Shown here piece after piece: positions 1-64,000 of a stretch of 64,000 nt of DNA. The notes under the pieces were generated by a model that did no database searches, had not been told where the DNA came from, and worked only from the letters and a program-made list of their open reading frames with translations. Positions within the stretch are counted from its first letter, which is position 1. Every line of letters starts with the position of its first letter. A program made the position numbers and the translations under genes. The DNA comes from Natronorubrum tibetense GA33 (GTDB lineage: Archaea; Halobacteriota; Halobacteria; Halobacteriales; Natrialbaceae). The stretch covers positions 689,133-753,132 of the forward strand of contig NZ_KB913017.1 in the NCBI RefSeq assembly GCF_000383975.1. Direction: 5' to 3'.

Positions 1-1
1 C

Positions 2-2155
2 CACGAGCGAGTCTGCTGGCGCTGTGAGACCCCCGTCGACCGGCGCGAACTCGACCAGTGGTTCTTTACGATCACCGACTACGCCGAGGAGCTTCACGAC
101 GATCTCGAGGACCTCGAGGGATGGCCCGACGGCGTCCGCGAGATCCAGCGCAACTGGATCGGCCGTCAGGAAGGGTGTCGGATCACGTTCGAAGTCGACG
201 ACTACACTGGGGGATCGGTCGACGTCTTCAGCACCCGACCGGAGACGGTCTATGGCGCCACGTATCTCGCCGTCTCGCCGGGCCACGACCTCGCGCGGGA
301 ACTCGCCGAGACGGACGACGCCGTCGCGGAGTACGTCGACACGGTTCGCGAACAGGATCCCAGCGAGGTCGGGTTCGCCGGCGTCGAGACGGACGCGACG
401 GCGATCCATCCGCTCACCGACGAGGAACTGCCAGTTTACGTCGCCGGCTACGTCCTCGAGGACGTCGGCACCGGGGCCGTGATGGGCGTCCCCGCACACA
501 ACGAGCGCGACCACACGTTCGCCGCGGAGCACGACCTCCCGATCGAACGGGTCGTCCTTCCCAGTACCCCGGACAAACGTACCAGCCTCGAGGACGGCCC
601 CTACACCGACGACGGTATTCTCGAGCACAGCGGCGAGTACGACGGGCTCGAGAGCGAGGTCGTCCGCGAACGGGTCGTCGCCGAGCACGACGCGCTAACA
701 GAAGACGTCACCTACCGCCTGCGCGACTGGCTGATCTCCCGGCAGCGCTACTGGGGGACGCCGATCCCGGTCGTCCACTGCGAGGACTGCGGACACGTCC
801 TCGTGCCCGACGAGGAACTGCCGGTCGAACTGCCCGAGTTTGTCCGGACGACGGGGAACCCGCTCGAGGCCCACGACTCATTCCGCAAAGCGGAGTGTCC
901 CGACTGCGGCGGGCCGGCCCGGCGCGAGACGGACACGATGGACACGTTCGTCGACTCCTCGTGGTACTTCCTGCGATTTCTCTCGCCGCACCTCGAGGAC
1001 GCCCCCTTCGACACCGATCTGGCCGACGAGTGGCTGCCGGTCGATGTCTATGTCGGCGGCGAGGAACACGCCATTCTCCACCTGCTCTACACGCGATTCT
1101 TCACGAAAGCGCTGGCCGATCTGGACCTGCTCGATCGGCGCGAACCGATTACGGAACTCAAGAGTCAGGGGACGGTGTTGTACGACGGCGAGAAGATGTC
1201 CAGTTCGAAGGGGAACGTCGTCGCCCCACAGGAGTACGGCGCGGAGACGACGCGGCTGTTCGTTCTCTCGGCGGCCCACCCCGAACAGGACTTCGAGTGG
1301 ACCGCGAACAACGTCCGCGGCGCCTACGATCTCCAGCAGACGCTGTACGGCATGGCTACCGCGTTCGTCGAGGAGGGCGACACGCGGGTCGAGCGGTTGG
1401 ATCACGACGAGTACATCGCCCGCGAGATTGACCGAACGATCGCCGCGGTCACCGAGGAGTACGACCGATTCCGGTTTCACCGGGCGGCCACGGAGATCCA
1501 GGAACTGGCTCGAGTGCTTCGACGGTACCGCGAGTACGACAGACCACACGGCGAGGTCTACCGCCGCGGGCTGTTGGCACTGGCCGCGCTGATCGCGCCG
1601 ATGGCACCGCACCTCGGCGAGGAGTGCTGGAACAAACTCCGAGGCGACGGGCTGGTCGTCGAAGCCGATTGGCCCGAACCCGCGGACGACCTTGAGGAGT
1701 ACCGGCGTGAACGCCAACTCGTCGAGACCACTCTTGCGGACGTTCGGGATATCGTCGATACCGCGGCGATCGACGATCCGGAGCGAATCGAACTCGTCGT
1801 CGCTCCGGCGTGGAAGTACGAGGTGCTCCGGATCGCGGCCGACCGCGCCGACGATGAGCGCGCGGACGGCGATTCCGGGTCGCTCGTCGATCAGGTCCTC
1901 GAGACCGACGCCGTAGCCGAACTCGAGGTCGACCGCGAAACCGTCGCGACGTTCGTCGCCGATTTGGCCGGCCGCGACGACCGAGCGGATTTCGAGTACG
2001 TGCTCGCAGCAGCGGACGAACTGGCGATCTTAGAACGCAGTAGCTGGCTCGTCACCGACGAGTTCGACGCCGATGCTGTCGTCCGCAGTGCGGGCGACGA
2101 CGACGAACTGGCAGGGCGGGCACGGCCGGGAAAACCCGCGATCCGCATTCGGTAA
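2..2155 (+). CDS. leuS: Leucyl-tRNA synthetase, 3' part (5' end outside window)
   Basis: Class I aminoacyl-tRNA synthetase that charges tRNA-Leu in the cytoplasm. The frame is open from base 2, so the N-terminus lies upstream of the window. The visible part starts just before the CP1 editing region (WFFTITDYA, then NWIGRQEG), contains the editing-site-like GTGAVMGVPAHNERD, the RDWLISRQRYWG stretch of the catalytic domain, a CEDCGH/CPDCGG zinc-binding pair, and the signature GEKMSSSKGNVV. The anticodon-binding helical domain and a C-terminal domain follow and the protein ends in IRIR. This is the bacterial-like LeuRS layout often seen in haloarchaea. No frameshift is seen. Confidence 0.97.
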   Translation, partial: HERVCWRCETPVDRRELDQWFFTITDYAEELHDDLEDLEGWPDGVREIQRNWIGRQEGCRITFEVDDYTGGSVDVFSTRPETVYGATYLAVSPGHDLARELAETDDAVAEYVDTVREQDPSEVGFAGVETDATAIHPLTDEELPVYVAGYVLEDVGTGAVMGVPAHNERDHTFAAEHDLPIERVVLPSTPDKRTSLEDGPYTDDGILEHSGEYDGLESEVVRERVVAEHDALTEDVTYRLRDWLISRQRYWGTPIPVVHCEDCGHVLVPDEELPVELPEFVRTTGNPLEAHDSFRKAECPDCGGPARRETDTMDTFVDSSWYFLRFLSPHLEDAPFDTDLADEWLPVDVYVGGEEHAILHLLYTRFFTKALADLDLLDRREPITELKSQGTVLYDGEKMSSSKGNVVAPQEYGAETTRLFVLSAAHPEQDFEWTANNVRGAYDLQQTLYGMATAFVEEGDTRVERLDHDEYIAREIDRTIAAVTEEYDRFRFHRAATEIQELARVLRRYREYDRPHGEVYRRGLLALAALIAPMAPHLGEECWNKLRGDGLVVEADWPEPADDLEEYRRERQLVETTLADVRDIVDTAAIDDPERIELVVAPAWKYEVLRIAADRADDERADGDSGSLVDQVLETDAVAELEVDRETVATFVADLAGRDDRADFEYVLAAADELAILERSSWLVTDEFDADAVVRSAGDDDELAGRARPGKPAIRIR

Positions 2156-2348
2156 CGATCGATTAAACTACCAGATTAAAAACATCAATTGGTGACTTCC
2201 CGTACGCGCGAACCACTCACCCAATCGAAATCGCTAAGCGACGGTTCCGTCGTGACTCCTTCGATATCGAAGGTAACTGGCCGCATTTTTGTCAGAATCG
2301 AGATCAAGAAGGACAGTTTTATTCCATCGGATTCGGAAGGGTACCTGT

Positions 2349-2645
2349 ATGACGGAGGGGGATGGCGACAGCGTCGATACGTCGTGTGATCGAGTGCCAA
2401 GTCAGAAGGTGATAAGAGCGATCGCTGCGGCCGAAGGAATCCCACCCGAGCAGTTGCACCCACCGACGTACGAATCGCTGCACACGGTCGTCGATCCGGA
2501 AGCCCTCGACGCGCTCTTTGCGCGCCGCTCCGACGGCGCACCCCGGCCCGGCGGTGAAGTGACGTTTCCGTTCTGTGACTACGACGTGACCATCGAACGA
2601 GACGGCTCGGTCGTCCTCGAAGAGCGATCCGACGTATCGGAGTAG
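2349..2645 (+). CDS. HalOD1 output-domain protein (98 aa)
   Basis: Small acidic protein typical of the haloarchaeal HalOD1 family: N-terminal SQKVIRAIAAAEGIPPEQL (family helix with ...VxxAVAxxEGxDPxEL character), a middle VVDPEALDALF, and a C-terminal beta hairpin ending FPFCDYDVTIERDGSVVLEE. HalOD1 domains are found alone or at the ends of signalling proteins; the molecular role is not established. The ATG at 2349 was chosen because a TATA-like TTTTA lies about 30 nt upstream (2315-2321), which suits a leaderless transcript; an upstream in-frame ATG (2289) would lie before that promoter. Confidence 0.8.
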   Translation: MTEGDGDSVDTSCDRVPSQKVIRAIAAAEGIPPEQLHPPTYESLHTVVDPEALDALFARRSDGAPRPGGEVTFPFCDYDVTIERDGSVVLEERSDVSE

Positions 2646-2761
2646 CGATAGTCGACGCGGTAGTCACGTATTACAGGCGCGAGTCACGGTGCTCGTTACC
2701 CATTCTCGGCACCCTCGCCGGGCGGAAAGACTCTTTCGTCGAAGGGGTGTAGTACGGAACG

Positions 2762-2967
2762 ATGGAGAGCCACTACGAGGTCCTCGGACTGTCACCGGCC
2801 GCCGACGAGCGGGCGGTTCGGCGAGCCTACCGGACCTTGTTAAAAGAACACCATCCGGACCAGGGTGGCTCTGCCGTTCGACGGCAGCGGCGAGTCCGGC
2901 GACCTCTACGACCGTCGTTGATCCGGAACAGCAAGACAAATACGGACCCTATCCTAATCCTCGATAA
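2762..2967 (+). pseudogene. Truncated/frameshifted J-domain (DnaJ-like) gene
   Basis: The first 37 codons read as a convincing J-domain start: HYEVLGLSPAADERAVRRAYRTL, then LKEHHPDQGG with the HPD motif. After GG the frame turns into Arg-rich non-acidic sequence unlike any halophile protein, so helix IV and the rest are lost. In the +1 frame the sequence ends VVDPEQQDKYGPYPNPR and stops at a TAATG that overlaps the next gene's ATG, suggesting the gene once ended there and that an internal deletion or frameshift destroyed it. A short functional J-peptide cannot be excluded. Confidence 0.6.
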
Positions 2968-3551
2968 TGGCAACCGCCGACGCGAAACGACGGCTCCGAG
3001 AGCGGCCGATGGGTGTCACGATCGTCCTGTCGATCGTCGGCTACGCGCTCGTCATCGGGACCTTCGTGCTCGACTTGCCGATATATCCGGACCTCACGCT
3101 CGAGCAGATTAACCTGCTGACCCACGCCATCGCCGTCATCAACGTGGCTGCGACGGTGTTGCTGGTCGCCGGCTGGTACTGGATCCGGGCCGGCGAGGTC
3201 GAGAAACATAGGCTAGCGATGATCGGCGCGTTCGCGTTGATCCTGTTGTTCCTGGTCGTCTACTTGCTCAGAGTTGGCGGCGGCGGGGACAAGATATTCG
3301 ACGGACCGACGTTGGTCAGGTACGCCTATCTGATCATGCTCGCGATCCACATCCTGCTCTCGATCGTCGCTGTCCCGGTCGTGCTCTACGCGCTGATCCT
3401 TGGGCTGACGCACACACCCGCGGAGCTTCGAGAGACCTCTCACGCGAGAGTCGGGCGGATCGCCGCCGCTTCGTGGGTCCTGAGTCTCGTCCTCGGCGTC
3501 GTCACCTACCTGCTGCTCAATCACATCTACAGCTACGAGTTCGGGATGTGA
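2967..3551 (+). CDS. DUF420 family membrane protein
   Basis: Integral membrane protein of 194 aa with five likely helices (about residues 15-38, 50-70, 83-103, 117-140, 165-187). It matches the DUF420/COG2322 family in having conserved His residues in hydrophobic surroundings (LLTHAIAVINV, EKHRLAM, AIHILLS, LNHIYSYEFGM). Family members often sit beside haem-copper oxidase or haem-biosynthesis genes and are suspected to help cytochrome oxidase assembly; here there is no such neighbour. Its ATG overlaps the stop of the decayed J-domain frame (TAATG). Confidence 0.85.
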   Translation: MATADAKRRLRERPMGVTIVLSIVGYALVIGTFVLDLPIYPDLTLEQINLLTHAIAVINVAATVLLVAGWYWIRAGEVEKHRLAMIGAFALILLFLVVYLLRVGGGGDKIFDGPTLVRYAYLIMLAIHILLSIVAVPVVLYALILGLTHTPAELRETSHARVGRIAAASWVLSLVLGVVTYLLLNHIYSYEFGM

Positions 3552-3718
3552 TCGCGCCGCTGTTCTGACTCGTACTGATCGCCGTGAGAAACCACCGGCT
3601 CCACCCGAGCGATGCGGAGACAGTAGCCTAATTCCTCGCCGTATCGGATGTCAGTTCGGTACCGCCGAAGGCACGAATTCACGCGTTTGGACTCCGCGTT
3701 GCCGTCGACCTCGAGGAT

Positions 3719-4318
3719 CTATCCAGTTTCGTCCACGTCGCCGTCGACCTCCGCAGAGTCGGCGACATCGACGGACTGCCCGGTGACGTCTCCGTCGACC
3801 TCGGCATCGTCCTCGAGCACGATGTCCCCGTCGGCGTCGACGTTCCCGCCGACTTCAGCGTCCTCCTGAAGCAAGACGTCGCCGCCGGCTTCGATGTCCC
3901 CGTCGACTTCCGCGTCGGGACCGAGGGCGACGTGTCCGCCCGCGGCTACGTCTTCGGCTTCCGCGTCGTCTTCGAGGCGGACGTGTTCGCCGGCGTCGAC
4001 GGCGCCGTCGACCTCCGCGTCGTGCTCGAGGACGACCGAACCGCCGGCGATAACGCTTCCGCTGAGGAGGAACTCCTCGGGGACGACGACGTCGTCTCCC
4101 GTCTCCACGTCTCCGATCTCCTCCTCGACGGTCACAGCGTCGCGGTCCTCGATCGGCCACGACTCGTCGATCTCGCCGTCGGCCTCGAGCGGACTGTAGT
4201 CGTCATCGGCTTCGTCTTCGTCGTCGTCCTCTGCACTCACCGCGCTGGCCGTCGCTCCGACGACGAGTGTTCCGCCCGTTACCTGTAAAATTCGTCTTCG
4301 GGTCGTCTCTCGTGGCAT
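3719..4318 (-). CDS. Tat-exported acidic repeat protein, bactofilin/polymer-forming-like
   Basis: About 199 aa. The N-terminus MPRETTRRRILQVTGG followed by a hydrophobic stretch and AVSA looks like a twin-arginine signal peptide, so export through Tat is likely. After an Asp/Glu-rich linker the mature part is built of short repeats of the type (D)AEVDG(D/A)-I/V-(..)GG-V-LxxDAEV, about ten times, as in beta-solenoid polymer-forming (bactofilin-like) domains. The ATG at 4318 was preferred over an upstream one at 4390, because the extra 24 residues would hide the signal peptide. Role unknown; a surface-associated beta-helical layer is an inference. Confidence 0.7.
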   Translation of the reverse strand: MPRETTRRRILQVTGGTLVVGATASAVSAEDDDEDEADDDYSPLEADGEIDESWPIEDRDAVTVEEEIGDVETGDDVVVPEEFLLSGSVIAGGSVVLEHDAEVDGAVDAGEHVRLEDDAEAEDVAAGGHVALGPDAEVDGDIEAGGDVLLQEDAEVGGNVDADGDIVLEDDAEVDGDVTGQSVDVADSAEVDGDVDETG

Positions 4319-4427
4319 CACTGTTTGCTGGCTACCGGAAGAGAAATAAAAGGCACACCAGCAGTTTCGCACTGTCATGGACGGCGACACGACGGGTCGT
4401 GGCCGACTCGTCGAGCGGGACGGACGC

Positions 4428-5576
4428 TTACAGGTAGCCCTCGTCGGCTAGTCGCTCGATTCCTTCCTCGAGTCGCTCCTCGCTCGCGGCGTAGGAGATC
4501 CGCGCGTAGCCGGGCGTCCCGAACGCACTGCCGGGGACGGTGGCGACGTGAGCGTCCTCGATCGCACCCTCACACCAGGCCTGATCGTCGTCGTCGACGG
4601 GCAGCATCATGTAAAACGCACCGTCGGGAACGGCGACATCGACGCCGTGTTCCTCGAGCAGATCGACGACCAGCTCGCGGCGCTCCTCGAACGCTTCGGT
4701 CATCTCCGCGACGGCCTCGTCGGTGTTCTCGAGCGCTTCAATCCCGGCGTGCTGGACGAAGTTCACGGCCGAGGAGACGGAGTGGCTGTGGAGCTTTCCA
4801 GCCTGTTCGATGAGGTCCTCGGGGCCGGCGAAGTAGCCCAGACGCCAGCCGGTCATCGAGTAGGCCTTCGAGAAGCCGTTGACAGTGATCGTGCGGTCGG
4901 CCATTCCCTCGAGCGTGCCGAGGCTCGTCGGTTCGACGCCGTAGGTGATCTCCTTGTAAATCTCGTCGGAGATGACGGTGATGTCGTGTTCGACGGCGAG
5001 GTCGCGGACACCCTCGAGCGCGGCGTCGGAGTAGACTGCGCCGGTCGGGTTCGACGGCGAGTTGACGATCAACAGTTCGGTGTCGTCCGACACTGCGGCC
5101 TCGAGGTCGTCGAGTGCGGGCTCGAGTTGGAAGTCCGAATCGGAGAGATCGACGCGGGTCAGGTCGCCGCCGGCCATCTTGACCATCGCCTCGTAGGAGA
5201 CCCAGGCGGGATCGAGCAGGGCAACCTCGTCGCCGTCCTGGATCAGGGCCTGAACGATCTCGTAGAGGGCCTGCTTCGCACCGGGGGTAACGATGATCTC
5301 TTCGGGGCCGTGATCGAGGCCGTCGTCGGCGAGCTTTTCGGAAATGGCCTCGCGCAGGTCGATAATCCCCGCCGAGGTGGTGTAGCCAGTGTGGCCGGCG
5401 TCCATCGCGTCCTGGCCGGCATCGACGATGTTCCGGGGCGTCGGGAAGTCAGGCTCGCCGACGGAGAGGTCGACGACGTCGGCGCCGTCGTTCTCGAGTT
5501 CGGTGGCGAGCGCGGAGATGGCGAGCGTTGCGGACGGTTCGACTCGGGTCAGGCGGTCGGTGAATTCCATAGACAT
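4428..5576 (-). CDS. PLP-dependent class I/II aminotransferase (aspartate aminotransferase-like)
   Basis: Fold-type I aminotransferase of 382 aa, transferring amino groups between amino acids and 2-oxo acids. Visible family marks are VVDLSVGEPDFPTP near the N-terminus, NSPSNPTGAVYS (binding of PLP/substrate), ISDEIYKEITYG, the PLP-lysine region TVNGFSKAYSMTGWRLGY, and a C-terminal arginine motif GYARISYAAS. Length and motifs fit the archaeal AspC-like group; exact substrate cannot be read from sequence. It lies 18 nt downstream of ribH on the same strand, so the two are probably co-transcribed. Confidence 0.93.
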   Translation of the reverse strand: MSMEFTDRLTRVEPSATLAISALATELENDGADVVDLSVGEPDFPTPRNIVDAGQDAMDAGHTGYTTSAGIIDLREAISEKLADDGLDHGPEEIIVTPGAKQALYEIVQALIQDGDEVALLDPAWVSYEAMVKMAGGDLTRVDLSDSDFQLEPALDDLEAAVSDDTELLIVNSPSNPTGAVYSDAALEGVRDLAVEHDITVISDEIYKEITYGVEPTSLGTLEGMADRTITVNGFSKAYSMTGWRLGYFAGPEDLIEQAGKLHSHSVSSAVNFVQHAGIEALENTDEAVAEMTEAFEERRELVVDLLEEHGVDVAVPDGAFYMMLPVDDDDQAWCEGAIEDAHVATVPGSAFGTPGYARISYAASEERLEEGIERLADEGYL

Positions 5577-5594
5577 TGTACTGAATTGGTGATA

Positions 5595-6026
5595 TTACGC
5601 TGAATCTGCTGGTCCGTCGGGGTCGGGAAGTTCGTCCACGAGATCGAGCGCGCCGTCGACGGCTTTCGCCGCGTTCTCGATGCGTTCGCGGGATTCGGCG
5701 GCGGACATACCGGGACCCGTCACGCCGAGTGTCACCGGAGTGTCACGGTCGAGGCTCACGTCGGCGAGCCGCTGGGCGGCCGCGTCCGTGATCACCTGAT
5801 CGTGATCGGTATCGCCGGTGATGACGGTCCCGACGACGGCGACGGCGTCGACGGTCTCGAGGCGGGCGAGTCGGTCCGCCGCGAGGGGCGCGTCATACAC
5901 GCCCGGAACGGTGACCGTCTCGTACACCTCGGCACCCGCGGATTGGGCTGCCTCGAGTGCCTCCTGCTCCATCTGCTCGGTGATCGGACGGTTGAACTCC
6001 GCGACCACCAGTCCGAGCGTGGTCAT
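5595..6026 (-). CDS. ribH: 6,7-dimethyl-8-ribityllumazine synthase
   Basis: Penultimate enzyme of riboflavin synthesis, condensing 5-amino-6-ribitylamino-uracil with dihydroxybutanone phosphate. The 143-aa protein has the family landmarks: N-terminal GLVVAEFNRPIT, VPGVYDAPLAADRLAR (PG-x-(F/Y)-(E/D)-x-P loop), AVVGTVITGDTDHDQVI (GxVIxGxTxH-D-x-V with the catalytic His) and the PVTLGVTGPGM segment. Length is normal for archaeal lumazine synthases that form 60-mers or pentamers. It leads a likely two-gene unit with the aminotransferase; other riboflavin genes are not here. Confidence 0.93.
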   Translation of the reverse strand: MTTLGLVVAEFNRPITEQMEQEALEAAQSAGAEVYETVTVPGVYDAPLAADRLARLETVDAVAVVGTVITGDTDHDQVITDAAAQRLADVSLDRDTPVTLGVTGPGMSAAESRERIENAAKAVDGALDLVDELPDPDGPADSA

Positions 6027-6154
6027 AGGCGAGCGGTGGAGAGGGCGGGTAAAAGAGGTACCGTTCTCGAGCGGCCCGATGGCGGTCGTCCGCGCGACGT
6101 AGTCGGCGCACTTCCAGTGAGAACAATTAACACACTTTCCTGCGAAAGGGGGAT

Positions 6155-6358
6155 ATGGGAGTGATCGATTCGATTCGTGACGCCCTCGAGCCCGAGACGA
6201 ACGGTCGATCCGACATCGCCGGTGCGTTCTGGTGTGACGACTGTTCGATTCGAGAGCCCGTCACCGACGCCGAACTCGACGACGATCGGGTGTGTCCGGA
6301 GTGTGGAGCGTCGATGCGACTGGAGCGAACGCCGGATTCCGGCAGTTGTGCGTGCTGA
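6155..6358 (+). CDS. Small zinc-ribbon protein (67 aa)
   Basis: Haloarchaeal mini-protein with two CxxC knuckles, FWCDDC and VCPECG, about 28 residues apart, which predicts a single zinc ribbon; it ends in CAC. Such small zinc-finger proteins are abundant in haloarchaea and several affect growth or biofilm traits, but no function can be assigned to this one. A TATA-like ACAATTAAC at 6123-6131 sits about 28 nt before the ATG, consistent with leaderless transcription. Confidence 0.75.
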   Translation: MGVIDSIRDALEPETNGRSDIAGAFWCDDCSIREPVTDAELDDDRVCPECGASMRLERTPDSGSCAC

Positions 6359-6464
6359 TACGGTGTGCGTAAGTCAGTATTGGGGCAACCGCGAGCCGAC
6401 CTGCGGTCGCTCCGGGAAACAGTTACAACAGACCGTCTGAATTACTCCACCTCCTTTGAGAATC

Positions 6465-6470
6465 CTTAAG
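6465..6470 (+). promoter_or_regulatory. TATA-like box of purK
   Basis: CTTAAG core within AATCCTTAAGCG, centred about 28 nt upstream of the purK ATG at 6496, the spacing expected for a leaderless haloarchaeal promoter. Confidence 0.4.
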
Positions 6471-6495
6471 CGCGGGCGAGAACAACCGGCGCGCA

Positions 6496-7662
6496 ATGAC
6501 AACGCTACGGACGCCAGGTCCCACGATCGGGGTCGTCGGCGGGGGACAGCTCGGTCGGATGCTCGCCGAGGCGGCGTCGCCGCTCGGCGTCGAGGTCGTC
6601 GTGCTCGACCCGACGCCGGACTGCCCAGCCGCACCCGTCGTTCGCGATCAGATCGTCGCCGACTTCGACGACGAGGCGGGGATCCGCGAACTCGCCGCCC
6701 GCGCGGACGTACTCACCTTCGAGATCGAACTCGCCGACCAGGACGTCTTAGAGCGCGTCAGCGAGGACTCCGGGACGCCAGTCCACCCGAAGCCGTCGAC
6801 GCTGCGGACGATCCACGACAAACTCGTCCAGAAGCGAGAACTCGAGGATGCCGGCATTCCCGTCCCGCCGTTCCGCGCGGTCGACGACGCCGACGATATC
6901 CGCGACGCCATCGACGACTACGGTGCGCCGGTGATGCTCAAGGCCCGTACGGGCGGCTACGACGGCCGGGGGAACGTCCCCGTCGAATCGAAGGGCGACG
7001 CCGAGGAGGCACTCGAGTCTGTCGCCGGCCCCGCGATGGTCGAAGCCTTCGTCGAGTTCGAGCGCGAGGTGTCCGTCATCGCGGTAAAGGGAGACGACGA
7101 GATCGCGACCTTCCCGCTGGGTGAGAACATCCACGTCGACGAGATCCTCAGAGAGACCATCGTACCCGCGCGCTCGAGCGAGGCAGCGACGGAACGAGCC
7201 TACGAGGTCGCGCGGGACGTGCTCGAGGTTATGGACGGGCGCGGCGTCTACGGAATCGAGTTGTTCCAAACGCCAGATGGAGAAATCCTGCTCAACGAGA
7301 TCGCCCCGCGCCCGCACAATTCGGGCCACTGGACCATCGAGGGTGCACACAGTTCGCAGTTCGAACAGCACGCGCGGGCCGTCCTCGGCTGGCCGCTGGG
7401 ATCGACCGAACTCCGCTCACCGACCGCGCTGGCGAACCTGCTGGCCGATGTCGAGGAAAACCGTGACGCACAGTTGCGACACGTCGACCGCGTGCTCGAG
7501 ACGCCCGGCGCAACCCTTCACTGGTACGGCAAGCGTCAGGCCCGACCGGGTCGGAAAATGGGGCACGTGACGGTCTCCGGGCGCGACGAGGATGCGGCCG
7601 TCGAGGATCTGCTCGAGACTGCACGGGAACTCGAGGACGCGGTAACGTTCCGCTCGCAGTGA
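6496..7662 (+). CDS. purK: N5-carboxyaminoimidazole ribonucleotide synthase
   Basis: ATP-grasp enzyme of de novo purine synthesis; it makes N5-CAIR from AIR, bicarbonate and ATP. The 388-aa protein begins TIGVVGGGQLGRMLAEAA, the classic PurK start, and carries VMLKARTGGYDGRGN (ATP-grasp lysine and glycine loop), EAFVEFEREVSVI, and the metal-binding EILLNEIAPRPHNSGHWT with its Glu and Asn. It is 82 nt upstream of purE on the same strand, so the pair forms the two-step CAIR route as an operon or near-operon. Confidence 0.96.
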   Translation: MTTLRTPGPTIGVVGGGQLGRMLAEAASPLGVEVVVLDPTPDCPAAPVVRDQIVADFDDEAGIRELAARADVLTFEIELADQDVLERVSEDSGTPVHPKPSTLRTIHDKLVQKRELEDAGIPVPPFRAVDDADDIRDAIDDYGAPVMLKARTGGYDGRGNVPVESKGDAEEALESVAGPAMVEAFVEFEREVSVIAVKGDDEIATFPLGENIHVDEILRETIVPARSSEAATERAYEVARDVLEVMDGRGVYGIELFQTPDGEILLNEIAPRPHNSGHWTIEGAHSSQFEQHARAVLGWPLGSTELRSPTALANLLADVEENRDAQLRHVDRVLETPGATLHWYGKRQARPGRKMGHVTVSGRDEDAAVEDLLETARELEDAVTFRSQ

Positions 7663-7744
7663 GTGTCACGCGGTACCTTCTGATCGTAACCCCGACGATA
7701 GCGTTTACCGCGAATTGAAGTCACCCGCGCGACCATCATCAGCT

Positions 7745-8377
7745 ATGAGCGACAGCGTTGCCGATCTGATCGACCGGTTACACCGCGAGGCCGAGCAGGA
7801 CCGTCCGACCGAAGAGACCCCCGACGTCGGCATCGTCATGGGGAGCGACTCGGATCTCGAGGTGATGATGACCGGGGGCGAACGCCGCGGAGCCTACGAC
7901 GCGTTCGTCGACGAACTCGGCTTCGCCGAGCAGACCGACTTCGAGAACCCGCCCGAGGAACGGTTTACCTTCGAAACGTACGTCACCTCCGCCCACCGCA
8001 CCCCGGACTTAATGACGGCTTACGCCGAGACGGCCGAGGATCGCGGCCTCGAGGTAATCATCGCCGGCGCGGGCGGCAAATCCGCGGACCTGCCGAACAT
8101 GACCGCCTCGATCGCGTATCCGTTGCCCGTCATTGGCGTTCCGGTTCAGGAAAAGTCCGTCGACAGCGTCATCGGGATGCCCACCGGCGCGCCGCTCGTG
8201 GCGGTCGACGCCGGGAAATCGTTCAACGCGGCGCTCTCGGCGGCACAGATTCTTGCGCGCCAGTCCGACGAGGTTCGCGACCGACTCGTCGCCTACCACG
8301 AAGGGCTCCGCGAGGGGGTCGGAACGGTCTCTCGAGCGCTACACGACGAGGGAACGGTCGACTTTTCGAACCGGTAA
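7745..8377 (+). CDS. purE: N5-carboxyaminoimidazole ribonucleotide mutase (long haloarchaeal form)
   Basis: Converts N5-CAIR to CAIR after PurK. Family marks are VGIVMGSDSDLEVM, TSAHRTPDLM (substrate loop with the catalytic His), IAGAGGKSADLPNM, and PVIGVPVQ followed by DSVIGMPTGAPLVAV. At 210 aa it is longer than usual class I PurE (about 160-170): a 30-residue acidic insert sits between MGSDSDLEVM and the AHR loop, and there is a short N-terminal extension. The start ATG at 7745 gives MSDSVADLID; an upstream ATG is less likely because it lies close to a promoter-like position. Confidence 0.95.
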   Translation: MSDSVADLIDRLHREAEQDRPTEETPDVGIVMGSDSDLEVMMTGGERRGAYDAFVDELGFAEQTDFENPPEERFTFETYVTSAHRTPDLMTAYAETAEDRGLEVIIAGAGGKSADLPNMTASIAYPLPVIGVPVQEKSVDSVIGMPTGAPLVAVDAGKSFNAALSAAQILARQSDEVRDRLVAYHEGLREGVGTVSRALHDEGTVDFSNR

Positions 8378-8693
8378 ATTTCAGTTCGAAAGCAGATTCG
8401 AACAACCGACCGAAGAGTGAGAGGTTCCTTCAGGGAAACTGGACATTTGTCCGACTGTTGTCGGCACAGATCACGACGGCCGAACGGACCACCTCGCCTC
8501 CTTCTTGCGTTTTTCTCGGTTGAGTAATCCTGGGATACCGATTCGTTCGGTCCTGAAATGTACATATATAGTTTACAGTGATTATTCGAGAAGGTTCGAT
8601 ACCGCGGAAGTCGCCGGTATGGCCCGTCTGCGGCCGAAAAACGAACAATCAACCCTTATATGCGTGGGGTATGAATCTCCGAACGTTACGGAG
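8378..8693. other. Intergenic region between purE and nuoA
   Basis: No convincing gene. It holds a small hairpin CCGAC-TGTT-GTCGG at 8451-8464, a T5 tract near 8511-8515 that may end the purKE transcript, an AT-rich stretch TACATATATAG near 8559-8569, and the nuo promoter near its right end. Confidence 0.5.
8655..8662 (+). promoter_or_regulatory. TATA-like box of the nuo operon
   Basis: CTTATATG lies about 36 nt before the nuoA ATG at 8694. This spacing would give a short leader of roughly 10 nt that includes GGAG just before the ATG. Confidence 0.45.
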
Positions 8694-9107
8694 ATGAACG
8701 ACTGGATCGCTATCGGGATGCTGGCGGTCGTGGGGTTGTCGATACCACTCGGTATGATGGTGGTGTCCTACCTTATTCGGCCGTCGGTTCCCGAAACGAG
8801 TAAACGTGCCACCTACGAGAGTGGCGAGATCCCGACCGGCGGAACGCGCATCCGCTTTAACATTCAGTACTACATGGTCGCGCTTCTGTTCGTGGTCTTC
8901 GATATCGAGACCGTCCTCCTGTTTCCGTGGGCGGTCGTCTATCAGGATGCGCTGGCCTCGCCGGAGTACGGGCTTCTCGAAGCGCTCGGCCCGATGTTGC
9001 TGTTCGTCGCCATCCTCATGGTTGGACTCGCGTGGGCGTGGCGCACTGGCGCAGTACAATGGGCACAGACACGAACGCAAGCAGCGTCCGACACTGACCG
9101 ACAATGA
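8694..9107 (+). CDS. nuoA: NADH-dehydrogenase-like complex subunit A
   Basis: First gene of the respiratory complex I-like operon. The 137-aa membrane protein has three helices and the NuoA signature: KRATYESGEIPTGGTRIRFNIQYYMVALLFVVFDIETVLLFPWAV, i.e. YE-(S/C)-G and the DIE segment between helices two and three. Start at 8694 (MNDWIAIGM) fits family length; upstream in-frame ATGs would add non-family residues. The 3' end overlaps nuoB by 4 nt (ATGA), indicating translational coupling. Confidence 0.95.
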   Translation: MNDWIAIGMLAVVGLSIPLGMMVVSYLIRPSVPETSKRATYESGEIPTGGTRIRFNIQYYMVALLFVVFDIETVLLFPWAVVYQDALASPEYGLLEALGPMLLFVAILMVGLAWAWRTGAVQWAQTRTQAASDTDRQ

Positions 9108-9811
9108 GTAGTGACAATCCACGGCAATCGATCTACGACAGCACCGCACCGTCGACGGACACCCGCGACTCGCGGATCGGCGAGGGTCCCGACGACCGGT
9201 TCAACTCCAAACTGCGGGAGGCGTTCGGTTCGACGCCGTTCATCCTCACGAAGTTCGACAAGTTCATGAACTGGGTGCGGGGGAACTCGATGTTCATGCT
9301 GCAGTTCGGGATCGCCTGTTGCAGCATCGAGATGATCCATACGTACGCGATCAAACACGACCTCGATCGCTTCGGTGCCGGGGTTCCTCGCGCCTCGCCG
9401 CGACAGGCCGACGTGATGATCGTCCCCGGAACGATCGTCTCGAAGTTCGGTCCCCGCATGAAGCGCGTCTACGACCAGATGCCCGAACCCAAGTTCGTCG
9501 TCGGGATGGGGTCGTGTACGATCTCCGGCGGCCCGTTCCAGGAGGGGTACAACGTCGTCAAGGGTGCCGAAGAGATCATCCCGATCGACATCCACGTCCC
9601 CGGCTGTCCGCCGCGGCCGGAGGCGCTGGTCTACGGCGTCGCCAAACTCCAAGAACGGATTCGGAACGGAGAGTCCTCGCCCGTCGTCGTCAAACCCTAC
9701 GAACTCGAGCAGTTCGGCGACTTAGAGAAAGACGAACTCGTCCAGAAACTCGCGAGCGAGATCGACGAGGACGACCTCGTCATGCGCTACAACTGGGCTG
9801 ATTCGCCATGA
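9104..9811 (+). CDS. nuoB: NADH-dehydrogenase-like complex subunit B
   Basis: Peripheral-arm subunit that carries iron-sulfur cluster N2, the last electron donor to quinone. The cysteine ligands are all visible: FGIACCSIEM (CC pair), GMGSCTISGG and HVPGCPPRPEAL. Length is 235 aa; the N-terminal 45 residues form a variable Ser/Asp/Arg-rich extension typical of haloarchaeal NuoB. It overlaps both neighbours by 4 nt. Confidence 0.97.
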   Translation: MSSDNPRQSIYDSTAPSTDTRDSRIGEGPDDRFNSKLREAFGSTPFILTKFDKFMNWVRGNSMFMLQFGIACCSIEMIHTYAIKHDLDRFGAGVPRASPRQADVMIVPGTIVSKFGPRMKRVYDQMPEPKFVVGMGSCTISGGPFQEGYNVVKGAEEIIPIDIHVPGCPPRPEALVYGVAKLQERIRNGESSPVVVKPYELEQFGDLEKDELVQKLASEIDEDDLVMRYNWADSP

Positions 9812-11463
9812 GTTCGGGACTCGAGCGAACGCGGCCGGTCGAGACCACCGAGGACGACCTCGAGGCGCTGTTGGGCGATCGTGCGCTCGCACGCGACGAT
9901 CACCTGAACGCGCCGGGCTTCGTCATCCGACCGGACGCCGTCCAGAACGTCCTCTCGGATCTGCGGGACGAGGCGGGGTTCGATCATCTCTCCTGTCTCA
10001 CCGCACAGCAGTACGAGGATCGGTACGAGTCGATCTACCACATGAAAAAGTACGCCGATCCGACCCAGGAGGTCTCGATCGTCGTGCCGACGACGACCGA
10101 CGATCCCGTCAGCGAGTCCGCCGCGCCGGTGTTCCGGACGGCGGACTGGCACGAACGCGAGGCGTTCGACCTCGTCGGGATCGACTACGAGGGCCACCCC
10201 GATCCGCGACGGATCCTCCTGCCCGAGACCTGGCAGGGCCACCCGCTCTCGCTGGATTACGATCAGGAGAAGCCACAGCTCGTTACCCTGACCGAACACG
10301 CCAACCCGATCCAACCGGACCACCACGACGCCGAATCGGACACGATGTTCTTAAACATCGGTCCACACCACCCGGCGACTCACGGCGTGCTCCACGTCAA
10401 GACCGTGCTGGACGGCGAGACGGTCGTCGACGTCGATCCCGACGTCGGCTACCTGCACCGCTGTGAGGAGCAGATGTGCCAGCAGGGCACCTACCGTCAC
10501 CAGATCATGCCCTACCCCGACCGGTGGGACTACGTCTCGGCCGGGTTGCTGAACGAGTGGGCGTACGCCCGCGCGGCCGAGGACCTGGCCGACATCGAGG
10601 TCCCCGAGTACGCCCAGATCATCCGAACCATGGGTGCGGAGCTGTGTCGGATCGCCTCCCACATGCTCGCGCTCGGAACCTTCTGTCTGGACGTCTACGG
10701 CGACTTCACCGCCGTCTTCCAGTACGCGTTCCGCGACCGCGAGGTGGTCCAGGATATTCTCGAGGACCTCACCGGCCAGCGGCTGATGTTCAACTACTTC
10801 CGCCTCGGCGGGGTCGCCTGGGATCTGCCCGAACCCCGCGAGGAGTTCATCGAGAAGACGCGGGACTTCCTCGACGAACTGCCGGCGAAGGTCGACGAGT
10901 ACAACGACATGGTCACCTCGAACGAAATCTTCCAGGTCCGGTGTATCGACACCGGAATCTTGGAGCCCGAGGTCGCCAAGGACTACGGCTGTACCGGGCC
11001 CGTCGCCCGCGGTTCGGGCGTCGACTACGACATTCGACGCGACGACCCCTACGGCTACTACCCCGAACTCGACTGGGACGTCATCACCGACGACGGCTGT
11101 GACAACTACAGCCGCGTCCTCTGTCGGATGCGGGAGGTCGAGGAGTCCGCGAAGATCATCGAGCAGTGTCTCGATCTGATCGAAGACTGGCCCGAGGACG
11201 AACGTGAGATTCAGGCCAACGTCCCGCGGACGCTGAAGCCGGACGCGGATACGGAGGTCTACCGCGCGGTCGAGGGTGCGAAGGGCGAACTCGGCATCTA
11301 CATCCGCTCCGACGGCACCGACAAACCGGGTCGGTTCAAGATCCGCAGCCCGTGTTACCACAACCTCTCGGCGCTCGGTGAGATGACCCAAGGGGAGTAC
11401 ATCCCCGATCTGATCGCCTCGCTCGGCAGTCTCGACATCGTTCTCGGGGAGGTGGATCGGTAA
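9808..11463 (+). CDS. nuoCD: Fused NuoC-NuoD subunit
   Basis: 551-aa fusion. Residues about 1-165 are the NuoC (30-kDa) part, with HEREAFDLVGIDYEGHPDPRRIL and a tryptophan-glycine GHPL end; residues about 172-551 are the NuoD (49-kDa) part beginning FLNIGPHHPATHGVLH, the quinone-pocket His motif, with DVGYLHRC and RGSGVDYDIRR further on. NuoD lies at the quinone chamber beside NuoB. The C-D fusion is common in archaea and enterobacteria. Stop and nuoH start are 2 nt apart. Confidence 0.97.
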   Translation: MSSGLERTRPVETTEDDLEALLGDRALARDDHLNAPGFVIRPDAVQNVLSDLRDEAGFDHLSCLTAQQYEDRYESIYHMKKYADPTQEVSIVVPTTTDDPVSESAAPVFRTADWHEREAFDLVGIDYEGHPDPRRILLPETWQGHPLSLDYDQEKPQLVTLTEHANPIQPDHHDAESDTMFLNIGPHHPATHGVLHVKTVLDGETVVDVDPDVGYLHRCEEQMCQQGTYRHQIMPYPDRWDYVSAGLLNEWAYARAAEDLADIEVPEYAQIIRTMGAELCRIASHMLALGTFCLDVYGDFTAVFQYAFRDREVVQDILEDLTGQRLMFNYFRLGGVAWDLPEPREEFIEKTRDFLDELPAKVDEYNDMVTSNEIFQVRCIDTGILEPEVAKDYGCTGPVARGSGVDYDIRRDDPYGYYPELDWDVITDDGCDNYSRVLCRMREVEESAKIIEQCLDLIEDWPEDEREIQANVPRTLKPDADTEVYRAVEGAKGELGIYIRSDGTDKPGRFKIRSPCYHNLSALGEMTQGEYIPDLIASLGSLDIVLGEVDR

Positions 11464-11465
11464 CT

Positions 11466-12554
11466 ATGGTCGGCGCAATCACACGGACGCCGCTCCAGAA
11501 CGACGACACCATCCTGCTCCCCGAACGGATCGGGGACCTGACGGGGCTCGACGCGTACGGAACCGGCGGCGAACTGCTCGCCATTTTCCTCGGTGCCTTC
11601 CTCATCGGCAATCTGATGCTCGCGATGACCGGCGTCGCCGGTCCGTGGGCGAAACGGAAGATCACCGCCGCCTTCACCGACCGCATCGCGGTCAATCGGC
11701 TCGGACCGGCCGGCATACTGATCATCGTCGCCGACTCCGTGCGACTGCTCTCGAAGGAGCTGATCATCCCCGAGGACGCCGATCGACCGGCGTACGATCT
11801 CGCACCGATCGTCATCGCCTCCTCTGCCCTGCTGGGATTCGCCGTTATCCCGATGGGAAGCGGGATCCACCTCGCCGACCCCGAAGTCGGGCTGGCGTAC
11901 GTCTTCGCGGTGGCCGGCATCGCGAGTATCGGGCTGGTGATGGCCGGCTACGCGTCGTCGAACAAGTACTCGATGCTCGGCGGCCTGCGGGCGGTGGCAC
12001 AGAACGTCGCCTACGAAATCCCGCTGGTCGTCACCGGGATGTCGGTCGTCATCTTCGCTGGCTCCTTGCAGATGAGTACGATCGTCGACGCACAGGCACA
12101 GACCCTGCTCGATCTCGGCGTCGTCTCGATTCCAGCGTGGTACGCGCTCGTCAACCCGTTCGCGTTCGTCCTCTTCCTGGTGGCGAACTTCGCGGAGGTC
12201 GGTCGGAATCCCTTCGACACGCCCGAAGCGCCGACCGAGATCGTTGCCGGCTACCAGACCGAGTACTCCTCGGTCTACTTCGTCCTGATCTACCTCGGGG
12301 AGTTCCTCCACATCTTCCTCGGCGGAGCGATCATCGCGACGATCTTCCTCGGTGGTCCGGCCGGACCGGTGCTCCCGGGGATCGTCTGGTTCATCATCAA
12401 GATCTGGGCGGTCTTCTTCCTGACCCAGTGGCTTCGATCCGCGGTGCCACGCGTCAGGATCGACCAACTGATCGAGATCGGCTGGAAGGGACTACTCGTC
12501 CTCTCCTTTGCGAATCTCGTGCTTACCGCGGTAATTGTGGGGCTGATAGTATGA
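11466..12554 (+). CDS. nuoH: NADH-dehydrogenase-like complex subunit H
   Basis: Membrane subunit that forms the heel of the complex and part of the quinone channel. The 362-aa protein has about eight helices and the NuoH marks NRLGPAGILIIVADSVRLLSKE, AYEIPLVV, NPFDTPEAPTEIVAGYQTEYS and the C-terminal VFFLTQWLRSAVPRVRIDQL. It overlaps nuoI by 4 nt. Confidence 0.96.
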   Translation: MVGAITRTPLQNDDTILLPERIGDLTGLDAYGTGGELLAIFLGAFLIGNLMLAMTGVAGPWAKRKITAAFTDRIAVNRLGPAGILIIVADSVRLLSKELIIPEDADRPAYDLAPIVIASSALLGFAVIPMGSGIHLADPEVGLAYVFAVAGIASIGLVMAGYASSNKYSMLGGLRAVAQNVAYEIPLVVTGMSVVIFAGSLQMSTIVDAQAQTLLDLGVVSIPAWYALVNPFAFVLFLVANFAEVGRNPFDTPEAPTEIVAGYQTEYSSVYFVLIYLGEFLHIFLGGAIIATIFLGGPAGPVLPGIVWFIIKIWAVFFLTQWLRSAVPRVRIDQLIEIGWKGLLVLSFANLVLTAVIVGLIV

Positions 12555-13012
12555 TCGGACTACTCAAATCGATGGCCACGACGATGAAACACGCACTGGA
12601 CGGGTCGACCTTCACGGTCGAGTACCCCGAGACAGCTCCGGACGTCTCGCCGCGCTTTCGCGGCGTCCACAAGTTCAGCCAGGAGCGCTGTATCTGGTGT
12701 CGCCAGTGTGAGAACGTCTGTCCGAACGACACGATTCAGATCGTGATGGACGACCAGCGCAACGGCGAGCAGTACAACCTCCATATCGGGCAGTGCATTT
12801 ACTGCCGGCTCTGCGAGGAGGTTTGTCCGGTCGACGCCATCCTGCTCACGCAGAACTTCGAGTTCACCGCGGACACGAAACACGATTTCGTCTACAACAA
12901 AGAGCAGCTGAAAGCCGTACCGTGGTACAAGGATATCGACCCGCTCGAGTCGCGCGAACCTGACCGGAGCGCGTGGATCGGCGAGGGGGAGGGGGACGTC
13001 GATTACCAGTAA
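12551..13012 (+). CDS. nuoI: NADH-dehydrogenase-like complex subunit I
   Basis: Ferredoxin-like subunit with two 4Fe-4S clusters (N6a/N6b) that pass electrons to NuoB. Both Cx2Cx2CxxxCP motifs are present: CIWCRQCENVCPND and CIYCRLCEEVCPVD. Length 153 aa; the C-terminus is acidic. The ATG at 12551 overlaps the nuoH stop, which fixes the start. Confidence 0.97.
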   Translation: MIGLLKSMATTMKHALDGSTFTVEYPETAPDVSPRFRGVHKFSQERCIWCRQCENVCPNDTIQIVMDDQRNGEQYNLHIGQCIYCRLCEEVCPVDAILLTQNFEFTADTKHDFVYNKEQLKAVPWYKDIDPLESREPDRSAWIGEGEGDVDYQ

Positions 13013-13014
13013 CA

Positions 13015-13284
13015 ATGTTGGAAACGATTGCGTTTGCGGCGTTTGCGGTCGTGACGCTCGCCAGCGCGCTGGCTGTGGTCCTCTTACAGGACCCGTGGCA
13101 CTCGGCGCTCATGCTTGGCGTGGCGCTGATAAGCATCGCGGTGCACTTCGTGATGCTGGCGGCGGAGTTCGTCGCTATGATGCAGGTCCTCGTCTACGTC
13201 GGCGGGGTGTTGGTGCTCATCACGTTCGCCGTGATGCTCACCCAGCGTGATGACGGGGCGTCCGACGAGGTGGTACAGGCATGA
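13015..13284 (+). CDS. nuoJ1: NADH-dehydrogenase-like complex subunit J, N-terminal half
   Basis: 89-aa membrane protein with three helices matching the first half of NuoJ: DPWHSALMLGVALISIAVHFVMLAAEFVAMMQVLVYVGGVLVLITFAVML, including the conserved LxAEFvaxxQvlvYvGgVxVL block of helix 3. In many archaea NuoJ is split in two genes, and the next gene supplies the rest. Overlaps the next gene by 4 nt. Confidence 0.92.
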   Translation: MLETIAFAAFAVVTLASALAVVLLQDPWHSALMLGVALISIAVHFVMLAAEFVAMMQVLVYVGGVLVLITFAVMLTQRDDGASDEVVQA

Positions 13285-13775
13285 CGACCGGACCGAAACT
13301 CAGACTCGGGAGTTCGCTTGCTCCCGGACTGTTGGCCGTCGCGCTGTTCGGCCTGATGGCGTTGATCGTCGTCAACACGTCGTTCCAGCCGATGGCGGAC
13401 GGCGGCTTCGAGGTGGAGTCGATCACCGCCGCGATCGGCTACGCGCTGCTCGATTTCGCGACGCTCCAGGAGTCTGACGGCGTGACGGGCACCGAACCGT
13501 TCCTCGCCGCGTTCCTGCTGATCGCGCTCACGCTCGATGCGGCCCTCGACGCCTCGCTTGTCCTCGCGAAACGCGAGGAGGCGGGCGAGCCCGTCTCGGC
13601 GCTCGGGAGTACGGGCCCAAGCGACGCCGCACCCGGAACCGGTTCCGGCGACTCGAGCGGCTTCGGCCCGGCCGGACCGACGGCGACTGACGGCGGTCCC
13701 GCCGCTGAAAGCGCGAGTTCCGAGGACGACGCGGCCGACGTTGACGCGGAGTCGACTGGAGGTGACGACAGATGA
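13281..13775 (+). CDS. nuoJ2: NADH-dehydrogenase-like complex subunit J, C-terminal half
   Basis: 164 aa. The first 95 residues have two or three helices and correspond to the second half of NuoJ, with the EPFLAAFLLIALTLDAALDASLVLAKRE segment near the end of the membrane part. A 65-residue tail rich in Gly, Ser, Asp and Pro follows and is probably disordered. The start overlaps nuoJ1 and the stop overlaps nuoK by 4 nt. Confidence 0.85.
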   Translation: MTTGPKLRLGSSLAPGLLAVALFGLMALIVVNTSFQPMADGGFEVESITAAIGYALLDFATLQESDGVTGTEPFLAAFLLIALTLDAALDASLVLAKREEAGEPVSALGSTGPSDAAPGTGSGDSSGFGPAGPTATDGGPAAESASSEDDAADVDAESTGGDDR

Positions 13776-14077
13776 CGGTCGGCGTCGAGTACTACATCCT
13801 CCTGTCGATGGCCCTGTTCTGTATCGGGCTGTTCGGCGTGTTGACGCGTCGCAACGCACTGATGTTCCTGATGTCCGTCGAGCTCATGCTGAACGCGGCG
13901 AACATCAACCTGATCGCCTTTGCGTTCTATCACGGCAACCTCACGGGGCAGGTGTTTGCGCTGTTTACGATGGCGCTAGCCGCCGCGGAGGTCGCCGTCG
14001 GTCTCGGGATCATCCTGGTGCTGTACCGCAACTTCCGTGACGTCGACGTCACGGTTCCGACGACGATGAGGTGGTAA
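13772..14077 (+). CDS. nuoK: NADH-dehydrogenase-like complex subunit K
   Basis: 101-aa three-helix subunit of the proton channel. It contains the conserved SVELMLNAANINLIAFAF with the membrane Glu, and ALAAAEVAVGLGIILVLYRN with the second membrane Glu. Full length for the family. Confidence 0.96.
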   Translation: MTVGVEYYILLSMALFCIGLFGVLTRRNALMFLMSVELMLNAANINLIAFAFYHGNLTGQVFALFTMALAAAEVAVGLGIILVLYRNFRDVDVTVPTTMRW

Positions 14078-14078
14078 G

Positions 14079-16112
14079 ATGGAAGGTGCATTCTCCTACG
14101 CGCCGGCGATAGCGGCGTTCCCCCTCGCGGCCTTCGTGGTCGCGCTCACCTTCGGCAAGTGGATGCCGAAGAAGGGCGCGATCGCGGGCATCGCAGCGAC
14201 GGCAGGCTCCCTGCTGTTCTCGCTGTGGATGCTGGCGGCGGTCGCGAGCGGCGAAGTGTATCACGAGACGCTCTACGAGTGGACGGCCGGCGATGCCGCC
14301 GGCGAAGTGGGCACAGAGGGGATCGCGTTCACGTTCGGGATCCTGATCGACCCGCTCTCGGCGCTGATGTTGGTCATCGTCTCGCTCGTGGCGTTTCTCG
14401 TCCACGTGTTCAGTCTCGGCTATATGAACGCCGAGGGCGAGACCGGGCTCCCGCGATACTACGCCGGACTCGGCCTCTTTACGTTCAGCATGCTCGCGTT
14501 CGTCTACGCGGACAACCTGCTGATGGCGTTCATGTTCTTCGAACTGGTGGGTCTCTGTTCGTACCTGCTGATCGGCTTCTGGTTCCGAACGCGATCCGCA
14601 CCCTCGGCCGCGAAGAAGGCGTTCCTGGTCACTCGATTCGGGGACTACTTCTTCCTGATCGGGGTCGTCGCTATCGCTGCAACCTTCGGCACGGTCGCGT
14701 TCGCGGGCGACGACTCGTTCGTCGTGGCCGCCGAAACCGCGATCGCCGACGGCGACACGCTGTTCGGGTTCGACGCCCAGACCTGGGTGACGATCACCGG
14801 ACTGCTGGTTCTGGGCGGCGTGCTGGGTAAATCCGCCCAGTTCCCGTTCCACACCTGGCTGCCGGACGCCATGGAGGGCCCGACCACCGTCTCCGCGCTC
14901 ATCCACGCCGCAACGATGGTCGCGGCCGGCGTCTACCTCGTCGCCCGGATGTTCGGCTACTACGCGCTCAGCCCGACCGCGCTGGCGATCATCGCCTTCG
15001 TCGGCGGCTTTACCGCGCTCTTTGCCGCCACGATGGGCGTCGTCAAAGACGATATCAAGCAGGTGCTGGCGTACTCGACGATCAGCCAGTACGGCTACAT
15101 GATGCTCGGACTCGGCGTCGGCGGCTACGTCGCCGGGGTCTTCCACCTCATGAACCACGCCTTCTTCAAGGCCTTGCTGTTCCTGGGTGCCGGGGCCGTC
15201 ATCATCCTCATGCACCACGAACAGGACATGTGGAAGATGGGCGGGCTAAAGGAGAAAGCGCCCGTCACCTACTACACGTTCCTCGCGGGCGCGCTCGCGC
15301 TCGCCGGGATCATCCCGTTCTCGGGCTTCTGGTCCAAAGACGAGATCCTCTACGACGCGCTCATCGTCGGCATCGAGGAACCGATTATCCTCGCAGCGTA
15401 CGCGATGGGGCTCGTAGCGGTCTTCTTCACCGGCTTCTACACCTTCCGGATGGTCTTCCTGACCTTCCACGGTGAGCCGCGCTCGGAGGCCGCCGAGGAT
15501 CCACACCCGGTCGGCTGGGCCGTCAAGATCCCGCTGCTCTCGCTGGGCGTCCTCGCGCTGGTCGCGGGCGTCGCGAACCTCGCCCCCGTCGCGAAGATTC
15601 TGGGCGTAGACATCGTCTTCCTCGAGCACTGGCTCGACGGTGAGTACGGTGCCGTCGAGGGGCTGACCTACAGCGCCTACGGTGAGCTGTTGGCCTACGA
15701 GACCGGTGCCATCGGCTCCGAACAGCTGACGATTCTGGTCGCGGCCGGGCTCTCGCTCCTGCTCGCGTTCTCCGGAGCCGGACTCGCCTGGAAGCTGTAC
15801 AACGTTCCGGAACCCGTCGCCCACAAAGAACGGCTGGGCAGCGCCCGCCGAACGATCGAGAACAACTACTACCAGGACGAGTACCAGGTCTGGCTCGCAC
15901 GCGGCTTCACCTTGCCGCTCTCTCGAGCCGCCGACCGCTTCGACCAGACCGTCATCGACGGCTCGGTCAACGGCATCTCGACCGCCAGCCTCTTCGGCAG
16001 TAGCTGGGTGAAACGACTGCAGACCGGTATCGTGACGAACTACGCGGCGTTGATCGTCGCCGGGTTCATCGCCTTACTGGTCTTCCTCGGCGTCTACGGA
16101 GGGTGGTTCTGA
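14079..16112 (+). CDS. nuoL: NADH-dehydrogenase-like complex subunit L
   Basis: Antiporter-like proton-pumping subunit, 677 aa with about 15-16 helices. Family marks: FFELVGLCSYLLIGFWF with the membrane Glu, LGKSAQFPFHTWLPDAMEGPTTVSALIHAATMV, and the lateral-helix region after about residue 500. The stop TGA overlaps the nuoM ATG by one base. Normal length, no disruptions. Confidence 0.97.
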   Translation: MEGAFSYAPAIAAFPLAAFVVALTFGKWMPKKGAIAGIAATAGSLLFSLWMLAAVASGEVYHETLYEWTAGDAAGEVGTEGIAFTFGILIDPLSALMLVIVSLVAFLVHVFSLGYMNAEGETGLPRYYAGLGLFTFSMLAFVYADNLLMAFMFFELVGLCSYLLIGFWFRTRSAPSAAKKAFLVTRFGDYFFLIGVVAIAATFGTVAFAGDDSFVVAAETAIADGDTLFGFDAQTWVTITGLLVLGGVLGKSAQFPFHTWLPDAMEGPTTVSALIHAATMVAAGVYLVARMFGYYALSPTALAIIAFVGGFTALFAATMGVVKDDIKQVLAYSTISQYGYMMLGLGVGGYVAGVFHLMNHAFFKALLFLGAGAVIILMHHEQDMWKMGGLKEKAPVTYYTFLAGALALAGIIPFSGFWSKDEILYDALIVGIEEPIILAAYAMGLVAVFFTGFYTFRMVFLTFHGEPRSEAAEDPHPVGWAVKIPLLSLGVLALVAGVANLAPVAKILGVDIVFLEHWLDGEYGAVEGLTYSAYGELLAYETGAIGSEQLTILVAAGLSLLLAFSGAGLAWKLYNVPEPVAHKERLGSARRTIENNYYQDEYQVWLARGFTLPLSRAADRFDQTVIDGSVNGISTASLFGSSWVKRLQTGIVTNYAALIVAGFIALLVFLGVYGGWF

Positions 16113-17635
16113 TGATGATCGAAGCACTAATCGCTGTCGCACTGGTCGGCGCGCTCGTCACGTTTATCGCGCCGAATCGAATCGCTGGCAAGCTGGCGTT
16201 CGCCATCAGCCTGGTGCCGGCCGCGCTCAGCATCTGGATTTTCACGGCGTTCGACGGCAGCGGTAACGCCTTACTCGACGGCACGCTGGCCTTCGAGTCC
16301 CACCTCGAGTGGATCCAGCTTGGCGAGTACTCGATCTCGTGGTTCGTCGGCGTCGACGGCATCAGCCTGCCGCTCGTCGTGTTGACGACGATCCTGACGT
16401 CGCTGGCGATCATGAGTTCGTGGACGCCGATCGACGACCGCGAGTCCCAGTTCTACGGGCTCATCCTCTTCATCGAGGCGAACCTGATCGGCGTCTTCAC
16501 CGCGCTTGATTTCTTCCTCTGGTTCATCTTCTGGGAGGCCGTCCTGATCCCGATGTACCTGCTTATCGGTATCTGGGGCGGGCCGCGCCGGAAGTACGCC
16601 GCGATCAAGTTCTTCGTCTACACGAACGTGGCGTCGCTCGTGATGTTCGGTGCGTTCATCGCGCTGATCTTCGGCCTCGGCGACGGCGTGACGAGTTTCG
16701 CGCTGCCGGAGATCGCCAACGCGATGCTCAACGGCGGTCCCGAGGGACTGTTCGGCCTCGAGGGAACCACCCTCGCGTCGGTCGTGTTCATCGCGATGTT
16801 CCTCGGCTTTGCGGTGAAAGTCCCGGTCGTTCCGTTCCACACGTGGCTGCCGGACGCTCACGTGCAGGCACCGACCCCCGCCTCCGTGTTGCTGGCCGGC
16901 GTCCTGCTAAAGATGGGGACCTACGCACTGCTCCGGTTCAACTTCACGATGTTCCCCGACCAGGTTGAAACGTATGCCGTCCCGATCGCCGCCATCGCCG
17001 TGATCAGCGTGATCTACGGTGCGATGTTGGCGCTGGCCCAGACCGACCTGAAACGGATCGTCGCCTACTCTTCGGTGTCGTCGATGGGCTACGTCATCCT
17101 CGGACTCGTCGCCTACACCCAGTTCGGGGTCGGCGGCGCGACGTTCCAGATGGTCAGCCACGGCCTCATCTCGGGGCTGATGTTCATGGCCGTCGGCGTC
17201 ATCTACAACGCCACCCACACCCGGCTCGTCACGGACATGTCCGGGATGGCCGACCGAATGCCCGTCGCCGTCGGCATCCTCGTCGCCGGCGCCTTCGGCT
17301 ACATGGGGCTGCCGCTCATGAGCGGGTTCGCCGCGGAGTACTTCATCTTCTTCGGCGCGTTCGGGGCCGAGTTCCCGTACGCTCCGCTGTTTACGTCGCT
17401 GGCGATGTTCGGCATCGTCATCGTCGCCGGCTACCTGCTCTTTGCGCTCCAGCGCGCCGTCTTCGGACCGTACGAACTCGAAACCGACTACGAGGTGAGC
17501 CGCGCCCCGCTGCACGACATCGCGCCGATGTTCGTGCTGCTCGGACTCATCATCGCTCTGGGCGTAGCTCCTGACCTGATCTTCCAGATGATAACCGATG
17601 CAGTCGATCCGATCCTGAGCGGAGGTGACCTGTGA
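16112..17635 (+). CDS. nuoM: NADH-dehydrogenase-like complex subunit M
   Basis: Antiporter-like subunit, 507 aa, about 14 helices, with FFLWFIFWEAVLIPMYLLIGIWG (helix 5 Glu), KVPVVPFHTWLPDAHVQAPTPASVLLAGVLLKMG and SSMGYVILGL. The ATG at 16112 shares its A with the nuoL TGA; an in-frame GTG nine bases earlier is a less likely start. Confidence 0.97.
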   Translation: MMIEALIAVALVGALVTFIAPNRIAGKLAFAISLVPAALSIWIFTAFDGSGNALLDGTLAFESHLEWIQLGEYSISWFVGVDGISLPLVVLTTILTSLAIMSSWTPIDDRESQFYGLILFIEANLIGVFTALDFFLWFIFWEAVLIPMYLLIGIWGGPRRKYAAIKFFVYTNVASLVMFGAFIALIFGLGDGVTSFALPEIANAMLNGGPEGLFGLEGTTLASVVFIAMFLGFAVKVPVVPFHTWLPDAHVQAPTPASVLLAGVLLKMGTYALLRFNFTMFPDQVETYAVPIAAIAVISVIYGAMLALAQTDLKRIVAYSSVSSMGYVILGLVAYTQFGVGGATFQMVSHGLISGLMFMAVGVIYNATHTRLVTDMSGMADRMPVAVGILVAGAFGYMGLPLMSGFAAEYFIFFGAFGAEFPYAPLFTSLAMFGIVIVAGYLLFALQRAVFGPYELETDYEVSRAPLHDIAPMFVLLGLIIALGVAPDLIFQMITDAVDPILSGGDL

Positions 17636-19170
17636 TGGCGATGTTCCAGCTCGCGGAGTGGACCGCACTCGCACCGGCGTTGATCCTGGCGGGGACGGCG
17701 CTCGCGCTGTTCGTCTTCGACAGCATCTCGCCGCACTCGACCAACCGCTCGCTGCTTGCGGGCACCGCGGCCGGCGGCGCGCTCGCGTCGCTTGCCGTCG
17801 CCGTCTGGTTCATCGTCGCCGGCGTCGGCACGCCGACGGTCGACGGCGGACTCGGCGAGATCGAGCCGATTCACGGCTTCGTCATCGATCAGATGGCGCT
17901 GTACTTCATGATCATCGTGGCCATCGTCACGGCCCTGATCGTGGTGGCCAGCTACGATTATCTGGTCGGTCACGCCTACCAGGCCGAGTACTACTCGCTG
18001 GTCGTCCTCGCGGCGACCGGCATGTCGATGATGGCCGCCGCCGACAGCCTCGTGACGATCTTCATCGCCCTCGAGCTAGCGAGTCTCCCATCCTACGCGC
18101 TCGTGGCGATCCTGAAGGACAATCGCGGCAGCGTCGAGGCCGGCCTGAAGTACTTCCTGATCGGCGCGCTCTCGTCGGCGATCTTCCTCTACGGAATCTC
18201 GCTGGTCTACGGCGCGACGGGCCACCTCGAGCTGTCTGCCATCGCCGAGGTTATCGCCGCAGGCGAGGCCGACGACTACGGCGGCCTGCTCGGACTCGGC
18301 ATCCTCATGCTGATCGGCGGCTTTGCGTTCAAGACGGCCAGCGTCCCCTTCCACTTCTGGGCGCCGGACGCCTACGAGGGTGCGCCCGCACCGATTAGCG
18401 GGTTCCTCTCGTCGGCGTCGAAGGCCGCCGGCTTCGTCATCCTCTTCCGCGTCTTTACGGAGGCGTTCCCGCTCGGCGAGCAGATGAACGCCCTGATCGG
18501 CTTCGACTGGACGGTCGCGTTCATCATCCTCGCGATCGTCACGATGACGGTCGGGAACTTCGCCGCGGCGACCCAGAACAACGTCAAGCGGATGCTCGCC
18601 TACTCCTCGATCGGCCACGCCGGTTACGCGCTGATCGGGGTCGCGGGCCTCTCCGCCGACGGCGGCGAACTCGTCATGGGCGCGGCGATGATGCACCTGC
18701 TCGTCTACGGCTTCATGAACACGGGTGCGTTCCTGTTCGTCGCCCTGGCCGAACACTGGGGTGTCGGTCGCACCTTCGAGGACTACAACGGACTCTCGAC
18801 GCAGGCACCGGTCGCCTGCGCCGCGATGGCCGTCTTCATGTTCAGCCTCGCTGGGATCCCGCCCTTTGGCGGCTTCTTCAGCAAGTTCTTCCTGTTCATG
18901 GGGGCACTCGAGGCTTCGGCCGCCAACACGGCGATGCTCGCGGTGGCCGCCGCGCTCGTCGTCAACAGCGCGCTCTCGCTGTACTACTACTCGCGGCTGG
19001 TCAAGGCGCTCTGGATCGAAGAGCCCGCGACCACCCGCGATCGACTCGCCAAACCGACCGGGCTCTACGCGGCGATCGTCGTCGCCGCCGTGATGACGGT
19101 GCTCATCCTCCCCGGCTTCGGGCCAGTCGTCGACGCCGCGCTCGAGGCCGCGGTGGCCGCTCTGGGCTGA
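17635..19170 (+). CDS. nuoN: NADH-dehydrogenase-like complex subunit N
   Basis: Last gene of the operon; antiporter-like subunit of 511 aa with about 14 helices. Marks: LELASLPSYALVAILK, KTASVPFHFWAPDAYEGAPAPISGFLSSASKAAG and KRMLAYSSIGHAGY. The ATG overlaps the nuoM stop (TGATG). No nuoE, nuoF or nuoG follows; the next gene is an unrelated phosphoesterase. Confidence 0.97.
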   Translation: MAMFQLAEWTALAPALILAGTALALFVFDSISPHSTNRSLLAGTAAGGALASLAVAVWFIVAGVGTPTVDGGLGEIEPIHGFVIDQMALYFMIIVAIVTALIVVASYDYLVGHAYQAEYYSLVVLAATGMSMMAAADSLVTIFIALELASLPSYALVAILKDNRGSVEAGLKYFLIGALSSAIFLYGISLVYGATGHLELSAIAEVIAAGEADDYGGLLGLGILMLIGGFAFKTASVPFHFWAPDAYEGAPAPISGFLSSASKAAGFVILFRVFTEAFPLGEQMNALIGFDWTVAFIILAIVTMTVGNFAAATQNNVKRMLAYSSIGHAGYALIGVAGLSADGGELVMGAAMMHLLVYGFMNTGAFLFVALAEHWGVGRTFEDYNGLSTQAPVACAAMAVFMFSLAGIPPFGGFFSKFFLFMGALEASAANTAMLAVAAALVVNSALSLYYYSRLVKALWIEEPATTRDRLAKPTGLYAAIVVAAVMTVLILPGFGPVVDAALEAAVAALG

Positions 19171-19298
19171 GGCGCTGCGATATTCGACTCGGGAGCGCAA
19201 CCGCGGGCGGTTCGCGATTGCGCCGGAACTGACTTTTTGCGGTCCCTTCGAGCGCGGACCCGGTAGCTTTTCCCGCACGGGATTCCAAACCGGGAAAT

Positions 19299-20849
19299 AT
19301 GGTTTTCCGGCTCGTGCTCGGGTGCGGAACGGTGGGCCGCCAGGTGGTCGAACAGATACCCGAGCGCACCGGCGACGCCCGCGACCGACTGCTCGTTGTT
19401 ACCGACGACGAGGGCGTCGTCGAGACGCTTCGCGACGAGAGCATTCCGGCCCGGTATGCCGACCCGACTGATCCCGAAGTGATCGCGAACGTCGAACAGG
19501 CCGACGTGATTTTCGTCGCCAGCGACCGCACCGACGTCAATCGGGCGGTCCTCGAGCGAGCGCGCGAGCGGTTTCCGACGGCGTCGATCGTGGCCTATCT
19601 GGGCGGGAACGTGGCGTCGTCGGATCGAACACGGTTCGAGGAGCTCGCGGATCACGTCGTCGACGCCAAGCGCGCGATGGTCGATCACGTCATCGACGGC
19701 GTTGCGCGGCCCTCGGCCGGTGCCGCGATCGGCCTCCGAAAACAGCTCTCGACGATCGACGGCCGGCTCGCCGTCGTCATGCACGACAACCCTGATCCGG
19801 ACGCGATCGCGAGCGCCGTCGCGCTGGTCGAGATCGCCGCGGAGGTTGGCGTCGACGCCGACGCCTGCTACTTCGGCGATATCTCCCACCAGGAGAATCG
19901 CGCGATGGTCAACTTGCTCGATCTCCGGCTCCGTAATCTCTCGCCCGAAGACTCACTTGGGGAGTACGACGCGTTCGCGCTGGTCGACCACTCCCGACCC
20001 GGAGTCAACGACCAACTCCCCGAGGACCTCCACGTCGACATCGTCATCGACCACCACCCGCCCCGGGGTCCCGTCCCCGGCGAGTTCGTCGACCTGCGCG
20101 AACACGCCGGCGCGACCAGCACTGTCATGACCGACTACCTCGATCGGTTCGGTCTCGAGCCCCGACGGGCGACCGCCACGGCGTTGCTCTACGGCATCCG
20201 GATCGATACGAACGACTTCACGCGAGAGGTCTCGCCGGCCGATTTCCAGGCCGCGTCGATCCTCTGGCCCCACGTCGAGACGTCCGTTCTGCGCCAGATC
20301 GAGCAGCCTACCGTCGAAGGAGACACTCTGGATACGATCGCTCGAGCGATCAAGAACCGCATCCAGCGTGGCTCGGTCGCCGTCGCGAGCGTCGGCCGAC
20401 TCGCCAACCGCGACGCCTTGCCACAGGCAGCCGATCAGTTGCTGTCCATCGAGGGTGTCGAGACGACGCTCGTCTTCGGCTTCAGAGACGAGATGGTGTT
20501 TCTCTCCGCTCGATCGCGGGCGAGCGACGTCGATCTCGGCGAGACGCTCCGGGACGGGTTCGACCGGATCGGCAGCGCGGGCGGCCACGCCGACATGGCC
20601 GGTGCCCAACTCGAGATCGGCATTCTGGGGAGCGCCGACGACGAAGACGAGATCGAATCGATCGTCAGCGTCGTCGAGGAGGTGATCACGAACCGGTTCT
20701 TCGAAGCGATCGAAAGTCGACCGGGAGTCTCTGTCGGGGCCTACACCCAGACCAGCGAGTGGCTGTTTTCAGTCGACGACGAGGACGGAGTGAGTGAGCC
20801 GACACGCTCCGACGACGAGGGCGAACTAGAAGGCGGGGAGTCGGCGTAA
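19299..20849 (+). CDS. RCK-N/DHH/DHHA1 phosphoesterase
   Basis: 516-aa soluble protein. Residues 1-130 form a TrkA-N/RCK-like Rossmann domain (LVLGCGTVGRQVVEQI, then VIFVASDRTDVNRAVL). Residues about 150-330 are a DHH domain with metal ligands HDNPDPDAIAS, DHSRPG and VIDHHPP. The DHHA1 region ends with GSAGGHADMAGAQLEIG, the GGH motif. DHH-DHHA1 enzymes cleave short nucleotides such as c-di-AMP/pApA or oligoribonucleotides; the RCK domain suggests ligand control by nucleotide. The substrate in haloarchaea is not established. The last 30 residues are acidic and likely disordered. Confidence 0.9.
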   Translation: MVFRLVLGCGTVGRQVVEQIPERTGDARDRLLVVTDDEGVVETLRDESIPARYADPTDPEVIANVEQADVIFVASDRTDVNRAVLERARERFPTASIVAYLGGNVASSDRTRFEELADHVVDAKRAMVDHVIDGVARPSAGAAIGLRKQLSTIDGRLAVVMHDNPDPDAIASAVALVEIAAEVGVDADACYFGDISHQENRAMVNLLDLRLRNLSPEDSLGEYDAFALVDHSRPGVNDQLPEDLHVDIVIDHHPPRGPVPGEFVDLREHAGATSTVMTDYLDRFGLEPRRATATALLYGIRIDTNDFTREVSPADFQAASILWPHVETSVLRQIEQPTVEGDTLDTIARAIKNRIQRGSVAVASVGRLANRDALPQAADQLLSIEGVETTLVFGFRDEMVFLSARSRASDVDLGETLRDGFDRIGSAGGHADMAGAQLEIGILGSADDEDEIESIVSVVEEVITNRFFEAIESRPGVSVGAYTQTSEWLFSVDDEDGVSEPTRSDDEGELEGGESA

Positions 20850-20969
20850 CACGACGGGCGAGAGATCGACGACGGCGGAAACCGGACCTATCAACGGCCG
20901 GGAGCGGATAGTGACGGCAGTCACCGACGGGAGGACACGCTTTTGCGCGCGGAGTCCCTCGAATGAGGT

Positions 20970-21776
20970 ATGGAGGTCGCGTCGGACAGAAGCAAACCCC
21001 AGGTCCACGAGTACATGACGCGCGACGTGGTGACGGTCGCCCCCGACGAAACCGTCGGCGACGTCGCGGCGCGGATCGCCGAAAGCGACGAGCACAGCGG
21101 CTTTCCCGTCTGCGAACGGCGACGCGTGGAGGGGTTCGTCAGCGCCCGCGATCTATTGCTGGCCGACGACGACGAGCCGATTTTCAAGGTGATGACGACG
21201 GATCTACTGGTCGCCCACCCCGATATGAAGGTGACCGACGCCGCTCGCGTCATCCTCCGATCCGGCATCCAGAAGCTGCCGGTCGTCGACGACGCCGGGA
21301 ACCTCGTGGGGATCATTTCGAACGCCGATGTCATCCGCAGTCAGATCGAGCGCGCCACGCCCGAGAAGGTGGGGAAACTGATGCGAACGCTCGAGCAGAT
21401 CCACAACACCGAACTCGAGCAGGAACGACGGACGGTCTCGCTCGCGGAACTCACGCCGACGCAGGGCCGGGTCTACGCCGACGAACTCGAGGGGCGACGG
21501 TACGAACTCGAGCACGGACTGGCCGAGCCGTTGGTGGTCATCGACAACGGCGGCACGAAGTTGCTCGCCGACGGCCACCACCGCGTCATGGCGTCGGACC
21601 GGTTGGGGATCGACGAGATGGACGCCTACGTCATCGTCGTCGATCAGGCGATCGAACTCGGGATGGCTGCCACCGCGGAAAAAGAGGAACTCGAGCGGAT
21701 CGACGACATCGAAATCGTCGACTACGCCCGCCACCCGCTCGTCGAGACGACGAAGCGGTTGCAGTCTGGGAAGTAG
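20970..21776 (+). CDS. CBS-pair protein with ParB/Srx-like (SerK-like) C-terminal domain
   Basis: 268 aa. Residues about 10-130 are two CBS motifs (VHEYMTRDVVTVAPDETVGDVA and KVMTTDLLVAHPDMKVTDAA), which usually bind adenosine nucleotides. Residues about 155-260 fit the ParB/sulfiredoxin fold: TPTQGRVYADELEGRR, EPLVVIDNGGTKLLADGHHRVMAS with the DGHHR motif. Automatic annotation tends to call this ParB partition protein, but the archaeal free-serine kinase SerK shares this fold, so a nucleotide-dependent enzyme is a real alternative. No parA is nearby. Confidence 0.8.
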   Translation: MEVASDRSKPQVHEYMTRDVVTVAPDETVGDVAARIAESDEHSGFPVCERRRVEGFVSARDLLLADDDEPIFKVMTTDLLVAHPDMKVTDAARVILRSGIQKLPVVDDAGNLVGIISNADVIRSQIERATPEKVGKLMRTLEQIHNTELEQERRTVSLAELTPTQGRVYADELEGRRYELEHGLAEPLVVIDNGGTKLLADGHHRVMASDRLGIDEMDAYVIVVDQAIELGMAATAEKEELERIDDIEIVDYARHPLVETTKRLQSGK

Positions 21777-21902
21777 CCGACTACTACTCTTCGGTCGGAG
21801 ACTGTTGCCGAGTGTCCTCGACGCGATCAGGTCTTCGAGCACGACTGTCGGGCTTGCTGTCTATTGGTGAAGACTATCCGTCCTCGGACAGTATCCCGGT
21901 CG

Positions 21903-22682
21903 ATGGCAGGTACCCCTTCCGGACCGACGGACGTCGACCGCGTTCTCGTTGCCGGTGCGAGCGGAGAGACGGGCCACGAACTGCTCTCCGTCCTCCGGCC
22001 GACGGATCTCACCGTTCGAGCGACGACGCGATCGTACGCGAACGTCGACACCCTCGAACGACTCGGCGCGGACGAGGTGATCGTCGCCGACTTCTTCGAG
22101 TCGGCCGACGCCGTCGCCGCGGTCGAAGATTGCGACATCGTCTACTGTGCCCTCGGCACGCCGGCGGGCGTGCGCCACACGCTCGGCGGGAAACTGGTCG
22201 ATCGAACCGGCGTTATTAACCTCATTACGGCCGCGATGGGGGCTGACGCCGACTACTTCGTCCACGAGAGTGCGATCGGCGTAGGCAGTTCGAAGACCGG
22301 GATGTCGCTCCCAGCCAGACTCCTGATTCGCGGCTCGCTCCGTGCCAAACGGGACGCCGAAACGGCGCTGCGTCGGTCGGGGCTGGGGCACACGATTATT
22401 CGCCCCGGTAAACTCACCAACGCGCCGCCCAGCGACGACCCCGTCGTCGGCGAGGGTGGCGACTCGGTGTCGGGATCGATCGCGCGGGCCGACGTCGCCC
22501 GCCTGATGGCCGCCGCGCCGTTTACGCCCGACGCACGGGACCGCACGCTCGAGGTCGTCTGTCGTTGCGGCCTGAGCGAACCCCCACGGAATCTCGTCGA
22601 CGTCGACTGGGCGTTCGATCGGCTCGAGGAGAAGGAACTCGAGGAGCGAGAGCAAACAGAGGGAGATCAGACACGACGCTAA
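21903..22682 (+). CDS. NAD(P)-binding SDR/NmrA-like protein
   Basis: 259 aa. An atypical short-chain-dehydrogenase Rossmann fold begins with RVLVAGASGETGHEL (GxSGxTG nucleotide motif) followed by VRATTRSYANVDTLERLGADEVIVAD. FVHESAIGVGSSK stands where the catalytic Ser/Tyr strand of SDRs would be; no YxxxK is seen, so it is probably a sensor or atypical reductase. IIRPGKLTN is a common NmrA-like motif. The last 30 residues are Glu-rich. The ATG at 21903 gives a compact N-terminus. Confidence 0.85.
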   Translation: MAGTPSGPTDVDRVLVAGASGETGHELLSVLRPTDLTVRATTRSYANVDTLERLGADEVIVADFFESADAVAAVEDCDIVYCALGTPAGVRHTLGGKLVDRTGVINLITAAMGADADYFVHESAIGVGSSKTGMSLPARLLIRGSLRAKRDAETALRRSGLGHTIIRPGKLTNAPPSDDPVVGEGGDSVSGSIARADVARLMAAAPFTPDARDRTLEVVCRCGLSEPPRNLVDVDWAFDRLEEKELEEREQTEGDQTRR

Positions 22683-22821
22683 GTGCCACTGCGGACCAAT
22701 TCCCCGTTGCTGACGGCCACCGTCCCCTGGTTGAGCCGAACAGCGTCCGCCTCGAGCGCGGCCGAGATCGCGATATCGCTCGATTCCTCGGTGGCTCCGT
22801 TGCCAACGGTTCCCCGGCCGT

Positions 22822-23718
22822 TTACAGAATCAGAGTTGTGATCAGGCCGACGATCCCCGCGAGCGTAAATCCCACGCCCGGGACAGCGATTAGTCCGCCG
22901 AATATGAGATACAGCGAGCCGGACCGACGGTTATCCGAGAGCACCGTTTGCTGTCCGCCGGCCGAGATTTCGAACCAGTTGCCGCCGGTAACGGTAATCG
23001 CACGACCAGACGCTCGCCCATCACGGCTCGAGTCGACAACGTTCCCGCCGAAGACGTGGATGTCGTCACCCGATTCGAGGCGCAGTTCCCGGTACTGACG
23101 GCGACGGGAATCGCTCGCATCGCCGACGCCGCCATCGCCGTCGCCTTCGGACAGCCCGACGGCCTTCAGACGCTCCAGCGCGTCGTACTCGAGATTCGAG
23201 CCGTCGGTCCACCCCGTCTCGGTCGCCCAGTCGTCCAGGGAAAGGACAGCGTTCGTCGGATCGACCGCCACGCTGTCGGTGTCGTCTTCGACCGCAAAGG
23301 GGACGCTGGCCGACGTCCCACCGTCGAACGTCCAGCGATCGTCCTCGGTGACTTCGCCGTCGGTTTCGACGCTTTCAACCGCGTCGGTAGCCGCGCCAGC
23401 CCCGCCGTCCACGGAGTCGATATCGTTCCGGGTGGTCCCGTCCGCTCGAGACCGAGCCTCAACCGTGTAGGCCAGACACGGCGCGCCGGTGACGGGGGCC
23501 TCGAGGGTCCCGTCGTCGCCCTCACGTGCGCTCCCCTCGAACGCGACGAGGCCGCTCGCCGCGGGGACGTCGCGCAGTGCCGTCGGCCCGGTCTCGCGGA
23601 GCGCTCGAGCGGTCCGCATCCGGTTGACGCCGATGGAGGCGACGTACAGCCCGGCACCGAGAAGTGCGAGTCCGACTACGGTGACGGCCCCAACGACAAA
23701 CACGTCCGTCGACAACAT
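22822..23718 (-). CDS. Two-helix membrane protein with GIDE-like domain
   Basis: 298 aa. An N-terminal helix (about 6-28) and a C-terminal pair of helices (about 262-296, LYLIFGGLIAVPGVGFTLAGIVGLITTLIL region) enclose a soluble part that starts TGPTALRDVPAASGLVAFEGSA and contains APVTGAPCLAYTVEARSR, as in the GIDE/MULAN-type region of archaeal proteins annotated as E3-ligase family. There is no RING finger, so ubiquitin-ligase labels should not be transferred. Function unknown. Confidence 0.7.
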   Translation of the reverse strand: MLSTDVFVVGAVTVVGLALLGAGLYVASIGVNRMRTARALRETGPTALRDVPAASGLVAFEGSAREGDDGTLEAPVTGAPCLAYTVEARSRADGTTRNDIDSVDGGAGAATDAVESVETDGEVTEDDRWTFDGGTSASVPFAVEDDTDSVAVDPTNAVLSLDDWATETGWTDGSNLEYDALERLKAVGLSEGDGDGGVGDASDSRRRQYRELRLESGDDIHVFGGNVVDSSRDGRASGRAITVTGGNWFEISAGGQQTVLSDNRRSGSLYLIFGGLIAVPGVGFTLAGIVGLITTLIL

Positions 23719-23844
23719 ATCGGTCGGTTACGGTCCGGGAAGGATAACTCCCGCGACACCGACCGGAGACGCCGCAGTTTCCCTCGGTCGCGTCGCTCGT
23801 CGAGCGGTTCGAGAACGGGTGCCGTATTGTGGCGCGACCGACGC

Positions 23845-24108
23845 TTACATCGCATTCTCGTCGAACCGCGTGATCACCTGTACGACTACCAGCAGCGTCA
23901 CCAGGAAGACACCGATCGTCACCCCGCCGTAGAGTCCGAACGTCACCGGCGAGACAGGAACGGCCATCTCGAGGATGGCGATCTCCTCGAGTCCGGTCCA
24001 CGCGGGGAGCACGTAGCCCAGCAGTGCGCCGAAGGCGGCAGTCACGGCGATCAGTGTGGCGACGAAACCGACGACGCGCCGGCCGTCGAGTTCTCGATCG
24101 TCAGTCAC
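23845..24108 (-). CDS. Small two-helix membrane protein (87 aa)
   Basis: Starts at a GTG (24108) with the soluble head VTDDRELDGRRVV, then two membrane helices (about residues 13-37 and 58-80) separated by a short outer loop, ending TRFDENAM. It resembles small haloarchaeal membrane proteins of the DUF7520 type, but this name is tentative. Upstream in-frame sequence is neither hydrophobic nor acidic, so the long frame starting near 24552 is not believed. Confidence 0.6.
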   Translation of the reverse strand: MTDDRELDGRRVVGFVATLIAVTAAFGALLGYVLPAWTGLEEIAILEMAVPVSPVTFGLYGGVTIGVFLVTLLVVVQVITRFDENAM

Positions 24109-24783
24109 GCGAGACCGTTCGTCCGGTGGGACCGAGGGTGTTGCGTTTTCGCCGCGAGTTCGGAAATCGGTGCTCGAGTCGCCGGGCAATCGTGTTCGAC
24201 AGATGAAATACCAAAGTCGTTTGGAGCCACTGGTATTTCCGGCCACAGTATACGTCTGCACACGGCAGTTCGAGGGGGCCGGACCGGTACCTTCACTGCC
24301 GTCGCACTCCCACTTCACCCCCACCCCCACCCCATCCCCCGGGAACTGCCCGGTTCGTGTCTGTGGGTGTGCATCCTCCGACGGCCACGATCGGGCCCGA
24401 TAGCTGTAGTGCTCGGACTCGCCGTCACACCGTTTTGCATCTCCTCTCGTCCCCACAGCCTCGTGTAGAGCATCCGTAGACTCCGATGCGACCGACTCCG
24501 ACGACGAGAGAACGCGACGACCGCTCGCCGTCGTCCGCTCTCTCGTTCGCACTCGAGTAGTCGGCCGTCATTGGCGACGGCTACCACGTCCGACAGATAT
24601 AGTAGCCACTGAAAGTCAATGCACACCTGATCGCACGGCGGCTGTGCGATCAGGTGTACATCGTTTCAGTTGTTACTATAGTAGCTAGGTCTCCGCATCG
24701 GATCCGTGACTGTGATCGACCCGTGGCGGTTCGTCGATGCAGGTGCGGTTCGTCGCCGCTGGACGATTCGTCGCTGACCGGCG
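24109..24783. other. 675-nt intergenic region with C-rich tract and MITE
   Basis: No supported gene. It contains the C-tract cluster at 24318-24340 (four runs of four or five C on the plus strand, hence four G-runs on the minus strand) and the MITE at 24597-24682. The rest shows only short, Arg/Ser-rich frames unlike halophile proteins. Confidence 0.6.
24597..24682 (+). mobile_element. MITE copy 1 (about 86 bp, TIRs around a perfect palindrome)
   Basis: The ends are imperfect inverted repeats: CTATAGTA-type left end running into GCCACTGAAA, and a right end that reads CTATAGTAACAACTGAAA on the other strand (16 of 18 equal to the consensus left end). The centre is a perfect stem, CACCTGATCGCAC at 24624-24636 against GTGCGATCAGGTG at 24644-24656 with a 7-nt loop. 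No coding capacity. A related copy lies inverted at 58028-58115. Confidence 0.75.
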
Positions 24784-25875
24784 TCAGTCCTCGCGATCGA
24801 CGACGAACTCGGTGAACTCGAAGAGCTTTCGGGTCGTCTCGTCGTCGAACTCGAGGCCGTCGATCGCTGCCCGAGCCTGCGCTGCGAGATCGAGGGCGTG
24901 TTCGCGAGCGTACTCGAGGCTGCCGGCGTCTTCGATGATCTCGAGGGCTTCGGTGATCTCCTCGTCGGTGTTCTCGTCGGCGCTGAGAATGTCCTGGAGC
25001 CGTTTGGCGTGTTCGGGATCGCTCTCCTGAATCGCGTGGATGACCAGCAACGTCTGTTTGCCCTCTCGGATGTCGTTGCCGAACTCCTTGCCGAAGTCGC
25101 CGGCTCGGCCCAGCGAGTGTTCGACGTCCAGTATGTCGTCGCCGATCTGGAAGGCGACGGCCGTCAGTTCGGCGTACGCCGCGACGGCTTCTTCGACCTC
25201 ACCGGGTTGGTCGGTGACGATCGCCGCGAGTCGGGCGACGATCCGGGCGAGACAGCCGGTCTTGCACGCACACATCTCGAGGTACTGTTCGGGCGTGATC
25301 CGAACGTCGCGTTCGTTGTGCCAGCAGATGTCCATCCCCTGGCCGAGGTGGGTCCGGTTGAGTTCGCTCGTTAGCATCTCGTAGGCCGCGAGCCGACGAT
25401 CCGCCGGGAGGTCGGCGGGGTTTTCGGTCAACACCTTTAGCGGCAGGAAGTACAACGCATTGCCGGCGTTGAGCGCGATGTCCTGCCCGTAGAGGTGGTG
25501 CAATGCGCGTTCGCCCCGCCGGATCGTGGCCCCGTCCTCGACATCGTCGACGATGATCGTCCCGTTGTGCAGAATCTCCGGGATGCAGGCGTAGTGGATA
25601 TACTCCGCTGGATCCTCGCCGAAGCCCTCGACGAAGACGAGAAACAGCACCGCGCGCCAGCGTTTTCCGCCCCGATCGAGCAACTCCCACAGTGGCGTCG
25701 AGAGGGCCCGCTGGATGGCGGTCGGATCGTACTCGTAGGTGGGGGCGCCGAAGAACGACTCGAGGTAGTCGGCGTCGATTTCCCGTGGGACCAGGTCGGC
25801 GATAGCCTCGTCGATAGCCGGCCGCCAGTCGGCAAGCGTCTCCCGCAAACTCGACTCGAGAAGGAGGGGGCTCAA
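24784..25875 (-). CDS. Polyprenyl diphosphate synthase (GGPP/GFPP synthase family)
   Basis: All-trans isoprenyl diphosphate synthase that elongates IPP chains for archaeal lipids or quinones. 363 aa. The first aspartate-rich motif is IIVDDVED and the second GDDILD; LDRGGKRWRAVLFL gives the substrate-binding Lys/Arg, and ELNRTHLGQGMDI and CACKTGCLARI fit the family. The start is a TTG at 25875, because no ATG or GTG exists between it and the upstream in-frame stop, and the N-terminal ESSLRETLADWRPAI belongs to the protein. Chain length of the product cannot be told from here. Confidence 0.9.
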   Translation of the reverse strand: MSPLLLESSLRETLADWRPAIDEAIADLVPREIDADYLESFFGAPTYEYDPTAIQRALSTPLWELLDRGGKRWRAVLFLVFVEGFGEDPAEYIHYACIPEILHNGTIIVDDVEDGATIRRGERALHHLYGQDIALNAGNALYFLPLKVLTENPADLPADRRLAAYEMLTSELNRTHLGQGMDICWHNERDVRITPEQYLEMCACKTGCLARIVARLAAIVTDQPGEVEEAVAAYAELTAVAFQIGDDILDVEHSLGRAGDFGKEFGNDIREGKQTLLVIHAIQESDPEHAKRLQDILSADENTDEEITEALEIIEDAGSLEYAREHALDLAAQARAAIDGLEFDDETTRKLFEFTEFVVDRED

Positions 25876-25993
25876 AAAGATTCCCAGCTCTACCTGTCAG
25901 TACCGAAGTGTGTGAGCAAAGAACACACTTCCGTCTCGATCGAACAGTTCCGAGAACGGTACAGTTACACGCGCGTACGTTCACCAATCCGGT

Positions 25994-27304
25994 ATGAGTA
26001 ACTGGATCGGCGACGTCTTCACGAGCGACGTCGGCTGGGACCACCTCGAGAGTCTGGTCGATATCGGCAACCGAATGGCCGGCAGCGACGGCGAGCGCGA
26101 GGCCGCCGAACTGACGCGCGACGCACTGGTCGAGGCCGGGGCGCGGAACGTCCGCCTCGACACCTTCGACATTCAGGGCTGGACCCGCGGCGAGAGTTCG
26201 ATCACGGCCCGTGAGACGACCCAGGAGTGTATCGCGCTACCGCGCAGTCCGGCCGACCGCGTCACCGCGCCGCTGGTCGACCTTGGCTACGGTCTCCCGA
26301 GCGATTTCGAGGAGCGCGACCTCGAGGGGAGCGTCGTCATGGTCCGCAGCGACATTCCGGACCACTACGATCGGTACCTCCACCGGCGGGAGAAGTACTA
26401 TCACGCCGTCGAGCACGGTGCCGTCGGCTTCGTCTACCGCAACCACGTCACGGGCTGTCTACCGCCGACTGGAAGCGTCGGGACCGACGACGAGCCGATC
26501 GGTGAGATTCCGGCCGTCGGCGTCTCGAGCGAGGTCGGCGCGCGACTCGCTCGACGGTTCGACGGCGACGAGATCGAACTCGTGGTCGAGGCCGACGTTC
26601 ACGAGGCTGAAAGTCAGAACGTCCACGCCGAACTCGGGCCTGACACCGACGAGCGCGTGCTCGTGACGAGCCACGTCGACGCCCACGATATCGCGGAGGG
26701 TGCCCTCGACAACGGCGCCGGAACCGCGATGGTCGTCGAACTCGCGAACGCGCTCGCGAAGCGGGCGGACGACCTCGAGACTCGCGTCGAGTTCGTTGCC
26801 TACGGCGCGGAAGAGGTCGGCCTGGTCGGCTCCACCCACCACGCCGAGACGACCGACCACGAAACGATTACGGCGATCGTCAACAGCGACGGCGTGGTCC
26901 GCGATCGAACGCTCTCCCTGACGACCCACGGTTTCGACGACCTCGAGGCTGCGGCGACCGAGATCGGCGAGCGCTACGGCCACCCGATCGAGACGGTGCC
27001 GAAGATGGGACCCCACAGCGACCACTGGCCGTTCGTCCGGTGGGGCGTCCCCGGCTACCACGTGAAGTCGACCTCCAACGAGGTCGGCCGCGGCTGGGGC
27101 CACACCTTTGCCGACACGTTCGAGAAACTCGAGCAGCGGACACTCCGGGAACAAGCGATTCTCCTGACCGATCTCGTCGTCCACCTCGCACGCAAAGATG
27201 TTACCGTCGAGCACCGGGCACCCGAGGAGATCGCGGCGGCCCTCGAGGCCCAGGGGCTCGCTGAGGGGATCAGAATTACGGGCGACTGGCCGTACGACGA
27301 GTAG
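25994..27304 (+). CDS. M28 family zinc metallopeptidase
   Basis: 436-aa di-zinc aminopeptidase-type protein. A PA-like insert (about 95-200) precedes the catalytic part, whose ligands are visible: VTSHVDAHD (His), ALDNGAGTAMV (bridging Asp), YGAEEVGLVGS (general-base Glu pair), IVNSDGV (Asp) and MGPHSDHWPF (His). No signal peptide is seen, so it is probably cytoplasmic and acts on peptides or a modified amino acid. Starts at ATG 25994; divergently placed from the prenyl synthase gene, 118 nt apart. Confidence 0.9.
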   Translation: MSNWIGDVFTSDVGWDHLESLVDIGNRMAGSDGEREAAELTRDALVEAGARNVRLDTFDIQGWTRGESSITARETTQECIALPRSPADRVTAPLVDLGYGLPSDFEERDLEGSVVMVRSDIPDHYDRYLHRREKYYHAVEHGAVGFVYRNHVTGCLPPTGSVGTDDEPIGEIPAVGVSSEVGARLARRFDGDEIELVVEADVHEAESQNVHAELGPDTDERVLVTSHVDAHDIAEGALDNGAGTAMVVELANALAKRADDLETRVEFVAYGAEEVGLVGSTHHAETTDHETITAIVNSDGVVRDRTLSLTTHGFDDLEAAATEIGERYGHPIETVPKMGPHSDHWPFVRWGVPGYHVKSTSNEVGRGWGHTFADTFEKLEQRTLREQAILLTDLVVHLARKDVTVEHRAPEEIAAALEAQGLAEGIRITGDWPYDE

Positions 27305-27377
27305 GGTGATGATCAAGGGGGAGGCAACACGGACAGCCAACCCCACGTTTTTTTCCGATCCGCGCCAACGCCACGGC

Positions 27378-28217
27378 ATGGACGCCGCGTGGTCGAGAGC
27401 CGAGCAGCCGATCGTCGGTTTCGTCGACTCGAGGACAGCGGCGCCGTCGGATGTCGAATCGGCTGCGAGCGACCGCGGCGCGACGACCGTCCGCGGCGAC
27501 CTCGAGACCGTCCTTACCGCCGATCCGTCCCTGCTGGTGACCGCGAGCGAAACCGATCTCTCGGCCGTCGCTCGCGCCCAACCCGGAGTTCCCGTCCTAC
27601 CGATCGGAGACGTAGCCGGGATCGAGACCGTCTCGGCGGAGAGGGGGGCAGAGGCGCTCGAGGCCGTCCTCGAGGGCGATGCCACCGTCCGTCGTCACTC
27701 GGTACTGGGAATCGAGGTCGAAGACCATAGTATCGCGGACGATCACGATGTTGCGGATGGTCGCGGGAGCACAGACGACACCGGGAGTCAACTCACCCGC
27801 GAGCGCGCACTGTTCGACGCGACGCTCGTTACCGACGAGCCGGCCTGGATCTCCGAGTACGGCGTCGAGAGCCGCGGCGAGTCGCTCTCGACGTTTCGTG
27901 CCGACGGCGTGGTCGTCGCGACGCCGGCGGGTAGTTACGGCTACAGCAGCGCGCTCGAAGCTCCCCACCTCGCGTCGAGTATCGATGCGGTCGCCGTCTC
28001 GCCGATCGCCCCCTTTGCGACGCGGACGCAGCGGTGGGTACTCCCCGACGACGAGATTACGCTGACGGTCGAACGGGACGAGAGCGACGTGACGCTCGTC
28101 GTGGACGACCGATCCATCCGGACGATCGGCGTCGGCTCGCGGGTTCGCCTCGGCGTCGACGGCGCGCTCTCGACGTTTGTCATCCCGAACGATGTGGTGA
28201 GTACGAACGGCGAGTAG
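27378..28217 (+). CDS. Divergent NAD-kinase-like protein lacking the GGDG motif
   Basis: 279 aa. The C-terminal half fits the NAD kinase fold: DGVVVATPAGSYGYSSALEAP is the TPTGSTAY-type motif, followed by AVAVSPIAPFATRTQRWVLPDDEITLTV. Where NAD kinases carry GGDGT, this protein reads LLVTASETDLSAVARAQPGVPVLPIG, so the catalytic glycine-aspartate motif is gone. It is likely a nucleotide-binding or regulatory paralogue rather than a working kinase. ATG 27378 gives MDAAWSRAEQ; an upstream start is possible. Confidence 0.75.
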   Translation: MDAAWSRAEQPIVGFVDSRTAAPSDVESAASDRGATTVRGDLETVLTADPSLLVTASETDLSAVARAQPGVPVLPIGDVAGIETVSAERGAEALEAVLEGDATVRRHSVLGIEVEDHSIADDHDVADGRGSTDDTGSQLTRERALFDATLVTDEPAWISEYGVESRGESLSTFRADGVVVATPAGSYGYSSALEAPHLASSIDAVAVSPIAPFATRTQRWVLPDDEITLTVERDESDVTLVVDDRSIRTIGVGSRVRLGVDGALSTFVIPNDVVSTNGE

Positions 28218-28276
28218 CGCTCGAGCGCACACGAGTTCCGAAAAGACCTATCCGGGTCCACCCCGAACCCGCAGCT

Positions 28277-28630
28277 ATGTCACTCGAGGGACGACTCGAT
28301 GCGGACATCTCGGGAGCGAGCGGTGAATCAGCGCTAGTCACGTTCGCGTTTACCGTTATCAACAGGGGGTCGGAGCCCGTCGACCTGCAGTTCTCGGACG
28401 CCTGCAAGGTGGAGTTCGTCGTGGAAGAGGACGGCCGCGAGGTCTGGCGGTTCAGCGAAGGCCGGATGTTCGCACAGATGCTCAGCACGGATCGACTCGA
28501 GCCGGGAGCGACGGAGACCTACGAGGCCGAGTGGACGGCTCCCCAGCCGGGCGGCTACATCGTTCGCGCCGAGTTGCAGGCCCAGGAACGAGCGTGTGCG
28601 GCGCGGACCGACTTCGCTGTACCGGAGTGA
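28277..28630 (+). CDS. BsuPI-related beta-sandwich protein (117 aa)
   Basis: The sequence VTFAFTVINRGSEPVDLQFSDACKVEFVV, then EVWRFSEGRMFAQML and LEPGATETYEAEWTAPQPGGYIVRAEL, is the pattern of the BsuPI intracellular-proteinase-inhibitor-like domain (an immunoglobulin-like sandwich). It has no signal peptide and no membrane helix. Inhibition of a protease is only a family hint; an M28 peptidase gene lies two genes upstream on the same strand. Confidence 0.7.
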   Translation: MSLEGRLDADISGASGESALVTFAFTVINRGSEPVDLQFSDACKVEFVVEEDGREVWRFSEGRMFAQMLSTDRLEPGATETYEAEWTAPQPGGYIVRAELQAQERACAARTDFAVPE

Positions 28631-28724
28631 GGCGAGCGCGACGACGAGTCCCAGGGAATTCGAGAAGGCGGCGACGAGGGCCGACAGCGAAGTTGCTAAA
28701 CCATCCCCTTCCTAACGGGCGACC

Positions 28725-29636
28725 ATGCAAGCGCTGGTTATCGCGGCGCACGGCTCGCATCTGAATCCGGACGCCTCCAACCCTACCTACGCCCACGCGG
28801 ACACCATCCGCGAGACGGGCGCGTTCGACGAGGTTCGAGAGGCGTTCTGGAAGGAGGAACCGCACTTTCGCGAGGTGATTCGAACCCTCGAGTCCGACGA
28901 GGTGTTCGTCGTTCCCCTCTTCATCAGCGAGGGCTACTTCACCGAGCAGGTCATCCCCCGCGAACTCCGTCTCGATGAGTGGGATCCCGACCGCTGGGAC
29001 TCCGACGGGACGGACGCCTCGCAGGCGACGCTCGAGGCCGACGATGTCGAGAAGACGATCCACTACTGCGGCCCGGCCGGCACGCACGACGCGATGACGG
29101 ACGTCATCGTCCAGCGTGCCGAATCCGTCACCGAGGATCCGGACGTCGGCGAAGGCGTCGGGCTAGCGGTCGTCGGCCACGGCACCGAGCGCAACGAAAA
29201 CTCGGCGAAGGCCGTCGAGTACCACGCCGACCGGATCCGCGAGATGGATCGCTTCGACGAAGTCGAGGCACTGTTCATGGACGAAGAGCCCGAGGTCGAC
29301 GATGTGACGGAGTTCTTCGAGAGCGAAGATATCGTGGTCGTCCCGCTCTTCGTCGCCGACGGCTATCACACCCAGGAGGATATCCCGGAGGATATGGGTC
29401 TGACCGAGGACTACCGCCTCGGCTGGGACGTTCCCGCGGACGTCGACGGCCACCACATCTGGTACGCCGGCGCGGTCGGCACCGAGGGCCTGATGGCCGA
29501 TGTCCTCCTCGAGCGCGCGGCGGACGCCGGAGCCGATATCGGCAGCGCACTCGAGGCCGTTCGCGACGAGGTAACGCTCTCGGGCGAGTCGGATCACGAC
29601 GCCGGCTCGGAGCCGGGCGCAGAGGCGGGGGACTGA
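28725..29636 (+). CDS. cbiX: CbiX-type sirohydrochlorin cobaltochelatase/ferrochelatase
   Basis: Inserts cobalt (or iron) into sirohydrochlorin for cobalamin or siroheme. 303 aa made of two homologous halves: QALVIAAHGSHLNPDASNPTY with the metal His and VFVVPLFISEGYFTEQVIPREL, then GLAVVGHGTERNENSAK and IVVVPLFVADGYHTQEDIPED. The Gly/Asp-rich last 30 residues are likely disordered. It stops 9 nt before the DR2241-family gene, so the two are co-transcribed. Confidence 0.92.
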   Translation: MQALVIAAHGSHLNPDASNPTYAHADTIRETGAFDEVREAFWKEEPHFREVIRTLESDEVFVVPLFISEGYFTEQVIPRELRLDEWDPDRWDSDGTDASQATLEADDVEKTIHYCGPAGTHDAMTDVIVQRAESVTEDPDVGEGVGLAVVGHGTERNENSAKAVEYHADRIREMDRFDEVEALFMDEEPEVDDVTEFFESEDIVVVPLFVADGYHTQEDIPEDMGLTEDYRLGWDVPADVDGHHIWYAGAVGTEGLMADVLLERAADAGADIGSALEAVRDEVTLSGESDHDAGSEPGAEAGD

Positions 29637-29645
29637 CGCGTGACG

Positions 29646-30797
29646 ATGGCGACCGCCGATTTCGAATCGCTGGTGAGCGCGATCGAATCCGAGGTACCGA
29701 TCGAGTTCGACGGCCTCCGAATCGATCGCGAGGACGACGCGTACGCCGTCGAGACGCCCGAAGGAGCGCAGGCGGGTCTCGAGGCCGAGGATCTCCAGCA
29801 GGCGCTCGAGCCGAACGCCGAGTACGTCACCAACTGGGACTACTGGCAGCGCTCCGTTGGCGGCGACGGCACCGCTCGCCGCGCGTTTCTCCGGTGGTGT
29901 GAACGAGCACCGCTCGAGGACGACGACCGCGGGAACGGAGCCGAAACCGATCGGTCGACGGACGAGGAGACGCTCGCCGTCCCGGCGCGGTACGATTCCC
30001 TGCGCGACGGGATCGACCGCGAGTGGGGACAGCTAGCCATCACAACCAGGTTCGTCGACGTCGACGAACCCGGCGGCGAGCGGGTCTACGACTGCTGGCA
30101 CGTCGACGACGCCGACACCGATCTCACCGAACTCGAGGTCTACGACGACCCCCTCGACGCCCGCGAGATTGCGACCTACGACGAGGACGGCCGCTACCGG
30201 CCGCTGAAAACCGCGCCAACGCTCGTCTCCGGCTGGGCCTTTACCGGGCTCTCTGGTGCGGAACTCGTCGAGACGGTCGAGTTCTTCTACCCCGCGACGG
30301 TCGCCAACTGGCAACGAGAACAGCGGGACGCGCTGGACGTCGACCACTGGATCGAGACTGCCGAGCGCCAGACCGGCATCTACGGCGTGATCGACGAACT
30401 CCCTCGCGAGGCCGTCGACTGGATGGCCGAAGCCTGCTGCGTCGACTCGCAGTGTCTCCGCCGACGGGAGTGGCAGTACGAGGAGGGTGACGATCTCGAC
30501 GTCGACGGCGGCGACGGGACCTTCCCCTGCCGGGAGCCCTGTTCGCTCGTCGTCGCCGCCGCCCGCAAGTGGACCATCCTCGAGTCCGAAGACGACCACA
30601 CGTACGAACTCGAGTTGACCACAAGCGAGTTTAACCAGCTCGCGGAGCTGATCGACGCCGTCGCCGACGGGCGGACCGACGAGATCCGCGAAGCGGACGT
30701 TAACGACGGTGCAAATCGCTTTCGCGCACGATACCTTCGAGCGAAGCGGTTCGACGAGGAGGGCGGCCTCGAGGCTCGAGAACGAAGCGACGACTAA
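29646..30797 (+). CDS. DR2241-family protein with 4Fe-4S-type cysteine cluster
   Basis: 383 aa. The N-terminal 200 residues match the DR2241 type (ESEVPIEFDGLRI, VTNWDYWQRSV, and a WHVDDAD core). Residues about 255-310 hold five cysteines, EACCVDSQCLRRREWQY and PCREPCSLVVAAARKW, suitable for one 4Fe-4S cluster. Homologues are regularly neighbours of cbiX, which supports a role with the chelatase, for example electron or metal supply; this role is inference. Directly downstream of cbiX. Confidence 0.8.
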   Translation: MATADFESLVSAIESEVPIEFDGLRIDREDDAYAVETPEGAQAGLEAEDLQQALEPNAEYVTNWDYWQRSVGGDGTARRAFLRWCERAPLEDDDRGNGAETDRSTDEETLAVPARYDSLRDGIDREWGQLAITTRFVDVDEPGGERVYDCWHVDDADTDLTELEVYDDPLDAREIATYDEDGRYRPLKTAPTLVSGWAFTGLSGAELVETVEFFYPATVANWQREQRDALDVDHWIETAERQTGIYGVIDELPREAVDWMAEACCVDSQCLRRREWQYEEGDDLDVDGGDGTFPCREPCSLVVAAARKWTILESEDDHTYELELTTSEFNQLAELIDAVADGRTDEIREADVNDGANRFRARYLRAKRFDEEGGLEARERSDD

Positions 30798-30813
30798 CCC
30801 GACTCGAACGGCT

Positions 30814-31389
30814 TCAGAGAACCAGTAAGGCGACCGCAACGCAGAATCCGATCGCGACGATTCCGACGCCGGCCATCGCGACCGGGCCGCCGATCGTCGC
30901 CGCCGTCGTCGTCGCGATTGCGACGGCGACGATTCCGAGTGCAACGACGACGAGCGTCGCCGGTTCGAGACCGCTCGCGGCGACGGCGCGCTCGAGCGCG
31001 CTCGGCTCCGGCTCCCGCTGGGCGGGTTTGGCGAGCGAGTCGTCGACGTCAACTTCGGCCGGCGCCGGTTTCGCGACGACGGGGATCGACAGCGACTCCG
31101 AGCCGTAGCCGGTCAGCACCTCGAGGACGCCCTCGACGGGACGATCGATCGACTCGGTGGCGACGTGGACGGGTACGAATGTCTCACCCTCCGATTCGAC
31201 GTAGTAGTTCGAGGTCTCGAGCGACGCGATCCGCTCGAGGTCACCGCCGAGCCGACAGTGGACGTGGGCGGGCGGACCGTGGCTCTCGAGGCGCAGATCG
31301 AACGACTCCCGCGTCTCGAGAGTACCGACTGCTGTCTCGAGCGAATCTGCGGACCCGCGGTTGACGTGGACGGTGGCCTCTCGAGACAT
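30814..31389 (-). CDS. Membrane-anchored haloarchaeal protein (DUF7524-like)
   Basis: 191 aa: an N-terminal beta-rich soluble domain (REATVHVNRGSADSLETAVGTLE; PPAHVHCRLGGDLERIASL), a linker with many Glu/Pro, and two C-terminal membrane helices (about 140-163 and 168-190, ending VALLVL). The start ATG at 31389 is supported by the conserved beginning; an earlier start would add a basic, non-halophilic stretch. It ends a group with Trm112 and DoxX on the minus strand. Function unknown. Confidence 0.7.
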   Translation of the reverse strand: MSREATVHVNRGSADSLETAVGTLETRESFDLRLESHGPPAHVHCRLGGDLERIASLETSNYYVESEGETFVPVHVATESIDRPVEGVLEVLTGYGSESLSIPVVAKPAPAEVDVDDSLAKPAQREPEPSALERAVAASGLEPATLVVVALGIVAVAIATTTAATIGGPVAMAGVGIVAIGFCVAVALLVL

Positions 31390-31400
31390 GGTCGGGCCGC

Positions 31401-31616
31401 TCAGGCGGGAGTCTCCTCGCGCATATCCGGCGGCAGCAGGTTCGGGATCCCGTCTTCGATCGGGTACCGTTCGCCACACTCGCTACAGACGAGGACGCCG
31501 GCGACGATTTCGTCGGCCTCGTCGCCGTCATCGTCGGTCGCGTATTCGGCGTCCTCGAGTTCCAGATCGTGTTTATCGAGCGGACAGCAGAGGATCTCCA
31601 GCAGCGACTCCTTCAT
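31401..31616 (-). CDS. Trm112-family methyltransferase activator
   Basis: 71 aa. MKESLLEILCCPLDKHDLEL and GVLVCSECGERYPIEDGIPNLLP are the Trm112 hallmarks: a zinc-binding cysteine set (LCCPLD, CSECG) and the YPIxDGIPxLLP strand that docks on partner methyltransferases. In yeast and Haloferax, Trm112 is a hub that stabilises several SAM methyltransferases for tRNA, rRNA and release factor. It sits 11 nt upstream of the DUF7524-like gene. A possible partner, a Trm9-like methyltransferase, is encoded at 41366-42073. Confidence 0.88.
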   Translation of the reverse strand: MKESLLEILCCPLDKHDLELEDAEYATDDDGDEADEIVAGVLVCSECGERYPIEDGIPNLLPPDMREETPA

Positions 31617-31699
31617 AGTACGTAGGCTTACCGCAGACAGCAAAAGGCTTCGGGAACAAAACGGGCACAACCGATCACGGAGCGGTCGCGAGACTGTGC

Positions 31700-32209
31700 T
31701 CATTCCGACTGGGTTCGTTCCTCACGGACGGTACTGCCGACGACGAGCGCAGCCCCGATGATGACGAGGTTTTTGACGATGTACTGTCCTTCGACGGTCA
31801 GCCCGTAGGGAATCGTCGTGAACGCCACCTCTGGCAGGAGCACCAGCGGGAGGAAGGTGCCGGGCATCTGGAGGAACAACAGGAGGATACCGAGCCGGAT
31901 CAGCGGCCGGTAGAGCAAGCAGATGCCGATCAGCACCTCCCAGACGCCCAGCACCGGGACGAATAGCTCGGGTGGGACGACGTACACCGTCGCGGCGACG
32001 AGCTCCGCGGCCGGACTCACGCCGAACATCTTCAGCCCGCCGAACCAGACGAAGACGATACCGAGCGCAATACGAAGCGTCGGCAGTCCCCAACGTCCCA
32101 TCCAGTTGGCGATCGATCGGTCGACCGCTTCGACACGACGGACCGTTTCCGCTGGGACGCCAAGGGCTGACTCGAGTCGGCGGACAAGTGCTGCGAATGG
32201 ATCACTCAT
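31700..32209 (-). CDS. DoxX/DUF417-like four-helix membrane protein
   Basis: 169 aa with about four helices: [25 protein letters not shown] (helix 1 with the family WFGxLK), [42 protein letters not shown], and [17 protein letters not shown]. These are the landmarks of DoxX/YkgB-type (DUF417) proteins. Role unknown; some relatives are linked to thiosulfate or redox metabolism. Confidence 0.8.
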
Positions 32210-32323
32210 AGGCAGTCCTCACAGAGAATCAACGGCCTCTGCGAGCAAAAGGTCGTGGTGTGTATATATCGGGGTAGACGTGGCCGTAGCCAGCCAGTGA
32301 ACCGCAAAAACGAGGTCGAAGCG

Positions 32324-33739
32324 TTAGTTGTACGGGTTCTCGACGACCACGGTCTCCTCGCGGCCGGGACCGACACCGATCGCATAGATCGGCGTGTCGA
32401 GTTCGTCGCTGACGTACTCGAGGTAGGTCCGGGCGTTCTCGGGTACGGCGTCGTACCCCTCCGCGGCGACCTCGGCCCAGTCGACCTCTGGCCAGCCGTC
32501 GAAGGTGCGGAACGTGGCCTCACAGCGGCCCCACTGCTCGGTGGTGGGTGGCATCGTGAAGATTTCCTCTCCGTCATCAGAACTCGTCGAGTTCTGATTG
32601 CTCGCCGAGCTTTGCTCGGCGGCGTCGAACTCGTAGGAGTGGCCGACCTTCACTTCGTCCAGTCCGGCCAGCACGTCGATGTGATTGATCGCGAGGCCCG
32701 TAAAGCCGTTCGCGCGGGCCGCGTGGCGGAGCATCGGCATGTCGAGCCACCCGACGCGGCGCGGCCGACCGGTGACGGTGCCGTACTCGCCGCCCTCGTC
32801 GCGGATGTAGGTCGCGAGTTCCTCCTCGTCATCGCCCGCGCCCGTCTCGTCGTCGTAGTCGGGCGTCTGGTCCTCGACGCCGCCGAGTTCGGTCGGGAGC
32901 GGGCCAGTGCCGACCCGCGAGAGGTAGGCCTTGACGATGCCGACGACCTCTCCCTTTCCGACGACGGTCGGCCCGAGGCCGGTGCCGACGGTCGCACCGC
33001 CCGACGTCGGGTTCGAGGAGGTGACGTAGGGATAGACCCCGTGGTCGATGTCGAGCGAGGTTCCCTGTGCACCCTCGAGCATGACGTTGTCGCCGTCGTC
33101 GATGTGCTGTTGAAGGAAGCTCCCGCAGTCGACAGTCATGTTCTCCTCGGCGAGTCGCTCGCCGTACTCGCGGTAGGTTTCGTAGAGGTGGTCGATGTCG
33201 AATTCCTCGCCGGTCTCCTTGCCGAAGACGTCCTCGGCGAGGGCCTTCTTCTGGGGGACGACGTACTCGAGGCGCTCGCGGAGCACCTCGGGATCGAGCA
33301 GATCGCCGATCCGGACGCCGCGGCGGCCGGCCTTGTCCTCGTAGGTCGGGCCGATACCGCGTTTGGTCGTCCCGGCCGCGAGGTCCTCCTTCTCTTCTTC
33401 CTCGATGCCGTCGAGGGCCCGATGGTAGGGGAGGATGACGTGTGCGCGTTCGGCCACGCGCACGTCGGGTTCGAGTCCCCGCTCGCGGAGCGTGTCGATC
33501 TCGTCGAACAGCGTCTCGGGGTTGACGACGCAGCCGTTCCCGAGGACGCCGACCTTGCCCCGGACGGCGCCCGACGGCACGAGCGATAGCTTGTACTTCT
33601 CACCGTCGTCCACGACGGTATGTCCAGCGTTGTCGCCGCCCTGATACCGGGCGACGACATCGGCGGCGTCGCCGTAGAGGTCGACGACTCCACCCTTGCC
33701 TTCGTCGCCGAGTTGCGACCCGACGATTGTGACGGTCAT
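32324..33739 (-). CDS. purA: Adenylosuccinate synthase
   Basis: Converts IMP and aspartate to adenylosuccinate with GTP. 471 aa with GSQLGDEGKGGVVD (GTP loop and catalytic Asp), GGDNAGHTV (catalytic His), AQGTSLDIDHGVYPYVTSSN, and the C-terminal DELDTPIYAIGVGPGREETV. It is 30-40 residues longer than E. coli PurA. About 17 of the extra residues are a Ser/Asn/Gln-rich in-frame insert (AAEQSSASNQNSTSSD, coded by 32574-32625) between SYEFD and GEEIFTMPP, which coincides exactly with two perfect DNA hairpins. Confidence 0.96.
   Translation of the reverse strand: MTVTIVGSQLGDEGKGGVVDLYGDAADVVARYQGGDNAGHTVVDDGEKYKLSLVPSGAVRGKVGVLGNGCVVNPETLFDEIDTLRERGLEPDVRVAERAHVILPYHRALDGIEEEEKEDLAAGTTKRGIGPTYEDKAGRRGVRIGDLLDPEVLRERLEYVVPQKKALAEDVFGKETGEEFDIDHLYETYREYGERLAEENMTVDCGSFLQQHIDDGDNVMLEGAQGTSLDIDHGVYPYVTSSNPTSGGATVGTGLGPTVVGKGEVVGIVKAYLSRVGTGPLPTELGGVEDQTPDYDDETGAGDDEEELATYIRDEGGEYGTVTGRPRRVGWLDMPMLRHAARANGFTGLAINHIDVLAGLDEVKVGHSYEFDAAEQSSASNQNSTSSDDGEEIFTMPPTTEQWGRCEATFRTFDGWPEVDWAEVAAEGYDAVPENARTYLEYVSDELDTPIYAIGVGPGREETVVVENPYN
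32577..32621. repeat. Paired mini-hairpins inside purA
   Basis: Two adjacent perfect stems: TCAGAACTCG-T-CGAGTTCTGA at 32577-32597 and CGCCGAGC-TTT-GCTCGGCG at 32603-32621. They make up nearly all of the in-frame purA insert. Between them, on the minus strand, is GCGAGCAAT (32597-32605), also found in two hairpins near tRNA-Gly. Confidence 0.85.
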
Positions 33740-33816
33740 AACAGCGACGGGTTCTTGCCGGGCCGATAAACAGATTACGGTATGGACGGGTGGAACGCGT
33801 CGAGATATACACGGTT

Positions 33817-34026
33817 ATGGATAGGTCTCCCACTCGAGACGGGCAACCACCTCGTCTCGATGCCGACCGATTCGGTGACCGGTTTCCCGAACGCCCCGAA
33901 ACGGTCAGCGAAGATGCGGCCACACTCGAGCGAGTTCCGAGTCCGCCCACCTGCCGACGGAATTCATCGTCGAACATCATCGGTCCCGACGGCGGGTGCC
34001 GATTCGGCTGCGAATCGTGGGGATAG
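33817..34026 (+). CDS. Doubtful small ORF (69 aa)
   Basis: The frame beginning MDRSPTRDGQPPRLDADRFG has a fairly acidic first half (FPERPETVSEDAATLERV) but degenerates to a Ser/Cys/Gly-rich end. No family is recognised and no promoter or ribosome site is clear. It may be a remnant or chance frame; overlapping frames on both strands are also open. Confidence 0.2.
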   Translation: MDRSPTRDGQPPRLDADRFGDRFPERPETVSEDAATLERVPSPPTCRRNSSSNIIGPDGGCRFGCESWG

Positions 34027-34106
34027 TCTCTCCGTGAACGGAAGCGTTAACTACTGACAGGAACGAACATCGAGTTGACAGTGGGCCGGCGAATCGGCAG
34101 GAGTAA

Positions 34107-34115
34107 CTTTTAAAA
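34107..34115 (+). promoter_or_regulatory. TATA-like box of the 34142 gene
   Basis: CTTTTAAAA is centred 30 nt before the ATG at 34142, the spacing of a leaderless haloarchaeal promoter. Confidence 0.55.
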
Positions 34116-34141
34116 GGCCCAACGACAAGTTAACAAATGCC

Positions 34142-34447
34142 ATGATAGACCGACTTGAGAAAGAAGTCGATATGTTGGAACGACATCTGCAGGTCCTGAA
34201 GATGGTTATCGAGAACGAACCGATCGGGATCGTCAAGATGTCGAACGAGACTGGTTACCCCCACCACAAGGTCCGCTACTCGCTGCGCGTCCTCGAAGAG
34301 GAGAACCTCATCGAGCCCTCCAGCCAGGGTGCGATCAAGACCGAGCGAACGGCGGAGTTCGTCGACGAACTCGACGGCAAGCTCGACGACATTACGGACA
34401 AACTCGACGGCATGAAGATCGAAGACGTCGCCGAGATCGAAGGCTAA
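34142..34447 (+). CDS. Small winged-helix transcriptional regulator (101 aa)
   Basis: An N-terminal heptad-like helix (MIDRLEKEVDMLERHLQVLKMV) is followed by a winged helix: IVKMSNETGYPHHKVRYSLRVLEEENLIEPS, with the recognition helix PHHKVRYSLR. The C-terminal third, GKLDDITDKLDGMKIEDVAEIEG, looks like a second dimerising helix. Single-gene regulators like this are conserved in haloarchaea; the target is unknown. The strong TATA-like box suggests good expression. Confidence 0.8.
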   Translation: MIDRLEKEVDMLERHLQVLKMVIENEPIGIVKMSNETGYPHHKVRYSLRVLEEENLIEPSSQGAIKTERTAEFVDELDGKLDDITDKLDGMKIEDVAEIEG

Positions 34448-34832
34448 CCCCCCGCTTGTCTGACTCGAGAACGACAGCCGCTCTCGAGCCGTCTGGGGTA
34501 TAGGGGACCAGTCCCCGCTGAATCGAGTCACAGACTATCGCCGCTGCCGCCCGTCCTCGCTCGACCGATGTCGGTCGACAGCCGGCGGATAACTGCTGTT
34601 TTGACGCTTTTGTGCCGCCCTCGAGACGCACTCGAACCGACCGGTTTCGCGGACGCGGACGTCGCAAACATGCTCGACACAGCGACCGATGGAATGCGTA
34701 CAGCGTACCGGCGAAAAGTGGGGGCCGAACCCAGCATAATTCGAAGTGGAGCCTCCGACCTCAAGGAGCGAGCGAAGTCGTTCGAAAGACCGGAGGTCTT
34801 TCGTGATGACGAGACGTTCCGCGTCTCGAACG
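34448..34832. other. 385-nt non-coding stretch before the TnpB remnant
   Basis: No family match in any frame. It ends with a pair of perfect mini-hairpins that touch the remnant. It may mark the junction where the 5' part of the insertion sequence was lost. Confidence 0.5.
34783..34828. repeat. Paired mini-hairpins upstream of the TnpB remnant
   Basis: Perfect stems CGAAAGACC-GGA-GGTCTTTCG at 34783-34803 and CGAGACG-TTCCG-CGTCTCG at 34810-34828. Same two-stem layout as in purA and near 39.0, 42.4 and 45.3 kb. Confidence 0.8.
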
Positions 34833-35102
34833 AATCACACGTCCCAACGTTGCTCTCGGACAGACTGTGGGTTTACACACGAAACGAACCGTGACGGCGA
34901 ACACTTCTACTGCCAGAAGTGCGGGTACGAGGTGAACGCGGACTATAATGCAGCAAAGAATATCGGGCTACGGTACGCTCGAAAGCGGAAACACAGACTC
35001 CGTTCCTCGCCCAAGTCGGGGAACGGAGACGCATCAGTAGACGTGCATATAAATGGTGGGACGTTGAACGGCAAGAGTCACCAGCCTATTGCCGGGGACT
35101 GA
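34833..35102 (+). pseudogene. tnpB: IS200/IS605-type TnpB (OrfB), 3' remnant
   Basis: Only the last 90 codons survive. They show the TnpB zinc ribbon, [14 protein letters not shown] and [18 protein letters not shown], which also contains the RuvC-III D ([10 protein letters not shown]). The tail [20 protein letters not shown] is typical of haloarchaeal IS1341-type proteins. RuvC-I and RuvC-II and all of the N-terminal guide-binding region are gone, so no nuclease can be made. The frame upstream is unrelated. Confidence 0.88.
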
Positions 35103-35175
35103 TTGCCGGGAGTCCACATCAAAGCCCTACAGTCAAGGACCGAGGCGCGTATGCGCTGAGGGAGTAGTAGGGTAG
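35000..35175 (+). ncRNA. Candidate orphan omega-RNA / right end of the IS200/IS605 element
   Basis: TnpB guide RNAs come from the 3' end of tnpB plus the element's right end. That region is intact here: after the TGA at 35100 the DNA contains CCCTAC (35125-35130) pairing with GTAGGG (35167-35172) around a GGCGCGTATGCGCT hairpin, then ends in GGGAGTAGTAGGGTAG at about 35175. A transcript would carry the bases just beyond as guide, which here are the stop codon and last codons of the neighbouring minus-strand gene. Expression is unknown. Confidence 0.45.
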
Positions 35176-35176
35176 T

Positions 35177-37864
35177 TTACAGTTCGGGGACGTTCATGTG
35201 GAACCCTTCGGAGCGCGACTCGACCAGACAGAGGTGATACCCTGCCTTTCGCGAGAGGTTGACGTAACTCAACTTCGAGCCGCGACTGAGGAACCCGCCG
35301 CTCGTCGCCTGGTCCGCAACCTCGAGCGCGCCGGGTTCGAAGTAACTCGAGGTGACGACGACCGACGCCGCGAGGTCCGGGTAGTTGGCCTTGACCGCCG
35401 AGGCGGCTTCCTCCATCTCCTCGAGCATCCCCTGCGTCGCGGGATCCCGGGAGTCGTTCAGGTTCGCGACGACGAGCGGATTCCCCATCTTGTCGAACGC
35501 GACGATGTCGAACGTTACCTCGTCGGGAACGTCCTCTGTCTCGTCGTCCGCCAGCGAGATCGACGCCCCCAGTTCGGCGCGGTCGATACGCGGAATGGCG
35601 TCGTAGAGGTCGCCCAGCGCGTCGCCGTTACCCGTATCTCGGATCTCGTAGAGGACCGTCTCGGTCAGCCAGTCGACGAAGCGGTACTCCATGGTAGACG
35701 ATAGGAATTCCTCGTAGGGATCGCCATCGACGGCCACATCGGCCGCGTCGAAGCTGGTGTGGTGCTCGAGTTGCAGGTTCGCGGCCACCTCGTTTTTGTC
35801 CGCGTCGCCGTCGTGAGCCGTCTCCAGCGTCGGCTGACTTTTCGAGCCGTACCTGACGAAGAGGTTCGTCTCGGCCAACGCCCGCTGGGGTGGAAGCTGG
35901 GTGCTCGCTGCCGGCGTTTCCGACCCCGTCCCGGTGGGGGCCGCCGACTCGCGAGCACGTTGCAGTTCGGTTTCCAGTTCGTTGATTCGGCTCTGCAGTC
36001 GGTCGACCGTCGAGGTCAGCTCCTTATTCTCCGACCGGAGCTGATCGCGTTCGGTCTCGAGTTTCTCGGCTTTCGTGACGAGCGCGTCGCGTTGCTCCTG
36101 TAGCGTCTCGAGTTGTTCCGTGAGCGTGGCGATCCGCTGTTGCTGTTCGGAGTCCGGAGCGACCGTTATCCCGCGGTTCGAGCGCGAGTCGTCGCGCTCC
36201 GTCGCCCGCGACTGCTGTCCCTGCCCGTCGTTCTGTCGGCTCGATCCCGCCGACGCGGCCTTCGGGGACGACCGCGCGCTCGAGTCGTCGGTCGACCCGG
36301 GGGTCTCGCGAGCACCGCTCTTTGATCCGCCGGTCGCCGGCTCGGATGTTCCGCGGTTGCGCGTGCTCGCCCTGCGGCTGGCGGCCGACTCTCGTTTCGC
36401 GTCAGTCGACTGCGTGTTGTCGGGGTCGATCGACGGGATACTGCGCGTTTCGCGCCACTGGGCTTCCTCCTCGAAGCGCTCGTCTTCCGGGTCCGCCTGC
36501 TGTTCCGACTCGGCGTCCGACTCGTCCGCCGGTCCAGTTGCTGTCGGCTCCGATTCCTCGGCCGCGTCGTCGGTCGACGAGTCGACATCGTCCTCGGTCC
36601 AGGAGATGTCGTTCTGGTCCAGTTGTTCTGCGGCCGCCTCGACCTCCGCGAGGTCGGGGCTGGTGTGCTCGATGTCGTCGGACTCGGCGGACGACTGCTC
36701 GGCGGCGTCCGCCTGATCGTCGGCCGGCTCCGACGGTGCATCCGGAACGGCGGTCCGGTCGGCCTGTGTCGGTTCCGCTGGCGACGAGTCGACCGGCGTC
36801 GGGTCAGTCCCCGTCGACTCCGTCGTGGCTTCGTCGAACGAGGTCGATACGGACGCTTCAGGTTCGGATCCGCTCGGTTCGGTGCCCGTATCGGTCGCGT
36901 CCGGTTCGGACTCCTGCGTAGTGATTCCGCTCGAGGACGCGTCCAGTGCCGGCTCCTCGGCCGTGGTGATTCCCGACGGCTCGTCGGTCTCCTCGGGAGC
37001 CGACGACCCGCCCGTCACGTCGTCGAACGCCACGTCGTCGATCAACGAGTCCGCGCTCGTCTCGTCGGCCGTCTCCGTCGGCTCCGACCCCGAGATATCG
37101 ATCGACTCGATCGCCGACTCCGTCGGATTGACCGACGGCTCGGCGCGGGTGTCGGAACCCGCAGCGGGGTCGGTGTCAGATGGCGCATCCGAGACGGGGT
37201 CGGCGTCCGAAACCCCACCCGAGCCAGGATCGATATCCGAGACCGAGCCGGATCCGACATCGGAACCGGCTCCAGTGCTGCTACCGGCGCTCGTTCCGCC
37301 GCTATCGCCGGTGGCGTCGCTCTCCGTTCCCGGAACGTCAGTGACATCGATATCGACGTCGCGGACCTCGTAAATTCCCACCTCGTCGTCGGCTCGTTCG
37401 AACGCCTCGTCGCCGGTCAGCAGCCGTTCGGCGTTCCCGATGTAGGCGGCGGCCATCCGGCGGCCGCCGTAATATACCGCGTAGTAATCGCCGCTGAGGA
37501 CGTTCTCGCTCAGTTCGACGTAGCCGGTGAACGAACTGTCCTGGAGGGTTCCGTCGACCTCCCGGAACGGCGTCTCGTTGGTGTAATACTTCGCTCTCGT
37601 CTCGCCGCCCTGTGCTTCCATCGTACAGAGCAGGGGGAGAGAGGGGTGTGGGGCCTCGTAGATCGTTCCGGAGGCGTTCTCGAAGTCCTCGATCGTGCCG
37701 TCGACGACGCCGACAATGCGGCCGTTGAGCATGAACAGCCACGTTCCGGCGACAGCGACGGCTCCCGAGAACTCAGAAGCAGCGAGATCAGTAAGACCGT
37801 CGTAACCGCCACTGAACGGGCGAGAGTCCCATTGTTCGGCGCGCTCTTGCGTGCGCGAGTCCAT
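35177..37864 (-). CDS. Large haloarchaeal protein: N-domain, long acidic disordered spacer, coiled coil, C-domain
   Basis: 895 aa, family not firmly recognised. Residues 1-170 are folded (SGAVAVAGTWLFMLNGRIVGVVDG; GYVELSENVLSGDYYAVYYGGRRMAAAYIG). Residues about 175-560 are a Ser/Thr/Asp/Glu/Pro low-complexity spacer. Residues about 575-635 form a coiled coil (RIATLTEQLETLQEQRDALVTKAE...). The C-terminal 220 residues are folded, with EDVPDEVTFDIVAFDKMGNPLVVANL and ASVVVTSSYFEPGALEVADQ, somewhat like a restriction-endonuclease-like core (D...hydrophobic strand). No signal peptide. The stop codon lies 1-2 nt from the IS right end. Role unknown. Confidence 0.8.
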   Translation of the reverse strand: MDSRTQERAEQWDSRPFSGGYDGLTDLAASEFSGAVAVAGTWLFMLNGRIVGVVDGTIEDFENASGTIYEAPHPSLPLLCTMEAQGGETRAKYYTNETPFREVDGTLQDSSFTGYVELSENVLSGDYYAVYYGGRRMAAAYIGNAERLLTGDEAFERADDEVGIYEVRDVDIDVTDVPGTESDATGDSGGTSAGSSTGAGSDVGSGSVSDIDPGSGGVSDADPVSDAPSDTDPAAGSDTRAEPSVNPTESAIESIDISGSEPTETADETSADSLIDDVAFDDVTGGSSAPEETDEPSGITTAEEPALDASSSGITTQESEPDATDTGTEPSGSEPEASVSTSFDEATTESTGTDPTPVDSSPAEPTQADRTAVPDAPSEPADDQADAAEQSSAESDDIEHTSPDLAEVEAAAEQLDQNDISWTEDDVDSSTDDAAEESEPTATGPADESDAESEQQADPEDERFEEEAQWRETRSIPSIDPDNTQSTDAKRESAASRRASTRNRGTSEPATGGSKSGARETPGSTDDSSARSSPKAASAGSSRQNDGQGQQSRATERDDSRSNRGITVAPDSEQQQRIATLTEQLETLQEQRDALVTKAEKLETERDQLRSENKELTSTVDRLQSRINELETELQRARESAAPTGTGSETPAASTQLPPQRALAETNLFVRYGSKSQPTLETAHDGDADKNEVAANLQLEHHTSFDAADVAVDGDPYEEFLSSTMEYRFVDWLTETVLYEIRDTGNGDALGDLYDAIPRIDRAELGASISLADDETEDVPDEVTFDIVAFDKMGNPLVVANLNDSRDPATQGMLEEMEEAASAVKANYPDLAASVVVTSSYFEPGALEVADQATSGGFLSRGSKLSYVNLSRKAGYHLCLVESRSEGFHMNVPEL

Positions 37865-37912
37865 ACGTCAACAAACGAGAACCGCACTAAATACGTTTCG
37901 CCTAGATACTGT

Positions 37913-38191
37913 CTATATTTTTGATTCGGCGTCCTCGGCGAGTTCCTTCATCCGCTTGCCGATCCGGCCCGCGCTCGAGAACTCGTCTTCGCTCATCCCC
38001 TTCGCGAGGGCGTTGCCCAGCACGAAGACCGCGTGTTTGTGTTCGCTCTTGGACTTGTGGACGTGCGAGGGGTCGACATCGAGCTGGTGGTACGGCTCGA
38101 AGAGCGCCTCGTCGACGTCCTCCCGCTGGGAGAAGTACTCCATGATGACGACGAGTTCTTCGTGGAGCTCGAGGAGTTCGTCTTTATGCAT
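37913..38191 (-). CDS. UPF0058 family protein (92 aa)
   Basis: MHKDELLELHEELVVIMEYFSQREDV and HQLDVDPSHVHKSKSEHKHAVFVLGNALAKGMSEDEF match the small helical UPF0058 family found in haloarchaea and methanogens. The start at 38191 removes a 14-residue non-family extension. Function unknown; lies between the large disordered-spacer protein and a DUF998 gene on the same strand. Confidence 0.88.
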   Translation of the reverse strand: MHKDELLELHEELVVIMEYFSQREDVDEALFEPYHQLDVDPSHVHKSKSEHKHAVFVLGNALAKGMSEDEFSSAGRIGKRMKELAEDAESKI

Positions 38192-38260
38192 GGACACCCG
38201 TACGAACGGTTTCGGCATAAACGTTGTGTGCAACCCGGAACCAAGACCGCCCGAGCGAAC

Positions 38261-38911
38261 TCAGCGTGCCGGTTCCGTGCGGTCTCGAGTGTCCCGTGGG
38301 TACTGACCGAGTGCGAGAACGAGAATCCAGCAGCCGAAGGCGAGTGCGGCGACTATCTCGGGGACGGCGAACCACGCCATCGGCTCGCTCGCACCGACTC
38401 GGGAGAGCAGCCACCCGAGCCACGCGAGCGGGTGGACGATTCCGAGCCAGATCGAGATGAGCCCCAGCCGTCGTTCGTCGGCGAGGATCTGCCCCGTGCC
38501 GTAGACCCACTGGGCGAACGGCGCGAGACCGAAGTACAACAGCGCGGCCGGCGCGTGTAGATCAGCCTCGAGATAGAACTCGGTGTGACCGATGAAAAAG
38601 ACCCCAACGCCGACCAGTCCGACGGTCGCGATCCAGAGCAGGACGACGCCGAGGCGGTCGAGACCGCTCCGGCTCGCGACCCAGAGCCGCCAGCCGAAGG
38701 GGATTCCGAGCAACCCGCCGAGGATCAGCCCGCCGTTGAAGAGGTAGAACGTCCGGGTTCCATAGCGACCCATATCGGAGAGCGCTCGGTCGCGCCAGGT
38801 GAACGTCTCCGGGGCGGCGAGCAGCGTCGCGAGGACGATTGCGCCGAGCGCGACGACCGGCGCAGCGAGTCCGCAGGTCGTTGCGATTCGTCTCCAGTTC
38901 CTGTCGATCAT
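38261..38911 (-). CDS. DUF998 family membrane protein
   Basis: 216 aa with six helices. RNWRRIATTCGLAAPVVALGAIVLATLLA, then FTWRDRALSDMGRYG (the conserved S-x-(L/M)-G loop after helix 1) and LFNGGLILGGLLGIPFG identify DUF998. The ATG at 38911 follows from helix position; an ATG at 38950 would add 13 residues. Confidence 0.82.
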   Translation of the reverse strand: MIDRNWRRIATTCGLAAPVVALGAIVLATLLAAPETFTWRDRALSDMGRYGTRTFYLFNGGLILGGLLGIPFGWRLWVASRSGLDRLGVVLLWIATVGLVGVGVFFIGHTEFYLEADLHAPAALLYFGLAPFAQWVYGTGQILADERRLGLISIWLGIVHPLAWLGWLLSRVGASEPMAWFAVPEIVAALAFGCWILVLALGQYPRDTRDRTEPAR

Positions 38912-39003
38912 TACCGAATAGTGGACAGTCTTATTCATCAACCCATTCATCGAACCTCACCGCTTGCACTCCTGCTCTCGAGACGAAGCCGGCATCGTCA
39001 CCG

Positions 39004-39047
39004 CTCGCAAAGCGAGAGTGAACGGAGACTCGAGACAGCGTCTCGAG
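39004..39047. repeat. Paired mini-hairpins downstream of the ABC ATPase gene
   Basis: Perfect stems CTCGC-AAA-GCGAG at 39004-39016 and CTCGAGAC-AGC-GTCTCGAG at 39029-39047, in the intergenic space 34-77 nt past the ABC gene's stop. They could help end that transcript, but no T-tract follows. Confidence 0.7.
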
Positions 39048-39080
39048 CGTCATCCAAGGTCGAACGGAGTCGCGAGGAGA

Positions 39081-40235
39081 TCAGTCGGCGGCGACCGGCG
39101 TCGTCCCGTCGCGCTGGCCGGCTGGGAACCACGCGAGTTCGTGGTCAGCCGTGACGCGGACGGCGACGCGCTCGTCGAGATCGATCCGATCGGAGTGGTT
39201 GTGCATGCACTCGATGGTCTCGCCGGAGTCGAGTTCGACGCGGTAGAGGACGGTGGGGCCGAGGTAGCGGCGATAGACCACGGAGCCATTAGCCTCCTCC
39301 CCGTTCGCCGGGAAGGCCGTCACGTCGTCTGGGCGGACGAGCAGATCGAGGTTCGTCCCGTCGTACTGGTGTGCGAGGCCGTTGACGTCGTCACGGAGGA
39401 CGCGGCCGAGCGCGGTGTCGACGCTGTCACCGTGTACTTCCCCCGAGAGGAAACTGGCGTGGCCGAGAAAACCCGCGACGAAGCGGGATTCGGGTTGCTG
39501 GAAGACCTGCTGGGGCGTGTCGATCTGTTCGATATCGCCCTCGTTCATCACGGCGACGCGGTCGGAGATCGACAGGGCCTCCTCCTGATCGTGGGTGACG
39601 GAGACCGCAGTGACGCCCGCTTCTTTGATGATCCGGCGGACCTCCTCGCGCATCTCGACGCGCAGGTCGACGTCCAGGTTCGAGAAGGGTTCGTCGAGCA
39701 ACAGCATCTCGGGCTCCGGCGCGAGCGAGCGGGCGAGCGCGATCCGCTGTTGCTGGCCGCCGGAGAGCTCCTCCGGGTAGCTGTCGCCCTGGTCCTCGAG
39801 CCCGACGAGTTCGAGCAGTTCGTCCACCCGGATCTCACGTTCCTCGTCGGCCCACTCCTGTAAGCCGAAGGCGACGTTCTCGCGGGCGGTCAGATGCGGA
39901 AAGAGGGCGAACTCCTGAAAGACGACCCCGACACCGCGTTCTTCCGGCGGAACGAATCGGCCGTTGCCCGCGACATCGTCGTCTCGGAGTCTGATCCGAC
40001 CGTCGTTCGGTTTCTCGAGCCCGGCGATCAGACGCAACGTCGTCGTCTTGCCACAGCCCGAGGGGCCGAGTAACGTGAGAATCTCGCCGTCACAGACGGA
40101 CAGCGAGAGGTCGGGGATGACCTCTTCGGTGCCGTATCGTTTGGCGACGCTCTCGAGTTTGAGTACCACGTTCTCCGCGTCTTGCTCCGATGGTTGTTCC
40201 TCGGCCGCCGTCGTGAGTAGTTGTCCGTTCCCCAT
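39081..40235 (-). CDS. ABC transporter ATPase (FbpC/CUT1-like), probable iron-regulated
   Basis: 384 aa. The nucleotide-binding domain (about 25-260) has Walker A LLGPSGCGKTTTLRL, Q-loop VFQEFALFPH, signature LSGGQQQRIALARSL, Walker B MLLLDEPFSNLD and the H-loop VTHDQEEALS. A TOBE-type domain (about 290-375) follows, as in FbpC, PotA and UgpC importers. No permease or binding-protein gene is near, so the partners are elsewhere. A TTTAGG-CGTC-CCTAAA palindrome in its promoter points to iron-dependent control and thus to ferric or siderophore uptake. Confidence 0.88.
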   Translation of the reverse strand: MGNGQLLTTAAEEQPSEQDAENVVLKLESVAKRYGTEEVIPDLSLSVCDGEILTLLGPSGCGKTTTLRLIAGLEKPNDGRIRLRDDDVAGNGRFVPPEERGVGVVFQEFALFPHLTARENVAFGLQEWADEEREIRVDELLELVGLEDQGDSYPEELSGGQQQRIALARSLAPEPEMLLLDEPFSNLDVDLRVEMREEVRRIIKEAGVTAVSVTHDQEEALSISDRVAVMNEGDIEQIDTPQQVFQQPESRFVAGFLGHASFLSGEVHGDSVDTALGRVLRDDVNGLAHQYDGTNLDLLVRPDDVTAFPANGEEANGSVVYRRYLGPTVLYRVELDSGETIECMHNHSDRIDLDERVAVRVTADHELAWFPAGQRDGTTPVAAD

Positions 40236-40271
40236 CGATCGACCCTCCGGCGTCTGCCGGCGTTCGTTTGA

Positions 40272-40287
40272 TTTAGGCGTCCCTAAA
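40272..40287 (-). promoter_or_regulatory. Iron-box-like palindrome (DtxR-family operator)
   Basis: TTTAGGCGTCCCTAAA, two perfect 6-bp arms around 4 bp, resembles operators of haloarchaeal DtxR/SirR/Idr-type regulators (TTAGG half-sites). It lies directly downstream of a minus-strand TATA-like CTATAAGTG (40289-40297) and 37 nt before the ABC ATPase ATG, so a bound repressor would block initiation. Confidence 0.6.
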
Positions 40288-40398
40288 ACACTTATAGCTA
40301 CCGGTCGGTTCCAGCGGAGTAAGAAGATCGATGACCGAGCGGGTGCAGTCGATGATCAGGCGGATGCGGTCGATGGTCGAGCGGTGGACGAACGCGGC

Positions 40399-40869
40399 CT
40401 ACAGTTCGACGCCGCTCGGGATCAGGCTGTGTTGACGAAGGAGGTTCCCTTCGTCGTCGTAGACCAAAAACGTCCCTTTGTCGTAGGTAACGAAGTGGTC
40501 GCCGTCGAGCGTTATTTCGACTTCGTAGCGGCCCTCGTCCTCGGTAGCGTCCTCGCCGTAGCCGCGGGCGGCCCGAATAAAGGTGAGGACGTCGTCGGCC
40601 GCCTCGTTGAGTTCGAGGATGAACTCGCCGGTGACCCGGTTCGTGACGCTGACGACACCCGCGGCGTCGCTGCCTAGCGGTTCCTGGAGTCGAAGCGCGA
40701 CATCCGTTTCGCTCGCCTCGAGAACGTCTCCGTCGGAGCCGGTAAGGCGCTCGCGGAGCATCGTCGCCGGGCCGGTAAAGTTGATCGATACCGAGGGTTT
40801 GCTCGGTTCGCCATCGGTCTCGACCCAGTCGACATTGCTGACATCTAGTGTGAAATGCTCGCGCCTCAT
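40399..40869 (-). CDS. DUF5793-type haloarchaeal protein (156 aa)
   Basis: Conserved haloarchaeal protein beginning MRREHFTLDVSNVDW. It has alternating beta strands (PSVSINFTGPATMLRERL; DVALRLQEPL; AAGVVSVTNRVTGEFILELN) and ends DGDHFVTYDKGTFLVYDDEGNLLRQHSLIPSGVEL. No membrane or export signal. The DUF5793 name is from memory. The ATG at 40869 overlaps the stop of a possible upstream 34-codon frame. Function unknown. Confidence 0.75.
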   Translation of the reverse strand: MRREHFTLDVSNVDWVETDGEPSKPSVSINFTGPATMLRERLTGSDGDVLEASETDVALRLQEPLGSDAAGVVSVTNRVTGEFILELNEAADDVLTFIRAARGYGEDATEDEGRYEVEITLDGDHFVTYDKGTFLVYDDEGNLLRQHSLIPSGVEL

Positions 40870-41076
40870 TCCGTACCCGAGGGTTCGCACTCACACCGTA
40901 TCAACGTAACGCACCCCGCGTCCGGGTTCGTCCAATTCGCATACCAGTTCGTGGCTGACCGTTCGGCCATCTCACTTATGACGGTTCGCGCCCGACTTGC
41001 CAGAGACCCGCCGCTCTGCGAGTCGACCGTCCACGCAGCCGCCGAACGCTGCATCGCTTGCGGGGCAACTCCACAG

Positions 41077-41300
41077 ATGGTCGATCAGACCGACCCAGCC
41101 GCGATCGACCGCACAGATTCCGACGGCTCTCGCGCGGGACTCGCCCTCGCCGAGGAGGTCACCCCGCGTGGCTCCGCCTTCACCGTCCGCAAGTACACCC
41201 CGGCGAGCCGTTCACACCCGACGATCTGCTCGAGTACGGCACGTCCAGCGTCGAGCAGATGGTCTACCACTGGCTGGCGATTGAGCACAACAAGAGGTCC
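41077..41300 (+). pseudogene. Decayed fragment of a type II/IV secretion (PilB/TadA-like) ATPase
   Basis: Frame one reads SDGSRAGLALAEEVTPRGSAFTVRKY, and after a single-base shift near 41195 the next frame reads HPGEPFTPDDLLEYGTSSVEQMVYHWLAIEHNK. Joined, this equals the stretch before the Walker A motif of archaeal pilus/archaellum secretion ATPases (DGSR-x-L-x-L, RGSxFTxRKF, EPFTPxDLLxYGTxSxEQMAYLWLxIE). Nothing of the Walker A or beyond remains. It is a relic, with no partner genes near. Confidence 0.7.
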
Positions 41301-41365
41301 TCTTCGCGATCGTGGTCTGTGTCTGTTGCGAACGCTTTTTGCACGTTCCCCGTGGAGAGCCGACG

Positions 41366-42073
41366 ATGGCCGACCAGCAGGATCGACCCGACGCTTGCGA
41401 CGTGGACCGACGGGTCGCCGTCCGCGACACTTACGACCGGATCGCCACGCACTTCGCCTCGACCAGGGAGTACGCCTGGCCCGAAGTGGAGTCCTTCGTC
41501 GAGACGCACGCCGGCGCGGACGGGACGGGTGCGGTCTCGCGCGAGGACGCCGTCGGCTTGGACCTCGGCTGTGGCAACTGCCGCCACGCTGAACTATTGG
41601 CCCCCTACTGCGAGCGCGTCGTGGGGCTCGACGTCAGTCGCGGGCTGCTCGAGACGGGCCGGGAGCGCGCACGGGAACGGGAGTTCGACGTCGCGCTCTG
41701 TCAGGGCGACGCCGCACGGCTGCCGCTTTCGTCCGACACCGTCGATATCGCTGTCTACGTCGCGACGCTGCACCACCTTCCGACCCGGCGAGCGCGTCGG
41801 GTCAGCCTCGACGAACTCGCGCGCGTGCTCGACCCCGACGGCCGCGCGGTCGTCAGTGTCTGGTCGACCGCCCACGAGACGTTCGACGAAACCGAGGGCT
41901 TCGATACGACCGTCGACTGGACGCTGCCGGGCGGCGAAACCGTGGATCGATTCTACCACATCTACGCTCCCGACGAGTTCGAGGCCGAACTCGCGGCGAG
42001 TGCGCTCGAGGTGGTCGACTGGGAGGTCTCGAGCGGGAACTGCTACGCGACGGTGGCCGGGTCGAGGGTGTGA
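41366..42073 (+). CDS. Class I SAM methyltransferase, Trm9/ALKBH8-like
   Basis: 235 aa. Motif I is VGLDLGCGNCRHAELL; post-I VVGLDVSRGLLETGR; motif IV region YVATLHHLPTRRARRVSLDELARVLDPDG. The N-terminal block TYDRIATHFASTREYAWPEVESFV matches the (V)YxxIAxHFxxTRxxxWPxV signature of Trm9, the enzyme that methylates carboxymethyl-uridine at the wobble position. Trm9 works with Trm112, whose homologue is encoded at 31401-31616. The gene ends 93 nt before tRNA-Gly(UCC). Substrate assignment is inference. Confidence 0.8.
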   Translation: MADQQDRPDACDVDRRVAVRDTYDRIATHFASTREYAWPEVESFVETHAGADGTGAVSREDAVGLDLGCGNCRHAELLAPYCERVVGLDVSRGLLETGRERAREREFDVALCQGDAARLPLSSDTVDIAVYVATLHHLPTRRARRVSLDELARVLDPDGRAVVSVWSTAHETFDETEGFDTTVDWTLPGGETVDRFYHIYAPDEFEAELAASALEVVDWEVSSGNCYATVAGSRV

Positions 42074-42166
42074 TTCGGTGCCGTAAGGGAGGGAAGAAGT
42101 GGCCGACTCGAGCGGGTTGACCGAAAACGGAAGGCCCTTAAACACCGAGGAAGAATCGAAGAATGC

Positions 42167-42237
42167 GCGCGGATGGTCTAGTGGTAGGACCTGAGCCTTC
42201 CAAGCTCATGGCCCGGGTTCAAATCCCGGTCCGCGCA
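42167..42237 (+). tRNA. tRNA-Gly (UCC anticodon)
   Basis: 71-nt cloverleaf: acceptor GCGCGGA pairs with TCCGCGC, discriminator A; D-arm GGTCTAGTGGTAGGACC; anticodon stem TGAGC/GCTCA enclosing loop CTTCCAA, anticodon TCC; T-arm CCCGGGTTCAAATCCCGG. No intron and no encoded CCA. Its 3' end is repeated 118 bp downstream. Confidence 0.96.
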
Positions 42238-42357
42238 TTCATTCGGCGAACAACACCGTGAGCCGAATGAATCGGATGAGGGATTTGAATTATACCGAGG
42301 TTCTGCGAGCAATGCGAGCAGGTTCTCGGGAGTGGTTCAAATCCCGGTCCGCGCATT
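42216..42357 (+). repeat. Direct repeat of the tRNA-Gly 3' end around a hairpin-rich 94-bp spacer
   Basis: Twenty-four bases from the T-arm to just past the tRNA end (42216-42239) recur exactly at 42334-42357. Between them are an inverted repeat TTCATTCGGC/GCCGAATGAA (42238-42247, 42262-42271) and a nested stem in which GGGATTTGAA (42280-42289) pairs with TTCAAATCCC (42336-42345) of the second copy, with CCGAG/CTCGG inside. The arrangement looks like att sites of a tRNA-targeting element reduced to almost nothing. Confidence 0.8.
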
Positions 42358-42396
42358 TCTGTCCTCAAAAGATCGCATAGCGCTCTTTTTGACCTC

Positions 42397-42413
42397 GCAA
42401 AGCTTCGCTTTGC
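42397..42413. repeat. Mini-hairpin after the duplicated tRNA end
   Basis: Perfect stem GCAAAGC-TTC-GCTTTGC, with an outer CTCGC/GCGAG pair (42394-42398, 42420-42424). GCGAGCAAT follows at 42420-42428, the motif shared with the purA insert and with 42305-42313. Confidence 0.75.
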
Positions 42414-42494
42414 TTAGCTGCGAGCAATATCGCGAGCGACAGCAATCGTTTGTGGCATTTGAAAGACGGAAGACGTACACTCACGAGTGACGCG

Positions 42495-43220
42495 TCACTC
42501 CACGCTCTCGAGAACGGCTCGCTCGAGCGCCGCAACCCGTCGCGTATCGTCGACCCAGAAGCCGTCGAACGCGCCGGGATCGGTTTCGGTTGCCAGCAGG
42601 GCGCTGTTCCAGAGTTCGTCGCCGTCGCCGTCGAAGACAAGAAACCAGCACGAACCGATCTCGTCGCCGGCGTCTGCGTGGATCGTGACGCCCGGGATCG
42701 ACGGATGATCCCACTCGTCGTCGATGTAGACGTGGATCTCGAGGCCCGATTCGGCGGCGAGGCGATTGTATACGGGGACCATCTTTTCGAGCGCATCAGC
42801 ACGCTGAAAGCCGACTCGGAGAGTACCGCTTCCGACCCGCCACGCGCGGTTTTCGATCTCGCGACTGACTGCGAGCAGCCGTCGGCGGTCGAGATCGTGC
42901 CACAGCATCGACTCGAAAATATCGACCACGCGCCGGTAGGTGGTCTCGTCCAGACGCTCGTCCCACGGGTCGTGGATCGGCGGCTCTATGAACTCCCGGA
43001 TGGCGTCGAGATCGACCGCCGCGACGAACGCTGCATCCTCGCGAACGACGAGGAAGGCCTGGCTTTCGGCCGTTACGTCCGGAAGAGTGCGGTGCTCGAC
43101 TTCCTCGACACCGATCTCCGCCTCGAGTCGGTCGACAACCGCCGGTCGCGGTGACGGAGCGTAGACGACGATCGACCGGTTCGATCGGGTGTAGCGGTCG
43201 ACGTAGGCGGAGAGTGACAT
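42495..43220 (-). CDS. DICT-domain sensory protein
   Basis: 241 aa. The sequence MSLSAYVDRYTRSNRSIVVYAPSPRPAVVDRLEA and, in the middle, VREDAAFVAAVDLDAIREFIEPPIHDPWDERLDETTYR fits the DICT sensory domain common in haloarchaeal signal proteins; FESMLWHDLDRRRLLAVSREIENRAWRVGSGTL is a second conserved block. It lacks a DNA-binding or kinase domain of its own. The 35-nt-distant upstream gene region holds a winged-helix gene on the same strand (43263-43631), suggesting a sensor-regulator pair. Confidence 0.82.
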   Translation of the reverse strand: MSLSAYVDRYTRSNRSIVVYAPSPRPAVVDRLEAEIGVEEVEHRTLPDVTAESQAFLVVREDAAFVAAVDLDAIREFIEPPIHDPWDERLDETTYRRVVDIFESMLWHDLDRRRLLAVSREIENRAWRVGSGTLRVGFQRADALEKMVPVYNRLAAESGLEIHVYIDDEWDHPSIPGVTIHADAGDEIGSCWFLVFDGDGDELWNSALLATETDPGAFDGFWVDDTRRVAALERAVLESVE

Positions 43221-43262
43221 CTGAGATCTCGTGTGTCCGTGATCGTCGGATAGGTTCCGGTA

Positions 43263-43631
43263 TCAGGTACCGGTTTCGGCCTCGCAGGCTCGAGCGATCA
43301 CGTCGCGAACCAGTTCGGGACAGGAATCCAGCGAGAGGGTCTCCGTCTCCTCATCGTGTCGTACTACGCCGGTTTCGACGAGTCGCGGAACGTGGGTGTG
43401 TACGAGGTTCGAGTACTGGTTGGTCCGACATTGGGGTTCGACGATCCCGCCGTCCGTCGCGTGGATCCAGCCGGTGATGACGTCGGCGACTTCCGACAGC
43501 GAGGCCGTCCCGTGCTCGAGCAGGAAGTAACAGACGTACCGACGCGTCCGGTCTCGAAGCGCCAGAAACGCGTCGTCGAGCACCTCCGGGCCCGTGTCCG
43601 ACCCGGTCGACGGCAGCTGTGGGGGATCCAT
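43263..43631 (-). CDS. Winged-helix regulator (DUF7344-like), 122 aa
   Basis: LDDAFLALRDRTRRYVCYFLLEHGTASLSEVADVITGW is the usual start of haloarchaeal ArsR/DUF7344-type winged helices (LxxxRRRxxLxxL), followed by the recognition-helix/wing part NQYSNLVHTHVPRLVETGVVRHDEETETLSL. It is probably a DNA-binding regulator; it lies 42 nt upstream of the DICT gene and is transcribed in the same direction. Confidence 0.8.
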   Translation of the reverse strand: MDPPQLPSTGSDTGPEVLDDAFLALRDRTRRYVCYFLLEHGTASLSEVADVITGWIHATDGGIVEPQCRTNQYSNLVHTHVPRLVETGVVRHDEETETLSLDSCPELVRDVIARACEAETGT

Positions 43632-43727
43632 CTTCGTTACCAGTAGTACCGGTAGCGACGGGAGTCTTTCGCCTTCACTCGCCAGTCAGCACTGGGGACT
43701 GCGTCGCGACAATCAATCGAGCACCGG

Positions 43728-43776
43728 TGGACGGTTCGAACGGAGATCACCCGATGGACAGTTCGAAGGGAGATCA
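43728..43776. repeat. Short imperfect tandem repeat (2 copies, 27-bp period)
   Basis: TGGACGGTTCGAACGGAGAT.. at 43728-43749 and TGGACAGTTCGAAGGGAGAT.. at 43755-43776 differ at two of 22 positions. They lie just upstream of the winged-helix gene (43631, minus) and could be a regulator site. Confidence 0.5.
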
Positions 43777-43821
43777 GTCGACTCGATTCTCGGAACCCGC
43801 GTCGGCTGAACCGCGATCACA

Positions 43822-44376
43822 TTAGTCCTCGAGCGGCCGGTCGGTGGACCGCCCGTGCAAATCGACGGTCGCGGCGAAGACCGCGCCGAGGACGGTTCCA
43901 AACAGGAGGTGGCCGAGCAGACTCTCGATCGCGGCCGTCGGGAACTCGCCGACTGCGCCGCCACCGCCCGCGACATCGGCCCAGACGGGAAGGACGAGCA
44001 GCGGGAGTATCGCCCAGACGGCGAGTCCGAAAACGAACCCCGCGCCGACGATCCGGGCCATCGCACCGACTCCGGAGACGGCGTCCGTCTCGACATCGGT
44101 CAACAGGATGCCGAGGATCGGATCGCGGGTCACGAGGAGTCCGAACACGAGCCCGAGCCCGATCCCGTGGACGACGTGGACCCCCCAGCCGACGAGTCCG
44201 ACGGGCTCGAGCCCGTAGATCGAGGGGATCGCGACCTCGACGATCGCGGGGTCGAGAACCCACATGAGGACCCCGAACGCGGCGGCACCGATCGCGCCGC
44301 CGAGTGCGCCACCGACCAGCCAGCCGCTGGCTCCACTGATACCAAACGCCGTCGCGTTATCGGTCTCGGTACTCAT
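43822..44376 (-). CDS. Four-helix membrane protein, function unknown
   Basis: 184 aa with about four helices: ASGWLVGGALGGAIGAAAFGVLMWVL, VGWGVHVVHGIGLGLVFGLLV, MARIVGAGFVFGLAVWAILPLLVLPVW and LGHLLFGTVLGAVFAATVD, connected by short acidic loops. His residues lie in helix 2 and the last helix. The ATG at 44376 (MSTETDNATAFG) is preferred. Conserved in haloarchaea but no family name is certain. Confidence 0.65.
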   Translation of the reverse strand: MSTETDNATAFGISGASGWLVGGALGGAIGAAAFGVLMWVLDPAIVEVAIPSIYGLEPVGLVGWGVHVVHGIGLGLVFGLLVTRDPILGILLTDVETDAVSGVGAMARIVGAGFVFGLAVWAILPLLVLPVWADVAGGGGAVGEFPTAAIESLLGHLLFGTVLGAVFAATVDLHGRSTDRPLED

Positions 44377-44564
44377 ACCCACGGCTACCACGAGCGTCGG
44401 CAAAAGGGTTCGACCGGCATCCACAACCTCGGCGACGCCACCTCGATCACGGCTGGGGAATTCGGGTGGGTCGAACCGACGACTGCGAGTGCAACGCGGA
44501 GACCGACGGATCGGGTATCAGGACGACGGCCGCTCGAGCGCGGGTCGATACCCCCGATCTTAGT

Positions 44565-45188
44565 GTGTTGCGCGCGAACGGTCACAGTGTGGAGTACGAA
44601 CTACTCGGCTGGCCGCCCGACGGTCCCAAACTCCGGCTCGACTACGAGCGCTTCAGCTACGCTGGGAAGTTCGTCATGACGAACACCGGGAAAGCCGTCG
44701 CTCGAGACGCACGCACCGATCTCGACGAGAGCGCTGCGGCCGCGGAAATCGATGGCTCCGTCGCCGAGGTTCCAATCGTCGCGGCCGTCGCGTTCAACCA
44801 GGACCGCACCGACGAGGGGACCCTCTGGCTGCGGTACGTGACCGTCGAACGAAGTCGTCGCGGCGAGGGCATCGGTCCGCAACTCCTCGCGCTCGTCCGA
44901 GACCGCGCCAGAGAGCGCGGCTACGAGCAACTCCGTATCGCGGTCAACAACCCCTTCGCCTACGAGGCGCTCTACCGAACCGGCTTCGCGTACACGGGCG
45001 AGACCACGGGCATCGCCGAACTGGTGCTCGAGTATCCGGTCCCGAGCGACGACGCGGACTCGAGCGAGTTCGAGCGCTACCAGGCCGGTCTCGAGCAGTT
45101 TCGAAACCGCGATCTCAGCGACGAAGAAGCACAGTTTCTCGACTCTCGGCGTGACAGTAACCCGCCAGAGAGCGAGTCCAGCGGCTGA
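44565..45188 (+). CDS. GNAT-family N-acetyltransferase
   Basis: About 207 aa. The acetyl-CoA site is TVERSRRGEGIGPQLLALVRDRARERGYEQL (RxxG-x-G/A motif) and the substrate part YAGKFVMTNTGKAV with NNPFAYEALYRTGFAYTGE. Start is uncertain: GTG at 44565 (used here) or GTG at 44589 (VEYELLGWPPDG) are the likeliest; longer versions begin in Cys/Arg-rich non-family sequence. The last 30 residues are acidic. The acyl acceptor is unknown. Confidence 0.85.
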   Translation: MLRANGHSVEYELLGWPPDGPKLRLDYERFSYAGKFVMTNTGKAVARDARTDLDESAAAAEIDGSVAEVPIVAAVAFNQDRTDEGTLWLRYVTVERSRRGEGIGPQLLALVRDRARERGYEQLRIAVNNPFAYEALYRTGFAYTGETTGIAELVLEYPVPSDDADSSEFERYQAGLEQFRNRDLSDEEAQFLDSRRDSNPPESESSG

Positions 45189-45545
45189 CCCGACTCGAGC
45201 GTTTCGATGGCGCGCGTCGGGGCGGCGAGCGAGCAGCGAGACGCGCCGAAACTCGCGAGGGGCGAGCGAACGGCCCGTGGCCGTGAGCGAGTCGGTTGGG
45301 GAGGACGTGGCACTTCATCGTTGCCAGGGAAGCGTTCGTTCGGGCGGTCGTCCACCGGCGTACTACGCCCAGGTGACTGGCAGCGGCCCGCGTCGATACT
45401 GGTCTCGAGGCGTGCTTCGTCACGTCGGAGCCGTTCGAGGGAAAAAACGGGGGCGCAAGCGAGATGGCTCTCAGGAGTACAGACACGTGGACAGCGACGA
45501 CCGGAAGCCAATGATACAAATCCCAGTCCTCCCAAGGAACCGCTA
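45189..45545. other. 357-nt intergenic region upstream of fen
   Basis: No gene supported. A run of GCGAGC-rich sequence (45215-45290) contains paired hairpins CTCGC-GAGGG-GCGAG (45252-45266) and ACGGCC-CGT-GGCCGT (45270-45284). A TATA-like GATACAAAT at about 45513-45521 is about 28 nt before the fen ATG. Confidence 0.5.
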
Positions 45546-46523
45546 ATGGGAAACGCTGCACTTCGGGACATCGCCGTTATCGATGAGATCCCGTTCGACG
45601 ATATCGAGGGCGTCGTCGCCGTCGACGCACACAACTGGCTCTACCGGTACCTGACGACGACCGTCAAGTGGACCAACAGCGGTAAGTACACCACGAGCGA
45701 CGGCACCGAGGTCGCGAACCTCATCGGCATCGTTCAGGGACTGCCCAAGTTCTTCGAGCACGATATCGTCCCGGTGATGGTGTTCGACGGCGGCCCCTCC
45801 GAACTCAAAGACGACGAGATCGAATCCCGCCGCGAGCAACGCCGCAGCTACGAGGAGCAACTCGAGACCGCCCGCGAGGAAGGCGACCAGGTCGCGATCG
45901 CCCAACTCGAGTCCCGAACCCAGCGGCTGACGCCGACGATCCAGGAGACCAGCCGCGAACTCCTCCGGCTGCTTGACGTGCCGATCGTCGAAGCCCCCGC
46001 GGAGGGGGAGGCCCAGGCGGCCCACATGGTCAAGCGAGGTGACGCCGACTACGTTGGGTCGGAGGACTACGACGCCTTACTCTTCGGCTCGCCGCGCACC
46101 CTGCGTCAACTGACGAGCAAGGGCGATCCGGAACTGATGGACCTCGAGGCCACGCTCGACCATCACGAGCTGACCCTCGAGCAACTGATCGACGCCGCGA
46201 TCCTCATCGGGACGGACTTCAACGAGGGCGTCTCGGGGATCGGTCCCAAGACGGCGATCAAAGCGATTACCGAGCACGGGGATCTCTGGAGCGTCCTCGA
46301 GGCCCGCGGTGCCCATATCGAGTACGGCGACCGCGTCCGCAAGCTGTTTCGCGATCCGAACGTGACCGACGACTACGAGTTCGAGACGACGCTCGATCCG
46401 GACCTCGAGGCCGCAAAGGAGTACGTCTGCGAGGAGTGGGCAGTCGATGCCGACGAAGTCGCCCGCGGCTTCGAACGGATCGAGGAGGGCGTCACGCAGA
46501 CGGGGCTCGATCGCTGGACCTGA
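45546..46523 (+). CDS. fen: Flap endonuclease 1
   Basis: Structure-specific nuclease that removes 5' flaps in replication and repair. 325 aa with the catalytic acids in place: [45 protein letters not shown], and [17 protein letters not shown] (helix-hairpin-helix). The C-terminus ends TQTGLDRWT, a PIP-box-like sequence for binding PCNA in which the usual aromatic last residue is missing. The ATG at 45546 matches the family start [10 protein letters not shown]. Confidence 0.96.
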
Positions 46524-46546
46524 TCCGACGATCGGTTCGCCGCGAG

Positions 46547-46571
46547 CAAAAAACGGTCCGAAGAGGACCGT
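46547..46571 (-). terminator. Intrinsic-like terminator of the ADC-like/hydrolase operon
   Basis: On the minus strand the stem ACGGTCC-TCTTC-GGACCGT (46553-46571) is followed by six T, 16 nt past the stop at 46587. The stem can also serve the convergent fen gene. Confidence 0.6.
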
Positions 46572-46586
46572 CCGTGAACCGCGTTG

Positions 46587-47375
46587 CTACGCGTCTTCGG
46601 CGAGATAATCCCGAACCCGACGAGCCTGCGGATAGGTGAACGTGACCGTTCCATGTAACACCGACGGCGTCGAGAGCGGTTCGACCGGGGCGAACTGCTG
46701 GTACCGCGATCCCTCGGGGAAGTCGAACTCGACTGTCTCGACCTCGGCCTCGTACAGTTCGCTGACGAAGGGCAACGGGAACTCGAGGAGTTCGCTGATC
46801 TGCGCCCGTCCACCCGCTGGCTCCGGAAGCTGGCGGTGGGCGTAGTAGTGGAGGTGGCCGGTGAGCGTGTCGATCTGGTCGTCACCGACGGTGGCTTCGG
46901 CTTCGATGACAGGCTTGCCGTCGACGGAGAGCGTCGAGACCAACTCGCCGTCATCCTCCTCCCACGCACACGTGCCGGCCTGCGTCGGAATCCCACCGCT
47001 CTCTCGGGTGTACACCTGCATCTGCGGCGAATCGTTCCAGTAACCGACCCAGAACCGGCCGGGGACCGGCATCTCGCCCTGCGCTTCGCTGATCGCGGTG
47101 CTGTCGTGATCCGCTATCTCGACCGTCAGGTAGGTCAACGTGTACGGCTCGAGGTGGCTCGTCTGGGTCGTCGACGGCACCCGATACATGTTCATCTGTA
47201 CGAGGTTGTTCGGGTGGGGCTCGAGTCCGGGCGGCAAGACGGAGTCGAGCACCTCGGGGTCGGCCTCGTAGCCGACGATGAGCATTCGCGCGTTCTTGAT
47301 CAACTGCGGCGACGGAACGGCAGTTCCGGGCGGCATGCCGGCGTACGTCTCGGGGTCGAATTGGTGGTCAGTCAT
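46587..47375 (-). CDS. Acetoacetate-decarboxylase-superfamily protein without the catalytic lysine
   Basis: 262 aa. Strand order and blocks (MPPGTAVPSPQLIKNARMLIVGYEADPEVLDSVLPPGLEP; YTLTYLTVEIADHDS; PGRFWVGYWNDSPQMQVYTRESGGIPTQAGTCAWEED; TGHLHYYAHRQLPEPAGG) fit the ADC superfamily. The Schiff-base lysine normally lies in G-x-PKK-A/G after an RE-xxG; here that place reads RESGGIPTQAG. So the protein probably binds a keto or enol compound rather than decarboxylating it. It follows the alpha/beta hydrolase gene by 14 nt and is its operon partner. Confidence 0.78.
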   Translation of the reverse strand: MTDHQFDPETYAGMPPGTAVPSPQLIKNARMLIVGYEADPEVLDSVLPPGLEPHPNNLVQMNMYRVPSTTQTSHLEPYTLTYLTVEIADHDSTAISEAQGEMPVPGRFWVGYWNDSPQMQVYTRESGGIPTQAGTCAWEEDDGELVSTLSVDGKPVIEAEATVGDDQIDTLTGHLHYYAHRQLPEPAGGRAQISELLEFPLPFVSELYEAEVETVEFDFPEGSRYQQFAPVEPLSTPSVLHGTVTFTYPQARRVRDYLAEDA

Positions 47376-47389
47376 GGATCTGAATCGGG

Positions 47390-48757
47390 TTACTTGTTCG
47401 CCTCGACGCCGAAGTCCTCGGGTGCGAGAACGTCGGGAAGCGGGTCGTCTCGGACGCCGCGAATATCCTCGAGCACCGGCTTCAGATAGGCGCGGAACAG
47501 TTCGGGTCGCTCGCTCATCGGGAAGTGGCCGGTGGCCTTCATCTCGTGGGCCGTCGCCCCTTCACCGATCGCGTCGGCGGCTTCTCGGGCGTCGTCGGGG
47601 TTCGTCAGGTAATCGTACTCGCCGTTGAGCAGGTACATGCGAACCTGCTCGGCGTCGATATCGTCGGCGGAATCACTGTAGTCGTGATCCGCGGAGTAGT
47701 AGTGGAGGTCTCCCTTGAGGACGCCATTAGCGCCCTGCTCGTACAGATAGAGCGTTTCCCGCCGGGCCCACTCCGGTCCGTGGGGCGCCATTAGTCCCCA
47801 GGTCGCGTGCGAGTTGACGTCGTTCGCATTGACGTGTGGGTGGTCGAGCCACTGGATGTAGAACCCGGGCGTAAACAGCCCAACCTCGAGCCCGATGAGG
47901 GCCCGGAATCGCTCCGGATACCAGTCTGCGAGTTCGAGCGTGATCGTTCCGCCCATGCTCGAGCCGATGAACACGGGGTCCTCGAGGTCGAGCGCGTCGG
48001 CGATGGAGACGATCGTCTCCGCGAATCGCTCGCCGGTGAGATCGTACTGCTCGGTCCACCACGATTCGCCCGACGGTGGAACCGACTTCCCGTGTCGCGG
48101 CAAGTCGTAGGCGATGACACGGAAATGTTCAGTGATCTCGTCGTCGTTCAACACGTGCCGCCACTGTTGGTTGTTACACCCGGCCGTGTGCTGACAGAGT
48201 AAGGGAATCCCGTCTTCGGGCCCGGCTGCCTCGTAGTAGATGCGGTGGTCCACACCCTCGAGGTCGACGGTAACGTACTGCCCGTCGATCGGTTCGTTCG
48301 ACACCTCTGTCGGTCGAGTGGATCCCTCGGTCCGCGGTTGGCCGCCGTTGTGAGCCGTCCGCATCAGATCCAGCGCGCGCTGGAACGGCCGGAAGTTCTG
48401 GAAGATCGCTTTGTGGTTCCCGACGAGGTCGAAGTACCCCTCCTCGCCCTTGACCGCGGTCCGATAGAAAGAGGCGAACACCTCGTTGTGATGTGGCTGT
48501 GGCACCTCGCTGACGAACTCCTCCCACGCCTCGCGCGGACCGACGACGCCGAACGACCACGCATCGTCCAGCCCCGGGGTTCGAACGTCCTGTACTTCCC
48601 CACTCTGCATCTCGACGAGGAAGTGCTCCTCGCCGATCCCGATCAGAAAATCGTCGTCGAACGCGTCCCGGCCGTGCAGTTTCATCTCCGGATCGGCGTT
48701 GACGACGGTCCGGTACTCGTTCCACCATTCCTCGCTGGCTAGTGTGTCGGTTGTCAT
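47390..48757 (-). CDS. Two-domain protein: SCP2-like N-domain and alpha/beta hydrolase
   Basis: 455 aa. Residues about 10-140 resemble SCP2/ligand-carrier domains (WWNEYRTVVNADPEMKLHG; MQSGEVQDVRTPGLDDAWSFGVVGPREAWEEFV); this match is tentative. Residues about 170-430 are an alpha/beta hydrolase: LLCQHTAGCNNQQWRHVL (oxyanion region), IAYDLPRHGKS, nucleophile elbow FIGSSMGGTITLE, acid in LLNGEYDYLTNPD, and His in ATGHFPMSERPE. It is the first gene of the operon with the ADC-like protein. Substrate unknown; probably a lipophilic or aromatic ester or beta-diketone. Confidence 0.82.
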   Translation of the reverse strand: MTTDTLASEEWWNEYRTVVNADPEMKLHGRDAFDDDFLIGIGEEHFLVEMQSGEVQDVRTPGLDDAWSFGVVGPREAWEEFVSEVPQPHHNEVFASFYRTAVKGEEGYFDLVGNHKAIFQNFRPFQRALDLMRTAHNGGQPRTEGSTRPTEVSNEPIDGQYVTVDLEGVDHRIYYEAAGPEDGIPLLCQHTAGCNNQQWRHVLNDDEITEHFRVIAYDLPRHGKSVPPSGESWWTEQYDLTGERFAETIVSIADALDLEDPVFIGSSMGGTITLELADWYPERFRALIGLEVGLFTPGFYIQWLDHPHVNANDVNSHATWGLMAPHGPEWARRETLYLYEQGANGVLKGDLHYYSADHDYSDSADDIDAEQVRMYLLNGEYDYLTNPDDAREAADAIGEGATAHEMKATGHFPMSERPELFRAYLKPVLEDIRGVRDDPLPDVLAPEDFGVEANK

Positions 48758-48888
48758 TCGTGTACTCTCCCCACACTGGTACCGTCAGCTGCTCCGGTCA
48801 GCGGTAGGGGTGGTAACTATCCACACAGAATCTCATAAATCCACAGTCCGGTGTCGAACACGATCAAATCGAACGGCCCGCGGCGCGA

Positions 48889-49872
48889 TCAGAACAGGTG
48901 CTTCTCTTCGTCGAGCAGTTTCGCGGGCCCGCCGACGTTCCAGACGGTGGTCGAGACGCCGCAATCGGCAATCTCCTCCTCGACGCGCTCGGCGTGCTCG
49001 TCGGTGGTGTTGACGTAGACGCTAGCACCAGTGTCTGTCGAGAAGTAGACCGGGATACCCTCTTCCTCGCGGAGTTGGCGGACGCGGTTGAAGATCTCGA
49101 GGGTCGCGGGCTGCCAGTAGACCCAGCCCGAGGGGCCGGTCATCGTGGTCGCGGCGAGCGAGAGGGAGTCCTGTTCGGCCAGTTCGAAGGCGCGCTCGAA
49201 GTCGTTGTTTCGGAGGTAATCGCGCATCTCGGCGATCTGGCTGTGGATGTGTGCGTTCCGGGCCTGAAACATGTGGCTGTCCGCCGCCTCGTTGTGGGCG
49301 TCCTCGGTTTCCTTGTGGTACGGAACGAGGCCCACGATGATCTTGAGGTTCTCGTGAAGATCCGTCGGAATCCGTCGGGAGCGACAGTCTTCGTCGTTCA
49401 TTCCCGTGTGAAGCTGGGAGAACGCACCGGTGACGGCACGCGCGGCCGAGGCCGACCCGACGCGCGCGATGGTCGAGATCTCCTGGCGCGAGGCGTCGAG
49501 TTCGGCCGCTTCGGCGAGCGCCATCGCGGCGGCCGCGAAACCGGACGAGGAGGAGCCGAGACCGACGTTCGATGGGAAGCTGTTCTCGCTCTCGAGACGG
49601 ACCGGGTAGACGGTGTGGGCGGCATCGGACTTCGAGCGCGCCTTCTCGACGACGGCTTCGACCCGTTCGTGAGCGCGGCCATCCAGTTCCTCGCCGTCGA
49701 CGACGAACGTGTCCTCGTCGTAGTCCATCGAGAACTCGACGGTCGTGCGCGTGTGGCTCGGGGCCGTACAGAGGCTGATACTGTCGTGATACGGAAGCCG
49801 CTTGATCTCGTCGCGCATTCCGTGATACTTGACCAACCCCTGAATCGGGTGGGCCATGGCGGTGGCTTTCAT
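48889..49872 (-). CDS. mvaD: Phosphomevalonate decarboxylase (haloarchaeal mevalonate pathway)
   Basis: GHMP-fold enzyme of 327 aa, making isopentenyl phosphate in the haloarchaeal variant of the mevalonate pathway. Visible: N-terminal AHPIQGLVKYHGMRDEIKRLPYHDSISLCTA, ATP loop SNVGLGSSSSGFAAAAMALAEAAE, MTGPSGWVYWQPATLEIF and the acidic DTGASVYVNTTDEHAE near the C-terminus. Haloarchaeal enzymes of this group act on 5-phosphomevalonate rather than the diphosphate. The ATG at 49872 (MKATAMAHPIQG) is chosen; an upstream frame would add 36 basic residues. Confidence 0.9.
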   Translation of the reverse strand: MKATAMAHPIQGLVKYHGMRDEIKRLPYHDSISLCTAPSHTRTTVEFSMDYDEDTFVVDGEELDGRAHERVEAVVEKARSKSDAAHTVYPVRLESENSFPSNVGLGSSSSGFAAAAMALAEAAELDASRQEISTIARVGSASAARAVTGAFSQLHTGMNDEDCRSRRIPTDLHENLKIIVGLVPYHKETEDAHNEAADSHMFQARNAHIHSQIAEMRDYLRNNDFERAFELAEQDSLSLAATTMTGPSGWVYWQPATLEIFNRVRQLREEEGIPVYFSTDTGASVYVNTTDEHAERVEEEIADCGVSTTVWNVGGPAKLLDEEKHLF

Positions 49873-49946
49873 ATCCAGATACGCGGATGACGCCCGCTTA
49901 AAGTTCACGGCATCCGATCGGTCGCCGACAGATCGGGGCGCGTACG

Positions 49947-50657
49947 TTACTCGAGGTGCGCGACGATGGATCGCCGCCACGTCTCGAGCGCTTCGATATC
50001 GTTCTCGAGTGCGGCGATCCGAGCCTCGACGTCGCTGGGCGTCGACTCTTCGAGGGCCTCGAGGTCGTCGGTCACGTCGCCGACCTGCCTCGCGAGTTCG
50101 GACCTGAGCAACACCACTTCGCGTTCGAGTCGTGCTTTGAGGTCGTCGATTCGCTGCGATTGCTCGTCCGTCCGCGCCTCGAGAGACGCCTCGTGGGTCT
50201 CGAGACGCGCCTCGAGTTCGGTCCGGAGTCCGCTCACCTCCGAGCGGCGATCGATCTGCTGGGAATCGAGGTCCCCGAGTCGGCGAGAGACCTCCTCGAG
50301 TCGGGGCTCCAGGGTGGACTCGAGTCGACTGCGGAGGGCGTCGTCGGTGGCTCGCAGGTCCTCGACGTCCGACCGTACCACGTCGAGGTCCTCTCTCGTC
50401 GCCTCGAGTTCGGCCTGCAGGTCCGCAAGTGTGGTGGCGGCGGACTCCTCGCTCACACTCCCATCGGCACCGGGACCGTCAGTCTCCGTCCCGTCGACAG
50501 CGGGCGCAGAATCGTCGACCTCGAGCGCGCGGCGAAGCGCCGCTCGGTCGGCATCGGTTGCCTCGCTTTGGAGTTCGGACAGCAGCGACTCGAGTACGCC
50601 ACCGTCGACTGCGTCCGATGATTCGTCCGCCGACGGTGGCTCGTTCTCCGGTGACAT
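49947..50657 (-). CDS. Acidic coiled-coil protein (236 aa)
   Basis: Residues 1-75 are acidic and disordered (ESLLSELQSEATDADRAALRRAL is a likely helix within). Residues about 75-230 have a continuous heptad pattern, LADLQAELEATREDLDVVRSDVEDL..., including RLGDLDSQQIDRRSEVSGLRTELEARLE, ending with ALENDIEALETWRRSIVAHLE. No enzyme motif, no membrane helix. It sits 74 nt upstream of mvaD on the same strand. Function unknown. Confidence 0.7.
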   Translation of the reverse strand: MSPENEPPSADESSDAVDGGVLESLLSELQSEATDADRAALRRALEVDDSAPAVDGTETDGPGADGSVSEESAATTLADLQAELEATREDLDVVRSDVEDLRATDDALRSRLESTLEPRLEEVSRRLGDLDSQQIDRRSEVSGLRTELEARLETHEASLEARTDEQSQRIDDLKARLEREVVLLRSELARQVGDVTDDLEALEESTPSDVEARIAALENDIEALETWRRSIVAHLE

Positions 50658-50884
50658 CGTTATCGGGTCGGTCGCTCACGGTTCGCTTGACGGCCCGGCG
50701 ACGGACCGAAACCGAGTGATGCGATACGGTGAATCGAGAGCGGTCGTTGTTCGAATCACAATTCTCACCATAATAATAGTGTCCTTCCCTCCGGACACCA
50801 TTTCGATCGAACCGACAGTCGACCGAACGTACGCCGGGATCACCTGGGGGAAGCTGTCAAGGGAGTCGGAGACGACAAGATCGT

Positions 50885-51637
50885 ATGGACGTTGGGCTCA
50901 CCGTCGGCGACTCGCTCGAGCGACTGGAGACGACGATTGACGGGTTCGACCTCGCGGAGCTATCGATCGGCGAGGGAACCGATATTAACGAGATCGAGAC
51001 GGACCGACTTGAGGAAGGGCTGATGGACGCCGACGCCGATCTTTGCGTACACCTTCCGTTCAAGCAAGTGGTCGCGACGCCGGTTCCCGAAATCAACGAC
51101 GCCATCGTCGAGTATCTCTCCCGGCTCCTCTCGTGGGCCGGGTCGGTCGGTGCCGAAAAGGCAGTCCTTCACGGAACCGCCCGAAACCCGCACGACACCG
51201 GCCTTCGGCCGACCTTCGCCGAGCAGTTGCGCGCGATCGGGACGGCTGCAACTACGGCCGGCGTCGAACTCGTCGTCGAGAACGTTGGCCACCAGAAGCG
51301 CGGGTTGCCGCTAACTGTCCTCGGCGACCTCGCACGCGAGACGGGGACCGCAGTCTGTTTCGACGTGGGACACGCGTACATGGAAGACGGCGATGATGGC
51401 GTCAACCGGTTCCTCTCGCAGTACGGCGATCTCGTCTCGCATCTGCACGTCCACGATGCTCGAAGCCGTGGCGACACGCACCTCCCGATCGGCGCCGGTG
51501 AGATCGATTACGACATCGTCGCGACGCATCTCGAGGGGTTCGATGGAACCGTCGCAGTCGAGGTTTTCACGGATGACTCCGTGTTGTTGCGTGACAGCGC
51601 ACGGCGAGTGACTGCCGTTCTCGACGTCGAATCGTAA
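50885..51637 (+). CDS. Sugar-phosphate isomerase/epimerase-like TIM-barrel protein
   Basis: 250 aa AP-endonuclease-2/xylose-isomerase-like barrel. Metal-site residues are visible along the strands: LCVHLPFKQ, AVLHGTARN (His), ELVVENVGHQ (Glu), VCFDVGHAYM (Asp and His), LHVHDARSRGDTHLPIGAGEIDYD (His-Asp and DxH), and VAVEVFTDDS (last Glu). This pattern fits a divalent-metal isomerase or epimerase; the substrate is unknown. Directly convergent with the first Usp gene (12 nt). Confidence 0.85.
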   Translation: MDVGLTVGDSLERLETTIDGFDLAELSIGEGTDINEIETDRLEEGLMDADADLCVHLPFKQVVATPVPEINDAIVEYLSRLLSWAGSVGAEKAVLHGTARNPHDTGLRPTFAEQLRAIGTAATTAGVELVVENVGHQKRGLPLTVLGDLARETGTAVCFDVGHAYMEDGDDGVNRFLSQYGDLVSHLHVHDARSRGDTHLPIGAGEIDYDIVATHLEGFDGTVAVEVFTDDSVLLRDSARRVTAVLDVES

Positions 51638-51649
51638 CGCATCTCACCC

Positions 51650-52114
51650 CTATTCGGCTCCGTCGTCGGCCTTCGTCTCCGGAACGACGACGACCGGAAC
51701 CGAGGCCTCTCGAACCAGTTGGTCGGTCGTACTTCCGAGGAGCACGTCCGCGACTCGGCTCCGTCCCGTTCGGCCGACGATCACCATGTCGATCGCGTGC
51801 TCGTCGGCGTAGGTGAGGATCACAGTGGCGGGACGACCGCGACGGATCGCACTCTGAATCTTGACATCCCGATCTCCGGCGGTCGCAACGAGATCGTCGA
51901 CGAGTCGTTCCCTCGTCTGTTGGAGTTCGCCGATGTCGTCAACACCGAAGTGCATCGGATTCGTCGTCGCATCGACGACGGCGAGCACGTGAACGGCTGC
52001 ACCGGTTTGTTCTGCGAGTTTCAATGCGCGCTCGAGCGCCTCGTCGGCGGCGGCGCTTCCGTCGGTCGCGACGAGGATCGATCGAATCGATCCGGCCTGG
52101 TCGTCTCCGGACAT
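51650..52114 (-). CDS. Universal stress protein (UspA family), ATP-binding type
   Basis: 154 aa. SILVATDGSAAADEALERALKLAEQTGA is the Usp start, and the ATP motif G-x2-G-x9-G-(S/T) is kept in VGRTGRSRVADVLLGSTTDQLV. It ends VPVVVVPETKADDGAE. First of a Usp gene block that runs to 57.9 kb. UspA proteins respond to stress by nucleotide binding; individual roles in haloarchaea are unknown. Confidence 0.93.
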   Translation of the reverse strand: MSGDDQAGSIRSILVATDGSAAADEALERALKLAEQTGAAVHVLAVVDATTNPMHFGVDDIGELQQTRERLVDDLVATAGDRDVKIQSAIRRGRPATVILTYADEHAIDMVIVGRTGRSRVADVLLGSTTDQLVREASVPVVVVPETKADDGAE

Positions 52115-52167
52115 CAGTAGTCGTAACTCAGACGTGTGGCCAATAGTACATAACGGTTCGCGTCCGC

Positions 52168-52587
52168 TTATCGAACGACGACGACGGGAACCGTCGCCCG
52201 ACGAACGACGTTCTCCGCGACGCTCCCGAGCAGGAGTCGCGAGACGCCCGCTCGACCGTGACTCCCTAACACGATCGTATCGTACCCCTCGTCAGCTGCC
52301 CGTTCGACGATGACGTGGTCCGGTTTTCCGGTGTCGAGTTCCGTGCGTAGTTCGTGGCCGCTCTCGGCCGCGGTTTCCGCTGCTTCCTCCAAGACCGTTT
52401 GTCCGCTCTCTTCGTCGACGACGGGAACCCTCTCTTCGGTCTCCGTAAACGCCTCCCGATAGCCGTCCGGAACCGGAACGACGTAGAGGGCGGTAACGTC
52501 GGGATCGGTAAATTTCTCGAAAGCGTACTCGAGTGCCTTCTTGGCCGGCGGTGAGCCGTCGTACGGCACCAGGATTCGTTCGGTCAT
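52168..52587 (-). CDS. Universal stress protein (UspA family), ATP-binding type
   Basis: 139 aa. ERILVPYDGSPPAKKALEYAFEKF begins the fold; LGSHGRAGVSRLLLGSVAENVVRR gives the full G-x2-G-x9-GS motif. It is very like the Usp at 56467-56892 (ALEYAFE, PDGY.AAF, GSHGR.G.SR.LLG.VAE.VVRR), so the two are recent paralogues. A TATA-like GTATTATACC lies upstream on the minus strand (about 52609-52618). Confidence 0.93.
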   Translation of the reverse strand: MTERILVPYDGSPPAKKALEYAFEKFTDPDVTALYVVPVPDGYREAFTETEERVPVVDEESGQTVLEEAAETAAESGHELRTELDTGKPDHVIVERAADEGYDTIVLGSHGRAGVSRLLLGSVAENVVRRATVPVVVVR

Positions 52588-52940
52588 AGCCGTTTCTACG
52601 GCCGCATCGGGTATAATACTCCCATCTCAACGAATCGCGTACCGTCACCAGAATCGACGTGAACTCGAACTATCGGATTGGACATCAGTGCCGACAGAGA
52701 CACGGATAGAAACCGATGTCAAACGAAGCAACAAAACCCGTATGCGTCGCGGACTTGCTTCTCGTTTTCGAGCATCACAACCGATCGTCGAATCGGATCG
52801 ATAGTGGTTTGTCATTTCTATCACGGTGCGAGAACGTCCGATCGACTTTCTCGTCGAGAGTGTCTCGGCAATCCCGCGAACCGACTCGTCTCACGCCGAG
52901 TCCCCCTCGAAGTTATTTCGCAGGGAGTGGATCAGCACGT
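52588..52940. other. 353-nt divergent promoter region between two Usp genes
   Basis: No gene supported. It holds the minus-strand promoter near 52609-52618 and a plus-strand TATA-like GTTATTT near 52911-52917, about 27 nt before the ATG at 52941. Confidence 0.5.
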
Positions 52941-53438
52941 ATGACGTTCGTCGTTCCATTCGACGGGTCAGCACTCGCAGAAGCTGCCCTCGTCAGAGCA
53001 TCGGAGTACGGAGCCGCGCTGAACGAAGACATCACGGTCGTGACCGTCGTCCCCGAGCGAAAACGATACGCACGGGAGAAAGGATGGATCGACGCCGACG
53101 AATCGTTCGACGTCGATGCAACCGTTGAACGACTTCGGGAGCGAGTCGCGGAACTCGTGCCGGACGCGTCGTTCGAATACGAGCGAATTCGCGAGTTTCC
53201 ACCCGAACGACGGATCGCAGACCACATCGAACGACTGGCACTGGCACAGGATCCGAGCGTCGTCTTCCTCGGAAGCGATAACGTCGGCCGCGTCGTCACC
53301 CCGCTGACGAGCGTCGGCGTCCACATCGCCGCAGAGGAATCCTACGACGTGTTCGTCGTTCGCCACCGGACGCCCCCGAAACTCGAGGCCGTCGATCCGC
53401 ACGACGAGTTCTATCGGGAGACCGGATCGGACGAGTGA
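52941..53438 (+). CDS. Universal stress protein homologue with degenerate nucleotide site
   Basis: 165 aa. TFVVPFDGSALAEAALVRASEYGAAL starts the fold. Where ATP-binding Usps have G-x2-G-x9-G-(S/T), it reads FLGSDNVGRVVTPLTSVGVHIAAEE, so the phosphate loop is changed and ATP binding is doubtful. Residues 60-100 hold an Arg/Glu-rich helix (ATVERLRERVAELVP). It ends with an acidic tail. Transcribed away from the Usp at 52168. Confidence 0.85.
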   Translation: MTFVVPFDGSALAEAALVRASEYGAALNEDITVVTVVPERKRYAREKGWIDADESFDVDATVERLRERVAELVPDASFEYERIREFPPERRIADHIERLALAQDPSVVFLGSDNVGRVVTPLTSVGVHIAAEESYDVFVVRHRTPPKLEAVDPHDEFYRETGSDE

Positions 53439-53512
53439 CCGGTGCCGTCTCGTCCCGCCGAAATCCGCTACTCGATCGGTCCCGCCGACGCGTCCAGGTT
53501 CGACGGCCCCAA

Positions 53513-53522
53513 TGATTTAACA
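53513..53522 (+). promoter_or_regulatory. TATA-like box of the 53547 Usp gene
   Basis: GATTTAACAC is centred about 30 nt upstream of the ATG at 53547. Confidence 0.45.
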
Positions 53523-53546
53523 CGGTAATCCGAAAAAGGACACCCG

Positions 53547-53999
53547 ATGTATGACCGAATCCTCCTCCCGACCGACATGAGTCCCGGCGTCGATCAGGCC
53601 ATCGACCACGCCATCGACGCTGCGACTCGATACGATGCCGAACTACACGTGCTGTACGTCGTCGACACCGACGCGTACAGCTCCTACCCCGGCGACGAGT
53701 ACGTCCACGAGTTCGAAGGACTCGAGCACGCACTCGAACAGGCCGGTCGCGACGCGGTCGACGAGATCGCCGATCGAACCGGCGAGGCAGCCGTTCCAAC
53801 CGAGACCGAGATCCGCCACGGCGTCCCCCACGAAGAGATTCTCGCGTACGCCGACGAGGCGGACATCGGACTCACGGTTCTGGGATCGAAACAGCGATCC
53901 GGCGAGTACCGTCGATTGCTCGGAAACGTTGCCGAGCGGGTCGCTCACATGAGCGAGCGTCCGGTGACGATCGTCAAAACACCCATTGCCAAGGAGTGA
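53547..53999 (+). CDS. Universal stress protein homologue, altered ATP motif
   Basis: 150 aa. YDRILLPTDMSPGVDQAIDHAIDAAT and a C-terminal VLGSKQRSGEYRRLLGNVAERVAHMSERPVTIVKTP. The G-x2-G of the ATP loop is broken (GSKQ) though the second part LLGN is near normal, so it may be a non-ATP-binding Usp. Good leaderless promoter. Confidence 0.9.
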   Translation: MYDRILLPTDMSPGVDQAIDHAIDAATRYDAELHVLYVVDTDAYSSYPGDEYVHEFEGLEHALEQAGRDAVDEIADRTGEAAVPTETEIRHGVPHEEILAYADEADIGLTVLGSKQRSGEYRRLLGNVAERVAHMSERPVTIVKTPIAKE

Positions 54000-54068
54000 T
54001 CTCCCAGCGGAGGCGAACGGATCCACGGACCGTGGTGTCGACGATCACACCAGCCGCGTTCGGCGGCC

Positions 54069-54551
54069 TCAGCGCGAGTCGTCCCCAGCTTTGAAACCGG
54101 GCGGCAGCCCCTGGTGTTTGACGCCCGTTTGCTCGCGGATCCGGAACTCGTAGAGTTCGACGTCCGCCGACAGCGACGCCGTTTCGATGAGATCCGGCCG
54201 CCACACCTCGCTCATCGTGTCCTCGAGTTCGTCCCACTCCGCCTCGGGAACGGTCGTGAGCGCGCCCGTCAGGAGGACGCTTTGCCAGTTGTACATCGTA
54301 TCGACCTTGTAGACGAGGAAGCTCGCGGTATCCGTCTCCTCGCTCATCGTCCCTTTTCGGCTACTGGACCCGAGCAGGTACGTGAAATAGAGGCGTTCCT
54401 CGCCATCGTATCCGAACGAGAGCGGCAGCAGGTACGGTTCGTCGGCGTCCGGAAGGCCGAGGACGCCGACCTTCTGGCTCGACAGAAACTGCTGAATTTC
54501 TCGATCGTTCATCGCTTCCAGCCCGTACTCCCGTAGTTCGTCAATCGACAT
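54069..54551 (-). CDS. Pyridoxamine 5'-phosphate oxidase-like FMN-binding split-barrel protein
   Basis: 160 aa. MNDREIQQFLSSQKVGVLGLPDADEPYLLPLSFGYDGEERLYFTYLLGSSSRKGTM is the typical PPOX/split-barrel start (CxGxLA-type position here VGVLGLP), followed by NWQSVLLTGALTTVPEAEWDEL. Members bind FMN, F420 or haem. The cofactor is not evident from the sequence. It is convergent with the Usp gene on its right-hand neighbour's opposite strand and lies in the stress block. Confidence 0.87.
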   Translation of the reverse strand: MSIDELREYGLEAMNDREIQQFLSSQKVGVLGLPDADEPYLLPLSFGYDGEERLYFTYLLGSSSRKGTMSEETDTASFLVYKVDTMYNWQSVLLTGALTTVPEAEWDELEDTMSEVWRPDLIETASLSADVELYEFRIREQTGVKHQGLPPGFKAGDDSR

Positions 54552-54692
54552 CCGTGAGTAGTGTCGGCTTCGGCGGCAAAAAAGCCATCTACACTCAAAG
54601 TCGGAAGAAAGTAACGAAATCGGTCATTCGTCGAACCGCCGCGGCCCGTGATCGATTGGGGCCAATCGAGTGAAACGCCAACTTCGACTCGG

Positions 54693-54785
54693 TTACCGGA
54701 CGACCGTCAGCGCCATCATCGCGTGACGTCCGACCCGTTCCGGGACACTTCCCAGCATCGCGCGTAATCGGACCACGATAGGCAT
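54693..54785 (-). pseudogene. C-terminal remnant of a universal stress protein
   Basis: A 30-codon frame reads MPIVVRLRAMLGSVPERVGRHAMMALTVVR. The part RLRAMLGSVPERVGRH...LTVVR is the last helix and strand of a UspA fold (compare SRLLLGSVAENVVRRATVPVVVVR). The N-terminal 100 residues are missing. It begins 6 nt after the end of the ABC1 kinase gene. Confidence 0.65.
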
Positions 54786-54790
54786 TCGTC

Positions 54791-56359
54791 TCAGGTCGCC
54801 CGTCGTCGACGAACGTACTGTCCGAGAAATGCGAGCGCGAAAAGTACGCTCACTCCCTCGAGGGGGAGTTCGTGAAACGTCAGGATCGCTGCAGTGACGA
54901 ACAGAGAGCCAGCGACGATGGCGTAGCCGACGGCTGGGTCCCCACCACTGGTCGACTCGACCGGATCGGTTCTGACGACGAGTTCGCCGCGCTCGAGTTG
55001 GCCGAAGACGGTGTCGAATCTCGCGGGCGCTCGTGCGAGGACGGGTACCGACTCGCGGAGGTCGGACCGTACGTCCGCGAACAGCGCCTCGAGTTCGCTC
55101 TCGATAAAGCCGTAGTCGACGAGAAACGAACGCGTAACGGTAATGAAGTCGAACTGCGGATCGAGACTCCGACAGACCCCTTCGCCGACCGTTCCAACTC
55201 GGATGAGCAACATCACGTTCGGCGGGATTCGAAACGGGAAGTCGTCAAGCATCGAAAGCAACTCCGTGATGATCGCGTGCCAGGTGATGTCGTCACGGCC
55301 TTCGAGGTTCTCGATCACCAGTTCGAGCACCCGTCGGACCGCGACCCGATCGACCGTCGGCTCGAGGACCTCGAGCGCGATGAGGGTGTTCAACAGCCCG
55401 TCGACGTCACGACGGACGAGCGTCCGGTAGAGATTCGTGATATCGTCCTGTTCTTGCGCCGTCAGTCGTTGACTCATGCCGTAGTCGTAGATGACCAGCC
55501 GCCCTTCGTCGGTCACGGCGAGGTTTCCCGGGTGCGGATCGGCGTGGAACACGCCGTCGACGAGCCCCATCTTCAGGTACGTCCGGGCGATGAGCGTCGC
55601 CATGTCGGTTGGCGTGACGCCAACATCCGCGAGGGCCCGATCGTCGGTGATCTTCGTCCCCTCGACGTACTCCATCGCGATCAGACGATCCGAACACAGT
55701 TCGAGGTGCGTACTGGGGACGATGACTCGATCGTCGTCGGTGAAGTTCTCCTCGATCTCCGCCATGATCGACGCCTCGCGTTCGAAGTCCAGTTCCTCGA
55801 GGATGATCTCCTCGAAGTCGTCGGCGACGTTCTCGATCGAGTAGCGCTGGCCCTCGTCGGCGAACGTGGCGAGCAGCGGGACGAGTCCCCTAATTACTCG
55901 GAGGTCGCGCTCGATTATCGAGTCGAGACCCGGCCGCTGAACCTTCAGTGCGATGCGCTCCCCCTCGTACTCGACGGTATAGACGAACGCGAGCGAGCCG
56001 CCGGCGACCGGCTCGAGTGTCTCGAGGTCGAGTTCGTCGCCGAGTTCTGCCTCGACGACGGTCATCGGATCGCCGCCCGCATCCTCCGGAACCTCGTCTT
56101 GTAGCGCCGTGAACTCCCTGACGTACGTCGGCGGGACGAGATCCGGACGCGTCGACAAGACCTGCCCGACCTTGATGAACGCCGGGCCGAGTTCGAGCAT
56201 CGTTTCGGTGAGTTGCTCGGCACGCTCCCGGTGAACCGTCGTCGAAACCTGTCGCGGCGGACCAAACAAGAGAAAGCGCCGGCGATCCCTGAGAAACGCG
56301 AGCGCGAGGGGAAAGAAGCTGACGAGCACCTGCAGATAGCGAAGATAATAGCCCTTCAT
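54791..56359 (-). CDS. ABC1/UbiB-family atypical kinase with C-terminal membrane helices
   Basis: 522 aa. The KxGQ motif is FIKVGQVLSTRPDLVPP, the Lys of the kinase core RIALKVQRPGL, the catalytic loop VFHADPHPGN, and the metal motif YDYGMS. The A-rich loop that family members usually have (AAAS) reads EPVAGGSLAFVYTV here. Two C-terminal helices (about 480-515) anchor it in the membrane. In bacteria and mitochondria relatives support quinone synthesis; haloarchaea use menaquinone, so that role is not assured. A Usp gene lies upstream on the same strand, 107 nt away. Confidence 0.92.
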   Translation of the reverse strand: MKGYYLRYLQVLVSFFPLALAFLRDRRRFLLFGPPRQVSTTVHRERAEQLTETMLELGPAFIKVGQVLSTRPDLVPPTYVREFTALQDEVPEDAGGDPMTVVEAELGDELDLETLEPVAGGSLAFVYTVEYEGERIALKVQRPGLDSIIERDLRVIRGLVPLLATFADEGQRYSIENVADDFEEIILEELDFEREASIMAEIEENFTDDDRVIVPSTHLELCSDRLIAMEYVEGTKITDDRALADVGVTPTDMATLIARTYLKMGLVDGVFHADPHPGNLAVTDEGRLVIYDYGMSQRLTAQEQDDITNLYRTLVRRDVDGLLNTLIALEVLEPTVDRVAVRRVLELVIENLEGRDDITWHAIITELLSMLDDFPFRIPPNVMLLIRVGTVGEGVCRSLDPQFDFITVTRSFLVDYGFIESELEALFADVRSDLRESVPVLARAPARFDTVFGQLERGELVVRTDPVESTSGGDPAVGYAIVAGSLFVTAAILTFHELPLEGVSVLFALAFLGQYVRRRRAT

Positions 56360-56466
56360 CGATCACTGGTGAGACAACGATTGCTCGGATAGCCGTCCAT
56401 AGGGCGTCTTCGAACACTGAACACAAATAGCTCATGAACCGGTGAGCGGTGTCGAGCGTTCGAAAA

Positions 56467-56892
56467 CTACCGCACGACGACGACGGGGAGTGGCGACCGG
56501 CGAACGACGTCCTCCGCGACGTCGCCGAGTAGCACTCGCGAGAGTCCCGTTCGGCCGTGACTCCCGACGACGATCGTGTCGTACCCTCCGTCGAGGGCGT
56601 GCTCGATTAGGCGGTGATCGGCTTTTCCCGTCTCGATCGCCGTCTCGAGGTCGCGACCGTGTTCGGAAGCGAGTTCGGTCGCTCCCTCGAGAATATCCAT
56701 CGCGTGTTCGCGGGCTTTCTCGGTAACGGGTGGCTGTAGCTCCGGTCCCTCGAAAGCGGCAACGTACCCATCCGGTATTTGAATGATGTGTACCGCCGTG
56801 ATCTCGGATTCGGGAAACGTCTCGAAGGCGTACTCGAGGGCGTCGTTCGATGGGTCAGAACCGTCGTATCCGACGAGAATGCGGTCGGCCAT
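56467..56892 (-). CDS. Universal stress protein (UspA family), ATP-binding type
   Basis: 141 aa. DRILVGYDGSDPSNDALEYAFETFPESE opens the fold; VGSHGRTGLSRVLLGDVAEDVVRRSPLPVVVVR holds the ATP loop with GD in place of GS at its last position. Close paralogue of the Usp at 52168-52587. Confidence 0.92.
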   Translation of the reverse strand: MADRILVGYDGSDPSNDALEYAFETFPESEITAVHIIQIPDGYVAAFEGPELQPPVTEKAREHAMDILEGATELASEHGRDLETAIETGKADHRLIEHALDGGYDTIVVGSHGRTGLSRVLLGDVAEDVVRRSPLPVVVVR

Positions 56893-57005
56893 ATCGAATC
56901 TATTCGGTCGCTCGTCATAATCCTGTCTGCGATTCGTCCCCCTCGGTTACGTGCTGGTCGTGGCCCTCCGAAACCCGTGAATCACGTCGCCGGTGCGTGA
57001 CCGAA

Positions 57006-57881
57006 CTACGGAAGCAGTCGCCGCAGACGCGAGGGAACTGGATCGTACCGCTTCGCCAGGATGACCGTGCCGGCAGCGTGTCGGCCGACCGATTCGGAGA
57101 TGGTTCCCAGCAGGGCGCGCTGGACGAGACCGCCCCTCGAGACGCCGAGAACGGTCACGTCGTGCCGGGTCGTCCAGTCGGTGATCGTCCCCGCGACGGT
57201 ATCGCTCTCGACGAGTGCGCGCTCGACCGACTGCCCGTCGTCGAATTCGGCCGCCGCGTCGGCGAGCAGCGCCTGCGCTTGCTCGCGTGAGTGTTCAGGA
57301 TCGTCCGACTCGCGGAGGTGTAACAGGGTGACCGACGCGTCGTTTCGCCGGGCGATCGAGGCGGCGGTCTCCGTGGCGAAGCCGCTGTGCGGACCGTCGG
57401 CGACCGGCACGAGAATCGAATCGACATCGTCCGGTCTCGGCGTCTTGATCCGCTGGACGAGGACATCACAGTCAGCGTCGCGCAGCACTCTGTCCACGTG
57501 AGATCCCAAGATGACGTCCTTCCGGGGCGGTCGTCCGCGCCACCCTATCAGAATCGCGTCGACGTCGTACTTGTCGACGGCCCCGACGATCCCCGTCGAG
57601 ACGCCCCGAGCCAGACGAATCAGTTTGTCGGCCGGGATTCCACGGGACTCGACTCTCTCCGTCGCCTCCGCGAGCGCGTCCTCGACGTCGTCCTCCAGCA
57701 GGTATCGACGGCCGTCCTGCAGGGACAGCTGTGGCGGCACTTCGAGAACGTACACGAGAAGGATGCGGTACGACCGATCCGCTGCGATATCGATCGCCGT
57801 CTCCAGCTGGCGGTCGGCGGTTTCAGCGTTCGCGATCGGGACTAGCAACGTGTCGTCGATATCCGATGTCTCGTCGGGCAT
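57006..57881 (-). CDS. Tandem universal stress protein (two Usp domains)
   Basis: 291 aa. Domain 1 (about 8-145) begins DDTLLVPIANAETADRQLETAIDIAAD and keeps a loop IGWRGRPPRKDVILGSHVDRVL close to the ATP consensus. Domain 2 (about 150-285) begins DSILVPVADGPHSGFATETAASIARR; its loop LGVSRGGLVQRALLGTISESVG has a changed first half. The C-terminus ends basic, RLRRLLP. Two-domain Usps often have one ATP-binding and one degenerate half, as here. Confidence 0.92.
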   Translation of the reverse strand: MPDETSDIDDTLLVPIANAETADRQLETAIDIAADRSYRILLVYVLEVPPQLSLQDGRRYLLEDDVEDALAEATERVESRGIPADKLIRLARGVSTGIVGAVDKYDVDAILIGWRGRPPRKDVILGSHVDRVLRDADCDVLVQRIKTPRPDDVDSILVPVADGPHSGFATETAASIARRNDASVTLLHLRESDDPEHSREQAQALLADAAAEFDDGQSVERALVESDTVAGTITDWTTRHDVTVLGVSRGGLVQRALLGTISESVGRHAAGTVILAKRYDPVPSRLRRLLP

Positions 57882-58027
57882 ACTCTTCAGCGTAGCTATC
57901 GTCCCCCATCGTTATAATATTCGGTTACGTACAGTACTGGGATACCGCGGTCGGTGCGCGCTCGAGCGCGATCGAAATTCGAGGCTCCCGAAACCCTGAC
58001 TCCGGTTAGCGGATGCCCGAGCCTGTT

Positions 58028-58115
58028 ACTATAGTAACAACTTGAACTGTTTACACACTGATCGCATAGCTGTCGTGCGATTGGGTATGCACTGACTTCC
58101 AGTGGCTACTATAGT
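58028..58115 (-). mobile_element. MITE copy 2 (about 88 bp), inverted relative to copy 1
   Basis: Both ends carry ACTATAGT. Read on the minus strand it runs ACTATAGTAGCCACTGGAAG... then ...AATCGCACGACAGCTATGCGAT... and ends GTTGTTACTATAGT, base for base the layout of the copy at 24597-24682 with scattered changes and a less perfect central stem. It lies between a Usp gene and the CBS gene, 17 nt past the latter's stop. Confidence 0.75.
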
Positions 58116-58131
58116 TCTTCGTGGCCGTCGA

Positions 58132-59343
58132 TCATTCGCTCAGCCACCAGCCGTAGACGTTCGCCGCCTCCTCGGGATCGGCCCGCTTCTTGCTCCGGCC
58201 GTGGGTTTTCCCCTCGAGTATCTGGCGTTCGATCGCGTTCAACGCGAGCGAGAACGCGTGTTTGTCGCCGTAGCCTTCGTCCGAGGCGACGAACAGTCCC
58301 TTGTCCGTATAGAGTCGTACTCTGGCCAACACGAGCGGAATGCCGCGAAGTCGCTCCTTGTGCTCCTTGAAGTGCACCTTCGCCTCGAGCACGCGCATCT
58401 GTCGATACTTGCGGGTCACGGATTCGATCCGCTCGGCGAGTCCCTCCCGAGTCGTGTCCGTCATGAGCTCGCTTCCGAACACCTGGACCGGGAGCTGTCG
58501 GTCTTCGGACCAGGTCAACGACTCGAGCAGATCCGTCTTCGTGACGATGCCCACGAGCGAGCCGCGGTCGTCGGTGACGATCGACGAGGAGGCACCGAAC
58601 TCGAGCATCGTCTCGAGCACGTCGTCGAGCGTTTCGTCGAGTCTCGTCGTCCCGAGCGTGTCGACCATCACGTTCCCCACCGGCAACTCGAGGAGGTCGG
58701 CGCTTTCGCCCTCGCGGGCACCGAAGCCGCCGTGGTTGCCGCCGGTGCTCGCGTCCATGTGTCCGTCGGGGTCGCCACCCTGTGAGCGTTGCAATTCTCT
58801 CGTGACGAACTCGAGGACGTCGTAGAGACTGACGATTCCGACGACCTCGTCGGTAGTCCCTTCGGCGACGACGGGCAGGTGCTCGATGCGTTCGGTTCTA
58901 AACGTCGCGAGTGCCTTGCCTAGCGAGGTCGTCGACTCGACCGTCACGATTTCCGTCGTCGCGACGTCCGCCGTCTCGAGTACGGAGAGGAACGGCTGGA
59001 TCGTTCGGAGGAGGTCGTCGGTCCGAACGACGCCGACGAGCGCTTCATCCTCGAGAATCGGCAACAGTCTGGTGTCGCCCGCGATCATGAGCCGCGCGGC
59101 CTCACGAACGTCGTCGTCGAGGGTAACCGAGGGGACGGCTCGGACGAGCGAACGAGCCTTCCGCGACGTCTTTTCGTGTGAGGAGAGGACGTCTCGCCGT
59201 GTGACTACGCCCTCGAACTCACCGTCGCGGGTGATGAGCAGCGCCTTCCGGTCTGCATTTTCGAACGAGCCGCGAAGTTTCGAGACCGGCGTCGTTTCGT
59301 CGTACGTGTCGAACTCCCGATCGACGATATCTTTGATATCCAT
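58132..59343 (-). CDS. Four-CBS-domain protein with C-terminal ribosome-hibernation-factor-like (HPF/S30AE) domain
   Basis: 403 aa. Four CBS motifs: DIVDREFDTYDETTPVSKLR, SLVRAVPSVTLDDDVREAA, DVATTEIVTVESTTSLGKAL, and VGNVMVDTLGTTRLDETLD, each followed by a LLPIxx/GVVxxxD-type strand. Residues about 315-385 (VTRKYRQMRVLEAKVHFKEHKERLRGIPLVLARVRLYTDKGLFVASDEGYGDKHAFSLALNAIERQI) have the strand-strand-helix order of HPF/RaiA (IEL, G..A....DLY-x-AI-x-x-A-x-x-KLxRQL). ATG 59343 is used; an earlier one (59397) would add 18 residues. CBS-HPF proteins in archaea have been linked to ribosome dimerisation/hibernation. Confidence 0.8.
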   Translation of the reverse strand: MDIKDIVDREFDTYDETTPVSKLRGSFENADRKALLITRDGEFEGVVTRRDVLSSHEKTSRKARSLVRAVPSVTLDDDVREAARLMIAGDTRLLPILEDEALVGVVRTDDLLRTIQPFLSVLETADVATTEIVTVESTTSLGKALATFRTERIEHLPVVAEGTTDEVVGIVSLYDVLEFVTRELQRSQGGDPDGHMDASTGGNHGGFGAREGESADLLELPVGNVMVDTLGTTRLDETLDDVLETMLEFGASSSIVTDDRGSLVGIVTKTDLLESLTWSEDRQLPVQVFGSELMTDTTREGLAERIESVTRKYRQMRVLEAKVHFKEHKERLRGIPLVLARVRLYTDKGLFVASDEGYGDKHAFSLALNAIERQILEGKTHGRSKKRADPEEAANVYGWWLSE

Positions 59344-59494
59344 GATCGAGAGACGGGGCGAAGGGTGATACCTGTTGTCGACAGTTCCCACGTCCATGTT
59401 GTATACGCAACACTCAACAGTCGACGGTCACCGGCCCACACGCGACGACCGCTGACCGATACGCTCAAATGGTCGCTCTCGCAACGAACGGCTC

Positions 59495-60178
59495 ATGGGA
59501 ACCCCGCTCGAGAGCCAGACGGAGCAAGCCGCGGAAGTCGTCGACCGCCTCGAGGAGGCGTATCCGGATTCGACCATCTCGCTGCGGTACTCGAACCGAC
59601 TGGAGCTGTTGATCGCCGTCATCCTCTCCGCGCAGTGTACCGACGAGCGCGTGAACAAGGAGACGAAGACACTCTTCGAAAAGTACGACGGCGCGGAAGA
59701 CTACGCTAACGCGGCCCAGGACGAACTCGCCGAGGACCTGAACTCGATCACCTACTACAACAGCAAGGCCGAGTACATCCGGACCTCCTGTGAGATCATC
59801 CTCGAGGAGCACGACGGCGAGGTGCCGGACACGATGGACGAGCTGACGGAGCTGTCGGGCGTCGGTCGGAAGACGGCGAACGTCGTCCTCCAGCACGGCC
59901 ACGACATTGTCGAGGGAATCGTCGTCGACACGCACGTCCAGCGACTTTCGCGGCGACTCGGGCTGACCGAGGAGCAGCGACCGGAGGCGATCGAGCAGGA
60001 GCTGATGGAACTCGTCCCCGAGGGCTACTGGCAGCAGTTCACCCACCTCTGTATCGACCACGGGCGCGCGATCTGCGACGCACGAAACCCCGACTGTGCG
60101 GACTGCGTGCTGGCCGACATCTGTCCCTCGGAGAAAGGTGACAGCGAGATCGATCTCGCCTCGGGCGAGCACTGGTAG
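59495..60178 (+). CDS. nth: Endonuclease III
   Basis: DNA glycosylase/AP lyase removing oxidised pyrimidines. 227 aa with LLIAVILSAQCTDERVNK, the helix-hairpin-helix LSGVGRKTANVVLQHGHD containing the catalytic Lys, VDTHVQRLSRRLGL with the catalytic Asp, and the 4Fe-4S ligands CDARNPDCADCVLADIC (C-x6-C-x2-C-x5-C). Full length. Divergent from the CBS-HPF gene. Confidence 0.96.
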   Translation: MGTPLESQTEQAAEVVDRLEEAYPDSTISLRYSNRLELLIAVILSAQCTDERVNKETKTLFEKYDGAEDYANAAQDELAEDLNSITYYNSKAEYIRTSCEIILEEHDGEVPDTMDELTELSGVGRKTANVVLQHGHDIVEGIVVDTHVQRLSRRLGLTEEQRPEAIEQELMELVPEGYWQQFTHLCIDHGRAICDARNPDCADCVLADICPSEKGDSEIDLASGEHW

Positions 60179-60288
60179 ACCCGGAAATCGGTGCGCTGTC
60201 GTGCTTGAAATTCGGACCTAACTGTTTGACAGATAGTGTCTAACTAGCTTATGCGCTCGTTCGACGTCTATAGCCCCGGTGTCTCAGA

Positions 60289-60852
60289 ATGGCAACTACC
60301 GAACAGAACGAACGAAACGGTGTCGACGTAACCGCACTCGAGGAGGCCGTCGGAGCGATTAGCGACGACGCCAGTGCGGGCGCGTTCACGTTCCGAGCCG
60401 AGACCGAATGGGAAGACGCCCTCCGAGCGACGACGACGATCGACGAGTTCGATCAGGCGGGCGAGACGATCCACAGCCGCGCGTTCACGCTCGAGGGGGA
60501 CGAACCCGAACAGATCCTGGGCGAACGGACGGCTCCGAACGCCGTCGAGTACCTGCTCGGTGCGCTCGGATCGTGTCTCAGCGTCGGCTACGCGGCGAAC
60601 GCCGCGGCCATGGGTATCGAACTCGAGGACCTTCGCATCGAGATGGAGGGCGACGTCGATCTTCGCGGCTTCCTGGCCATTAGCGAGGACGTCCGACCCG
60701 GATACGAAGGCATCAGTTGCACGGTGACCGTCGACGCCGATGCGTCTGACGCGGAACTCGAGGAACTCCGGGAGCACGTCGAGGCAACGTCACCCCTGAT
60801 CGACAGCATCACCAACGAGGTTCCCCTCGAGACGCGACTCGTGACCGAGTGA
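60289..60852 (+). CDS. OsmC-family protein without the second redox cysteine
   Basis: 187 aa. NAVEYLLGALGSCLSVGYAANAAAMGIELEDLRIEMEGDVDLRGFL contains the OsmC helix with the first reactive Cys (GSCL). Where peroxidase members have a second Cys-Pro (xxCPV) near EELREHVEATSPLIDSI, this protein has Ser-Pro. So hydroperoxide reduction by the usual two-cysteine route is unlikely. N-terminal 25 residues are acidic. Placed with other stress genes. Confidence 0.88.
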   Translation: MATTEQNERNGVDVTALEEAVGAISDDASAGAFTFRAETEWEDALRATTTIDEFDQAGETIHSRAFTLEGDEPEQILGERTAPNAVEYLLGALGSCLSVGYAANAAAMGIELEDLRIEMEGDVDLRGFLAISEDVRPGYEGISCTVTVDADASDAELEELREHVEATSPLIDSITNEVPLETRLVTE

Positions 60853-61016
60853 TCGGTGCTGTCGCTCCGACTCCCCGCTTTCGACGAGACGGCTCGACGA
60901 CGAGAGTTCCAACGCTCGAATCCGCCGCCTCGAACCGCGATTGAGCCGGACAGCCACCGACGCTTGCAAGCCCAACGTCTTTTCAAGGACCGACGGTACT
61001 CCCATCCGGGATCAGC

Positions 61017-61256
61017 ATGTCCGATAGTACTGACGAGACCGGCAAAGACGAGCACGGGCGGGACGTCGAACTGGCACACGAAGACACCGAGGACGACGAG
61101 GAGGGACTCACCGAAGAAGAGATGGAGGCCCGCAAACGCCAGGACGAAGAGGAGATACGCCAGGACATCGAGCATCGGTCCGACGACCGGGTCAACGACG
61201 CTCGTGAACAGGAGAACCCGGACAATCACCGCGACGAAGAGCCGCACAACAGCTAA
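61017..61256 (+). CDS. Small very acidic protein (79 aa), unknown
   Basis: About half of the residues are Asp or Glu, e.g. AHEDTEDDEEGLTEEEMEARKRQDEEEIRQDIEH, with a probable single helix. No Cys or Trp. Acidic codon use makes a real halophile gene likely, but no family is recognised. Confidence 0.55.
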   Translation: MSDSTDETGKDEHGRDVELAHEDTEDDEEGLTEEEMEARKRQDEEEIRQDIEHRSDDRVNDAREQENPDNHRDEEPHNS

Positions 61257-61456
61257 CCGCGGCTCGAGTCGCGCGCGTCGTCGCGACGCTCGCGAGCCGA
61301 CGACCCGCCGCTGCCGGCGCTCGCGTTTTTTCTCGCTACCAATACCTCGAGGGAGTCGGTCGTCGCTGTCGAACCCGGATAGCCGTGGCTAGATCTTAGA
61401 CCGCGGGATCTCGAGAAGGCGAACGGTATATTTGGGACCGACCCCTACCCCGAGCC

Positions 61457-62221
61457 GTGCAACTGGTCGGCTACGAGCCGAGCGGACGCGGCGCCGCGCT
61501 CTTGTGCAGCGACGGCGACGCCCTCGAGCGACGCCGTCTCGAGCCCGGCGACACACTCTCCTATTCGCTCGAGAGGCGCCACTGCGCCGGAACCATCGAC
61601 TGGAGCGCGGACGAGGCCGAACACGTCGCCTGCGACCGGCCGTCGACGCCCTACTGCGAGTACCACACCAGCACCTGGATCTGCGCGCGCTGTACGGGCA
61701 CCTGCCTGAAAGACGAGATGGACTGTTACGAAGAACACGCCGTCTACGTCGCCGCCTTCGCTCCCGACACGTTCAAAGTCGGCGTCACCAAGCGCCGCCG
61801 ACTCGAGACCCGCCTCCGAGAACAGGGGGCCGACCGCGGTGCCCACATCCACACCGTCTCGAACGGCCGGATCGCCCGCGAGATCGAGGCCGAGATCGCC
61901 GAGTGGCTGGTTGACCGCGTTCGAACGCCGACGAAAATCCGCTCGCTCGGCTCGAGCGTGGACCACGAGGCCTGGGACGATGTCCTCGCGGAGTTCGACG
62001 TCCACGAGCGGTTCGCGTTCGACTACGACCTCGGGCTCGAGAGCCAGCCGGTTCCCGAGACGGTCGCGTCGGGAACCGTCGTCGGCGTGAAGGGGCGACT
62101 GCTGGTCCTCGAGAACGGGGGAACGACCTACGCCGTGGACTTGCGCGATCTCGTGGGCTACGACGTCACGGACGGAACCACGAGCCGTGATCTCCAGTCG
62201 TCGCTTGGCTCGTTCGGGTGA
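61457..62221 (+). CDS. DUF2797 domain protein
   Basis: 254 aa, GTG start at 61457. MQLVGYEPSGRGAALLCSDG, RHCAGTIDW, ACDRPSTPYCEYHTSTWICARCTGTCLKDEMDCYEEHAVYVAAFAPDTFKVGVTKRRRLETRLREQGA. The Cys/His groups CEYH, CARC and C predict a zinc site, and the part YVAAF..FKVGVTKRRRLETRLREQGA resembles a GIY-YIG-like start without its Tyr-Ile-Gly. IDUF2797 role unknown; it may bind nucleic acid. A TATA-like stretch, GGTATATTTGGG, lies about 28 nt upstream. Confidence 0.85.
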   Translation: MQLVGYEPSGRGAALLCSDGDALERRRLEPGDTLSYSLERRHCAGTIDWSADEAEHVACDRPSTPYCEYHTSTWICARCTGTCLKDEMDCYEEHAVYVAAFAPDTFKVGVTKRRRLETRLREQGADRGAHIHTVSNGRIAREIEAEIAEWLVDRVRTPTKIRSLGSSVDHEAWDDVLAEFDVHERFAFDYDLGLESQPVPETVASGTVVGVKGRLLVLENGGTTYAVDLRDLVGYDVTDGTTSRDLQSSLGSFG

Positions 62222-62347
62222 TCGACGGGGACAGAGACCGCTGGCGAACTCGCGGTAGGGGGCGAGATACCACGAAAATCATCTGGATTTTTGTTAGGTC
62301 ACCGAAACGCCGCGAACAGCTATACGGTTGGTATGCGTACGAATACC

Positions 62348-63172
62348 ATGGCTTTGAGTGACAAGAAAACCGGAACGATGGGGTCGCCGATCGATGATAT
62401 CGCGTACCTCGCGCGGTCCGAACACCGCGTTCGGACGCTTGTCGCTCTGCGCGATCGTCCCCGAACCCGGTCCGACCTTTGGGAGCAGACCGGCGTTTCG
62501 TCGTCGACGATGCGACGGACGGTTAGAGCGTTCGAGGAGCGCAACTGGATCCGCAGGGAGGGACACGTGTACGAGACGACGCAACTCGGTGCGTTCATCG
62601 CGTCCGCGATGGAGGAGCTGATCGGCCGGATCGAAACAGAACGGACCCTCCGCGATGTCTGGCACTGGCTGCCGGGCGACGAGAGCGGGTTCACGCTCGA
62701 GGTCTGTACCGACGCCGTCGTGACGGTCGCCGAGCCCGACGCGCCCTACGGACCCGTCAATCGGTTCTCGGAGCTGCTCGCCGAGACGGACGAATTCCGG
62801 TTCGTCGGCTCCGATATCGCCGTTCTCGAGCCGTGTAAGGACGTCCTCCGGAAGCGAATCGTCGACGGCATGGAGACGGAGATCATCGATCCGCCGGCGG
62901 TCGCAAAACGGATCCTCGCGACGTATCCGGACCACTGCTCGGAACCGCTCGAGCGCCCCAACTTTACGGTCCTGTTACACGACGAACTGCCGTCGTACGG
63001 CGTCGGGCTCTTCGACGATCGAATCGCCGTCAGCTGTTACGATCAGGCCACTGGATCCGTCCGGCTGTTGATCGATACCGACGTTCCCGCGGCCTGGGAG
63101 TGGGCCGAATCGGTGTACTCGTCGTACCAGCGCGAGGCGCGCCCGCTCGCGGAGGAATCGCTCCTCGAGTAA
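62348..63172 (+). CDS. Winged-helix regulator with FilR1-type ligand domain
   Basis: 274 aa. N-terminal wHTH: LARSEHRVRTLVALRDRPRTRSDLWEQTGVSSSTMRRTVRAFEERNWIRREGHVYETTQLG. C-terminal half (from about 145) contains EFRFVGSDIAVLEPCKD and LPSYGVGLFDDRIAVSCYDQATGSVRLLIDTDVPAAWEWAESVYSSYQREA, the block seen in FilR1/DUF1724 domains. The start at 62348 lies 27 nt past a TATA-like TATACGG (62321). Likely senses a small molecule; target unknown. Confidence 0.82.
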   Translation: MALSDKKTGTMGSPIDDIAYLARSEHRVRTLVALRDRPRTRSDLWEQTGVSSSTMRRTVRAFEERNWIRREGHVYETTQLGAFIASAMEELIGRIETERTLRDVWHWLPGDESGFTLEVCTDAVVTVAEPDAPYGPVNRFSELLAETDEFRFVGSDIAVLEPCKDVLRKRIVDGMETEIIDPPAVAKRILATYPDHCSEPLERPNFTVLLHDELPSYGVGLFDDRIAVSCYDQATGSVRLLIDTDVPAAWEWAESVYSSYQREARPLAEESLLE

Positions 63173-63342
63173 GGAGCCGGCCGTAACAAGCCGGGCGCAG
63201 CCCCGACACCGGACTCCGATCGACGCCACGCCAGGAGTCGGTGATCGCGGTCACCGACTGCACGTCCGGCAGCGACTGCCCGGCGGGCAGCAGATGCCTA
63301 TCTATCTTCCGTCCTCGTAGCCTGTTCCGGCGGAGAGACATC

Positions 63343-63750
63343 ATGGTATCAACGCAAACCCAACAGGAGATCGAACGGACGCTCGGACAGGTACCGAGCT
63401 GGATGAATCAACTCGCGGAGCCGGCGAGCGACCACAGCTGGGGAATCTTTCGGGACCTCACCCTCGGTGAGAGCGAACTGACCCCGCGGGAGAAAGCCCT
63501 CGTCGGCGTCGGCGTCGCGGCGGCGGTCGGCTGTCCCTACTGCTCTCACTTCCACCGAGAGGAGGCCCGTCTCGCAGAGGTTTCGGACGACGAACTCGAG
63601 GAGACGGTCACGCTTGCAGGCACGACCCGGTACTTCTCGACGGTGCTCCACGGCAACGAGATCGACCTCGACGACTTCGTCGACGAGACGGACGAGATCG
63701 TCAACTACCTCAAAGAACAGGAAGCACCAGCCGCGGGTGCCGACGACTGA
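63343..63750 (+). CDS. Carboxymuconolactone-decarboxylase/AhpD-family protein
   Basis: 135 aa. ELTPREKALVGVGVAAAVGCPYCSHFHREEARLAEVSDDELEETVTLAGTTRYFSTVLHGNEID contains the family CxxC with following His (GCPYCSHFH) used as a redox centre or as acid-base residue in AhpD relatives. Acidic C-terminus. The start at 63343 is supported by a short leader with no earlier family residues. Confidence 0.88.
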   Translation: MVSTQTQQEIERTLGQVPSWMNQLAEPASDHSWGIFRDLTLGESELTPREKALVGVGVAAAVGCPYCSHFHREEARLAEVSDDELEETVTLAGTTRYFSTVLHGNEIDLDDFVDETDEIVNYLKEQEAPAAGADD

Positions 63751-63788
63751 TCGGCCACCCTCGGCCGGTCTCACTTTCGAATCCGCGT

Positions 63789-63998
63789 TCAGCCGACCAT
63801 CTCGCGAAGAGTCCGTCTTGGCGATCGGAAGACCGCCCCCATCGCCCGCGGCGACGAGTCGGTACGGTACTCGGCGTCCGCATCGTCGCCGGCGACGACC
63901 GCGTACCGTCCCTCGCTCACGATCGACTCTCGGTCTGGATTTTCGTCGACCATGTGTGTGAACACCTCGCTGAATCGGTTCGTTCTTGTGCCGGCAAC
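63789..63998 (-). CDS. 3' end of an unidentified gene cut by the window edge
   Basis: The minus strand is open from the right edge to a TGA at 63789-63791. The 69 visible codons read ...TNRFSEVFTHMVDENPDRESIV, then SEGRYAVVAGDDADAEYRTD and SSPRAMGAVFRSPRRTLREMVG. The acidic composition and ordered look support a real gene, but the family is not recognised. Confidence 0.5.
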   Translation of the reverse strand, partial: VAGTRTNRFSEVFTHMVDENPDRESIVSEGRYAVVAGDDADAEYRTDSSPRAMGAVFRSPRRTLREMVG

Positions 63999-64000
63999 AG

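Follow-up and report, generated by a model that had tools for sequence, protein, structure and literature searches.

HibA is an archaeal ribosome hibernation family described in Nature Communications in April 2026 (PMC13324472). Its members have four CBS domains followed by an HPF/RaiA domain. The C-terminus sits in the mRNA/tRNA channel of the 30S subunit, the CBS module occupies the tRNA sites of the 50S subunit at three positions, and a loop enters the peptidyl-transferase centre; translation is inhibited and single 70S particles are stabilised (PMC13324472). Deletion of HibA in T. barophilus lowers stationary-phase 70S by about 60% and delays regrowth. P. abyssi HibA binds AMP (Kd 12 uM), ADP and ATP, and neither AMP nor ATP clearly altered its ribosome binding; no HibA-bound 50S was seen in P. 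abyssi. Halophile copies are not discussed in that work (PMC13324472). H. volcanii HVO_2384, a CBS protein, was reported in 2025 to have a hibernation-factor domain (PMC12607858); the domain is C-terminal, as in the haloarchaeal protein presented here, and the mass of 42.5 kDa suggests that HVO_2384 is the shorter core paralog without the long loop and tail discussed below. The concept is thus not new. New here are an accessory class of paralogs, its loop and tail, its universal stress protein (Usp) surroundings and a pointer to complexes with 50S and aIF6. CBS modules are also present on the ribosomes of Pyrobaculum calidifontis (Dri) and Methanosarcina acetivorans (SriA-D) (9e7f, 9znf-9zni), as with HibA, but Dri has two CBS modules and no HPF domain (PMC13324472), and Dri and Sri are different CBS families.

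The gene is found in a window of Natronorubrum tibetense DNA, i.e., the whole stretch of 64,000 nt that was analysed. An intact open reading frame at positions 58132..59343 of the minus strand encodes 403 aa plus stop. Translation from an ATG further upstream, at 59397, would yield 421 aa; the start is taken at 59343 because all aligned relatives begin at this methionine of the motif MDIxDI. Residues 1-278 (58510..59343, minus strand) comprise a four-CBS module, with four stretches detected by Pfam PF00571 (E 2.6e-34), in agreement with the four motifs seen in the sequence-only reading. The signature G-h-h-[S/T]-x-x-D is intact in CBS1, CBS3 and CBS4; in CBS2 the S/T position is occupied by R. 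Comparison with the 95%-identical N. texcoconense orthologue gives dN 0.025 and dS 0.23 (dN/dS about 0.1), which shows that the gene is under purifying selection.

The C-terminal part consists of an HPF/RaiA domain (residues 286-377, 58213..58488, minus strand) and a basic tail, GRSKK...YGWWLSE (residues 378-403, 58135..58212, minus strand), that is typical of accessory paralogs. The domain had been proposed from the letters alone, with a profile search and a structure prediction as the means of checking it. The profile search falls short: PF02482 (HPF/S30AE) scores 19.3 bits on the C-terminal part and 15.9 bits on the full length, below the curated gathering cut-off of 23.7 bits, which a second paralog in the same genome, copy B, clears with 24.3 bits. 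The structural prediction agrees with the proposal. An AlphaFold2 model of residues 279-403 (pLDDT 81, pTM 0.75) displays the order b-a-b-b-b-a, and its best 29 PDB matches by Foldseek are all of HPF, YfiA, protein Y, RaiA or RafH type. As modelled, the C-terminus of the window protein has the HPF fold. The full-length model, made with four close sequences, is poor (pLDDT 61, pTM 0.32), so that only the C-terminal model is relied upon. Entries 9l96 and 9sr9 are absent among the Foldseek matches listed, and nothing is concluded from this.

P. abyssi HibA (9sr9_H) matches the window protein end to end with an E value of 3.5e-31 (query 3-378, chain 6-371). A stronger match, E 1.2e-100, is to a 406-aa 'CBS domain-containing protein' present in PDB entries 9l96, 9l98, 9l9c and 9l9v. 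The two archaeal-specific insertions of the HPF domain (PMC13324472) both have counterparts, SAL / ELM and KFRGVHL / RLRGIPL. Residues E330, R333, G334, R343, T346, E356, G359 and R373 are unchanged in 82 of 82 haloarchaeal rows and in P. abyssi. The G-h-h-[S/T]-x-x-D signature is practically invariant across rows in CBS3 and CBS4, in agreement with the published nucleotide site, and is not kept across the family in CBS1 and CBS2. By sequence, the window protein belongs to the HibA family and has every family feature that a sequence can reveal; the hibernation-factor identity put forward in the sequence-only reading is supported by these matches. The likeness to HibA of P. abyssi and T. barophilus (PMC13324472; 9sr9 and related entries) extends to the four CBS domains with HPF/RaiA, the HPF insertions, the CBS3/CBS4 signature and a loop at the CBS3-CBS4 junction. 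The differences are a loop that is 18 residues longer and has the motif GGFGAREG, an SKK...GW tail, the presence of three paralogs in one genome, and a surrounding block of Usp genes.

The long loop comprises residues 184-216 (58696..58794, minus strand) and corresponds in position to the 'PTC loop' of P. abyssi. Measured between fixed anchors, the CBS3-CBS4 junction is 49 residues in the window protein, 56 in the 9l96 protein and 31 in core copies and P. abyssi; the loop of accessory paralogs is 18-25 residues longer than that of the core. GGFGAREG (residues 205-212, 58708..58731, minus strand) is shared, with small variations, by nearly all accessory paralogs when these are aligned; none of the 20 core copies has it, nor does P. 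abyssi HibA. The long loop would be expected to enter the peptidyl-transferase centre, to judge by where the P. abyssi loop lies. The tail shows a similar distribution, with K385 and K386 in 58 of 62 accessory rows, G398 and W399 in 61 of 62, and neither pair in core rows.

The three HibA paralogs of N. tibetense are the window copy, an accessory copy B (C1:3556041, 44% identity to the window copy) and a core copy (C1:3786211, 38% identity). At least one HibA match is present in 193 of 194 Halobacteria genomes. Accessory copies, counted as matches above 265 bits, number 75 in 63 of the 194 genomes, and a single genome may have as many as three; seven genomes have copies with 66% or more identity to the window protein. 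A few genomes, e.g., G033 and G034, have an accessory-type copy alone, so that 'core' here means near-universal and not universal. In a tree made by a quick method, with SH-aLRT support only, the core copies, which were sampled, form one clade (SH-aLRT 98). The accessory copies include clade C, with the window copy (nine rows), clade D (17 rows) and clade B, which contains the 9l96 protein (30 rows), each with a support of 100. Accessory HibA is often borne on megaplasmids, with 42 plasmid records that match.

Directly downstream of the HibA gene is a tandem universal stress protein gene (57006..57881, minus strand, PF00582 E 1.2e-33), followed by a further Usp gene (56467..56892, minus strand, E 2.7e-30), an ABC1/UbiB-type atypical kinase (54791..56359, minus strand, PF03109 E 3.1e-52) and a pyridoxamine 5'-phosphate oxidase-like gene (54069..54551, minus strand, PF12900 E 1.1e-18). 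Beyond these are Usp genes at 53547..53999 (plus strand, E 1.2e-32), 52168..52587 (minus strand, E 6.7e-35) and 51650..52114 (minus strand, E 5.4e-32), and a divergent Usp gene of uncertain start (52716..53438, plus strand; match 52944-53363, E 2.7e-7) that was detected by genome search. On the other side, endonuclease III (nth; 59495..60178, plus strand, PF00730 E 1.5e-25) is a divergent neighbour, and Pfam also reveals an AP-endonuclease-2-like gene nearby. The six Usp genes, ABC1 kinase and repair genes listed in the sequence-only reading are therefore all present, five of the Usp genes by Pfam and the sixth by genome search. An orthologue of the tandem Usp gene, of 58-87% identity, is directly downstream on the same strand at four other loci of clade C (L069, L073, L074, L037), where the PNPOx-like gene also recurs; the ABC1 kinase recurs at L070 and L071, which likewise belong to clade C. 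Of the loci of this clade that were compared, L069 alone has nth beside HibA, and it is of the same genus.

Some other features of the window may be described. A perfect palindrome, GTTACTATAGTAAC, is located at 58025-58038 between the HibA and tandem Usp genes. The exact sequence occurs once in the genome, and a copy with one mismatch is at 24672-24685. Near-matches are about as frequent as those of a reversed control, and the palindrome was rejected as a recognisable regulon operator; the fold of its region is unremarkable (z -1.96). A second CBS protein with two strong domains (E 1.9e-13 and 2.1e-12) is encoded at 20970-21776, and the gene just before it begins, by eye, like a TrkA-type NAD-binding protein.

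A comparison of loci across Halobacteria shows a Usp gene within 6 kb in 24 of 60 accessory loci (74 Usp frames), 2 of 20 core loci and 3 of 20 random positions. Accessory loci against core plus random (5 of 40) give a Fisher p of 0.003; this is no more than suggestive, since the proximity tests were picked after the Usp block was seen and related loci were treated as independent. By clade the proportions are 5/7 for C, 14/30 for B and 4/17 for D, and clade D alone is not enriched (p 0.43). In N. tibetense there are seven Usp domains within 7 kb of the window copy, nine near copy B and none near the core copy; counts of seven and nine are attained by 0.9% and 0.24%, respectively, of random windows. 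These numbers are suggestive of a non-random link between the accessory class and Usp genes. The neighbourhood of core loci is a different one; it is conserved between them, and one of its members is a RadB-like gene, named by sequence impression. A gene-content analogy is found in mycobacteria, where the HPF-domain hibernation factor RafH is induced together with other dormancy genes in the DosR regulon, which includes Usp (PMC10799931). RafH is bacterial and has no CBS fusion, and the co-regulation shown in mycobacteria is conjectural for the window locus.

Other families also recur near accessory HibA. Copy B (L003, G000:C1:3556041-3557255; surroundings 3550537-3580160) is in a dense Usp island, with 19 Usp domains within 25 kb. 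A DUF2267-like protein, so named by eye, is beside accessory HibA at L076, L077, L099, L101, L108, L121, L123 and L126. An alpha/beta-hydrolase-like family (eight loci) and P-type ATPases are likewise recurrent, and a small unnamed protein family is near HibA copies that are mostly of clade D (L078, L079, L083, L085, L087, L092, L093 and L107).

The chain 9l96_a is 100% identical to the product of a gene on plasmid pHME505 of Haloferax mediterranei (L169), WP_004060604. With the N. tibetense uL14 as query, the best PDB match is a chain in 9l94, 9l95, 9l96, 9l98, 9l9c, 9l9j, 9l9k and 9l9v. The CBS protein is present in four of these eight related ribosomal entries (9l96, 9l98, 9l9c, 9l9v), and since it shares entries with a haloarchaeal uL14, this close homologue of the window protein is ribosome-bound. 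Queries with uS12, uS7 and eS4 of N. tibetense gave no chain in the eight entries, which therefore seem to contain models of the large subunit alone. The anti-association factor aIF6 is present in 9l9c, 9l9j and 9l9v, and together with the CBS protein in two entries, 9l9c and 9l9v; SBDS, searched with an N-domain query, was not found. A search of one literature collection found no paper on the H. mediterranei structures or the Sri proteins. WP_004060604 is a full-length homologue that shares the loop motif and the tail, and is encoded near Usp genes; it differs in that it belongs to accessory clade B and is plasmid-borne, and the proteins deposited along with it are those of the large subunit alone, with aIF6 in two cases. 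H. mediterranei has a second plasmid-borne accessory HibA on pHME132 (L170), which adjoins Na/Ca antiporter and Mg transporter genes and is without annotated Usp neighbours. From the chain lists of the entries, which are silent on the residues resolved and on any unmodelled 30S density, we infer that an accessory halophile HibA may be able to hold on to free 50S.

The window gene can be regarded with good confidence as an accessory, probably stress-deployed, ribosome hibernation factor of the HibA family. The longer loop and the stress-protein setting suggest a stress-specific spare hibernation factor. It is rather unlikely, but a case to be weighed seriously, that it is a redundant duplicate of the core paralog, a 70S guardian exactly like P. 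abyssi HibA with no stress- or subunit-specific role. The same architecture and shared invariant residues are what such a copy would have, and one copy suffices in most Halobacteria, as accessory copies are in only 63 of 194 genomes. However, the accessory clades are separate from the core, their near-invariant loop motif and tail are absent from core copies, and their surroundings are Usp-rich where those of the core are not; persistence under purifying selection also argues for a job of its own. The CBS module may instead be a regulatory subunit or transcription regulator, similar to HhpR or AMPK gamma, with an HPF-like domain that no longer binds the ribosome. This is very improbable. AMPK gamma and other CBS proteins do dominate the full-length Foldseek matches, and HhpR is among the weak CBS matches in NCBIfam, but Pfam finds no DNA-binding domain, the HPF domain retains its fold and invariant residues, and ribosomal proteins accompany the close homologue in its PDB entries.

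Dimerisation of ribosomes had been suggested in the sequence-only reading, which cited CBS-HPF-type factors as reported dimerisers in other archaea. Bacterial long HPF dimerises ribosomes by way of an extra C-terminal domain, and HibA too carries a second module. This precedent is not supported, as CBS-HPF proteins are not known to dimerise ribosomes. The 30S-30S dimeriser aRDF (PF0560) is reported as exclusive to the Pyrococcus group, with no mention of CBS, and P. furiosus is stated to be without HPF homologues (PMC11724365). The ribosomes that carried HibA itself were single 70S particles (PMC13324472), and each H. mediterranei entry has one CBS chain and one uL14. On these grounds dimerisation by the window protein was rejected, and it is scarcely credible as an explanation.

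For the preferred reading, an accessory HibA hibernation factor, binding to the ribosome, a block of translation and the binding of AMP would be carried over from the published homologues. An adenine nucleotide, with AMP preferred, would sit between CBS3 and CBS4, expression may be stress-specific and shared with the Usp block, and the bound nucleotide may have a regulatory effect. That the ATP level is coupled to a shutdown of translation, as proposed for this locus, is unproven: neither AMP nor ATP clearly affected the ribosome binding of P. abyssi HibA (PMC13324472). A tentative extension, to which we give somewhat less than an even chance, is that the accessory haloarchaeal HibAs are a functionally distinct class that guards free 50S, in which the long Gly-rich GGFGAREG loop would plug the peptidyl-transferase centre so tightly that the protein stays on a 50S which aIF6 keeps apart, and the genes would be deployed from Usp stress islands. 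If true, this would represent subunit storage, as opposed to the preservation of 70S by P. abyssi HibA.

These findings bear on how halophilic archaea last through long periods of dormancy in brine, and H. volcanii, H. mediterranei and relatives of Natronorubrum can be grown in culture. With the paralog split, one can test if archaea have separate hibernation factors for routine and for stress use, if storage of 50S is the task of one class, and if Usp islands serve as dormancy modules in the manner of mycobacteria.
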